Origin: Gemmatimonadales bacterium
GTDB lineage: Bacteria > Gemmatimonadota > Gemmatimonadetes > Longimicrobiales > Gaopeijiaceae
DNA length: 38,375 bases
Reading direction: 5' to 3'
Assembly: GCA_007692665.1 (NCBI GenBank)
Contig: REBP01000123.1
Coordinates: 1 to 38,375 of the forward strand
The notes beneath the pieces were generated by a model that saw only the letters and a list, made by a program, of their open reading frames with translations, was not told the DNA's origin and searched no databases. This document shows, one piece after another, positions 1-38,375 of the stretch (positions are counted from its first letter, which is position 1; each line of letters starts with the position of its first letter). The translations under genes and the position numbers were made by a program.

Positions 1-308
1 AACATGCCCAGGACGAGGGCGTGGAAGGCTGCCTCGGCCAGGGGCCCCACCCGGGTGCGGGGGGCCCCGATTCGGCCGGCGGGGACGGGTCGGGCCAGGA
101 GAACGAGGAAGACGGCGACGAAGGCCCACCCCAGCAGCGCCACGTGGGAGTGGGCATGGAGCAGGTACCGGCCGTCGAACAGCGGTCTGCCGGCACCGGT
201 CCACTGGTACCGGAGGAGCACGCCGGAGGCCAGGGTCAGCACCAGGTACGCCCAGGCGGCGAGGCGCCACCTGCGGAGCGATCGCCCGCCGACCCGATCT
301 AACCGAAT
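1..308 (-). CDS. Conserved integral membrane protein, partial (runs off left edge)
   Basis: The minus-strand frame stays open from just after the receiver gene's stop to the window edge and gives about 100 residues. It shows a hydrophobic helix (near RLAAWAYLVLTLASGVLLRY), then a conserved-looking HAHSHVALLGW stretch that begins a second helix (VALLGWAFVAVFLVLL). A His-rich start of a membrane helix recalls the cytochrome-oxidase-subunit-I-like membrane proteins of Bacteroidota-type genomes; that link is from memory and tentative. The start is unclear. No ATG, GTG or TTG occurs before the first helix, and the first in-frame GTG (242-240) would cut that helix. The coordinate given assumes a rare ATT start at 308 behind a G-rich stretch. 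The gene follows the receiver gene in the same frame, directly after its TAG. The C-terminus is missing. Confidence 0.62.
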   Translation of the reverse strand, partial: MRLDRVGGRSLRRWRLAAWAYLVLTLASGVLLRYQWTGAGRPLFDGRYLLHAHSHVALLGWAFVAVFLVLLARPVPAGRIGAPRTRVGPLAEAAFHALVLGM

Positions 309-317
309 GACCTGCCC

Positions 318-701
318 CTACTCCGAAAACAGCGCGATCGCGCGCAGCAGTTCCTCGATCCGGAACGGCTTGCGGAGGAAGAGGTCGGCCCCGTCCTGGC
401 CGGGAAGCCGGGAGGCAGGTTCCGAACTCATGAGGATGATGGGAAGATGCTCCCACTCGGCATGGTCGCGGATGGCCAGGATCAGTTCGTCGCCTCCGAC
501 GAAGGGCATGTAGTAGTCGGTGAGGACCAGGTCCGGCAGCCCCTCCCGGAGACAGTCGATGGCCTGCCTCCCGTGCCCCGCCGTGGCGACGTCAAAGCCC
601 TCCATCTCGAGAAGGATGCCCAGCAGCGACCTGAAGCTGGACTCGTCATCCACCACGAGGATGCGCGGCTTCTCGGCGGGGGAGCGGGATCCGACGGTCA
701 T
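318..701 (-). CDS. Stand-alone response-regulator receiver protein
   Basis: 127 residues forming one CheY-like receiver domain and no output domain. Visible landmarks from this start are the acidic pair D18-D19 in LVVDDE, the phosphoacceptor D62 in LVLTDYYMP, the Ser of ILMSSE near 92, and K111 in FLRKPF, so the domain should be phosphorylatable. It probably relays phosphate in a phosphorelay with one of the nearby hybrid kinases. It lies 7 bases after the KaiC-like gene on the same strand, which suggests one operon. An upstream in-frame ATG at 746 would overlap the KaiC-like gene by 38 bases. I chose 701 because it avoids that overlap and removes a proline-rich non-conserved N-terminus, but the ribosome-binding evidence does not settle the matter. 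Confidence 0.88.
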   Translation of the reverse strand: MTVGSRSPAEKPRILVVDDESSFRSLLGILLEMEGFDVATAGHGRQAIDCLREGLPDLVLTDYYMPFVGGDELILAIRDHAEWEHLPIILMSSEPASRLPGQDGADLFLRKPFRIEELLRAIALFSE

Positions 702-708
702 GGCCCGT

Positions 709-2175
709 TCAGCCTGTAACGTCCGCGGAGGATTCCCCGGGGTCATCGTCCCCTTCGGCGAGGCTTCGAACGAACCGGATGCCGCCGCTCCCGATGGTGA
801 ACTCGAACACGCTCGGGTCGAAGTCCTGGTCCCGCGCCTTGATGACCGACAGCGTCCGCCGCATTCGCGTCCGAAGTCCCAGGTAGCGGAGGAGGATGAT
901 GTTCTCGCTCAGGGATGCCTGGTCCCGCAGGGTGAGTGCCAGTTCGCCGCCCATGAGCTGGGGAGCATCGGCGGTCATGAGCGTGGTCACACCGCGTCGC
1001 CGAAGCTGGTGCGAGGCGGCAGCCAGCAGCGGCCCGAGCCGTTCGGGGTAGGTGAGGTTCCGGCTGAGTCCCTGGAGCCCGTCCACGACCAGCCTCCTGA
1101 CGCCCCTGCGCTCGACGGCTTCCAGGATCGACTGCACGAGGATGTCGGCTTCGGTGTCCTCGGAAGCCATCCACATGAAGTCGACCGGCCCCGAGGCGTG
1201 GAGATGCTCCACCCCCAGCCCCAGCTTCATGGACTTGTGCTGGAGGCGCTCCGGCGTTTCCCCGAATCCTGCGTAGAGGCCCGGCTCCTCGGCCGTGCAC
1301 TCACCGAGAAAGCTGAGCCCGAGGCTCGTCTTCCCGGAGCCGGAAGCACCCACGACGATGGTGGTGGAGGCCGAGGGGATTCCCCCACCGAGGATGCGGT
1401 CCAGGTCCGGGACCCCGGAGGGGACGAACTCGCTGGGAGCCGGATAGGGCTCGGAGGGCAGGCTCTCGAGGCGCGGCAGGATCCGGATGCCGTCGTCGCT
1501 GATGCCTGCCACATGGGGGCCGCCGATGAAACCGCTCCCCCGGAACTTGCGAACGGTCAGTTCCCGTACCCACCGGTGCCCGTCGCTCCGGCTGTCGAGC
1601 CGTATCCACCCGTCCACCATCGTGTAGTGGGGGAGCCGGGAGTCGTATTCGCGGCTGGTCAGGAGCAGGACGGTGCACCCGAGGAGCGACGACATCGACT
1701 CCAGCTCATTGATGAAGGTTCGGAATTCGGCCCTTGATCCCGCGTGGTCCTCGATGACGTACACGCCATCGATCACGAGGAGCGATGCAGAGGACCGGGA
1801 ACTCTCCGACCGGATCAACTTGAGAATGCCCCGGAGCCCCTCGGTGTTCAGGACGTCGAACCCGCTCATGAAGCGCAGGTGTGCGTCCACGATCTCCTGG
1901 CTGAAGAACGACATGCCCCCGATGTTCCGCAGCATCCGGTGGTGGTCTTCGGCGAGGAGGGTCATGTAGAGCATCGTTTCGCCCTGCCTGGCCCGGTGGA
2001 ACCCGATCTGGTTGGCGAGCAGGGTCTTCCCGGCCCCCGGGGGGCCCTCGAGGATGTAGACCGAATCACGGAGCAGGCCCCCGGAAAGCACGAGATCCAG
2101 CCCAGGCACACCCGTCGGCATCCACGGTGTGGGGTTCGACTTCGCTTCTGCACGCTCGGGACCCGTCGTCGTCAT
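709..2175 (-). CDS. KaiC-like two-domain RecA-fold ATPase
   Basis: 488 residues with two tandem KaiC/RadA-type ATPase domains. Domain 1 (about 18-245) has Walker A GPPGAGKT at 44-51 and Walker B LLVIDG. Domain 2 (about 246-475) has Walker A GASGSGKT at 276-283 and Walker B RLVVDG. Each domain opens with the family's PTGVPGLD / PSGVPDLD signature. The length is close to cyanobacterial KaiC (about 519), but no kaiA or kaiB is in the window, so this is a KaiC-like signalling ATPase and not a demonstrated clock protein. The region equivalent to the KaiC phosphosites (before NIILLRYL) holds Ser residues but not the cyanobacterial Ser-Thr pair, judged by eye. A GGGAG ribosome-binding site stands 6 bases before the ATG. 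Its neighbours, a hybrid kinase upstream and a receiver downstream, point to two-component-linked output. Confidence 0.9.
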   Translation of the reverse strand: MTTTGPERAEAKSNPTPWMPTGVPGLDLVLSGGLLRDSVYILEGPPGAGKTLLANQIGFHRARQGETMLYMTLLAEDHHRMLRNIGGMSFFSQEIVDAHLRFMSGFDVLNTEGLRGILKLIRSESSRSSASLLVIDGVYVIEDHAGSRAEFRTFINELESMSSLLGCTVLLLTSREYDSRLPHYTMVDGWIRLDSRSDGHRWVRELTVRKFRGSGFIGGPHVAGISDDGIRILPRLESLPSEPYPAPSEFVPSGVPDLDRILGGGIPSASTTIVVGASGSGKTSLGLSFLGECTAEEPGLYAGFGETPERLQHKSMKLGLGVEHLHASGPVDFMWMASEDTEADILVQSILEAVERRGVRRLVVDGLQGLSRNLTYPERLGPLLAAASHQLRRRGVTTLMTADAPQLMGGELALTLRDQASLSENIILLRYLGLRTRMRRTLSVIKARDQDFDPSVFEFTIGSGGIRFVRSLAEGDDDPGESSADVTG

Positions 2176-2317
2176 CTGCTACTCCCTTTTCGATCTGTCT
2201 GGCCGATGGGTGCGGTCGCCGCGATCCGTCCGGGAAGGATGAAGGGATCAACTTCGAAATGCAATTCCGGTGCCGCCCCCGAAGGCTGAGCTGGTAACCG
2301 GGCGGAGTCGCTCGGGA

Positions 2318-4246
2318 TCACCTGACGCCGGCAACGAGCCGCTCCAGGATCGTGGGGTCGACAGGCTTGGTGAGATGGTGATCGAAGCCCGCTTCGCGCG
2401 CGACTTCCTTGTCTCGTTCCTGGCCCCACCCGGTCATGGCGATGAGTTCGACGTCTCTTCCCCAGGCGCTGCGGCGGATCCGCCGCGCGACCTCGTAGCC
2501 ATCCATTTCCGGGAGACCGATGTCGAGGATGACCACCTCCGGTCGCACCGCCACTCCGACCTCGAGCGCGGCCTTTCCGTCCTTGGCGGTGTGCACGCCG
2601 TGCCCGCGGGCCTGCAGGAAGATCTCGACGGAGTGCAGGACATCGGGGCTGTCGTCCACCACGAGAACGCGGCGGACTTCGCCGGCGGCGTCCACGCCCG
2701 TGGACGCGACCGCCCCTCGCACAGGCGCGCTCGAGAACTCCTCCGGCAGGGCGGGAATCCGGACGGTAAAGCTGCTTCCCCGTCCCGGCGCGCTGTCGAC
2801 GGAGACCTCGCCGTCGTGCAGCTGCACGAGCATCCTCACCAGCGGAAGGCCGATCCCGAGGCCTCCGGTGGGCGACCTTCCGGGCTCCCGCGTCTCCTGC
2901 GCGAACATCTCGAAGATGCGCGCCTGGTCGGCCGGCCTTATCCCCGGACCGGTATCCTCGACCCGGATGAGCGCGACATCGCTGTCAGGGTCCCGCCAGG
3001 CGGCGATGTGCACGGATCCGCGGTCCGTGAACTTGAACGCGTTGGAAAGGAGGTTGCTCACGACCTGGGAGAGTCGAACCGGATCCGCCTCGAGGGTGAT
3101 CGGGCGCTCCGGAAAGCTGACTTCGAATCGCAGCCGCTCCCGATCGGGGTCGGGTCCCGCGACCTCGATGGCGTGGGCAAGGAGCATGGCGAGGTCGATG
3201 CGCTCCTTCTTCAGGATGATCTTCCCCCGGGTGATCCGGCTTACATCCAGCAGGTCGTCGATCAACCGCGACATGTCGGTGGTCTGCCGCTCGATGATTC
3301 CCACGAGAGCGTCGAACCGATCGGGCTGGTGGCGGACCTGGGGGAGGGCGCTAGCGGCCATCCGGATGGGAGCGAGCGGATTTCGGAGCTCGTGGGAGAG
3401 CGTGGCGATGAATTCGTCCTTCCGCCGATCCGCCTCTTTCGTCGCCCTCTCGGCCAGCTCCTGCTCGGTCACGTCCTGGGCCGTCCCGACGACGCGGGTC
3501 GCGGTGCCGTCGACGAACGTCGTGGAGCCGGTGACCTCGAGGCACCGAATCGATCCATCTCTGCGGCTCACCACCCGATACCGAGCGCGGTACCGGCCCT
3601 CACCTTCCGGGTCGACGGCCCGTCGAAGCGCCGCCCGTGCGCCCTCCGCATCGTCCGGGTGCAGGCAGGCTCGCCAGAGCTTGTAGGTGATCGGCGTCTC
3701 CGGCCCGACCCCGAAGAACTCCCGGGTACGTCGATCCCACCACACCCTGCCCGAGGGAAGGTCGAGGTCGTGGAGCCCGATCTGCGCGGCCTCCGTGACA
3801 ATGCGCAGCCTCTCTTCGGAGTCCCGCAGCTCGGCGCCCCGAGCCTCGAGTGCGGTGATGTCACGAGCGGTACCGGCAACCAGATCGACGTCGCCGCTTC
3901 CGTTCAGCACCGGCGCAAAGGTGTAGTCCCAGGACCGGGGGCCGAGCGTCGCGTGCGGGAACGTGGACTCCCCACGGATCTGCCGCCCTGTGGCGACGAC
4001 GTGAGCGATCTCCCGCTCGTGGGCTTCGGCGAGTCGGGGACCGTAGCCGAGCTCCAGAAACGTTCTTCCGAGGGCGTCCTCGAGGGTGCGCCCCCACACC
4101 TCGAGAAGGGCCTCGTTCGCGAACACGCAGCGACAGTCCAGGTCGAAGGCGCAGACGGGTTCCGGCGTGCTCGAGATGATCGTCTCGAGGAGCCTCCGTC
4201 TTCGCTCGCGTTCGGCAGCCGAGTTGACGAGGGGAAGATCGGTCAT
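2318..4246 (-). CDS. Hybrid sensor histidine kinase (PAS-PAS-HisKA-HATPase-REC)
   Basis: 642 residues with no membrane helix, so a cytoplasmic sensor. Order by eye: PAS (about 18-140), a second PAS with PAC end (about 145-265, ending GTAQDVTEQE), HisKA dimerisation helix with phosphoacceptor H285 in SHELRNPL, HATPase with N box (SNLLSNAFKFT), G1 DTGPGI and G2 GGLGIGLPLV, then a C-terminal receiver with phosphoacceptor D575 in VILDIGLPEMDG and Lys in HLTKPVD. All catalytic motifs look intact. The gene is first in an apparent run with the KaiC-like ATPase (142-base gap) and the stand-alone receiver. A plausible sigma-70-type promoter lies about 95 bases upstream. The ATG at 4246 has no strong Shine-Dalgarno sequence, so the start is moderately sure. 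The ligand sensed by the PAS domains cannot be told. Confidence 0.93.
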   Translation of the reverse strand: MTDLPLVNSAAERERRRRLLETIISSTPEPVCAFDLDCRCVFANEALLEVWGRTLEDALGRTFLELGYGPRLAEAHEREIAHVVATGRQIRGESTFPHATLGPRSWDYTFAPVLNGSGDVDLVAGTARDITALEARGAELRDSEERLRIVTEAAQIGLHDLDLPSGRVWWDRRTREFFGVGPETPITYKLWRACLHPDDAEGARAALRRAVDPEGEGRYRARYRVVSRRDGSIRCLEVTGSTTFVDGTATRVVGTAQDVTEQELAERATKEADRRKDEFIATLSHELRNPLAPIRMAASALPQVRHQPDRFDALVGIIERQTTDMSRLIDDLLDVSRITRGKIILKKERIDLAMLLAHAIEVAGPDPDRERLRFEVSFPERPITLEADPVRLSQVVSNLLSNAFKFTDRGSVHIAAWRDPDSDVALIRVEDTGPGIRPADQARIFEMFAQETREPGRSPTGGLGIGLPLVRMLVQLHDGEVSVDSAPGRGSSFTVRIPALPEEFSSAPVRGAVASTGVDAAGEVRRVLVVDDSPDVLHSVEIFLQARGHGVHTAKDGKAALEVGVAVRPEVVILDIGLPEMDGYEVARRIRRSAWGRDVELIAMTGWGQERDKEVAREAGFDHHLTKPVDPTILERLVAGVR

Positions 4247-4644
4247 GGGATCACGTCCATGAGCAAGTGCCAGGGCTTCTCAGGATCCCGTCACCGTGGC
4301 CTGAAACTGGGCACCCGTGATCCCGGGGTATCCTTGACCGTACAATAACCGCCACTTCTTCCACTGTCCAACCTCCGGGTCGCGCCGGCGGGCCCTGGGG
4401 AACGCCCAGGAACGCGAAAAAGGACGAATCGTACTTTGACAAATCCTGGCCTCCTGGAGAGTTTCGGATGCGTCCGGGCAGGAAGGGCGGCCCCCGCGTC
4501 CCGGAGCAACTCTGGAACAGACATTGCGGGGGCAAGGAGCGAGGGGCCGACCCCCCCCTGACGTCCATCGGCAGCTTTCCGGCTGCTGCCGGCTGGGCAC
4601 CGCGAGATGTACCCCATGTCCACTCCCTCCGCTGCAGGAGTGCC
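4247..4644. other. Divergent intergenic region (398 bases) between signalling genes
   Basis: No convincing gene. On plus, an upstream extension of the 4645 frame stays open from 4468, but its composition is unlike the protein proper and the AGGAG before 4645 argues against using it. The region holds the minus-strand promoter candidate, a plus-strand TTGACA at 4436-4441 without a good -10 partner, and a small hairpin (CCTGGG/CCCAGG, 4394-4410, 5-base loop). It probably carries the divergent control of both transcription units. Confidence 0.5.
4342..4371 (-). promoter_or_regulatory. Candidate promoter for the hybrid-kinase/KaiC-like operon
   Basis: On the minus strand TTGGAC (4371-4366) is separated by 18 bases from TATTGT (4347-4342), a fair match to -35/-10 hexamers, in the gap between divergent signalling genes. 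It would give a leader of roughly 90 bases before the ATG at 4246. Predicted by eye only. Confidence 0.35.
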
Positions 4645-7059
4645 ATGAAGACCTATTCCGACCCGGGTGAGCAGGACCCACGGCGCCGGCGCCCGGACCG
4701 CATCCCCCAGGACCCCTACCTCGCCTGGCTCGAAGGGGCGCTGGAGGAAGGGAAGGCAGACCTGCGCGAGCGGATGAAAGAACTCTCCTGCCTCTTCGCG
4801 GTGGACCGCGCGCTTCGTCGAGGCGACCCCGAGTGGCGAGTCTCCCTTCAGGAGGTTGTCGATGTGCTCCCCTCCGGGTTTCGTCTGAACCCTGCCCCGG
4901 GAGCCCGCATCCGGCTCGGCACCGAGGAGGTGGTCACGAGCGGGTTCCGGTCCACGGAGTGGAACATGACCCGGCGCATCGTGGCCGACGACAGGGAACT
5001 CGGCGAGGTCGAGGTCGCCCGCTCCCGTCCGCCTCCGGGTGGGGACGCGCCGTTCTCCCTGGAGGAAGCCAACCTCTTCGCAAGCGTGGCCGATCGCCTG
5101 GGCGAGGCCATGGGGCGCATCCACGCCGAGGAAAGCCTCCGGCAGGGCGAGATGTTTCAGAGGGCACTGATCCGTGCCTCGCCCATCCCCCTCTTCAGCA
5201 TCGACACCGAGGGCTCGGTCGTCGTGTGGAACCCGGCGGCGGAACGGGTCTTCGGGTGGTCCTCGGAGGAAGTCTGCGGAAATCCCCTTCCCATCCTGGG
5301 CGAGGCCGATACCGAGGCGTTCATCGGGATGAGGCGCCGCGCCGCCGACGGCGAGACCCTCACCGGCGTTCCGTTCACCTGCCACCGGCACGACGGGAGC
5401 CCCGCCCCCGTGCTGCTCTCCATCTCCCCGGTACGGCTCCCCTTCGACGACGCGGGGCCCCGGGCCATTCTCTTCGCCGTCCAGGACCTGGACGACGCGG
5501 AGAGCGTCGAGAAGACGAACCGGCTCCAGGCGAGGCTCCTCGACTCCGTGGGGCAGGCGGTCATCGCCACCGACCTGGAGGGGCGCATCACCTACTGGAA
5601 CAGGGCTGCCGAGTCCATCTACGGCTGGCCTTCCACCGAGGCGCTGGGCCGCGACATCCTTGACCTGGTCCCGTCCGTGGAGGCCCACCGCGAGGCGGGA
5701 GAAGTCATGGAAACCCTCCGGAGGGGCGAGCGGTGGACCGGCCGGATGGAGGTGCGGCGGAGGGACGGCTCGACCTTCCCCGCCCTCGTCACCAACGCGC
5801 CGATCCACGATGCGCACGACCGCCTCGTGGGCGTGGTCGGCGTGTCCACGGACATCAGCCAGGTCCGGGAGCTTGAGGCCCAGCTCCGCCATTCCCAGAA
5901 GATGCAGGCGCTCGGGGGCCTGGCGGGTGCCATCGCCCACGACTTCAACAACCTGCTGACGGTGATCCAGGGACACACCGAGATGCTCGCGCACGACCTT
6001 CCCCGGAACTCCCTCTTCAGGGAAGACATGCAGGAGATCATCGCCGCCACGCACCGCGCCACGCGGCTGACACGACCCCTTCTTGCCCTGAGCCGCCGAC
6101 AGGTCATGGAAGAGATCGTTCTCGACCTGGGCAAGTCGCTCGCCGACATCGAGCCCCTCCTGCGGCGGCTGATCCCCAGCCGGATCCAGGTCGAGGTGAA
6201 CCTCGTCGGGAAACGGGCAACGGTGTACGCCGATCCCTCGCAGGTGGACCAGGTCATCATGAACCTGGTGGTGAATGCCGTGGATGCGGTGAAGGGGGTG
6301 GGAGAGATCCGGCTCGGCGTCGACCGGTGCACGATCACCCCCGAATCCGCGGTCACAGGCCCCTGGGAGGCACCGCCGGGAACCTACGCCCGCCTCACCG
6401 TGGCGGACACGGGCGAGGGGATGACCGCCGACCTCGCGGAGCGGGTCTTCGAGCCCTTCTTCACCACGAAGCCGCCGGGGCAGGGAACCGGGCTCGGGCT
6501 GAGCACGGTCTTCGGGATCGTGAAGCAGGGGCGGGGGCACGTCCTGCTGACCTCCGAGCCGGGCGAGGGCACCACCTTCGAGATCCTCTGGCCCCTCGTC
6601 GAGGCCCCCGGCGCTGTCGAAAGCGCCGCGAAGGCAGGCGCCGGGAACTCCTCCGGGAGCGGCCGCGACCGGGACGAAATCCGCCTGACGGAGGGTGCCG
6701 CCACGGTACTCGTCGTGGACGACGACCCCGGGTTCCGTGCCGTGGTCCAGCGGATGCTGGAGCGGTCGGGCTACCGGGCCGTGACCGCCACCAACGGTCG
6801 GGAAGCCGTCGACATGCTCAGCGGGGAAGCCGAAGGTATCGTGCTGGTTCTGAGTGACGTGGTGATGCCGCTGATGGGAGGCTCCGCCCTCCTCGAGTAT
6901 CTCGAGGAGACAGGCCCCGGGGTCCCCATTGTCCTGACGTCGGGCCATCCCGACCGCGAACTCCCCGAGGACGTCCGCCGCCGGGCAGCCGGCTTTCTCC
7001 GGAAGCCCTTCGGTCCGGCAGGGCTGCTCCGGGTCGTTCGCGAGGCACTGGACAGGTGA
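4645..7059 (+). CDS. Hybrid sensor histidine kinase (GAF-like-PAS-PAS-HisKA-HATPase-REC)
   Basis: 804 residues, soluble. The N-terminal part (about 40-165) resembles the GAF-like module found at the head of many kinases (LFAVDRAL, a hydrophobic strand set, then a coiled helix). Two PAS domains follow (about 170-290 and 295-415). The dimerisation helix carries H432 in AIAHDFNNLL, the type usual in hybrid kinases. The HATPase domain has an N box (NLVVNAVDAV), G1 (DTGEGM), an F box (FEPFFTTK) and G2 (GTGLGLSTV). The receiver has the acidic cluster at 692-694, phosphoacceptor D738 in VLSDVVMP and K787 in FLRKPF, all intact. The start is set at 4645 by AGGAG at 4636-4640. A related kinase follows in the same direction after 185 bases, so the two may share signals or transcription. 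Confidence 0.92.
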   Translation: MKTYSDPGEQDPRRRRPDRIPQDPYLAWLEGALEEGKADLRERMKELSCLFAVDRALRRGDPEWRVSLQEVVDVLPSGFRLNPAPGARIRLGTEEVVTSGFRSTEWNMTRRIVADDRELGEVEVARSRPPPGGDAPFSLEEANLFASVADRLGEAMGRIHAEESLRQGEMFQRALIRASPIPLFSIDTEGSVVVWNPAAERVFGWSSEEVCGNPLPILGEADTEAFIGMRRRAADGETLTGVPFTCHRHDGSPAPVLLSISPVRLPFDDAGPRAILFAVQDLDDAESVEKTNRLQARLLDSVGQAVIATDLEGRITYWNRAAESIYGWPSTEALGRDILDLVPSVEAHREAGEVMETLRRGERWTGRMEVRRRDGSTFPALVTNAPIHDAHDRLVGVVGVSTDISQVRELEAQLRHSQKMQALGGLAGAIAHDFNNLLTVIQGHTEMLAHDLPRNSLFREDMQEIIAATHRATRLTRPLLALSRRQVMEEIVLDLGKSLADIEPLLRRLIPSRIQVEVNLVGKRATVYADPSQVDQVIMNLVVNAVDAVKGVGEIRLGVDRCTITPESAVTGPWEAPPGTYARLTVADTGEGMTADLAERVFEPFFTTKPPGQGTGLGLSTVFGIVKQGRGHVLLTSEPGEGTTFEILWPLVEAPGAVESAAKAGAGNSSGSGRDRDEIRLTEGAATVLVVDDDPGFRAVVQRMLERSGYRAVTATNGREAVDMLSGEAEGIVLVLSDVVMPLMGGSALLEYLEETGPGVPIVLTSGHPDRELPEDVRRRAAGFLRKPFGPAGLLRVVREALDR

Positions 7060-7244
7060 CTCCTCGTGGAACAGCGGCAAGGTCCGGATGGCTTGTGCGA
7101 CGGGCCGGTTGTGGCAATTGTCGGAGGACCCTGCCATCCTTCCTCGAGCCTCGCGTCGGAACCTCCCCCGCCTCCCGCCGCCGCATGCCACCCCCGAGGC
7201 ATCATGTCCCCGCCCGCCCCGGGCACTCCACCCCGGAGTTGCCG

Positions 7245-8759
7245 ATGATCCCCCCGGCCCCCTTCGTCATCGAGGACTTCCGGCAGGTCTACGAGGCCGT
7301 GGCCCTCCCCGTCCTGATCATCGATCACGCGACCTGGCGCATCCTGGCCGTGAACAAGGCGGCCGTCGAGCAGTACGGGTACGAGAGGGAGGAGTTCGTC
7401 GGCCTTCCGGTGCTCGAGGTGCGTCCCCCCGAGGGCCGGGCGGATGCCCGGCGGGTCATGTCCGAGATCCCGCACGGATTCTGGAAGACCACCGTCGTGC
7501 AGCACGTGCGGAAGGACGGATCGGTGTTCAGCGCCGATGTCTGGTCGCGGGACACGGTCGTGGACGGGCGGAACGTGCGGATCGCCACGATCCACGAGGT
7601 GACGGAACGTCTCCAGATCCAGCAGGAGCTGCAGCAGGCGCAGAAGATGGAGGTCGTGGGCCGGCTCGCCGGCGGCGTTGCCCACGACGTCAACAATGCC
7701 CTCACCGCCATCACCGGCGGCCTGAACCTCCTGATGGAGGATTTCCGGGGCGACCCGGACACCAGGACCCAGCTCGAGGAGATTCTCGCGGCATCCCACC
7801 GGGTGGCCCTCCTCACCCGCGGTCTCATGGCCTTCAGTCGGCAGCAGGTCATGCGCGCCGAAGTCTGCTCCCTCGCCGAGGTGGTGGAGAGCAGTGTCGC
7901 CCTTCTGCACCGTGTCCTCGAGCGTCGGGTCGAACTCCGGACCCGGATCTCACCCGGACTCTGGCCGGTGCGCATCGACCCGGTTCAGTTCGAGCAGGTG
8001 ATCATGAACCTCGCCGTGAACGCCCAGGATGCCATGCCCGCGGGGGGCACCCTCGTTCTGGCCACGGAAAATGTGACCATTTCCCGGAAGGATGCTTCCG
8101 AGGATCCAGGGGTGCCTGCCGGGGACTACGCCGTGCTCACCGTCCGTGACACCGGGACCGGCATGGACGAGATCACCCGTGCCCGCATCTTCGAGCCCTT
8201 CTTCACGACGAAGCCGCCTCCGGAAGGAACCGGCCTGGGCCTCTCCATGTCCTACGGGATCGTCCGCCAGAGCGGCGGCTTCATCCGGGTCGAGTCGGAA
8301 GACGGTGTGGGAACGACGTTCCGGATCCTCCTCCCCCGGGCCGACAGGGAGCCCGCGGCGGTCTCGTCCACCCACGGCGCCGCAGCGCGGGGAGCCCGCA
8401 CGGTTCTGGTGGTGGATGGCGACGTCGAGGTTCGGCGTTTCACCTGTCGGGTGCTGGGAGGGCTGGGGTACGCGGTGATCTCGGCCGCCTCCGCCGAGGA
8501 AGCCCTGGCCATGCTGGATGCGTCGGCGGAGACCCCGGTCCTGCTCGTGGTCAGCCTCGGCCTTCCGGACCGGGACGGGGAGGGGCTGGCGGACCGCCTC
8601 CAGGGGGCGGACCCCGGACTCGGCGTCATCTTCCTGTCGGACTACGACCTGGAAGGAGACAGGCTCAAGGCCGTCTCCGGAGGTCGCCAGATCCTGCCCA
8701 GGCCCTTCTCGGTGGGAACGTTGACCGAGGCCGTGCGTCGCGTCCTGAACGACTCCTGA
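7245..8759 (+). CDS. Histidine kinase with a degenerate receiver domain
   Basis: 504 residues: one PAS domain (about 5-125), then a dimerisation helix with H147 in GVAHDVNNAL. Relatives have HDFNNLL, so Phe and Leu of this box are changed, but His is kept. The HATPase domain looks complete (NLAVNAQDAM, DTGTGM, FEPFFTTKPP, GTGLGLSMS). The C-terminal receiver-like domain (about 385-500) is degenerate: the phosphoacceptor position is S437 (VVSLGLPDRDG), the second acidic residue is G392 (VVDGD), and the conserved Lys is R486 (LPRPF). It should not take an aspartyl phosphate and may instead regulate the kinase or bind a partner. The ATG at 7245 has GGAG 7 bases upstream; an open extension to 7056 reads poorly. 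It ends 25 bases from a convergent gene. Confidence 0.9.
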   Translation: MIPPAPFVIEDFRQVYEAVALPVLIIDHATWRILAVNKAAVEQYGYEREEFVGLPVLEVRPPEGRADARRVMSEIPHGFWKTTVVQHVRKDGSVFSADVWSRDTVVDGRNVRIATIHEVTERLQIQQELQQAQKMEVVGRLAGGVAHDVNNALTAITGGLNLLMEDFRGDPDTRTQLEEILAASHRVALLTRGLMAFSRQQVMRAEVCSLAEVVESSVALLHRVLERRVELRTRISPGLWPVRIDPVQFEQVIMNLAVNAQDAMPAGGTLVLATENVTISRKDASEDPGVPAGDYAVLTVRDTGTGMDEITRARIFEPFFTTKPPPEGTGLGLSMSYGIVRQSGGFIRVESEDGVGTTFRILLPRADREPAAVSSTHGAAARGARTVLVVDGDVEVRRFTCRVLGGLGYAVISAASAEEALAMLDASAETPVLLVVSLGLPDRDGEGLADRLQGADPGLGVIFLSDYDLEGDRLKAVSGGRQILPRPFSVGTLTEAVRRVLNDS

Positions 8760-8784
8760 ACCTCCGTTCCTGCGCCGCTCCCCG

Positions 8785-9747
8785 CTACCCGGCCTGGCCC
8801 TGGATGCTTCGGGGGGGCACCAGCACGGGGAGCTTCCCCGGGAGTACCTCGATGGAAAGGTCCGCGGCCTCTCCCGGCTCCCCGTCGATGCTCACCGGCA
8901 GCAGCTCGCCCCCGGTCCGGACACGCACCGAGCGGCCCTGGAGCCGAACGAGGGCGGGATGGTCGTCGTCTCCTCCGGCGAACAGCCGGGCTGCCAGCCC
9001 CGAGAGCTCCAGCCCCGACGCATCCAGAAAGACGACCACCTCCAGGAGCCCATCGAAGGGGTCCGCCCCGAGCGCCACCGGCATGCCTCCCCCGGCGGAA
9101 GACCCGTTGCCGATGATGAGGTTCAGTGCGCGGTGCTGCGTGCGCTTCCCGTCGACCTCCATCTCGATGGGGTAGACCGAGCGGTCCTTCCACGCCTCGA
9201 CACCGGACCGAAGATAGGAGAGGGAGCCCCAGGCGGCCTTGGTTTCCCCGTCGATGGTGCCGTGAAGACCGCCGGAAAAGCCGCCGGTCAGTGCATTCAG
9301 GTAGAAGGGAGCAGGGGCCCCGTCCAGCGTGAGCGACACCACGTCCATGAGGCGCCGCTCGCCGCGATCGAGGAGTTCGAGCGCCTCTCCGATCCGCAGG
9401 GGAATCTCGAGACTCCGGGCCAGGTCGTTCCCGGTGCCCAGCGGAAGGATTCCCAGCGTCGGGAGGTCCGGCTCGCCAGGCCGGAGACCCCTCCGGTCCC
9501 GGGTCTCGGAAGCGCCTCCCACCAGGCCCCGGGCCACCTCCCTGATCGTTCCGTCGCCTCCCGCAGCCACGACGAGGGAGGCGCCGGCGTCCACCGCTTC
9601 GCGGGCGAATCGCTCTGCGTCGCCGCCCTCGCGAGTGCGACGAACCGTGGCACCCGGGCGTGCATCGGCCCAGTCGCCGATGACCTCCAGATCCGACCCG
9701 TCCCCCGCCCCGGGGTTCACGATGAGGACGATCTTCCCTGTGTGCAT
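8785..9747 (-). CDS. Diacylglycerol/lipid kinase family protein (DgkB/YegS type)
   Basis: 320 residues. The catalytic-domain signature of this family is clear: NPGAG near 11-15, the nucleotide-binding GGDGT at 63-67, then the ILPLGTGNDLAR loop. The family phosphorylates diacylglycerol, sphingoid or related lipids with ATP at the inner face of the membrane, and the lipid substrate here is unknown. The length suits the family (about 290-330). The C-terminal half shows the usual beta-sandwich pattern, including a GNGSSAGGGMPVA-like loop and a DG-rich stretch. It stands alone, convergent with the kinase on its left and divergent from the haem lipoprotein on its right. The family-typical start (MHTGKIVLIVNPGAG) supports the ATG chosen, although the Shine-Dalgarno match is weak. 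Confidence 0.92.
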   Translation of the reverse strand: MHTGKIVLIVNPGAGDGSDLEVIGDWADARPGATVRRTREGGDAERFAREAVDAGASLVVAAGGDGTIREVARGLVGGASETRDRRGLRPGEPDLPTLGILPLGTGNDLARSLEIPLRIGEALELLDRGERRLMDVVSLTLDGAPAPFYLNALTGGFSGGLHGTIDGETKAAWGSLSYLRSGVEAWKDRSVYPIEMEVDGKRTQHRALNLIIGNGSSAGGGMPVALGADPFDGLLEVVVFLDASGLELSGLAARLFAGGDDDHPALVRLQGRSVRVRTGGELLPVSIDGEPGEAADLSIEVLPGKLPVLVPPRSIQGQAG

Positions 9748-9896
9748 GGCGGCTCGGGTCTCCAGTGGGTGGGTTGCGCGCTCCTCCTCCCCTGCCGGTC
9801 ACATCCCCGTCGACCGCAGGCTCGTGCAGTCCCGTAGCAAGAAGTTCACCAGCGCCCCGACGCTCCGGGTGTCCAGGGGGACCCGGGCGGCATTGG

Positions 9897-9923
9897 TTGA
9901 CTTATGGCTACATGTAATAATAA
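9897..9923 (+). promoter_or_regulatory. Candidate promoter in an AT-rich patch before the haem lipoprotein
   Basis: TTGACT (9897-9902) is followed, 15 bases on, by TAATAA (9918-9923) inside the only distinctly AT-rich stretch nearby. The spacing is shorter than usual and another register is possible (TAATAA at 9915). The ATG lies about 60 bases downstream. Confidence 0.35.
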
Positions 9924-9982
9924 GTTGTTCAAGGGATCCCGCCCCTCCCGGACCCCCCCCACAACCCTCCCCAGGAGGCTCC

Positions 9983-10612
9983 ATGATGCCCCGCCTCACC
10001 CCCTCCAGGTCCGTTTTTCCGGCCCTTGCCGCCCTGCTCCTGGTTTCTGCCTGCTCCGGACCTCCCACGGGGGACTTCGAGCATCCGGATCTCCTGGATG
10101 CAGAGGACTCCGCTCGTGCCGAGGCGCTGGGCGCACCCGCTGCCGGTGCACTGGCCCAGGGGCTCATGTCCCGGCTTGCCGAAGCCATGGAACAGGAAGG
10201 GGTCGCCGGCGCCGTGTCCTTCTGTTCGGACGAGGCCATCCCCCTGACACGCACGATTTCCCGGGACCACGACCCCAGCCTGGAGATCAAGCGGACCACG
10301 ATGCGGTGGAGGAACCCGGACAATGCCCCCGACGAATGGGAGGAACGGATGCTCCGGTACCTCGAGGCCATGGAGGGGATCGAACCGGGCTCCGCGCCGG
10401 AAACCGTCACGGCCCAGGGCCCCGACGGGAGCCTGCGGTTCTACCGCACGCTGCGGACGGCCCCCATGTGCCTGCACTGCCATGGCACCGATCTGGACCC
10501 GGAGGTCCGCCAGGTGATGGAGGCGCGCTACCCCGAAGACCGGGCGACCGGCTACGGGGAAGGGGACTTCAGGGGGCTCATCCGGGTGCAGATTCCGGGG
10601 GACGCCCGCTAG
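9983..10612 (+). CDS. Tll0287-like (DUF3365) haem-binding lipoprotein
   Basis: 209 residues. A lipoprotein signal peptide is visible: a short basic start, a hydrophobic stretch, and lipobox LVSAC with Cys at residue 24. The mature part fits the Tll0287-like domain, a periplasmic c-type haem domain, and carries one CLHCH haem-attachment motif (C163, C166, H167) followed by the compact C-terminal part (YGEGDFRGLIRV). It probably binds one c-type haem at the membrane surface and acts in electron transfer or redox sensing; the partner is not visible. AGGAGG (9973-9978) is 4 bases before the first ATG and 7 before a second at 9986, which may be the true start. Its TAG stop shares the palindrome CTAG with the stop of the opposing gene. 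Confidence 0.9.
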   Translation: MMPRLTPSRSVFPALAALLLVSACSGPPTGDFEHPDLLDAEDSARAEALGAPAAGALAQGLMSRLAEAMEQEGVAGAVSFCSDEAIPLTRTISRDHDPSLEIKRTTMRWRNPDNAPDEWEERMLRYLEAMEGIEPGSAPETVTAQGPDGSLRFYRTLRTAPMCLHCHGTDLDPEVRQVMEARYPEDRATGYGEGDFRGLIRVQIPGDAR

Positions 10613-10992
10613 AAGGGCAGGTCGTCCGCTGACCCGTCGTCCATGGGAGCCTCGGAGGGCCACGGCTCGGCGGACGAGGAGGGCGGGGCACTTCCGCCGG
10701 CCTGCTGGCCCTGGTCCTGGCCCTGGGGCCGTTCGACCCGCCACGCCTTCACGTCGGTGTACCAGCGCCCGTTGTGCTCGCGGCTCTGAAGGTCGATGTG
10801 GGCGCTGATCGTCTCGCCCTCGGTGATTCCGAACTGATCGATGTTGTCGCCCCACTGGACGACACAGATCTGTTTCGGATACTTGCCCTCGGTCTCGATG
10901 ATGAACTCCTGTTTCCGCCAGGGGCCGTTGCGGCTCTCGCCCGACTGCTCAGGAAGGATCTGCGTGACTTTGCCCGTGATCTGAAGGTCCAT
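10609..10992 (-). CDS. DUF3127 family protein with SSB-like acidic tail
   Basis: 127 residues. The N-terminal 85 residues (ITGKVTQILPEQSG, the PWRKQEFIIET and EHNGRWYTDVKAWRVER stretches) match the DUF3127 family as I remember it, a small OB-fold-like protein common in Bacteroidota and related groups. A Gln/Gly/Pro/Ser-rich linker then leads to the terminal tail DDGSADDLPF. A flexible linker plus an acidic DDLPF end is the layout of single-stranded-DNA-binding proteins, whose tail docks repair and replication enzymes, so a nucleic-acid role is plausible but unproven. The start is set at 10992, where the family's conserved part begins; the frame is open further upstream (to 11154) but without family-like sequence. 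It is convergent with the haem lipoprotein and overlaps its stop. Confidence 0.85.
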   Translation of the reverse strand: MDLQITGKVTQILPEQSGESRNGPWRKQEFIIETEGKYPKQICVVQWGDNIDQFGITEGETISAHIDLQSREHNGRWYTDVKAWRVERPQGQDQGQQAGGSAPPSSSAEPWPSEAPMDDGSADDLPF

Positions 10993-11164
10993 CGGATGCG
11001 TTGGTGTTGGGAGGGAAGGGGCTGCCGGGAAGGGTACGCCGACAGCGTCCCGGGGACCCGCGAAGATCCCCGGCAACAACCAAGGTAACTCGAAACCGCC
11101 GTCCCATCGCGGGGCAGGATGCGTGGGCTTCCGGATCGTCGAAGCTCGCATCACCCCCCGGGTC

Positions 11165-11845
11165 TCAGCTTCGGAAGGCCCTCCGGGGCGAGGCAGGGCG
11201 CTGCAGCTCCTCGGCCAGCTGGTCCGGTCCCTTTCCGAAGATCGTCAGGTGGGGATCGGTGGCCTTCTTCCACCAGCGGTCTCCGCTCGCCAGTCGACGC
11301 ACCTCGTTCGGAGAAAGACCCACCACCGAGATCCACACGCGCTGGAGGTCCTGGATCGGACCGAGCACCTCCCGGAGGCGTCCGATGGGGGTGTCCACGT
11401 CACCGTCCGCCGTGACCACGGCCAGCTCCATGTCCGCGTCGGCGACATCCTCGCCCCGGGCCACGCTTCCGTAGACCCAGGCACCCATCGGTTCGGGCAC
11501 GAGGTTCTCCATGGCGGTTCGGAGCGCCTCCATCACGGTGGCAAACCGTTCCGCCTCGGCATGGAATAGCGACCCGAGGGCGAGGTACAGGGGGTGGCCC
11601 ACATCGGGCCGGAAGAGACGGCTCCTTCCCTCGCCGAGCTGCTCAACGATGCCGCCCCGCCGGAGGGCGTCCAGCGAGTTGCGAACCCCCTGCGCACTCA
11701 GGCGGGTCCGCTCGGCCAGGACCCGGACCGCGAGAGGCCGGTCCGACTCCAGGAGTTCGCGAAGGACACGGACGGATCCGGGCGTCGCGAGGAGCGTGCT
11801 GGTGGGGTGCCTGAGGAAGCTCTCGGGGGCGTTCGGAGTGCGCAC
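11165..11845 (-). CDS. Winged-helix DNA-binding / nucleotidyltransferase fusion protein
   Basis: 226 residues. Residues about 18-80 read as a winged helix-turn-helix of the MarR/ArsR-like type (LAVRVLAERTRLSAQGVRNS followed by LRRGGIVEQLGEGRSRLF). Residues about 118-215 form a minimal nucleotidyltransferase fold with GSVARG at 126-131 and D136/D138 in the DADMEL stretch, matching the GS...DxD pattern of the polymerase-beta superfamily. Proteins of this build may combine DNA recognition with nucleotide transfer; the target is unknown. No HEPN-type antitoxin or toxin partner is seen beside it, so a MNT/HEPN toxin-antitoxin pair is not supported. An inverted repeat with a nested hairpin lies about 65-120 bases upstream and could be an operator. 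I judge the start ATG reasonable but not proven. Confidence 0.82.
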   Translation of the reverse strand: MRTPNAPESFLRHPTSTLLATPGSVRVLRELLESDRPLAVRVLAERTRLSAQGVRNSLDALRRGGIVEQLGEGRSRLFRPDVGHPLYLALGSLFHAEAERFATVMEALRTAMENLVPEPMGAWVYGSVARGEDVADADMELAVVTADGDVDTPIGRLREVLGPIQDLQRVWISVVGLSPNEVRRLASGDRWWKKATDPHLTIFGKGPDQLAEELQRPASPRRAFRS

Positions 11846-11911
11846 GGCAGGGGCTCCCAGGTGGAAATCAGGGCAAGTATTCTGTGCTTATGCAAATCTT
11901 TGTGTGTTTTG

Positions 11912-11964
11912 GTCTTTCCGCAAGTCCTGACCCTCCCGGGTCCATGATGCTGCCACGGAAAGAC
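11912..11964. repeat. Inverted repeat with nested hairpin upstream of the wHTH-nucleotidyltransferase gene
   Basis: A perfect 9-base inverted repeat, GTCTTTCCG (11912-11920) and CGGAAAGAC (11956-11964), encloses a smaller stem GACCC/GGGTC (11929-11933 and 11938-11942). It lies between two minus-strand genes in a locally AT-rich stretch. It could be a terminator for the membrane-protein gene upstream of it on that strand or an operator for the winged-helix protein. Confidence 0.45.
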
Positions 11965-11990
11965 TTGGGTTTCGGACCCGCCCGCTTCCG

Positions 11991-12254
11991 TCACTCCGCC
12001 TCTCTCGCCTCCGCTGCCTGGTCCATCTTCAGTTCCTCCAGCGTCTCGTTGCGAGACGCAGCGATCAGCTTCTCCACCTGCGGGGCCGCGACGACGGTGA
12101 TCAGGGGGACGGTGAGGGCCGTGGAAACGAGGATCTCGAGCCAGAGGTCGAGGTCGAGTCCGGCCCAGCGAAACAGGTAGGTGATCAGGAGAACGCCGGG
12201 AAAGACGCAGACCCAGATCAGGAACGACATCATCAGCTTGTCCCGCCATCGCAT
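11991..12254 (-). CDS. Small two-helix membrane protein
   Basis: 87 residues. It shows a short basic start (MRWRDKL), a first hydrophobic helix (about 9-30), a short loop with LDLDLW, a second helix (about 40-58) and a charged C-terminal tail (EKLIAASRNETLEELK and an Ala/Glu-rich end). The start is firm: a purine-rich GGAGGGAG sits just upstream of the ATG at 12254. The paired-helix pattern with FLIWVCVFPG resembles the membrane tail attached to some antibiotic-biosynthesis-monooxygenase-like proteins, seen here without that domain; this likeness is from memory. No function can be assigned. It is divergent from the MgtC-like gene, and the 253-base gap between them holds a small palindrome (GCAGGA/TCCTGC, 12294-12308). 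Confidence 0.8.
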   Translation of the reverse strand: MRWRDKLMMSFLIWVCVFPGVLLITYLFRWAGLDLDLWLEILVSTALTVPLITVVAAPQVEKLIAASRNETLEELKMDQAAEAREAE

Positions 12255-12498
12255 GGCCGTACTCCCTCCGGTGGTCGCGAGCAGAGCTCCGGAGCAGGAC
12301 GATCCTGCCCGGGTCCTCCTCGCCGATTCTCTCTCCTTGTCCGAACTTCCGGCGAGGTTCCTCCCGGCTTCCCGGCACGGTCTCGTCCGGGGCGCCGAAC
12401 CGGGGTCGGCGTCATTCTTGCAACCCATCCTGCAACCGGTACACCCACGAGGGGTCGGAGAACGGAGCCGGCCCGGAACCCTTCCCCCGGTCGCCGAC

Positions 12499-12503
12499 GG
12501 AGG
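12499..12503 (+). promoter_or_regulatory. Ribosome-binding site that fixes the GTG start of the MgtC-like gene
   Basis: GGAGG lies 4 bases before GTG 12508. The frame is open upstream to 12181, but family sequence starts only here. Confidence 0.65.
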
Positions 12504-12507
12504 CATC

Positions 12508-13161
12508 GTGACGTCCCTTCTTTCGCTTGCGGTGGCAGCGCTGGGTGGGGCGCTCCTGGGCCTGGAGCGCGAGAGCGAGGGGAAGGCCGCGGGACTCAGG
12601 ACCCACCTTCTCGTGGCTCTCGGTGCCGCACTGGCCACCCAGATTTCCGCCCAGGTCACCGGCTTCGGGAGCCCCGGTCAGGGCGACCCCGGAAGGATCG
12701 CGGCCCAGGTGGTGAGCGGCATCGGGTTCATCGGCGCCGGCGTGGTCATCCAGTCGCGAGGGTCCGTCCGTGGGCTCACCACGGCCGCCACCCTGTGGGT
12801 CGCCGCGATGGTGGGAATGGCCGCCGGGATGGAGGCCTACCTGCAGGTGGCCTTCGTCACGCTCGTTGCGCTGCTGGCCCTCCGCGGGCTGACGGTGCTG
12901 GACGCATGGTTTCGCCACCGGCCGCACTGGCACGTCGTGGAGATCACCTGGGCGCGCGACCCCGGGACCCCGGAGGAGATGCTGGAGCGAGTCCGAGCCG
13001 AGGGTGTGCCGGTCCAGTCGATGGAGGGGGTGTTCGCGAGGGAGGGCGCCTTCGGATGCCGCGTTCGCATCCAGGGACGGCGGGAGGAGGTAGCCCGGAC
13101 CGTGGTCGAGCTCGGAAGGGATCCGGCGATCCGGGAGGTTCGATCCGTCGGGTCGGGGTGA
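12508..13161 (+). CDS. MgtC/SapB-family membrane protein
   Basis: 217 residues with a GTG start. The N-terminal part (1-130) is the MgtC/SapB membrane domain: GGALLGLERE near 12-21, a GLRTHLLVALGAAL helix, the hallmark GIGFIGAGVV, and GLTTAATLWVAAMVG, with four to five hydrophobic helices in all. The C-terminal part (about 145-217) is a small soluble domain with an ACT-like alternation of strands and helices. The family is linked to magnesium stress, acid adaptation and, in pathogens, inhibition of the F-type ATP synthase; which applies here is unknown. It stands alone, divergent from the two-helix membrane protein. The lipoprotein gene follows 160 bases later with its own ribosome-binding site. 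Confidence 0.9.
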   Translation: MTSLLSLAVAALGGALLGLERESEGKAAGLRTHLLVALGAALATQISAQVTGFGSPGQGDPGRIAAQVVSGIGFIGAGVVIQSRGSVRGLTTAATLWVAAMVGMAAGMEAYLQVAFVTLVALLALRGLTVLDAWFRHRPHWHVVEITWARDPGTPEEMLERVRAEGVPVQSMEGVFAREGAFGCRVRIQGRREEVARTVVELGRDPAIREVRSVGSG

Positions 13162-13321
13162 AGGAGGCCGACGGGTCCGGGCACCGGACAGCCGGTTCTG
13201 CCCCTCGGTCGAGGTTTCTGCGCAGGAGAGTGCGGAGACCCTTTCCGCGCCGCGCGCCATGCTCAGGTCTCGTCACGTGCGCCGCCCGACCCGGGCGAAC
13301 CCCTCGAACAAGGACCACACC

Positions 13322-13933
13322 ATGAACGCTGGCAGACGTCGCCGTACCCGGAACCTCCTTGCCTTCCTCCCCGGCCTCGCGCTGGTTGCGGTGGGGTGCG
13401 ATGCGTCGCCCGCAGCGCCGGTGGATGCGGAGCTTTCGGCTCATGACCACCACGCTGCCCACGCCGCGGCCGCGCTTCGCGGCGGGCCTCCATCTCGCGC
13501 CACGCCGGTCCGCGCCCACGGGGACCTCCTGAAGGCGGTCCGGCAGCAGACGGCTCGCTTCAATGCGACGAAGCAGGCCGAGCGCTTCGGCTACGAAATC
13601 GATCCGCACTGCGTGGCCCACCCGGACCTCGGCGCCATGGGGCACCATGCGGTGAACATGGACCTCGTCGACCCGGTCTTCGATCCGATGCAGCCGGAGG
13701 CACTCCTCTACATCCCCAACGAGGACGGAAGGCTGAAGCTCGTGGGCGTCGAGTACATCGTCATCAATGTCGGTCAGGCGTGGCCCGAGTTCGACGGGAC
13801 GCGCTTCGACTTCGAAGGGGTGCCTCCCCTCATGGCCGCAGGGGTTCCCCACTGGAGCCTGCATGTCTGGGCACACGCCGACAACCCGAGTGGGACCTTC
13901 TTCCCCTTCAACCCTGCGCTTTCCTGCAGCTAG
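13322..13933 (+). CDS. Lipoprotein of unknown function
   Basis: 203 residues. It has a very basic start (five Arg in the first ten residues), a hydrophobic stretch and a lipobox ending VAVGC with Cys at 26. A His/Ala-rich segment follows (SAHDHHAAHAAAA, about 39-52), which could bind metal. The mature domain contains conserved-looking blocks: PHCVAHPDLGAMGHHAVN, PEALLYIP, LVGVEYIV and HWSLHVWAHADNPSGTF. Similar secreted proteins occur in several phyla, but I cannot name a characterised function. AAGGA stands 8 bases before the ATG at 13322, which settles the start against an open extension to 13259. A strong hairpin 61 bases after the stop probably ends transcription. Confidence 0.82.
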   Translation: MNAGRRRRTRNLLAFLPGLALVAVGCDASPAAPVDAELSAHDHHAAHAAAALRGGPPSRATPVRAHGDLLKAVRQQTARFNATKQAERFGYEIDPHCVAHPDLGAMGHHAVNMDLVDPVFDPMQPEALLYIPNEDGRLKLVGVEYIVINVGQAWPEFDGTRFDFEGVPPLMAAGVPHWSLHVWAHADNPSGTFFPFNPALSCS

Positions 13934-13993
13934 CCTGGCAGCGCCGACGCCCTGCGGCCGTCCGGCGCCATGAGGGCTTCGACCCTCGGCTTC

Positions 13994-14030
13994 CTCGTGC
14001 ACCCGGCCGAATTCCGGCCGGGTGCACGAG
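13994..14030 (+). terminator. Strong hairpin, probable terminator after the lipoprotein gene
   Basis: A perfect 16-base inverted repeat: left arm 13994-14009 (CTCGTGCACCCGGCCG), 5-base loop AATTC, right arm 14015-14030. No T-run follows, so it would have to work without a U-tract or act as an RNA-stabilising structure. Confidence 0.65.
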
Positions 14031-14084
14031 AGTCTGGACACCCGGCAGTGAGGCTGTGCACCGGCTGTCGGGCATCGCCGCGTC

Positions 14085-14110
14085 CGACCCCCGCGGGACC
14101 GCGGGGGTCG
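14085..14110. repeat. Second perfect hairpin in the 13.9-14.3 kb gap
   Basis: CGACCCCCGCG (14085-14095), 4-base loop GGAC, CGCGGGGGTCG (14100-14110): an 11-base perfect stem that is almost all G-C. It lies 55 bases after the first hairpin and 121 bases before the small ORF, so it may be part of the leader of the glycosyltransferase transcript or a terminator for the other strand. Confidence 0.5.
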
Positions 14111-14231
14111 CGATTGCCGGCCGGGACGCGTATGTTGGGCAGGTGACGTGGCCGGCGAGGGCTCCGGACGGCCACGCGGAGCCGCGCCCTGCGATGCGGG
14201 CTCGAAAATTGCACACGACGGGAGCGAACGT

Positions 14232-14348
14232 ATGCGAGTGTTCTGGTATTCCCGGGACCCCGACGAAGGGGCCGGTCCGACCCCGCCCACCTCTGCTCGC
14301 CCCCGGAGCAAGCCGATGCGAACACATCCAGTCACCCGCCCACGATGA
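14232..14348 (+). CDS. Small ORF coupled to the first GT4 gene
   Basis: 38 codons starting MRVFWYSRDPDEGAG and ending in a Pro/Arg-rich tail. A GGAG lies 8 bases before the ATG, whereas the GT4 gene that follows has no recognisable ribosome-binding site. The stop TGA overlaps that gene's ATG as ATGA. The first residues look like the beta-strand start of a glycosyltransferase, so it could be a remnant; it could also be a leader ORF that brings ribosomes to the GT4 start. Whether the peptide itself is used is unknown. Confidence 0.4.
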   Translation: MRVFWYSRDPDEGAGPTPPTSARPRSKPMRTHPVTRPR

Positions 14349-15526
14349 CCCGTATCGCGCTGCAGCGGTGCGACCGCTTCGTGGGGCGCACGATGAACTG
14401 GATGTACGATCACCTGCTGGCCCTGCCCAGGTATCGGCCGCTCGTGCTCACCGATTCCCTGGAGAACCGGTCCGAGTTCCCTGAACTCGAGGCGTGGCCC
14501 TGGAACCAGGAGACCCTGGCAAGGCGCGCATGGAGAAGGGTCGGCGGACGTCGTCCCTTTCCGCTGGATCTCAGCCGGCTCCGCGGCCGCGACCCCGCGC
14601 TCCTGCACAGCCACTTCGGATGGGTGGCGGCGGGAGACCATGACCTCCGCCAGGCGCTGGGTGTGCCGTGGGTCGTCGGGTTCTACGGGGCGGATGTGCA
14701 CGAACTACCCGCTCGACCGGAGTGGCTGGATCGCTATGAACGGGTTTTCGCCGAAGCGGCGTGTGTGCTCCCCCTTGGACCCCACATGGCCAGGCGACTC
14801 GAGGAACTCGGCTGCCCGGCGGAAAAGGTCATTGTCCACAACCTCGGGGTGGATGTGGGCGCACTGGCATACAGCCCCCGCACCCGCGACCCGGGCCAGC
14901 CTCTCCGCATCCTCTATGCCGGGACCTTCCGCGAGAAGAAGGGCGTTCCGGACCTCATCGAGGCACTGCACCTGCTCCATGCGGACGGCGTGCCGGTCCA
15001 TCTCGACCTGGTGGGAGACGCCACCCCCAAGCCGGGAGATGCGGAGATCAAGGTCGAGATCCTGGCCGGGATCGAGCGCTGGGGGCTCGAGGGCATCGTG
15101 ACCCGCCACCCCTTTCTCCCCTTCGGCGAACTCGTGGAACTGGGGCGCCGCTGCCATGTCCTGGCGACCCCGAGCGTCACGGCAGCCTCGGGAGACTCCG
15201 AGGGCACCGTCTTCATCATCCAGCAGATGATGGCCACCGGAATGCCGGTGGTGGCAACCCGGCACGCCGACATCCCCTACACCTTCGGGGCGATGGGGGA
15301 GCACCTGGTGCCCGAGCGGGATCCGGAGGCCCTGGCGGGGGCTCTCCGGCGCTACGTGGACGACCCTGAGGCACTGGAGGACGACGGGCGGCGCTTCCGC
15401 GTTCATGCCGAGGAAACCCTCGACATCAACGTATCGGCGGCCTCCCTGGCGCGAATCTACGACCGGGTGGTCGAAGGGGTTTCTCCCGTCACCGACGGTG
15501 GAGCGGCCATCGCCACCCCTGCCTGA
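14345..15526 (+). CDS. Glycosyltransferase family 4 (GT-B fold, WcaL-like)
   Basis: 393 residues. The C-terminal Rossmann half is typical of GT4: RILYAGTFREKKGVPDLIEAL, a HPFLPFGELVELGRRCHVLATPS stretch, then GDSEGT and a Gln-rich helix where the family places its E-x7-E motif. The GDSEGT form recalls colanic-acid-type transferases. The N-terminal half contains LLHSHFGW and FYGADVHEL. It should transfer a sugar from a nucleotide donor to a lipid-linked or sugar acceptor at the inner face of the membrane. The ATG overlaps the stop of a 38-codon ORF and has no Shine-Dalgarno sequence of its own. Its last 70 bases overlap the end of the convergent GT39-like gene, and both C-terminal tails there are low in complexity. 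Confidence 0.9.
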   Translation: MTRIALQRCDRFVGRTMNWMYDHLLALPRYRPLVLTDSLENRSEFPELEAWPWNQETLARRAWRRVGGRRPFPLDLSRLRGRDPALLHSHFGWVAAGDHDLRQALGVPWVVGFYGADVHELPARPEWLDRYERVFAEAACVLPLGPHMARRLEELGCPAEKVIVHNLGVDVGALAYSPRTRDPGQPLRILYAGTFREKKGVPDLIEALHLLHADGVPVHLDLVGDATPKPGDAEIKVEILAGIERWGLEGIVTRHPFLPFGELVELGRRCHVLATPSVTAASGDSEGTVFIIQQMMATGMPVVATRHADIPYTFGAMGEHLVPERDPEALAGALRRYVDDPEALEDDGRRFRVHAEETLDINVSAASLARIYDRVVEGVSPVTDGGAAIATPA

Positions 15527-17196
15527 GCGGGGGCGAGAAGCGGAGAACACTCGTCCGGCCGTGCCTCGAAGCCGGCGCCGTGATCCCATTCGAAGGCGAC
15601 CACGCGCCAGCCCTCTGCCAGCGGGACCCTTCGGGCCAGTTCCTCGATTCGATCTGCCACCAGGTCAGGGACGGACCAGGCCTGTCGCCAGTGGTTCCGC
15701 TCAACCAGAATGAGCCCGCTCCGCCGGCACGCCACGACCATGTCGACGGTCTCGGGACGATGGATCATCGGGGTGCCCGTCTTCCAGTTCCGGGTGAATT
15801 CCGGCCGGGGGGTTCCGGATCGGTCCTGGTCGAGGTAGTTCACGGAAAGAACGAGCTCGCCCCGGCCGAGGAAGTACTGGGCCTTCTGCTCCGTCGAGAC
15901 GACCACGACGTCCGCGCCGCTGATCTCGTCCTCGAGTTCCCGTGCAACGGCGCCCCAGTCGGCTTCCCCGCGGTAGAGAACGGGGAAGGGCCAGCTCGCA
16001 TCCGTGCCGCCGATCATCCGGGCCGAGTACGGGAAGGCCGAGTTTCCCCAGGCGGCGAAGAGGAGCGAGAGGGTGAGGAGCCCCACCCCGGCCCCCATGG
16101 CGATCCGGCGGCTCCCGGCGCCGATGATCCCTTCCACGCCCCGGGTGAACTCGGCCAGAAGCCACCGGAGGAGGGGTCCCACGACCACCCCGGTCAGCGC
16201 GAAGAAGAAGGGCAGCACGTAGAAGATGTACCGTTCAGCCTTCCACGCGCTGACGGAGTGGACCGTGAAGACCAGCGCGAAGACCAGCAGCCAGAGCGAG
16301 GAAAGCGAAGGCTGACGACGCAGCGCCAGGAGGGCGATGATCGGGAAGGAGGCCCAGAGCAGCGGGTAGTGCGACAGGAGATGGTCGTGGTAGAACCTGA
16401 AGTTCGAACGGTGGGCATCGGCCCAGAGGTCCACCTGGTCGAACATTCCGATGGCCCGGTACCCGAATCCCGAAAGGTGGAGCCAGGCAGCGGCCCCGAG
16501 CAGGAGGGCACCGAACCCGAGAACGGTGGCTGCCGGCCGGGTTCGGTGGATTCCGATGCGGATGACTCGGAAGCCGAGCGCCCCGACGAACCAGATTCCG
16601 ATGGCGCCGAGGCCCACCAGGGAGCTGAACTGAACCGAGAGGGCACCCCAGGCGAGCACGAGCCCCCCGAGGAGAAGGAGGGGGGCGGAGCGAGAGCGCC
16701 ACGACGGGAGTTCCACGAGTCGCCACGCACACCATGCGACCCCCAGCAGGTAGAGGGCCTGGAACGAGTAGAACCGGGTGAGCTGGGAGTGGTAGATCGC
16801 CTGCGGCGCGAGCATGAGCAGGATGCCCGCGGTCCAGCCCTCCCACCGACCGAAGGCCTGGCGGACCCAGAGGAAGACGGCCACCACGAGGAGCGTACCG
16901 GCGAGCACCGACGGAAGCCGTGCTGCGGACAGGTTTTCGCCGAAGATCGCCATGCTTCCGGCGACCATCCAGGTAAAATGGCGAGCCCGCAGATACTCTG
17001 CGCCGCTGTCGAGAAGCAGGGACCCCTCGCGGAGCAGGGAGCCGGCGGCGATGACGTGGTTCATCTCGTCCACGAACGGCGTGTGATCCAGGTTTGCCAG
17101 CCGAACCAGGAGCGCCAGCAGTCCGATCGCACAGGCCTCCGCGACCGGGAACCCCCGGGCGTCGGCCGTCACCGATTTTCCTGGAGCGACCCTCAC
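15457..17196 (-). CDS. GT39-like integral membrane glycosyltransferase
   Basis: 579 residues with about ten hydrophobic helices, followed by a soluble C-terminal part (from about 400). The acidic pair D43-E44 in TPFVDEMNHV, in the first loop after helix 1, matches the catalytic Asp/Glu of the PMT/ArnT-type (GT-C) fold. Such enzymes use polyprenyl-phosphate sugars as donors and act on the outer face of the membrane. GTG start at 17196 overlaps the stop of the preceding gene as GTGA, so translation is probably coupled. It is third in a minus-strand cascade after two GT2-type genes; the first of these looks able to make a polyprenyl-phosphate sugar, which this enzyme could then use. The acceptor is unknown. 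Its 3' end overlaps the convergent GT4 gene by 70 bases. Confidence 0.87.
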   Translation of the reverse strand: MRVAPGKSVTADARGFPVAEACAIGLLALLVRLANLDHTPFVDEMNHVIAAGSLLREGSLLLDSGAEYLRARHFTWMVAGSMAIFGENLSAARLPSVLAGTLLVVAVFLWVRQAFGRWEGWTAGILLMLAPQAIYHSQLTRFYSFQALYLLGVAWCAWRLVELPSWRSRSAPLLLLGGLVLAWGALSVQFSSLVGLGAIGIWFVGALGFRVIRIGIHRTRPAATVLGFGALLLGAAAWLHLSGFGYRAIGMFDQVDLWADAHRSNFRFYHDHLLSHYPLLWASFPIIALLALRRQPSLSSLWLLVFALVFTVHSVSAWKAERYIFYVLPFFFALTGVVVGPLLRWLLAEFTRGVEGIIGAGSRRIAMGAGVGLLTLSLLFAAWGNSAFPYSARMIGGTDASWPFPVLYRGEADWGAVARELEDEISGADVVVVSTEQKAQYFLGRGELVLSVNYLDQDRSGTPRPEFTRNWKTGTPMIHRPETVDMVVACRRSGLILVERNHWRQAWSVPDLVADRIEELARRVPLAEGWRVVAFEWDHGAGFEARPDECSPLLAPAQAGVAMAAPPSVTGETPSTTRS

Positions 17197-18212
17197 GCGG
17201 AGCTCGTCGGAACGGTGGGGGACGTCAGATCCGCTTCGGGGGATGAAGGTTCGATGGGGGGCGTTCCGCCGGGCGGAAAGATCTCCCGGACCCGCTTCTC
17301 GCGGCCCGTCGGGGCGTTCACGTGCACGATGATCTCCCCTACCAGCCCGATTGCGAAGGCCTGGATCCCCATGACCACCAGGAGCGCTCCGAGGAGGAGC
17401 ATGGGTCGATCCGCCAGCGCCTGCCCCTGGATCCGCTGTACCGCGAGAACGACCAGAATGATCGCGCCCGCGAGGAAGGAACCGGTCCCGAGCAGGCCAA
17501 AGAATCGAAGCGGCTTCTCGGTGAACCGCATCAGGAAGAGGAGTCCGAACACGTCCAGGACCCGGCGGACGTAGATCCCGGGGGCGTAGATCCGGGGCTG
17601 CCAGTCCCCCCGGTGCTGTGCCGCGTCCACCTCCACGACCTCGAAACCGGCACGGAGTGCGAGGAGGGGGAGGAAGCGGTGGAAATCCCCGTACATGGGG
17701 AGCACCTCGAAGGCGTCGCGGCGGATCGCCCGAACGCCACAGGCCACGTCATGGATCTGCCGCCCGCCGCCTACCGCGGAAACAAGTCCGTGAAAGACCC
17801 GGTTCTGCAGACGGTTCAGCACGGAATCCCGCCGTGGCCATCGACGTGCGATCGACATGGCGGCGTTGTCCTCGACCACCGGCCGAAGCACGGCGAGGAG
17901 CGCGTCGGCCTCGATCCGGTAGTAGGCCGGGAGTGTCAGGAGGACGTCATGCGACGCCCGCTCCGCGCCCACGCGGAGGAGGGCCGTGTCTCCACCGGCG
18001 AGACCCATTCGGAGGATCCTGATGGGCTCTCCCTCCGCCTGGAGCCGCTCCAGCGGCGCAAGACGGTCGAGGTAGTGCGGTTCCGCGATGAAGAGGAACT
18101 CGAAGGTCAGGCCCGCATCCCGAAGCGGTGCCGAGAACTCGGCGTACAGTTCCGCCAGCGGCTCGGGCCGCTCAGTGACGGGGACCAGGACGGATACCGC
18201 GACCTTCTTCAT
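17193..18212 (-). CDS. GT2-fold protein with degenerate active site, two C-terminal membrane helices
   Basis: 339 residues, clearly a paralogue of the next gene upstream on this strand: the two align from residue 1 almost without gaps to about 100. The catalytic signatures are gone here. Where the paralogue has LIDDGSTD (41-48) this has FIAEPHYL, and where the paralogue has TMDGDLQ (93-99) this has TLPAYYR, so the nucleotide-binding Asp residues and the DXD are all replaced. The fold and the two C-terminal helices (about 240-262 and 275-297) with a polar tail remain. It may be a non-catalytic partner of the active enzyme, or it may use another mechanism. The start at 18212 overlaps the paralogue's stop (ATGA), with AGGGGAG about 11 bases upstream. 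Its own stop overlaps the GT39-like gene (GTGA). Confidence 0.85.
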   Translation of the reverse strand: MKKVAVSVLVPVTERPEPLAELYAEFSAPLRDAGLTFEFLFIAEPHYLDRLAPLERLQAEGEPIRILRMGLAGGDTALLRVGAERASHDVLLTLPAYYRIEADALLAVLRPVVEDNAAMSIARRWPRRDSVLNRLQNRVFHGLVSAVGGGRQIHDVACGVRAIRRDAFEVLPMYGDFHRFLPLLALRAGFEVVEVDAAQHRGDWQPRIYAPGIYVRRVLDVFGLLFLMRFTEKPLRFFGLLGTGSFLAGAIILVVLAVQRIQGQALADRPMLLLGALLVVMGIQAFAIGLVGEIIVHVNAPTGREKRVREIFPPGGTPPIEPSSPEADLTSPTVPTSSA

Positions 18213-19177
18213 GCCCGCTGTTCTCCCCTTCGCCCGCTTCGGGTGGGATGGACCAGGAGTGAGGAGACGTCGATGCGGCGCCTCGCGTGGAAGACTGCCG
18301 ACTCGGCCACCAGGCCGAGCATGACAAGATACACGCCCAGTCCGACCATCAGGGCCGTGATGCTGGGGAGGACGATGGCGTTCTCTCCGGAGACCAGGGC
18401 CGGCGTCAGGGAGAGCGCACCGAAGACACCCGCCACGAGGAAGGCCCAGAGTCCCGCGGCCCCGAAGAGGATCAGCGGGCGGTCGCGAAAGGACCGGATC
18501 GTCGTGATGACCAGGAGATCCGACAGGACCTTCCAGGTCCGCGAGAGACCGTACTTGCTCGAACCGACGCGTCGGGCGTGATGGCGCACGGGGATCTCGG
18601 CCACGCGGGCGCCCGCCGTGGCCACGGCCACGGCCGGGATGAAGCGGTGCAGGTCGGAATACAGGTGGAGGCGTTCGACCAGCTCCCGCCGGTAGGCCTT
18701 GAGAGAACATCCATTGTCGCGAATGGGGACCCCCGTCAGCTGGCGGATGAGACGATTTGCGACCCACGACGGGACCTTCCGGGTCAGAAGGTGGTCCTGC
18801 CGGTTCTTCCGGTACCCGGTCACCAGGTCATGGCCGTCCTCCAGGGCGTCCACCAGCGCCGGGATGTCGGCGGGATCGTTCTGCAGGTCGCCGTCCATGG
18901 TGACGACCACGTCCCCGCGGGCCCGGTCGAAGCCGACCTGAAGCGCGGCCGTCTGGCCATAGTTCCGGCCGAGTCTGATGACGCGGACCCGGGGGTCCCG
19001 TCGTCCCGCTTCCTCGATTTCCTCCGGGGTGGTGTCGGTGCTTCCGTCATCGATGAGCAGGAGTTCCCATCCGCCCCCGGGCCCCAGTGCCGAGCGGACC
19101 GCCTCCACCAGCGGGAAGACGTTCCCCGCCTCGTTGTAGAAGGGCACGACGACGGAGATGGTCGTCGCCGGGTTCAT
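18209..19177 (-). CDS. GT2 glycosyltransferase, DPM1/GtrB-like with C-terminal membrane helices
   Basis: 322 residues. The GT-A domain is intact: VPFYNEAGNV near 11-20, DDGS at 43-46, metal-binding DGD at 95-97, TGYRKNRQD and the GCSLKAYRRE block. Two hydrophobic helices at about 230-255 and 265-290 anchor it. Enzymes of this layout move a sugar from a nucleotide donor to undecaprenyl or dolichyl phosphate at the inner face of the membrane. This fits with the GT39-like enzyme two genes downstream, which would use such a lipid-linked sugar outside. A poly-G ribosome-binding site (GGGGGGG) ends 3 bases before the ATG. First sure gene of the three-gene minus cascade; a doubtful small ORF overlaps its start. 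Confidence 0.93.
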   Translation of the reverse strand: MNPATTISVVVPFYNEAGNVFPLVEAVRSALGPGGGWELLLIDDGSTDTTPEEIEEAGRRDPRVRVIRLGRNYGQTAALQVGFDRARGDVVVTMDGDLQNDPADIPALVDALEDGHDLVTGYRKNRQDHLLTRKVPSWVANRLIRQLTGVPIRDNGCSLKAYRRELVERLHLYSDLHRFIPAVAVATAGARVAEIPVRHHARRVGSSKYGLSRTWKVLSDLLVITTIRSFRDRPLILFGAAGLWAFLVAGVFGALSLTPALVSGENAIVLPSITALMVGLGVYLVMLGLVAESAVFHARRRIDVSSLLVHPTRSGRRGEQRA

Positions 19178-19401
19178 CGTCCCCCCCCCGGAGCCGCCGG
19201 GAGCCTCGGGAGTTCTGCTGCAGCGACGTCGCGTGCGGGGAGCCCGCGAAGGAGCACCGGCAGCGGCGCCGCTGGCCCGGCAGGTGACTGCAGGAACCCG
19301 GTGGGCATGAGAGGGTCGCCGGGACGGGGGAAGACAGTGACTTCTCGGGAGTTACCCGGGTCTGCGCCGGGCCGTTCAGTCCACGAAAAAGCAACTTTCA
19401 T
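19174..19401 (-). CDS. Possible small ORF overlapping the GT2 start
   Basis: 75 codons beginning MKVAFSWTERPG and ending in a Pro/Ala/Gly-rich tail. Its TGA overlaps the GT2 ATG as ATGA, as with the small ORFs before two other glycosyltransferase genes of this locus. Unlike those, the GT2 gene here has its own G-rich ribosome-binding site, and this ORF lacks a clear one, so it may be chance. Confidence 0.2.
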   Translation of the reverse strand: MKVAFSWTERPGADPGNSREVTVFPRPGDPLMPTGFLQSPAGPAAPLPVLLRGLPARDVAAAELPRLPAAPGGGR

Positions 19402-19573
19402 GCCCGGTTCAGGATGCGGGGCGAGGGCGGGCTGGAACAGGCGTATCCGTTGCCCGGTCGGTGGTTGCCGGGTGACCGGCGTCCTCCGGTGACGCCGTAC
19501 CGTCCTGTGGCACAATGACCACCACCTGTTCACAATGCAATCATTTCCAGGTTCATCCTCTCACCTCTCCTCC
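19178..19573. other. Upstream region of the minus GT2 cascade (396 bases)
   Basis: No firm gene; only the doubtful 75-codon ORF lies here. The part at 19505-19560 is AT-richer than its surroundings and holds a direct repeat, so it probably contains the promoter of the GT2/GT39 cascade and the 3' end of the separate GT2 transcript. No clear -35/-10 pair could be chosen. Confidence 0.4.
19511..19537. repeat. Direct repeat CACAATG, 20-base period
   Basis: CACAATG occurs at 19511-19517 and 19531-19537, that is two helical turns apart, in the AT-rich part of the gap before the GT2 cascade (CATTGTG on that strand). Possible tandem operator; only two copies. Confidence 0.3.
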
Positions 19574-20611
19574 TCAGCGCAGGGGTGGGGTACGAAGCGT
19601 GCGATCGATGACAGGGCTCGCGATCCAGTAGCTCAGGATCAGGCCGATTCGGGCAAGCACTCGGGGTGTCTGACTCGCGAGGATCGCCTGCCTCAGCTGC
19701 CGGAGCGCGCCGAGGCGGTCCCCGTGCTCGACGAGTTGCCAGGCAAGGCCAGTCGCCCAGACCCCGGAAAACTGGCGAGCCATGGCCGTGAGTTCCGTTC
19801 GCCTTTCAGCGGGAAATCTCTGCTCTGCGAGCCTGGCGATGCGGCGCATCTCTCGCGAATTATCCGCGAGGCTCGTGGCACGTCCTGTCAGCGAGTCCGA
19901 ATGGTGTCGCCGCAACGCCAGCGGGTCCACTTCATACCAGAGCGGAAAGGACCCTGCGACGCGCAATCCCATGTCCCAGTCCTCACCGCAGAACCGAATC
20001 GAGGTGTTGTACCCCCCGAGCTGTTCATAGACGGCCCGCCTGACCACGGTGCAGGGACTCTGGAATGGCTGGTGCCGAGCCACCACGGCAAGCGGATCCT
20101 CCAGGATCCCGGATTCCAGCTGGAGGAGGGGTCCGACCTGGCGCCACCTGCCGGCCGAATCAAAACTGATCATTCGGCAGAAGGCCGCACCCACGTCGGG
20201 GTTTTCCGAAAACACCTTCTCCATTCGTGCATAGAAGCCATCGCGCACTGCATCGTCCCCATGCAGCAGGTGGACGAGCTTTCCCTGCGCCCGCGTGATG
20301 CAGGTATTGAAATTGGCCGTGTGACCCACGTTCTGCGGCTGTCGGAAAAATCCCACGCGACCGCGTCCGATTTCTCTCACGAGGGCTTCCGAATCCTCCA
20401 CGGTGGAGTGATCGTCCACCACTTCGATCTGCATGTGAGCGGGACCCGGATCCTGGGCAAGCACGCTTTCAAGTGTCGCCCCGAGGGTCGCTGCGCCTTC
20501 ATAGGTCGGGATCATGACCGACCACAGCGGTCGATCATCTGTCGGGGAGAGCGGCGCAATCTCCGGGACATCGTCGGCCATCCGGACTGCACCGGGGGTA
20601 TCGTACGGCAT
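19574..20611 (-). CDS. Glycosyltransferase family 2
   Basis: 345 residues from this start. GT-A landmarks: SVMIPTYEGAATLGATLESVLAQ, then IEVVDDHS, QNVGHTANFN, and the metal-binding HGDDAV, followed by the acceptor-side blocks CTVVRRAVYEQLGGYN and FCGEDWDMGLRV. The C-terminal 80 residues are helical and variable. It probably adds one sugar to the growing glycan. The start is uncertain: a TTG at 20647 extends the frame by 12 residues, and another ATG at 20545 shortens it by 22; none has a good ribosome-binding site. It is transcribed alone, divergent from the long plus-strand array, with a gap of about 80 bases. Confidence 0.88.
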   Translation of the reverse strand: MPYDTPGAVRMADDVPEIAPLSPTDDRPLWSVMIPTYEGAATLGATLESVLAQDPGPAHMQIEVVDDHSTVEDSEALVREIGRGRVGFFRQPQNVGHTANFNTCITRAQGKLVHLLHGDDAVRDGFYARMEKVFSENPDVGAAFCRMISFDSAGRWRQVGPLLQLESGILEDPLAVVARHQPFQSPCTVVRRAVYEQLGGYNTSIRFCGEDWDMGLRVAGSFPLWYEVDPLALRRHHSDSLTGRATSLADNSREMRRIARLAEQRFPAERRTELTAMARQFSGVWATGLAWQLVEHGDRLGALRQLRQAILASQTPRVLARIGLILSYWIASPVIDRTLRTPPLR

Positions 20612-20690
20612 GTCGTTTGCACTCTTGCAGCAAGGGATCCCTGACAATCCCGGGAAACTCCGGAAACCCCGAGCTTAAGGGTGTGGTGTC

Positions 20691-20822
20691 ATGACGACAA
20701 GCGGAACTCGCCGGCAGGGCGAGGTGAGCGTGCTGCCCGAGGACGTTCCCACCAAGGAGTGGGGTGAGCCCGGCTCATACCCGGACAAGGTGGCCGAGCA
20801 TCCGGAAGTGGTCGGGGGATGA
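20691..20822 (+). CDS. Small protein of unknown function, coupled to the array's first GT2
   Basis: 43 codons. The sequence reads like a real protein end (SVLPEDVPTKEWGEPGSYPD, then KVAEHPEVVGG), and most third codon positions are G or C, as in neighbouring genes. An AAGGG motif lies about 10 bases before the ATG. The TGA stop overlaps the next ATG as ATGA, so translation of the GT2 is probably coupled to it. No family recognised. It may be the remnant of a longer gene or a genuine small protein opening the array. Confidence 0.5.
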   Translation: MTTSGTRRQGEVSVLPEDVPTKEWGEPGSYPDKVAEHPEVVGG

Positions 20823-21766
20823 GCCACCGATCACGGCCCGGCGATTCCATGTCGACCCCACGGGCATCTCCCAGGGTGAGCGTGATCATGACGTTCCTGG
20901 ATCCGCCCCTCGGTTTCTTCCGTGAGGCGGTCGAGAGCGTATTCGACCAGACCTTTCCGGACTGGGAACTCATCTTCGTCAACGATGGCTCCGGCCGGGA
21001 GGCCAGCCGGGCAGCGGAGGAGTTCGTTCGGCTGGATCCGTCCAGGGTTCGCTGCCTTGCTCACGATGGAGGCGTGAACCTCGGAATTCCCGCCTCGAGA
21101 AACCTTGCTCTGGCCCACGCGCGGGGCGAGTTCATTGCGTGCCTGGATGCCGACGACGTCTGGGACCTGGCCAAGCTTGCCGCCCAGGTCCGGATCCTGG
21201 ACGCCAGGCCCGACGTGGACATGCTGTTCGGCCGACACATGCTCTGGCGGTCCTGGGAAGAGCGCGACGGAGTCGGACGCGTGGACCAGGTGCCCTCGCT
21301 CGGCGTCGCGGACCGCACTGAATTCCGACCCGGGTCCTTCCTGCCACTGGTGATGCGGTCACGCATCAGTATTCCGCCGCCCTCCAGCGTCATGGTGCGG
21401 GCCCCGGCGGTCCGTTCCGTTGGCGGATTCGGAGAAGGAGTGTCAAATCATTACGAGGATCAGGCCTTCTACGCCAAGGTCAGTCTCAGGGGAGTGGTGC
21501 TCGCCTGTGACGACGTCTGGTGCCGGTACAGGATTCATGACGGATCGGTGACGCACGGGGCCACCCGAGCCGAGGGGCGAGCGGCCCGGCGCGAGTTCCT
21601 GGACTGGCTGGAAAACTATCTTGCCGGGCAGGGAGCCCTGGATGCACCCATTCGGCGTACCCTCCGACTCGAGCGCTGGGCTGCCATGGTTCCGCGTGGC
21701 CCCGGGATCCTGCGAGTGTTTCGCAGGATCCCCCGTTACCTGGCCCGCGGGATACCTGGCCAGTGA
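20819..21766 (+). CDS. Glycosyltransferase family 2
   Basis: 315 residues. Landmarks: VSVIMTFLDPPLGFFREAVE, the strand FVNDGS, GVNLGIPASRNLALAHA, and the metal-binding DADD in CLDADDVWD, all intact. The later part contains SSVMVRAPAVRSVGGF and NHYEDQAFYAKV, the usual acceptor-side region with a conserved acidic residue. Expected to transfer a single sugar in the cytoplasm. The first ATG (20819) overlaps the stop of the 43-codon ORF; a second ATG at 20849 is possible. First glycosyltransferase of a long plus-strand array. The next gene's frame could begin at GTG 21763, overlapping this stop, although I prefer a later start there. Confidence 0.9.
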   Translation: MSHRSRPGDSMSTPRASPRVSVIMTFLDPPLGFFREAVESVFDQTFPDWELIFVNDGSGREASRAAEEFVRLDPSRVRCLAHDGGVNLGIPASRNLALAHARGEFIACLDADDVWDLAKLAAQVRILDARPDVDMLFGRHMLWRSWEERDGVGRVDQVPSLGVADRTEFRPGSFLPLVMRSRISIPPPSSVMVRAPAVRSVGGFGEGVSNHYEDQAFYAKVSLRGVVLACDDVWCRYRIHDGSVTHGATRAEGRAARREFLDWLENYLAGQGALDAPIRRTLRLERWAAMVPRGPGILRVFRRIPRYLARGIPGQ

Positions 21767-21846
21767 TTCCGGGGCAGCGCAGTGTGGGGTCGACACCGAA
21801 CAGCCCTCAGGCAGTTCTCGACGAGGCTCATAACCCAGGACGCCGG

Positions 21847-22941
21847 ATGCGGTTGCTATACGTGAGCGGGACCTACGCCCCGAATGCCTTTTCCGGGAGC
21901 GAGCTGAGCGCGCACACCCTGCTGAAGCAGCTTGCACAGCATCATCAGGTCGACGTCCTGGTGGCCAGCGACGAACGGTATGCACCCCCACCTTCCCGGC
22001 GCCTCCTGTATGATGGTGTCGAGATTCATGGGATCCGTCACGAGCAGCGGGCCGACGAGATTCGGAGCCTTGTGGACAGCTTCGCCCCGGACCTGATCTA
22101 CACGCAGCCATGGTGGCACGACGTGGCACTGGAAGTCGCCGGGGAACGCGGGATTCCGTCGATCATCCGTCTGCCCGATTCATCCTTCCCCCGCGATCTG
22201 GTCCTGTCTCCGCGCACCCGGCCGGCAGCGGTCGTGGCACAGACACGCGAAATGCTCGACACGGCACGGGGCTTCGGCATCACGGGCGTCCTGCTTCCGG
22301 CCTTCATCGACCTGGATCGTGTCCGAACCCGGGGTGAGGACGCGGATCGCCGCTTCGTGACCATGATCAACCCGGTAAGGGAGAAGGGGGGCTTCCTGTT
22401 CCGGGACATCGCGTCCCGGGCTCCGGACCGCGAATTTGCAGTGGTTCGGGGATGGTGGTCGCTGCGTGACTCCGAGGGCAGATTTGACGAGGTCAAGATC
22501 AGGCGAGCCTACGAATCCCAGGGTCGGGCCTATGACGGGTGGATTCCGGAGGAGCCGGACTTCACGGGCCTCGGCAACGTGACCGTGCTCCCGCCCCGGG
22601 ACGCGGTGCACGAGATCTACGATCAGACGCGCATTCTGCTGTGCCCGTCGTTGTGGAAGGAGCAGTTTGGAAGGGTCATCTTCGAAGCGGCGGCCAATGG
22701 CGTGCTGGTCCTTGCCAGCGGGATCCCGACCCTCAGGGAGAACGCCGGCGACGCGGCGACTTTCGTCGACAGGTTCTCGCGACCAAGGGCCTGGTTGAAG
22801 CAGATTCGGCGCTTCGACGACCCTGTCGCCCATGAGGAGGCACGTCGTCGCGGCCAGGAATACGTACTCGAGAACTACAGCCTGCGAGCTGCCGGGCTGA
22901 GCTTTCTCGGTCTGGTGAACAGCCTGATCGGCTCCCGATGA
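21847..22941 (+). CDS. Glycosyltransferase family 4 (GT-B fold)
   Basis: 364 residues. The N-terminal half begins MRLLYVSGTYAPNAFSGSE, with the glycine/serine loop usual in GT4. The C-terminal half has a VTMINPVREKGG block, PPRDAVHEIYDQTRILLCPS, and EQFGRVIFEAAANG, which holds the E-x7-E pattern of retaining GT-B enzymes. It should transfer a sugar from a nucleotide donor. The start was chosen at 21847 because AGGA lies 7 bases upstream and family sequence begins there; a GTG at 21763, overlapping the previous stop as GTGA, would add 28 residues without family features. Part of the long plus-strand array. Confidence 0.9.
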   Translation: MRLLYVSGTYAPNAFSGSELSAHTLLKQLAQHHQVDVLVASDERYAPPPSRRLLYDGVEIHGIRHEQRADEIRSLVDSFAPDLIYTQPWWHDVALEVAGERGIPSIIRLPDSSFPRDLVLSPRTRPAAVVAQTREMLDTARGFGITGVLLPAFIDLDRVRTRGEDADRRFVTMINPVREKGGFLFRDIASRAPDREFAVVRGWWSLRDSEGRFDEVKIRRAYESQGRAYDGWIPEEPDFTGLGNVTVLPPRDAVHEIYDQTRILLCPSLWKEQFGRVIFEAAANGVLVLASGIPTLRENAGDAATFVDRFSRPRAWLKQIRRFDDPVAHEEARRRGQEYVLENYSLRAAGLSFLGLVNSLIGSR

Positions 22942-22975
22942 CGAGGAAACCACAGTTCAGTGCGGCGGTGCGGCG

Positions 22976-23854
22976 ATGCAGAAACTTGTGGTGATGCTCA
23001 TGCCCTACTTCGGCCGATGGCCCGAGTGGATCGACATCTATCTGGAGACCTGTCGATGGAACCCGGCGATCAGCTTCGAATTCTTCACCGACTGTGGTCC
23101 GCTCTCGTGTCCGCCACCACCCAATGTCAGGATGCACCGGATGACGCTGGACGAGTTCAACCGACGCTTTCGAGCCTGCTTTCCTGAACACGCCGGTGCC
23201 TCCACCCCCTACAAGCTCTGCGACCTTCGTCCGGCCTACGGCGCGATGTTCCCCGATCTCATCGAAGGCTCCCCGTTTTTCGGGTGGGGGGACCTGGACG
23301 TCGTGTACGGCGGGCTTGCTGCCTCGATCACGGACGAGATGCGACGCGCAGACATCATCTCCTTCAACGGCGATCACCTTTCCGGGCACCTCACCCTGGT
23401 TCGAACGGAACTGGCTCCGGATCTTCCCGGGCATTTTCCGGGATGGGCCGAGAAGGTGGACCATCCCGCGTACCAGCACCTGGACGAGCCGAAGACGGTC
23501 GCCGGCCTCGACGTCCACGCGCGAGAGAGTTTCAACACGCCGCTGTCACCGCTGAAACCCTGGACGAACGGGCGATTCCGCTTTCCACGGGAGTGGTACT
23601 GGCGCGAGGGCGTGCTGACCAGCGACCTCGATGGACCACGAGAATTCTCGCATCTCCATTTCATGCACTGGAAGGGCGGGGAGTGGCCGCGAGCGTGTGG
23701 CAATGCGCAGTGGGAGGGGCTTTCCCGGGTGGTGAACCTCCCCATCGAGGAAGCGAAGACCGGGTTCCGCGTCAATTCGACCGGGTTTCATTCCTGGACG
23801 GGGGAGCCAGCCCGCCGGTGGTGGAGCCGGCTGCCGTTCAGGTTCGGGACGTGA
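22976..23854 (+). CDS. DUF6625 family glycosyltransferase-like protein
   Basis: 292 residues. It matches the DUF6625 pattern as I know it: an opening MPYFGRWPEWIDIYLETCRW, FFTDCG, PYKLCDLRPAYG, a DLD motif at 106-108 in WGDLDVVYGG, then ISFNGDHLSGHLTLVR. The DLD between strands looks like the metal-binding DXD of a GT-A transferase, so a sugar-transfer role is likely though not shown for the family. No membrane helix. It lies between a GT4 and the deacetylase/methyltransferase fusion, with gaps of 34 and 4 bases, inside the plus-strand glycan array. The ribosome-binding site is weak. Confidence 0.85.
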   Translation: MQKLVVMLMPYFGRWPEWIDIYLETCRWNPAISFEFFTDCGPLSCPPPPNVRMHRMTLDEFNRRFRACFPEHAGASTPYKLCDLRPAYGAMFPDLIEGSPFFGWGDLDVVYGGLAASITDEMRRADIISFNGDHLSGHLTLVRTELAPDLPGHFPGWAEKVDHPAYQHLDEPKTVAGLDVHARESFNTPLSPLKPWTNGRFRFPREWYWREGVLTSDLDGPREFSHLHFMHWKGGEWPRACGNAQWEGLSRVVNLPIEEAKTGFRVNSTGFHSWTGEPARRWWSRLPFRFGT

Positions 23855-23858
23855 CCGC

Positions 23859-25922
23859 ATGACCGGCATGAGCGCCTCCTACAGGATACGACGAAGTGTC
23901 GAGAAGAATGCTCCCGAATTTCGGGCGCTCGCATCGCGCCGGATGCCGGCCTTCGCGGTGCCCTTCGGGCGGGCATCGAACACCGTTCCCGTCTTCTGCT
24001 TCCATGACGTGCAACCGGAGACCTTCGCGGCCCAGCTCGAGTTCCTGCGGGCGAACGGGTACCGGACGCTGGACGCCGACCAGGTGGCCGCGCGCATCCG
24101 GACGGGCGGATCCGACCCCGGGGAGGTCGCACTCTCCTTCGACGATGCCACCTGGACCTTCTGGACCTACGCCTTCCCGCTCCTTCGCGAGTACGGATTC
24201 CAGGCCATCCTCTTTGCCATTCCGACCACGCTCTCCGACGACGAAACCGAGTACCCGACCTGGGACGACCATCGTCGAGGCTCCTGCGGCCGCGAGGAGC
24301 TTGCAGGACGGGGAGGCCATCGCCCCTTCTGCACCTGGGGCGAGCTGAACACCATGCACCGGAGCGGCATCGTGGATGTTCAGTCCCACTCCCTCACCCA
24401 CGTGCGGGTCCCCATCGCTCCCCGGGTTCTCGACTTCGTTCACCCGGGATTCGATCCCTACTACGGCAACTTCGACATCCCGCTCTCCGTTCTCGACGAA
24501 TCCGGCGGGAACCGCCCCGCCCTTCGCCTCGGGGCTCCGCTATTCCGGTCGGCTCCACGTCTTGCCGGGCATCGCCGCTTCTGCGAGGCGCCCGATCTGG
24601 TGGAAGAGCTCACGGCCTTCGTGCGTTCCCGGGGCGGCGTGGAGTTCTTCGCCGACCCCGGGTGGCGCAGCACGTTGCGCGCCATCGTGCGACGCCGGCC
24701 GGCATCCCGGCTCGGTGACCGCGAGACCCGGGAAGAGCTGGCGACAGCCATGCATCGCGAGTTCGCGGAATCCAGGACTCGCCTCGAGCAGGGGGTTTCG
24801 GGAGCGGAGATCCGTCACTTCGCCTACCCCTGGTTCGCCGGGTCGGCACAAGCCGACGGGATCGCGGAAGAAACCGGATACGACGCGGTATTCGGAGGGC
24901 CGGATGTGGACACCGCCGACCGCGAGGGCGCAACGGGACTGCTCCGTGTCCAGCGGCTGCCCGACGGCTACCTCCTTCGCCTTCCCGGCCGCGGTCGGCG
25001 CGCTCTGGGATCCGTGTGGCGGGGTCGAATCCGGGGACCTCGGGTGGAAGAGCGCGGTCCTTCCGACGCCTCGACGCTGGAAACCGCGACGCGGTGGTTC
25101 TACTGGAAGCCGGCCACGGCCTGGTTCCGGAGCCTGGAGCTTCAGGCGTACGAAGCGGCCGCTCCGGAACTCGCGAAACCCCTCCTCGACCTCGGATGCG
25201 GAAACGGACTGGTCGCGCGGATGCTGGCGGAGCGCGGCATCGTGGATCGGCGTGCGCTGTATGGAATCGACCTCCAGCAGCGCGATCTGACCCAGGCCAT
25301 GAACGGGGACCTCCACACGGGCGTTGCGCGGGCGGATGGCCGTCGGCTGCCGTTTCCGGATGCCGCCTTCGGGTCGGTCGTGAGCAACGGCGTCCTGTGT
25401 GCGATTCCGGATGGAGTGGACCAGGTTCTCGAGGAGGTCCTTCGCGTGCTTCGGCCCGGCGGTACCTTCGTCGTGACCGTCCCGACCGATCATTTCGTCG
25501 ACTCGCTCTTCTGGCCGCGAAGCCTCGGGCGTTTCAGCAGCAGGGCCCGCCAGATCTACGTGACCCGCATCAACCGTCGACTGGATCACCACGGCCCCTA
25601 CCATTCGGCCGAGGCATGGTGTCGCCGCCTCGAAGGAAACGGGCTGAAGGTGGACCGGATCGAGGGATTCCTTTCGGGCCGGGCGGGCATCGTCTACAAT
25701 CTCCTGACCATGCATGTGTTCCGGTTCGTCACCGTGCTGCGCTGGTCGCCGGCCTTCCTTCGCTCGGGGGCAGCCGCGCTCCTTCGAATGGCGCTCCGTC
25801 GAGCCTATCTGCGGGAACAGGGGCACCTTCCCCGTCCGGCCTATGTCGTCATCGTCGGGCATCGCGGTCATGGCCCGGGGTCCGCGGGGAACGCGTGGTC
25901 CGCTCCGACGGGCGACGAATGA
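23859..25922 (+). CDS. Polysaccharide deacetylase-methyltransferase fusion
   Basis: 687 residues in one frame. The N-terminal half (about 40-370) is a NodB-type carbohydrate deacetylase fold: FCFHDV (47-51 region), SFDD at 93-96 with the metal-binding Asp pair, and SHSLTH with H177 and H181. The strand that normally ends SFDDG reads SFDDAT. The C-terminal half (about 425-660) is a class I SAM-dependent methyltransferase with motif I DLGCGNG at 444-450, VSNGVLCAIPDG, and VLRPGGTFVVTVP. It probably removes an acetyl (or formyl) group from a sugar and methylates the same or a nearby position. No signal peptide, so it works in the cytoplasm, unlike most cell-wall deacetylases. The stop overlaps the next ATG (ATGA). 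Confidence 0.9.
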   Translation: MTGMSASYRIRRSVEKNAPEFRALASRRMPAFAVPFGRASNTVPVFCFHDVQPETFAAQLEFLRANGYRTLDADQVAARIRTGGSDPGEVALSFDDATWTFWTYAFPLLREYGFQAILFAIPTTLSDDETEYPTWDDHRRGSCGREELAGRGGHRPFCTWGELNTMHRSGIVDVQSHSLTHVRVPIAPRVLDFVHPGFDPYYGNFDIPLSVLDESGGNRPALRLGAPLFRSAPRLAGHRRFCEAPDLVEELTAFVRSRGGVEFFADPGWRSTLRAIVRRRPASRLGDRETREELATAMHREFAESRTRLEQGVSGAEIRHFAYPWFAGSAQADGIAEETGYDAVFGGPDVDTADREGATGLLRVQRLPDGYLLRLPGRGRRALGSVWRGRIRGPRVEERGPSDASTLETATRWFYWKPATAWFRSLELQAYEAAAPELAKPLLDLGCGNGLVARMLAERGIVDRRALYGIDLQQRDLTQAMNGDLHTGVARADGRRLPFPDAAFGSVVSNGVLCAIPDGVDQVLEEVLRVLRPGGTFVVTVPTDHFVDSLFWPRSLGRFSSRARQIYVTRINRRLDHHGPYHSAEAWCRRLEGNGLKVDRIEGFLSGRAGIVYNLLTMHVFRFVTVLRWSPAFLRSGAAALLRMALRRAYLREQGHLPRPAYVVIVGHRGHGPGSAGNAWSAPTGDE

Positions 25923-26305
25923 CCTCGCGCCCCGCCGCACCCCGAGTTGCCCGCGTCCTGGCGTACCTGGCGGGAGCCGGTCTGCTCGCCTTCACATTCG
26001 GCGTCCTCCTCGCACTGAATGCAGACGACCCGGTGCTCATGCTTGTCACCGTCACACCCTTCGCGCTGGCAGCCGCGGGCTTCGCGTCGTTCTGGCCGGA
26101 GGATTCCTGGCGATGGGGCCTCAGGGTGAGTGCCGCCATCGTGCTCTTCCTGGCCTGGACCTCCATGGCGTTCTGGCTCAACAGCCGGATCGACCTCGTG
26201 CCGATGGGCCGCGCCCTGGTTGTCGCCCTGGCAGCCTGTCTGGCTGCCGCGCTGGCGGGCCGACTCCGACGCGCGACGCCTTCAGGGACCCGCCATGATT
26301 TCTGA
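25919..26305 (+). CDS. Small four-helix membrane protein
   Basis: 128 residues with four hydrophobic helices (about 10-31, 38-59, 65-87, 94-115), short loops and a charged C-terminus. No family recognised. The start overlaps the deacetylase-fusion stop (ATGA) and its end overlaps the GMC gene by 11 bases, so it is tightly built into the array. It might anchor or regulate a neighbouring membrane step, but nothing in the sequence shows this. Confidence 0.75.
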   Translation: MTSRPAAPRVARVLAYLAGAGLLAFTFGVLLALNADDPVLMLVTVTPFALAAAGFASFWPEDSWRWGLRVSAAIVLFLAWTSMAFWLNSRIDLVPMGRALVVALAACLAAALAGRLRRATPSGTRHDF

Positions 26306-27878
26306 TGCCCGGTCGCTTGCGCCCGACTCGATCATCCGCGCGGACCTGTGCCTGGTCGGCGCCGGCGCCGTGGGGATCACCATCGCCCGAGAACTCGCGG
26401 ACTCGGGGCTGCGGGTATGCCTGCTGGAGAGTGGGGGCCTGGAACCGGACGCCGACATCCAGGCTCTCAACCAGGGCACCAGCGTAGGGTTTCCCTACTA
26501 CGACCTGGACGTTGCCAGGCTCCGCTACTTCGGCGGGACGACCAACCACTGGTCCGGGGCCTGCCGACCCCTGGACCCCATCGACTTCGAGCCGCGAGCA
26601 TGGGTTCCCTACAGCGGCTGGCCCTTCGGAAAGGATCACCTGGACCCCTGGTACGCCCGGGCCCAGACGCTGTGTCAGCTCGGGGCCTACGAATACGAGC
26701 CGGACTACTGGGAGCGACCGGGCGCCCTTCGCTTTTCGTTCCCTGGCGATCGCGTCGTCACCGCCATGTACCAGATCAGTCCGCCGACCCGATTTGGTGA
26801 GGTCTATCGCAAGGACATCGAGACCGCCGAGGGGATCGAATGCCTGCTCCACGCCAATGTCCTCGGCCTGGAAGCGGACCCGTCCGGACGAACGATTTCG
26901 CGCGCGCGGGTGGCCAGTTCTCCGGGCCGCGATTTCCAGGTGCAGGCGCGGCACTTCATCCTCGCCGCCGGTGCCATCGAGAACGCCCGGGTCCTCCTGG
27001 CATCCCACCCGGAGTCTCCGCAGGGCGGACTCGGCAACGAGCACGACCTCGTGGGCCGGTTCTTCATGGAGCACCTGAGCGTGACGGGGGGCTTCCTTCT
27101 TCCATCGGATCCCTCGCTTTCGAGAGGCATCTATGACCACCGTACCCTCGAGGGGATCACGGTTCGGGCGTTCCTGGCGCTGTCTCGGGAGGCCCTCCAG
27201 CAGGAAGGCCTCCTGAACGCACGAGCATTTCTCGGGTGGGAAACGGACCAGAACGCACTGGCGGCCGCCTCGGTTGGCGTGCAGGGTGCAGACGCGATGA
27301 TGGATGCCGCGCTCCATCGCAGGCGTCCGGGAAGTCTGGGCCAGAGCGTGCGCGATGTGATTCGGGAGTTCGACGCCGTCACCATTCACACCTACCAGCG
27401 CCTCTTCCGAGCCAACGCTCCCGGGCGGGCCTTCTCGCTCGTCAACCACATCGAGCAGGCTCCCGATCCGACGAGTCGCGTCATGCTTTCCACGGACCGC
27501 GACGCGTTCGGCACCCCGAAGGTCCTGCTCGACTGGAGGTTCGGCGAACTGGAGAGGCGGACCCTCCGCCGCACCAACGAGATCATCGCCCAGGAGGTCG
27601 GGCGAGCCAGGCTCGGTCGAGTCCGGCTCATCCCGGACGAAGAGCCTGCGCGCTTCCCGCCTGGTGTCCGCGGAGCCTGGCACCAGATGGGAACGACCCG
27701 GATGCACCCGGACCCCCGGCAGGGCGTGGTGGACGCCAATGGAAAGGTGCATGGCCTCGAGAACCTGTTCGTGGCCGGCGGCTCCGTCTTCCCGACGTCC
27801 GGATACACCAATCCGACGCTCACCATCGTGGCACTGGCGCTTCGTCTGGCAGACCACATGAAGGAGCTTGCCCCGTGA
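26295..27878 (+). CDS. GMC-family FAD oxidoreductase
   Basis: 527 residues. The dinucleotide-binding motif GAGAVG lies at 22-27, followed by an acidic strand end (LLESGG). A conserved FGGTTNHWSGACRPLD stretch and the C-terminal WHQMGTTRM with active-site His, then NLFVAGGSVFPTSGYTNPTLT, are typical of GMC enzymes related to glucose, sorbitol or gluconate dehydrogenases. It should oxidise a sugar or alcohol hydroxyl using FAD. It has no signal peptide itself, but the next gene encodes a small protein with a Tat-type signal, overlapping by GTGA, and the two could be exported together. ATG 26295 has GGGA 7 bases upstream. Being inside a glycan array, its substrate may be a sugar residue of the product or a lipid-linked precursor. 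Confidence 0.91.
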   Translation: MISDARSLAPDSIIRADLCLVGAGAVGITIARELADSGLRVCLLESGGLEPDADIQALNQGTSVGFPYYDLDVARLRYFGGTTNHWSGACRPLDPIDFEPRAWVPYSGWPFGKDHLDPWYARAQTLCQLGAYEYEPDYWERPGALRFSFPGDRVVTAMYQISPPTRFGEVYRKDIETAEGIECLLHANVLGLEADPSGRTISRARVASSPGRDFQVQARHFILAAGAIENARVLLASHPESPQGGLGNEHDLVGRFFMEHLSVTGGFLLPSDPSLSRGIYDHRTLEGITVRAFLALSREALQQEGLLNARAFLGWETDQNALAAASVGVQGADAMMDAALHRRRPGSLGQSVRDVIREFDAVTIHTYQRLFRANAPGRAFSLVNHIEQAPDPTSRVMLSTDRDAFGTPKVLLDWRFGELERRTLRRTNEIIAQEVGRARLGRVRLIPDEEPARFPPGVRGAWHQMGTTRMHPDPRQGVVDANGKVHGLENLFVAGGSVFPTSGYTNPTLTIVALALRLADHMKELAP

Positions 27879-28291
27879 TCGGCACCACGCCCCTGTCGCG
27901 CCGCGCCGTGCTGCGTCGGCTCTTCGCCCCGCTCGGGGCCCTGCTCCTCATGCCGCATCGTCGGCTGGTGGCGGGTACGATGCCGGGGGATGACGCGCGG
28001 CTGGACGCCGCCATCGCGGAGGCGTTCGATCTCGATCGCCGCGCCATGCGGCGCATCGGGGAAGCAGCCGTCCGGAGCGGATGTCTGGAGCAGCCGGCAC
28101 CACTCGGCCTCGACATCGAGGCCTGCACGGGCGTCACGGCGCAGGAGTTCCTCGCCGCATCTCCCGCCGGACGCAGGCAACTGATCGACTCGGCCATACG
28201 AAACGACTTTGCGACGGGTCGCAGCGTCGAGGTGGATGGATGGATCCTGGCCGCCACCGAGGTTCGGATCTGCCTCGAGGCGCTATACTGA
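27875..28291 (+). CDS. Small Tat-signal partner of the GMC oxidoreductase
   Basis: 138 residues, GTG start, with AAGGAG 7 bases upstream. The N-terminus LSRRAVLRRLF followed by a hydrophobic run (APLGALLLM) fits a twin-arginine signal, except that Val stands where Phe is usual. The mature part is short and helical, ending RSVEVDGWILAATEVRICLE. Small Tat-exported subunits of this kind accompany membrane-bound GMC dehydrogenases (as in gluconate 2-dehydrogenase), where the signal carries the folded flavoprotein across. By its position and GTGA overlap I infer the same role here. No cytochrome c subunit is seen in the window. Confidence 0.78.
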   Translation: MIGTTPLSRRAVLRRLFAPLGALLLMPHRRLVAGTMPGDDARLDAAIAEAFDLDRRAMRRIGEAAVRSGCLEQPAPLGLDIEACTGVTAQEFLAASPAGRRQLIDSAIRNDFATGRSVEVDGWILAATEVRICLEALY

Positions 28292-28324
28292 AGAACACCG
28301 GTGAGCTGCCGTGATCCGACGAAC

Positions 28325-28329
28325 AGGGG
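28325..28329 (+). promoter_or_regulatory. Ribosome-binding site that decides the carbamoyltransferase start
   Basis: AGGGG is 7 bases before ATG 28337 but only 1 base before ATG 28331; the frame also has a GTG at 28301. This spacing favours 28337. Confidence 0.6.
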
Positions 28330-28336
28330 CATGCGG

Positions 28337-30142
28337 ATGGAACGAGGGGAACGAACTCTGGGCATCAGCGACCACTACATCAGTGGCGCCGCCATCATCG
28401 ACCGCGGTCAGGTCCTCGCCGCCGTGGCAGAGGAGCGCCTGGCCCGCATGAAGATGGTGATGGGCTTCCCACGCCTGGCGATCGCCGAGGTCCTTCGCAT
28501 GACGGGCACCACGGCCGCCGACCTGGATCGTGTGGTCGTCGCCTCGGAGTGGGGACACTTCCTGGACGGGCATGTCGACTTCAGTGGAGGGGTCTTCGGA
28601 GTCGAGGAAGGCTGGCTGCGCAGCCTCTTCTTCGCTGTCGGATCCCGGCTGAGCGGGCTGCGGTCGCGGCTCCCGATCCTGGAACGCCTCTACTTCGACC
28701 TGAGGAAGCCGGCATTCGCGCGACGCCGCGACCGGATTCGGGCCGTGCTCCGGGACGAGTTCGGGTTCTCGGGTCCCGTTGAATTCGTTCCGCATCACCT
28801 GGCGCATGCAGCGGGTGCGTTTCTCGCGAGCGGCTTCGGGGAGGGACTCGTCGTCACGCTCGATGGTGCCGGGGACGGGGACTCGTCTCATGTCTACGAC
28901 GTGCGCGACGGGAAATGGACGCTGCTCCATGCGGTTCCCTCCTTCGACTCCCTGGGGGACTACTATGGCTACGTCACGCAGATCAGCGGCTTCAAGGCGG
29001 GCAAGCACGAGGGAAAGATCACCGGGCTTGCTGCCAGCGGCGAACCGAGGTATCGGGATGTCCTGGACCGGTTCATTCGATTCGAGGGCGGATCCATCGT
29101 CAATGTCGGAAACACGTTTCGGCATGCCGCCCTCCGGAAGCTGCGCCGGGCCCTCCCGTCGGACTTCTCCCGCGAGGACCTGGCGGCAAGCATGCAGTCC
29201 GTGGCGGAAGACATCGCCACTCGATACGTGGCGCACTGGCGAGAGAAGACGGGCCACACCCGGATCGCCCTCGCCGGTGGCGTCTTCGCGAATGTGAAGG
29301 TGAACCAGCGGATCCACGAAATCGAGGGCGTGGAGTCGGTGTTCGTCTATCCGGCCATGTCCGACGAGGGGATCGCGGCTGGAGCCGCCCTGTGGCACGG
29401 GCGGGATACTGCCCCGTCGACGTCCCGCGAGGGTGAACCGCGGCGCTGCTTCGACCAGGTCTACCTCGGTCCCGAGTACACGCCCGACGAGATCAGGGCG
29501 GCGCTGAAGGCGGGCGGGGTGGACTTCACGCAACCGGAAGACCCGGTCGGGGCGGTCGCCGACCTCCTTGCCCGGGGCTTCGTGGTGGCCCGGTTCGCCG
29601 GGCGCATGGAATATGGTCCACGAGCGCTCGGAAACCGCAGCATCCTCTATCGCCCCGATGAACCCTCCGTCAACGACTGGCTGAACGGTCGGCTGGGGCG
29701 CACCGAGTTCATGCCCTTCGCACCGGCGGTGCTGTGGGAAGATGCACCCCTGTACTTCGAGGGCCTGCCGGGGGCCGAGGACGCGGCCCGATTCATGACC
29801 ATCACCTTCAATTGCACGCCGCTCATGCGCGAGCGCTGCCCCGGGGTCGTCCACATCGACGGCACGGCCAGGCCGCAGCTGGTCCGGGAGTCCGACAACC
29901 CGAGTTACTACGCCATCATCAGGGAGTTCAAGCGTCTCACGGGCCTGTCGTGCATCGTGAACACGAGCTTCAACATTCACGAGGAACCCATCGTCTGCAC
30001 GCCGGACGACGCCGTGCGGGCGTTCAGGGTCGGACATCTGGACGCCCTCGCCATCGGCCCCTTCCTGGCCATGAACCCTGCCGCCGAGAGCGAGCGGGTT
30101 CGCCGAAGCGAACCCGACGCCATGATCGCAGGGGGCGCATGA
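28337..30142 (+). CDS. NodU/CmcH-family carbamoyltransferase
   Basis: 601 residues. The N-terminal Kae1-like domain shows LGISDHYISGAAII, the VAEERLARMK block, metal-binding HHLAHAAGAF, and LDGAGDG. The C-terminal YrdC-like part has RMEYGPRALGNRSIL, the family signature, then RTEFMPFAPAVL and NTSFNIHEEPIV. Such enzymes use carbamoyl phosphate and ATP to place a carbamoyl group on a hydroxyl of a sugar or antibiotic. In this array the acceptor is probably a glycan sugar or its nucleotide/lipid-linked precursor. The stop overlaps the epimerase ATG (ATGA), consistent with one transcript. Confidence 0.94.
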   Translation: MERGERTLGISDHYISGAAIIDRGQVLAAVAEERLARMKMVMGFPRLAIAEVLRMTGTTAADLDRVVVASEWGHFLDGHVDFSGGVFGVEEGWLRSLFFAVGSRLSGLRSRLPILERLYFDLRKPAFARRRDRIRAVLRDEFGFSGPVEFVPHHLAHAAGAFLASGFGEGLVVTLDGAGDGDSSHVYDVRDGKWTLLHAVPSFDSLGDYYGYVTQISGFKAGKHEGKITGLAASGEPRYRDVLDRFIRFEGGSIVNVGNTFRHAALRKLRRALPSDFSREDLAASMQSVAEDIATRYVAHWREKTGHTRIALAGGVFANVKVNQRIHEIEGVESVFVYPAMSDEGIAAGAALWHGRDTAPSTSREGEPRRCFDQVYLGPEYTPDEIRAALKAGGVDFTQPEDPVGAVADLLARGFVVARFAGRMEYGPRALGNRSILYRPDEPSVNDWLNGRLGRTEFMPFAPAVLWEDAPLYFEGLPGAEDAARFMTITFNCTPLMRERCPGVVHIDGTARPQLVRESDNPSYYAIIREFKRLTGLSCIVNTSFNIHEEPIVCTPDDAVRAFRVGHLDALAIGPFLAMNPAAESERVRRSEPDAMIAGGA

Positions 30143-31158
30143 CCTCCGTGCTCATCACGGGAGGCACGGGCTTCATCGGCTCCCGGCTGGCCCTGGGGTG
30201 CCTCGATGCGGGCGACACGGTCCGGGTGCTCGGGCAGCGACGCACCCCCGCCGAGGCCGAGAACGCCCGTCTCCTCCAGGCCGCCGGCATCGAGGTGATC
30301 GAGGGCTCCATTACCGATGCATCCGTGGCGGCCCGGGCCTGCAGCGGCATGGACGTCATCCATCACCTCGCAGCCGCCCAGCACGAAGCGAACGTTCCCG
30401 ATCGCCACTTCCACGACGTGAACGTGGGTGGGACCCGGACCCTTCTTGACGCTGCCGTCGCGGCAGGGGTGCCACGCTTCGTCCACGGGAGCACGATCGG
30501 GGTCTTCGGCAGCGGCGGAACCGGGCCGGTGACCGAAGCGGCTCCGCTCGAACCCGACAACATCTACGGGGCAACCAAGCTGGAGGCTGAATCCGTGGTG
30601 GCGGGCTACCCCCCGCGGATTTCGGTTGTCATCGTCCGCATCTCCGAGACGTACGGCCCGGGAGATCAGCGGCTGCTCAAGCTCTTCCGGGCCCTCGGGA
30701 AGGGCCGCTTCGTGCGGATCGGGCCGGGGCTGAACCTGCACCATCCGATCTACATCGACGACCTGGTCCTGGGGCTCCGCCGGGCGGCCGACGTCGATCC
30801 GACCCCCCGAGAGCCGTTCGTCCTGGCCGGCCCCGAGGCCGTTACCTCGGATGAGATGATCTCGGTCATCGCCCGGGTCGTGGGCCGACCGCCACCTCGC
30901 ACGAGGGTGCCCCTCTGGCCACTCCTCACCGTGGCCCGCATCATGGAAGCGACGCTCGGTCGCATCGGCATCCAGCCCCCTCTCCACCCCAGGCGCATGA
31001 ACTTCTTTGTCAGGAGCTTTCGATTCGACATGGAGCCGGCCCGCACGGCCCTCGGATTCCGCCCCGGCGTCTCCTTCGCGGAAGGTGCTCGCCGGACGGC
31101 TGAATGGTACCGCTCGCAGGGGCTGCTCGACTCCCCGGCGCCAGCTTCGGATTCCTGA
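30139..31158 (+). CDS. NAD-dependent epimerase/dehydratase (extended SDR)
   Basis: 339 residues. NAD-binding GGTGFIG at 8-14, HLAAAQHEAN, and the catalytic Tyr-Lys pair Y143/K147 in YGATK with GSTIGVFG before it, so the active site looks complete. It should act on a nucleotide-linked sugar (epimerisation, dehydration or reduction); the exact sugar cannot be told. AGGGGG lies a few bases upstream of the ATG, which overlaps the carbamoyltransferase stop. It likely supplies a modified sugar donor to the glycosyltransferases of this locus. Confidence 0.91.
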   Translation: MTSVLITGGTGFIGSRLALGCLDAGDTVRVLGQRRTPAEAENARLLQAAGIEVIEGSITDASVAARACSGMDVIHHLAAAQHEANVPDRHFHDVNVGGTRTLLDAAVAAGVPRFVHGSTIGVFGSGGTGPVTEAAPLEPDNIYGATKLEAESVVAGYPPRISVVIVRISETYGPGDQRLLKLFRALGKGRFVRIGPGLNLHHPIYIDDLVLGLRRAADVDPTPREPFVLAGPEAVTSDEMISVIARVVGRPPPRTRVPLWPLLTVARIMEATLGRIGIQPPLHPRRMNFFVRSFRFDMEPARTALGFRPGVSFAEGARRTAEWYRSQGLLDSPAPASDS

Positions 31159-31162
31159 CGCC

Positions 31163-31933
31163 ATGGATACCTCGAGCCTCGACGGGGACTCCCAGACCTC
31201 GGGTCGCCGTGTCCTGACGGCGCGCCTCGAACCGTTCGACTCGTTCTGGGAAGGACCCGAGGACGTGGAAAAGGGCTACCACACGTTCGGCAAGTTCTAC
31301 CGTTCGAACTATGTACGACACCTTCCCCCCGACCGGGAAGCCAGCATCCTGGTCATCAGCTGCGGGCCGGGGTACTTCGTGAACGTGCTGGCGGAACTCG
31401 GCTACTCCCGCGTTCTCGGCATCGACTCCGATCCCGGGAAGGCCGCCATCGGGGCCGCGCGGGGGCTGAACTGCCGGGCCGGAACCGCGTTCGAGGAACT
31501 CGCGGCGGTTCAGGACCCGCTCGACGTGGTCGTCTGCGAGCAGGAACTGAATCACCTGACCAAGACCGAGATGATCGAGTTTCTGACGCTCGTCCACGCG
31601 AGGCTTCGTCCCGGAGGCAGAATCATCTGCCACGGGCTGAACGGGGCCAATCCCATCGTGGGCGCCGAAGCCCTCGCGCAGAACCTGGACCACTTCAGCA
31701 GCTTCACGACGTACTCCTTCCAGCAGGCGCTCGAATACGCCGGATTCGACCGGATCCGAACCTTCGGACTCCACCTCTACGTCTTCTACGGGAATCCTCT
31801 GAACTACGTCGCGTGGGCCGTGTCGTCCCTGCTGGCTCTGACGTTCCGGGGACTGTTCGTCCTCTACGGAAAGTCGAACCGCACCTTCACCAAGAAGATC
31901 GGTGCGGTCGGCTTCAAGCCGACGGCCCCGTAG
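31163..31933 (+). CDS. SAM-dependent methyltransferase (class I)
   Basis: 256 residues. Motif I is ISCGPG near 65-70 in SILVISCGPGYFVNVLAELG, followed by VLGIDSDPGKAAIGAA and a motif III-like LRPGGRIICHG. The N-terminus (SFWEGPEDVEKGYHTFGKFY) forms a helical lid as in sugar and lipid methyltransferases. A hydrophobic stretch near the C-terminus (about 215-240) may touch the membrane, suggesting a lipid-linked or glycan substrate. The gene begins 4 bases after the epimerase stop. Confidence 0.87.
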   Translation: MDTSSLDGDSQTSGRRVLTARLEPFDSFWEGPEDVEKGYHTFGKFYRSNYVRHLPPDREASILVISCGPGYFVNVLAELGYSRVLGIDSDPGKAAIGAARGLNCRAGTAFEELAAVQDPLDVVVCEQELNHLTKTEMIEFLTLVHARLRPGGRIICHGLNGANPIVGAEALAQNLDHFSSFTTYSFQQALEYAGFDRIRTFGLHLYVFYGNPLNYVAWAVSSLLALTFRGLFVLYGKSNRTFTKKIGAVGFKPTAP

Positions 31934-31952
31934 CCGAAGGCGGGAAGGCGGC

Positions 31953-33914
31953 ATGTGCGGAATCTGCGGGAGGATCTCGGGAGCCCCCATCGACCCCGAC
32001 GTCATCCGCGGGATGACCCGGACGCTGGCACATCGAGGGCCGGACGATGAGGGAATCCGGATCGGTGAGGGCTTCGGCCTGGGCCATCGCCGCCTCAGCA
32101 TCATCGACCTCGAGGGTGGCGCACAGCCCATGTCCACACCCGATGGGCTGGTGTGGATCGTGTTCAACGGGGAGATCTACAACTACGGGCCGCTCCGGCA
32201 GGAGCTTCTGAACGCAGGGTTCGCGTTCCGCACCCGCTCCGACACGGAGACGATTCTCAACTGCTATCTCCGGGACGGCACGGACTGTCTCCGGCACCTG
32301 CGAGGGATGTTCTCCCTTGCCATCTGGGACGGCCGCAGTCGACGTCTCTTTGCCGCCCGGGACCGCCTGGGCCAGAAGCCGTTCTACTATTCGCATCGCC
32401 CCGGCGAGTTTCTCTTCGGCTCCGAGATCAAGGCCCTGCTCCACGCGGAACCGGGACTCGCCGAGCTGGACCTCCAGGCCCTGGACGAATACCTGACGCT
32501 CCGCATCGTGGCGTCACCGCGCAGCATGTTCCGCGGCATCCGCAAGCTCCCGCCGGCCCACTTCCTGACCTTCAGCGCTGCTGAGGGCCTGCACGTGGAA
32601 CGCTACTGGGACCTCGCCTACGAGCCCAAGCTGAAGGGCGACGACGAGGAGCTGCTCGAGGAACTCGAACGGCGCATCGTGGAGGCGATCCGCGTTCACC
32701 TGGTCAGCGACGTTCCCGTGGGAGCCTTTCTGAGCGGGGGACTCGACTCGACCCTGGTCGTGGCGCTCCTGATGAAGCACCGGCTCGTGGACCAGCTCCG
32801 GACCTTCTCCGTCAGCCTTCCCCTCGCCGAGTTCGACGAGGCCCCGCTCGCCCGGCTGGTCGCGGAGCGCTACGGCACCCTCCATCGGCAGGAGCAGATC
32901 GTGCCATCGCTGATCCATGATCTGCCCGGCCTCGTCCGGCAGCTCGACGAGCCGTCGGATGCCCTGGCCAGCTGCATGGACCTGGTGGCCGGCATGGCCC
33001 GGAGGGACGTGAAGGTCGTCCTCGGAGGGGATGGTGGGGATGAGCTCTTCGGGGGATACGACCGGTACTTCGGGAACCGGATGGCGGATCGCTATGCCTC
33101 GATACCGGGCTGGATCCGCCGGAAGGTCATCGGCCCGGCGCTTTCCGTGCTTCCCGATGGGCGGTGGTACAAGAGCAGGGGCCACCAGCTCAAGTGGCTG
33201 CATCGGCTGGCCGAACATTCGGGTGGAGAACGCTACGTCCAGGGACTCGCCTATTTCTATTTCCACCAGTCGTTCAAGGACCGGGTCTATGGAGCGCGCC
33301 TTCGAAACGGCGTCACGAGAGAGGGTGCGGGAGCGACCATGAAGGCCGCCTTCGACGGCGCGCCGGCTTCGGACCTCGTGGACCGGATGCTCTATGCCGA
33401 TCTGCAGGCCAGGCTCCCGGACCATCCTGTCATGATCCAGGATCGGATGACCATGGCGCACGGACTGGAGGCCCGAAGCCCTCTCATGGACCATGAACTG
33501 GCGGAATTTGCCGCTCGGCTCCCTCCACGCATGAAGGTGCGGGGGCGGAGGCTTCGCTACGCGCAGACCGAACTTGCGCGCCGAGTGCTTCCGCCACCCC
33601 TCCTCGAGCGAAGGAAGCAGGGCTTCGCGTCCGCACTCCCGTACCTTCTGCGCGACGAACTGGACATTCTGCAGCGGACCTTTCTCCCCACGAGCCGTCT
33701 CGCCCGGGAGGGGCTTCTGGACCAGGGCGGCGTCTCGGCGCTCCTGGGAGAACATCGGCGCGGCGTGGCGGACCATGGCTCCAGGCTCTGGTTGCTCGTG
33801 AACGCCGAGGTGTGGTTCCGGATCTTCATGGAGGGCGCATCGGACGGAGAGCTTCGCGAATCCATCGCACGCACCGCTTCCGACCGAAGCGTCGCAGGGA
33901 CGTCGCTCGCATGA
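31953..33914 (+). CDS. asnB: Asparagine synthase (glutamine-hydrolysing), asnB type
   Basis: 653 residues. The start MCGICG leaves Cys as first residue after Met removal, the glutaminase nucleophile; a GGAAGG precedes it, and the longer open frame from 31902 would mask this Cys. The glutaminase domain (1-210) includes RGPDDEG and FNGEIYNY. The synthase domain has SGGLDST at 261-267 (ATP pyrophosphatase loop), GGDGGDELFGGYDRYF, and the late LEARSPLMDHELAEF block. Members found in glycan clusters usually act as amidotransferases on a sugar acid or precursor and do not make free asparagine. That is likely here by context but not shown. The stop overlaps the next ATG (ATGA). Confidence 0.93.
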   Translation: MCGICGRISGAPIDPDVIRGMTRTLAHRGPDDEGIRIGEGFGLGHRRLSIIDLEGGAQPMSTPDGLVWIVFNGEIYNYGPLRQELLNAGFAFRTRSDTETILNCYLRDGTDCLRHLRGMFSLAIWDGRSRRLFAARDRLGQKPFYYSHRPGEFLFGSEIKALLHAEPGLAELDLQALDEYLTLRIVASPRSMFRGIRKLPPAHFLTFSAAEGLHVERYWDLAYEPKLKGDDEELLEELERRIVEAIRVHLVSDVPVGAFLSGGLDSTLVVALLMKHRLVDQLRTFSVSLPLAEFDEAPLARLVAERYGTLHRQEQIVPSLIHDLPGLVRQLDEPSDALASCMDLVAGMARRDVKVVLGGDGGDELFGGYDRYFGNRMADRYASIPGWIRRKVIGPALSVLPDGRWYKSRGHQLKWLHRLAEHSGGERYVQGLAYFYFHQSFKDRVYGARLRNGVTREGAGATMKAAFDGAPASDLVDRMLYADLQARLPDHPVMIQDRMTMAHGLEARSPLMDHELAEFAARLPPRMKVRGRRLRYAQTELARRVLPPPLLERRKQGFASALPYLLRDELDILQRTFLPTSRLAREGLLDQGGVSALLGEHRRGVADHGSRLWLLVNAEVWFRIFMEGASDGELRESIARTASDRSVAGTSLA

Positions 33915-35620
33915 GGCGTGATCTCACGGCCCTCGAGGGGGTGGAATTCGACCTGGTGGTGATCGGTGGAGGCATCTTCGGGGCCTGTGCGGCCTGGGAT
34001 GCGGCGCAGCGCGGGCTCTCGGTCGCACTGATCGAGCGGTCCGACTTCGGGGCTGCCACCTCCGCCAACTCGTACAAGGTCGTTCATGGAGGGATCCGAT
34101 ATCTCCAGCACGGTGACGTGGCCCGGGTGCGTGCCTCCAGCGCCGAGCGACGGGCGCTGCTCGGCATGGCGCCCCACCTGGTCCGTCCCCTCCCCATCGT
34201 GGTCCCGACCTACGGCTCCGGGATGCGCGGCCGACTTGCCCTGCGCACCGGCCTGGCCCTGTACGATGCCCTGACGCCCGACCGCAACCGGGGGATCACC
34301 GATCGGACAAGCCAGATCCCCTCCGCCCGGATGCTGACCCGATCCGAGACGATTGCGCTCTTTCCCGGGCTCGACTCGGAGAGACTGACCGGCTCCGGGG
34401 TGTTCGCCGACGGCCAGCTGCGGAATCCGCCCCGCCTTGTGCTCGCCATCGTCAGGAGCGCGGCCGCACTGGGCGCGACCCCTGCAAATTACGTGGAGGC
34501 CACCGGACTCCTTCGGCGGGGCTCGAAGGTGGTGGGGGTCGAGGCCAGGGATGTGTTCTCGGGAGCCTCCTTCGAGATCCGCGCCCGCGTCGTGCTCAAC
34601 GCCGCCGGCCCCTATGCGGAAGCGTTTCTCCAGAGGGCCCTCGATCTCCCCCTGAAGCCTCCCGGAAGCTACTCGCGGGATGTCTGCTTCGTCGTGCCGA
34701 AGCCGTGGGTGCATCCGACGCATGCGCTGGCGGTGCAGGGGCGCACCAGGGATCCCGACGCCATCCTCAGCCGGGGCGAGCGACACCTCTTCGTGTCGCC
34801 CTGGCGCGACTCCACGCTCATCGGTACATGGCACCGCGTTCACACCGGTGATCCGGACCGGCTCGAGGTCACCGAAGCCGAACTCGCGACCTTCGTCGCC
34901 GAGGTCAACGGAGCCTACGCAGGTCTCGACCTGAGCCTCGATGACATCTCCATGGTGAACTTCGGGCTGGTGCCCTTCGGCCAGAACCCGGAGGGGGCCG
35001 CCCACCTCCGCTACGGCCACCGGTCGCGGGTGGTGGACCATGGGCCGATGCATGGGGTCGACAACCTGATCTCCCTCATCGGCGTGCGTTTCACGACCGG
35101 GCGCAGGGAGGCGGAACGTGCCGTCGATCTGGTCTACTCGAAACTGGACGCCTCGAAACCGGGGGCCGCCGCCCCCCGCTCCCGGACCATGGAAACGCCC
35201 GTTGCCGGGGGTGAAATCCCTGACTGGCAGGTCCTTCTCGATGCCCTCGAAGCCGATCACTCGCCCTCGGTCAGCCGGGACGACCTTCTCCATCTGGCGC
35301 AGAGCTACGGTACCGAAGCCCCTGCGGTGATGGCGCTCGCACGGCCAGGTGATGGAGATGACCGGCCGGCGCACGCTCCGGCGCTGCTGGGTGCGCAGAT
35401 CCGGTACGCGGTCCAGGAGGAGATGGCCATGACCCTGGCGGACCTCATCTTCCGCCGCACGGACCTGGGTACGGCCCGACACCCCGGAAGGGCTGTCCTC
35501 GAGGCCTGTGCCCGACGCCTCGGAGACGTCCTCGGCCATCCGGCGAGTCGCATGGAACGCGAGATCGCGGAGGTCGAGGACTCCTTCCTGCTCAGGTCCC
35601 CTGGCCGACCGCAGCCCTGA
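33911..35620 (+). CDS. FAD-dependent glycerol-3-phosphate dehydrogenase-like protein (GlpD/GlpA)
   Basis: 569 residues. The FAD-binding GGGIFG is at 19-24, followed by LIERSDFGAATSANSYKVVH and HGGIRYLQHGD, the GlpD/GlpA signature. A middle part has LNAAGPYAEAFL and the substrate region (DNLISLIGVRFTTGRREAE). The C-terminal helical domain is complete, ending near TDLGTARHPGRAVLEACARR. GlpD oxidises glycerol 3-phosphate and feeds electrons to quinone. As the last gene of a glycan array, directly overlapping the asparagine synthase, it may have been recruited to a glycerol-phosphate or similar polyol-phosphate decoration. Its last 29 bases overlap the convergent GT4 gene. Confidence 0.9.
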   Translation: MRRDLTALEGVEFDLVVIGGGIFGACAAWDAAQRGLSVALIERSDFGAATSANSYKVVHGGIRYLQHGDVARVRASSAERRALLGMAPHLVRPLPIVVPTYGSGMRGRLALRTGLALYDALTPDRNRGITDRTSQIPSARMLTRSETIALFPGLDSERLTGSGVFADGQLRNPPRLVLAIVRSAAALGATPANYVEATGLLRRGSKVVGVEARDVFSGASFEIRARVVLNAAGPYAEAFLQRALDLPLKPPGSYSRDVCFVVPKPWVHPTHALAVQGRTRDPDAILSRGERHLFVSPWRDSTLIGTWHRVHTGDPDRLEVTEAELATFVAEVNGAYAGLDLSLDDISMVNFGLVPFGQNPEGAAHLRYGHRSRVVDHGPMHGVDNLISLIGVRFTTGRREAERAVDLVYSKLDASKPGAAAPRSRTMETPVAGGEIPDWQVLLDALEADHSPSVSRDDLLHLAQSYGTEAPAVMALARPGDGDDRPAHAPALLGAQIRYAVQEEMAMTLADLIFRRTDLGTARHPGRAVLEACARRLGDVLGHPASRMEREIAEVEDSFLLRSPGRPQP

Positions 35621-36773
35621 TCCCGCGCCGTGCGATGAGCCCTTCGAACAGGGACTCGTACGCCTGCGCGCACACCCTGATGTCGTGGTCGGGCGCTGCC
35701 CGCAGGCAGTTCTCGCGGAAACGGGCTGCAGCGTCCGGATCCCCGCGGACGCGGGCGATGGCGGCGGACAGTCCCTGCACATCACCGACGGCCACCAGGT
35801 GTCCGTGGACGTCATCCCCGAGGAAATCCATCTGTCCCCCGTGGTTGAAGGTCACGATCGGCAGGCCGGCGGCCATGGCTTCGAGGAAGACGAGCCCGAA
35901 TCCCTCGTGCGCCGTGGCAGAGACGAACAGATCCGCAGCGGCAAGGATCTGCCACTTCCGGGTCTCGCTCACATGCCCGAAGAAATGGACCCGCTCGGCC
36001 AGGCCGAACTTCCGCGCGCACGCCTCCAGCCGCTCCCGCTCCGGTCCGTCGCCGAGGACGACCAGGTCCACCTCCGCGCACGCGGCATCAGCGAGGGCCT
36101 CGATGAGCAGATCGATCTGCTTTCTCCGGACCAGTCGCCCCACGGTGACCGCCAGGAATCGATCCACCGGGAGGGAGGCTTCGGCTCGGCTGACCCGGGG
36201 GAAGGGAGGCTGCCGGATCCCCAGCGGCAGCAGGCTGATCGGCCCCCGGTACGCGTAGTATCGGTACGCGTTCTCCCGCGTGTTCTCGGACTGCGCCACG
36301 ACCGCATCGGAGCGCTCCATGACCCAGTTCACGGCCGAGCGCACGAGGGGCAGCCGGTGAGGTGAGAGGCGTTTCGATGGATCGAAGATGTCTCCCCCGT
36401 GGAGACTCAGCACATGGGGAATGCCGGCCCACAGCGCCGGCGGCAGGGATCCGATCCCCGTCGGGACGGCGAAGTGGCTGTGAATGATGTCGAACTCCTC
36501 GGACCTCAGGAGTCTTCGCGCGGCCATCCAGGCCCCGGGCGGGTAGCTGAGGAGGGAGGGGAGCGTGGATGCGGAACCGGTCTTCCTGCCGAGGATGGGA
36601 ACGCGGATGATCTCCACGCCGTCGCGCACCTCATGGGCCGGCAGGTCCCGGAAGGCCGAGGTGATCACCGCGACCCGGTGGCGGGTCGCCATCTCCTGCG
36701 CGATCAACTCGTGGACCACGCCGCCGCCCCCGCCAAGCGGTGGATACTCGAAATTGAAGGTCAGGATGCGCAT
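35592..36773 (-). CDS. Glycosyltransferase family 4 (GT-B fold)
   Basis: 393 residues. The N-terminal half starts MRILTFNFEYPPLGGGGGVV, the glycine-rich donor/acceptor loop, with IIHSHFAVPTG and SLHGGD. The C-terminal half has TVGRLVRRKQIDLLIEALAD, a VVLGDGPERERLE block, and EGFGLVFLEAMAAGLP, containing the E-x7-E pair. All expected GT4 features are present. It probably adds a sugar to the glycan from a nucleotide donor. It follows the other minus-strand GT4 after 15 bases, so the pair is likely one transcript, convergent with the long plus array. Confidence 0.94.
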   Translation of the reverse strand: MRILTFNFEYPPLGGGGGVVHELIAQEMATRHRVAVITSAFRDLPAHEVRDGVEIIRVPILGRKTGSASTLPSLLSYPPGAWMAARRLLRSEEFDIIHSHFAVPTGIGSLPPALWAGIPHVLSLHGGDIFDPSKRLSPHRLPLVRSAVNWVMERSDAVVAQSENTRENAYRYYAYRGPISLLPLGIRQPPFPRVSRAEASLPVDRFLAVTVGRLVRRKQIDLLIEALADAACAEVDLVVLGDGPERERLEACARKFGLAERVHFFGHVSETRKWQILAAADLFVSATAHEGFGLVFLEAMAAGLPIVTFNHGGQMDFLGDDVHGHLVAVGDVQGLSAAIARVRGDPDAAARFRENCLRAAPDHDIRVCAQAYESLFEGLIARRGIRAAVGQGT

Positions 36774-36788
36774 CGGGACGGGAATCTC

Positions 36789-37907
36789 CTATTCGGCGCG
36801 GGAGCGCGCGGCGTCTGCGAGGACATCGAGCGTGCGGCTTGCCGCCTTTTCCCAGGTGAACCGGCGAACACGCTCCCTCCCCGCCGACACGATGGCGGCT
36901 CTCAGGTCATCGTCCGCCAGGACCTTCGTCATTCCCTCGGCGATGGCTTCGACATCTTCCGGGTCCACGAGCACGGCGGCAGGCCCGGCCAGCTCGGCCG
37001 TACCGTATCGATCGGCCGTCACGATGGGGCACCCCATGGCCATGGCCTCCAGGATGGGACTCGGACAGGCTTCGTAGAGCGAGGGCATGATGAGGGCGGT
37101 CGCCAGATCGTACAGCACGGGAAGTGAATCCCTGTCCACCCACCCGGTCTCCACCACCCAGGGCCGCAGGCCGAGGTCATCAATCAGTCCGACCTCGTGT
37201 TCCGACAGCCACGTGTGCGATCCGGCCACCACCAGCGAGTATCCGTTCGGGGGGCCCACCTGGGCGAATGCGCGGACGATCCTGGCGAAGTTCTTGGGCG
37301 GATAGATCTGGCCACAGTAGAAGAAGTACTTCTCCGGCAGGTGGAAGCGGGCCCGGGCGGCGCGCCGTGCTTCCTCCGTGGGCGTGACATGGAACCGCGG
37401 GTCCACGCCGAGGTGCACCGTCTCCACCCTCTCCGCCGGGATCTTCAGGAATTCGAGAACATGATCCCGCGCCGTCTCGGACACCGCAATGATGCGATCC
37501 GCCTTCCTGGCATACCGAGGGATGAGGAGTCGATGACTCAGGCGGTCGATCCAGCGGGACCCCTCCGGCATCACGTACCAGTCCAGTCCATGGCAGACGA
37601 AGACACCGGGAATCGCGGAGGCCAGGGGGAGCGAATATTTCGGATTGAAGACCACATCCGCCCCGGTTGACCTGAGAAGCCCGGGGACCGCGACCTGGTC
37701 CCAGCCCAGCCTGGAGCGATGGGGGGACACCCGCTCGGTGACGCGATCGATGTGGGCGTAGGATCCCAGGTGCGCCGCGTCCTGGTAGAGCAGGATGAAC
37801 TCGTGATCGGTGCCCTGGGCCAGGAGGTGATCGAGGAGGCTCCGGGTATAGACCAGCACGCCTCCTCCGTGCTGCCCCAGGTGCCGCAGCATGATCGCGA
37901 TCCTCAC
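36789..37907 (-). CDS. Glycosyltransferase family 4 (GT-B fold)
   Basis: 372 residues from a GTG start at 37907, chosen because GGAG lies 8 bases upstream and the family-like sequence VRIAIMLRHLGQHGGGVLVY begins there; a GTG at 37940 would add 11 residues. Landmarks: VFVCHGLDW, ADRIIAVSETARDHVLEF, YFFYCGQIYPPKNFARIVRA, and EACPSPILEAMAMGCPIVTA with the E-x7-E pair. First of two minus-strand GT4 genes; no gene for its donor is adjacent. Confidence 0.92.
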   Translation of the reverse strand: MRIAIMLRHLGQHGGGVLVYTRSLLDHLLAQGTDHEFILLYQDAAHLGSYAHIDRVTERVSPHRSRLGWDQVAVPGLLRSTGADVVFNPKYSLPLASAIPGVFVCHGLDWYVMPEGSRWIDRLSHRLLIPRYARKADRIIAVSETARDHVLEFLKIPAERVETVHLGVDPRFHVTPTEEARRAARARFHLPEKYFFYCGQIYPPKNFARIVRAFAQVGPPNGYSLVVAGSHTWLSEHEVGLIDDLGLRPWVVETGWVDRDSLPVLYDLATALIMPSLYEACPSPILEAMAMGCPIVTADRYGTAELAGPAAVLVDPEDVEAIAEGMTKVLADDDLRAAIVSAGRERVRRFTWEKAASRTLDVLADAARSRAE

Positions 37908-38310
37908 GCCATCCACTCCGGCAACGCTTCCGCACCGCACGGCAATGCCGGCCCGTGGGCAGGGGGGGTCAGGAGGGGCACGGTCTCATCTTCATTCAGG
38001 CCAGGGAGCACGGGACAGCGCGTCCGTGTCCGGCGGAGGGGGATGCGGGAGACCGCCCATGGAGGGGCATCTCGGACTGGATGCGCGCGCGTCAGGCTGG
38101 ACGCGCAGGGGCATGACGTCGAGGGGGAAGCGGGAAGCAGACCGCATGACCACCTCCGGCGGAAGGATGGCGCGAGTGGGCGGATTACGCCAGAGCGAGC
38201 AGGCGCCGCCCGGTTGCCGGGCCGTGAAGCGGACGGGGGCGGGGGAATCCCGGGGACGAGTGTCGGCCGCGGTGTTGCGGCCGCGCTCGTCCCCTCACAT
38301 CCCCACTACC
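37908..38310. other. Intergenic region (403 bases) between the GT4 pair and an outer-membrane protein
   Basis: No supported gene. It holds a small hairpin (GCGCGTC/GACGCGC, 38087-38106, 6-base loop) and a larger one at 38252-38294. The promoter of the minus-strand GT4 pair should lie here, but no clear -35/-10 pair was found. Confidence 0.45.
38252..38294 (-). terminator. Hairpin, probable terminator of the outer-membrane protein gene
   Basis: Arms 38252-38270 and 38277-38294 pair as a 9-base stem (GGGGACGAG/CTCGTCCCC), a small internal mismatch, a 7-base stem (CGGCCGC/GCGGCCG) and a 6-base loop. It starts 17 bases after the TAG of the gene at the right edge. No T-run follows. Confidence 0.55.
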
Positions 38311-38375
38311 CTAGAACCCGGTGAAGAACCGCAGGCCGGCCAGGGCGCTGAGGGAGCCGTAGTCTCCGATCCCGC
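38311..38375 (-). CDS. C-terminal end of a probable outer-membrane beta-barrel protein (partial)
   Basis: Only the last 20 codons are in the window: GIGDYGSLSALAGLRFFTGF and stop. The alternation of polar and non-polar residues and a terminal Phe match the final beta-strand signal recognised by the BAM outer-membrane assembly machine. The rest lies beyond the right edge, so no function can be given. Confidence 0.6.
   Translation of the reverse strand, partial: GIGDYGSLSALAGLRFFTGF

Follow-up and report, generated by a model that had tools for sequence, protein, structure and literature searches.

A GT2 glycosyltransferase and its DXD-less paralogue: strict pairing and reciprocal loss of constraint in Gemmatimonadota and other phyla

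The window, i.e., the whole stretch of 38,375 nucleotides analyzed here, carries on its minus strand two neighboring genes for glycosyltransferase family 2 (GT2) paralogues, followed by a GT-C gene. The features concerned are given below in coordinates of the window.

18209..19177, minus strand: P0002 (322 aa), the catalytic subunit; ArnC/GtrB-like polyprenyl-phosphate GT2 with canonical motifs
19040..19051, minus strand: codons of DDGS, residues 43-46 of the catalytic subunit
18887..18895, minus strand: codons of the metal-binding DGD, residues 95-97 of the catalytic subunit
18209..18212, minus strand: ATGA, in which the stop codon of the catalytic gene and the start codon of the pseudo-GT2 gene overlap
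17193..18212, minus strand: pseudo-GT2 subunit P0001 (339 aa), with DDGS changed to AEPH and DGD to PAY, GT-A fold and two TM helices retained
18075..18086, minus strand: codons of AEPH, residues 43-46 of the pseudo-GT2, in place of DDGS
17922..17930, minus strand: codons of PAY, residues 95-97 of the pseudo-GT2, in place of DGD
17277..17552, minus strand: JM2, TM1, TM2 and tail of the pseudo-GT2 (approximately residues 221-312), its conserved half (half-profile 73 vs 28 bits)
15457..17196, minus strand: GT-C glycosyltransferase of 579 aa (PMT_2; Pfam PF13231, 2.1e-9); its gene is the third in the local operon

Both ORFs lie where the preliminary description had placed them, and the two motif exchanges reported there are exact. 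The homology of the paralogues spans the greater part of both sequences (29% identity, E 1.7e-21). P0002 matches the Pfam model Glycos_transf_2 with 6.8e-35, and ArnC and GtrB are its top relatives in the PDB. Its motifs DDGS, MDGDLQNDP, R123/R126/R133 and R202 fall into columns which are invariant or nearly so across 56 relatives. For P0001, no Pfam match was obtained at a threshold of 0.01, but ArnC is matched at 3.7e-15. The ATGA overlap suggests translational coupling of the two GT2 genes; the GT-C gene, in turn, overlaps the pseudo-GT2 gene by GTGA. An AlphaFold2 monomer model of P0001 (pLDDT 89.4, pTM 0.81) has ArnC, GtrB and DPMS as top fold matches and superimposes on ArnC (9bhc) with a Z score of 22.1 over 297 residues at an rmsd of 5.0. 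It consists of a GT-A fold followed by two TM helices, which agrees with the earlier statement that the helices of the second copy are intact.

For comparison, 56 pairs were compiled, comprising the window and 55 further pseudo-GT2 homologs on genome contigs of Gemmatimonadota, Planctomycetota, Acidobacteriota, Omnitrophota, Eiseniibacteriota and Rhodobacterales. The cultured non-pathogens Allosediminivita pacifica DSM 29329 (locus L086) and Planctomycetes bacterium Poly30 (L071) are among the carriers. The Neomarinimicrobiota matches L080, L084, L091 and L092 score better as canonical GT2 than as pseudo-GT2 and are ordinary GT2s. A canonical GT2 is encoded directly upstream on the same strand at 55/55 of the further loci as well as in the window. 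In the class, a GT2 of the partner type (≥ 422 bits) occurs at 22 loci, each of which also carries a pseudo-GT2 or a contig-end fragment of one, and a pseudo-GT2 is absent from the 8 loci whose GT2 scores < 422 bits. The second copies form one clade and the partners another (SH-aLRT 99 and 97), and the trees of the two families broadly mirror each other. Since each subunit family forms a single clade, repeated independent duplication at the individual loci was ruled out. The kinship of the second copies to GT2 is still recognized by the Pfam GT2 model in 43/55 cases.

The dN/dS of the pseudo-GT2s is 0.06-0.20 and thus near the value of the partners, with compared pairs which are not fully independent and a dS which is often > 1. 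The second copy had been described as a retained pseudo-enzyme, with drift or frameshifts in close relatives, or homologs with a normal DXD, named as findings speaking against it. Neither was found: the frames are full length and under purifying selection, both genes are inherited together, and 0/56 second copies have an aspartate at position 95 or 97, whereas 56/56 partners have it at both. Instead, position 95 is a proline in 50/56 and position 97 a tyrosine in 46/56 pseudo-GT2s (a conserved LPxY), so that the altered residues themselves are conserved. Judged by its sequence evolution, the second copy is not a product of decay. A decaying duplicate, i.e., a pseudogene in the genome of the window, has the loss of the canonical motifs as sole point in its favor; with 56 full-length loci across several phyla, low dN/dS and identical replacement residues, this explanation is refuted and its probability practically nil.

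The catalytic partners, including that of the window, have D95, D97 and Q99 in 56/56 cases, and likewise R123 and R202, which correspond by alignment to the acceptor-phosphate arginines R122 and R200 of GtrB. In the pseudo-GT2s, D43 of the DDGS site is retained in 4% and S46 in 7%. The positions of DDGS, N72, the acceptor-loop arginine, K208 and R213 are lost, mostly without a fixed replacement residue; the acceptor-loop arginine (GtrB R200) is missing in 48/56, is still R in 8/56 and is G in the window. The claim that every catalytic signature had disappeared holds for DDGS and DGD, but is overstated, because R124, the equivalent of the presumed acceptor-phosphate ligand R122 of GtrB, persists in 54/56 second copies and D155 is invariant (56/56). 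R127, equivalent to R125 of the acceptor pathway in GtrB, is retained as well. D155 was not equated with the catalytic acid D157 of GtrB, since the HMMER alignment puts D157 four columns later.

The main new result is a reciprocal degeneration of the two paralogues. The second copy has lost the donor and metal site and the acceptor-loop arginine and kept the JM2/TM half, whereas the active copy has kept the whole catalytic site and its own TM half is eroded. Measured against 27 unpaired GT2s, conserved positions lost in the GT half number 37 in the pseudo-GT2 and 3 in the partner, compared to 1 and 12 in the JM2/TM half (Fisher's test for the GT/TM contrast, 2e-8). Median half-profile scores for pseudo-GT2s, partners and unpaired GT2s are 109, 280 and 320 bits in the GT half and 73, 28 and 105 bits in the TM half, where the pseudo-GT2 exceeds its partner in 56/56 loci; helices are still predicted in the JM2/TM half of P0002. 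Two further tests are independent of the unpaired GT2 set. The median dN(TM)/dN(GT) is 0.82 for pseudo-GT2s and 2.19 for partners, being lower for the pseudo-GT2 in 16/17 comparisons (p 2e-4), with the same limits on pair independence and dS as above. Near-invariant columns make up 4.6% of the GT half and 21% of the TM half in the pseudo-GT2, but 25.6% and 3.7% in the partner. In addition, the tail carries a motif Y-x-[hydrophobic] in 52/56 pseudo-GT2s, compared to 3/52 partners. Catalytic decay in one protein and membrane-half decay in the other suggest that a single machine has been divided between the two.

We consider it probable that the pair constitutes an obligate two-subunit, hetero-oligomeric polyprenyl-phosphate glycosyltransferase consisting of an active paralogue and a membrane-supplying pseudo-enzyme. 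The physical complex is an inference, as are its stoichiometry, the part played by the membrane half, and the identity of sugar and product. Nucleotide sugar, metal and lipid phosphate would all be bound by the first subunit, which would also perform the transfer, while the GT-A domain of the second would pack against the first without binding a donor. The two membrane helices, the juxtamembrane helix and the C-terminal tail of the pseudo-GT2 would supply the membrane bundle and the inter-subunit bridge, and possibly also the lipid feed; in homotetrameric GtrB and ArnC, each chain provides these for itself. The polyprenyl-phosphate sugar would then enter exopolysaccharide or glycolipid assembly, here probably via the overlapping GT-C gene, and the best reading of the loci is that the pair is set in exopolysaccharide loci. 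The preliminary description had proposed a partner or regulator of the active synthase. The present data support this proposal, and the reciprocal division of catalytic and membrane constraints between the two proteins speaks for a partner rather than a regulator. Some observations do not fit the two-subunit synthase as well: the tail of the AlphaFold2 monomer is a low-confidence helix and not a GtrB-type hairpin, the alignment shows other residues at the position of GtrB R290 in P0001 and P0002 alike, and the pattern of constraint would be equally expected if the membrane half contacted a flippase, a GT-C or a polymerase.

An alternative is a hand-off or export factor, which would not be a structural subunit of the synthase but would take the place of a GtrA-type flippase, bind the polyprenyl-phosphate sugar via the kept arginines and TM helices and either move it to the other side of the membrane or deliver it to a GT-C or polymerase. 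R124 and R127 are indeed retained while the donor-site residues are gone, the third gene in the window encodes a GT-C, and GtrA (PF04138) is absent from the window's genome (95% complete) and present in 4/198 genomes of the class. However, GtrA is rare throughout the class with or without the pair, so its absence is uninformative; a chain has two TM helices only, the acceptor-loop arginine is mostly lost, and a GT-C gene is directly next in few loci. Among the downstream genes scanned, 5/38 match PMT_2, and since the genes in this place differ between loci (FemAB/GNAT, GlpD-like FAD oxidase, PMT_2, deacetylase, Wzz), a fixed operon with a GT-C was rejected as a general rule. A hand-off or export factor is regarded as unlikely. 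Quite unlikely, in our view, is an ancient GT2 duplication giving rise to a two-gene lipid-sugar synthase with catalysis split from membrane and lipid handling, in whose strongest form the bundle of the pseudo-GT2 would also be the exit for the lipid-linked sugar, synthesis and hand-off thereby being united in a single machine without GtrA.

GT-A enzymes without a DXD occur in other families, and the conserved replacement residues and the invariant D155 might belong to a glycosyltransferase which works without metal at a rebuilt active site (LPxY for DxD) and uses another donor or acceptor. This is very unlikely given that the pseudo-GT2 is loosely conserved in its GT half and that most of the lost positions have no fixed substitute. 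Allosteric regulation or stabilization is a common role of pseudo-enzymes, and a regulator or stabilizer contributing no needed membrane part would be consistent with the strict pairing; alone, it leaves the eroded membrane half of the active copy unexplained, and we give it just as little credence.

Polyprenyl-phosphate glycosyltransferases catalyze an entry step in extracytoplasmic glycosylation; the way in which water-soluble donor and membrane lipid come together is an open question in work on GtrB (PMC4728340). A natural split, with mainly the chemistry in one paralogue and the membrane half in the other, separates both functions genetically and would make this question testable. Second copies annotated as 'glycosyltransferase family 2' are probably dead subunits and not additional enzymes. 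A literature search which covered only a minority of subscription journals returned no case of a catalytically dead GT2 acting with a polyprenyl-phosphate synthase.

Among known systems, ArnC (undecaprenyl-phosphate 4-deoxy-4-formamido-L-arabinose transferase) is the nearest solved sequence relative of both subunits and shares the plan of a GT-A domain with two TM helices. It differs in being one gene and one chain with DXD and an intact membrane half, which are split over two paralogues here. The polyisoprenyl-phosphate glucosyltransferase GtrB (Synechocystis sll0501) has the same fold, and equivalents of its R122 and R125 exist in both subunits. GtrB is a homotetramer in which each chain contributes two helices to the TM bundle and a C-terminal beta-hairpin bridges adjacent subunits (PMC4728340); all four of its subunits are catalytic, unlike the pair described here. 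In the eukaryotic dolichol-phosphate mannose synthase DPM1-DPM2-DPM3, the catalytic GT2 chain has its membrane part supplied by other chains (PMC4728340). This is alike in principle to the putative split in our pair, in which, however, a full-length dead paralogue takes the place of the helper and TM helices, in degenerate form, are still found in the catalytic chain. Neither DPM2 nor DPM3 is a GT2 paralogue; both are small membrane proteins. Finally, three-component GtrA/GtrB/GT-C systems (PMC11127046) likewise place a polyprenyl-phosphate sugar synthase beside a GT-C, as seen in the window; here, the genome has no GtrA, the third component is the pseudo-GT2, and the GT-C is not universal.

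The genome comprises 4.23 Mb in 258 contigs. Three consecutive minus-strand genes, with a 4-base overlap at each junction, were found in the window:

19177-18209, minus strand: P0002, 322 aa, canonical polyprenyl-phosphate GT2 (Pfam GT2, 6.8e-35; best PDB match ArnC)
18212-17193, minus strand: P0001, 339 aa, pseudo-GT2, overlapping P0002 by ATGA
17196-15457, minus strand: third gene, 579 aa, PMT_2 GT-C protein (Pfam), overlapping P0001 by GTGA

P0001 had no Pfam match at 0.01, and a search against the PDB matched ArnC at 3.7e-15. Its AlphaFold2 model (pLDDT 89.4, pTM 0.81) consists of a GT-A domain and a long pair of JM/TM helices, with a tail of low confidence; the model of P0002 has a similar plan. 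The top fold matches of P0001 were DPMS (Z 23.5; rmsd 7.4 over 268 residues), ArnC (Z 22.1; rmsd 5.0 over 297 residues) and GtrB (Z 21.8; rmsd 5.4 over 294 residues).

P0001 belongs to a conserved family and is no decaying gene; the preliminary description had suggested a retained pseudo-enzyme. Six close orthologues (43-78%) were found among 59 related genomes, all directly behind a canonical GT2. Scanning one genome per species gave 60 loci, 55 of which encode a second copy, always with a canonical GT2 immediately upstream on the same strand; going by record titles, they include Gemmatimonadota, Planctomycetota, Acidobacteriota, Omnitrophota, Eiseniibacteriota, Rhodobacterales and one locus labelled Deltaproteobacteria. 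This spread is a lower bound, since the scan was queried with two C-terminal peptides. One further locus is a fragment, and four Neomarinimicrobiota matches (L080, L084, L091, L092) were rejected as ordinary GT2s. Within the class of the window's genome, the pseudo-GT2 was present at E ≤ 1e-60 in 19 of 198 genomes. For the converse test, the same 198 genomes were searched with a partner profile, which gave 30 places: a second copy lies behind all 22 scoring ≥ 422 bits (two being contig-end fragments only, one of which, L134, scored just 14 bits) and behind none of the eight at ≤ 397 bits. In this sample, therefore, partner-type GT2s occur only with a pseudo-GT2.

Genes near the pair are largely exopolysaccharide genes, and the gene directly behind it differs between loci. 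XrtA/PEP-CTERM-associated FemAB, response regulator and chain-length genes occur at many Planctomycetota and Rhodobacterales loci (L066-L083 and the flanks of L082, L086 and L087). The window's pair is surrounded by GT1, GT2, GT-C, deacetylase/methyltransferase, carbamoyltransferase, epimerase, asparagine-synthase and GlpD-like genes. The GlpD-like FAD oxidase (DAO + DAO_C; 33812-35620, plus strand) belongs to this cluster, and a gene of this kind comes directly after the pseudo-GT2 at roughly nine further loci, most of them Gemmatimonadales; the association is recurrent, and a role in sugar transfer is not obvious. Also on the plus strand are a 687-aa single frame, apparently a polysaccharide deacetylase-methyltransferase domain fusion (23859-25922), and a DUF6625 protein (2e-35; 22976-23854) amid the glycosyltransferase cluster.

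A tree of 98 proteins sets the pseudo-GT2s apart at one branch (SH-aLRT 99) and the partners at another (SH-aLRT 97). The branching patterns within the two groups broadly mirror each other, and neither the unpaired GT2s nor ArnC group with the partners. The tree is compatible with a single old duplication, after which the two genes were handed on together, whether vertically or by transfer. Over 19 close pairs, dN/dS was 0.06-0.20 for pseudo-GT2s and 0.05-0.15 for partners, values which are rough because dS often exceeds 1. The four Neomarinimicrobiota GT2s (L080 at 5959-6897) are canonical, with DXD and an intact pseudo-GT2-like tail, GLIGEMIVY, and may be similar to the ancestor before it was divided. 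Behind each of them comes another, distant GT2-like frame.

Positions conserved in 27 unpaired GT2s were scored as lost in either copy. In the GT half, pseudo-GT2s lost 37 and partners 3, whereas from JM2 to the tail the losses were 1 and 12 (Fisher 2e-8); this result held when the thresholds were changed. Scores against profiles of both halves, built from unpaired GT2s, are listed below together with the proportions of near-invariant columns.

Median profile scores and near-invariant columns (GT half; membrane half)
Pseudo-GT2s: 109 bits, 4.6%; 73 bits, 21%
Partners: 280 bits, 25.6%; 28 bits, 3.7%
Unpaired GT2s: 320 bits, 13.1%; 105 bits, 7.4% (intermediate in columns)

The pseudo-GT2 outscored its own partner in 56/56 loci for the membrane half and in 0/56 for the GT half. 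The contrast in near-invariant columns between pseudo-GT2s and partners does not depend on the unpaired set, and neither does dN(membrane)/dN(GT), at 0.82 for pseudo-GT2s and 2.19 for partners; the ratio was lower in the pseudo-GT2 in 16 of 17 comparisons (p 2e-4). A Y-x-hydrophobic motif in the tail is present in 52/56 pseudo-GT2s versus 3/52 partners.

The reported replacements of DDGS by AEPH (residues 43-46) and of DGD by PAY (95-97) are exact. Across 56 pairs, window included, D95 and D97 occur in every partner and in no second copy, where position 95 is P in 50 and position 97 is Y in 46. Pseudo-GT2s also lack S46, D48, N72, K208 and R213, and acceptor-loop R202 (GtrB R200) is lost in 48/56. 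R124 (GtrB R122; 54/56), R127 (GtrB R125; 48/56) and D155 (56/56) are kept. With GtrB numbering and roles (PMC4728340, PMC5526996) transferred by sequence alignment, the donor and metal site is gone and the acceptor path partly kept; the loss of "every catalytic signature" is an overstatement. The second copy is very probably a pseudo-enzyme, and a metal-independent enzyme is improbable.

GtrB is a homotetramer in which every chain contributes two helices to the TM bundle and a C-terminal hairpin bridges subunits (PMC4728340). We consider it fairly probable that the pair is a hetero-oligomer, with membrane bundle and bridge from the pseudo-GT2 and chemistry from the partner. If the paralogue provided bundle and bridge, the catalytic chain would be free to lose its own, and the membrane supplier its active site; the split of constraint between the two is what a hetero-oligomer predicts. 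That the pseudo-GT2 acts as a hand-off or flippase factor is unlikely, and a role purely as regulator is quite doubtful. GtrA (PF04138) was absent from the window's genome when searched, and was found in only 4/198 genomes of the class.

A literature search of partial coverage found no paper on such a pair of a GT2 and its dead paralogue. GT2s, pseudo-enzymes and multi-chain DPM synthase are already known; the full-length dead GT2 paralogue, with its reciprocal loss in several phyla, is a fresh variation on these known parts. DPM synthase is likewise a multi-chain system, but here the putative second chain is a full-length dead paralogue.
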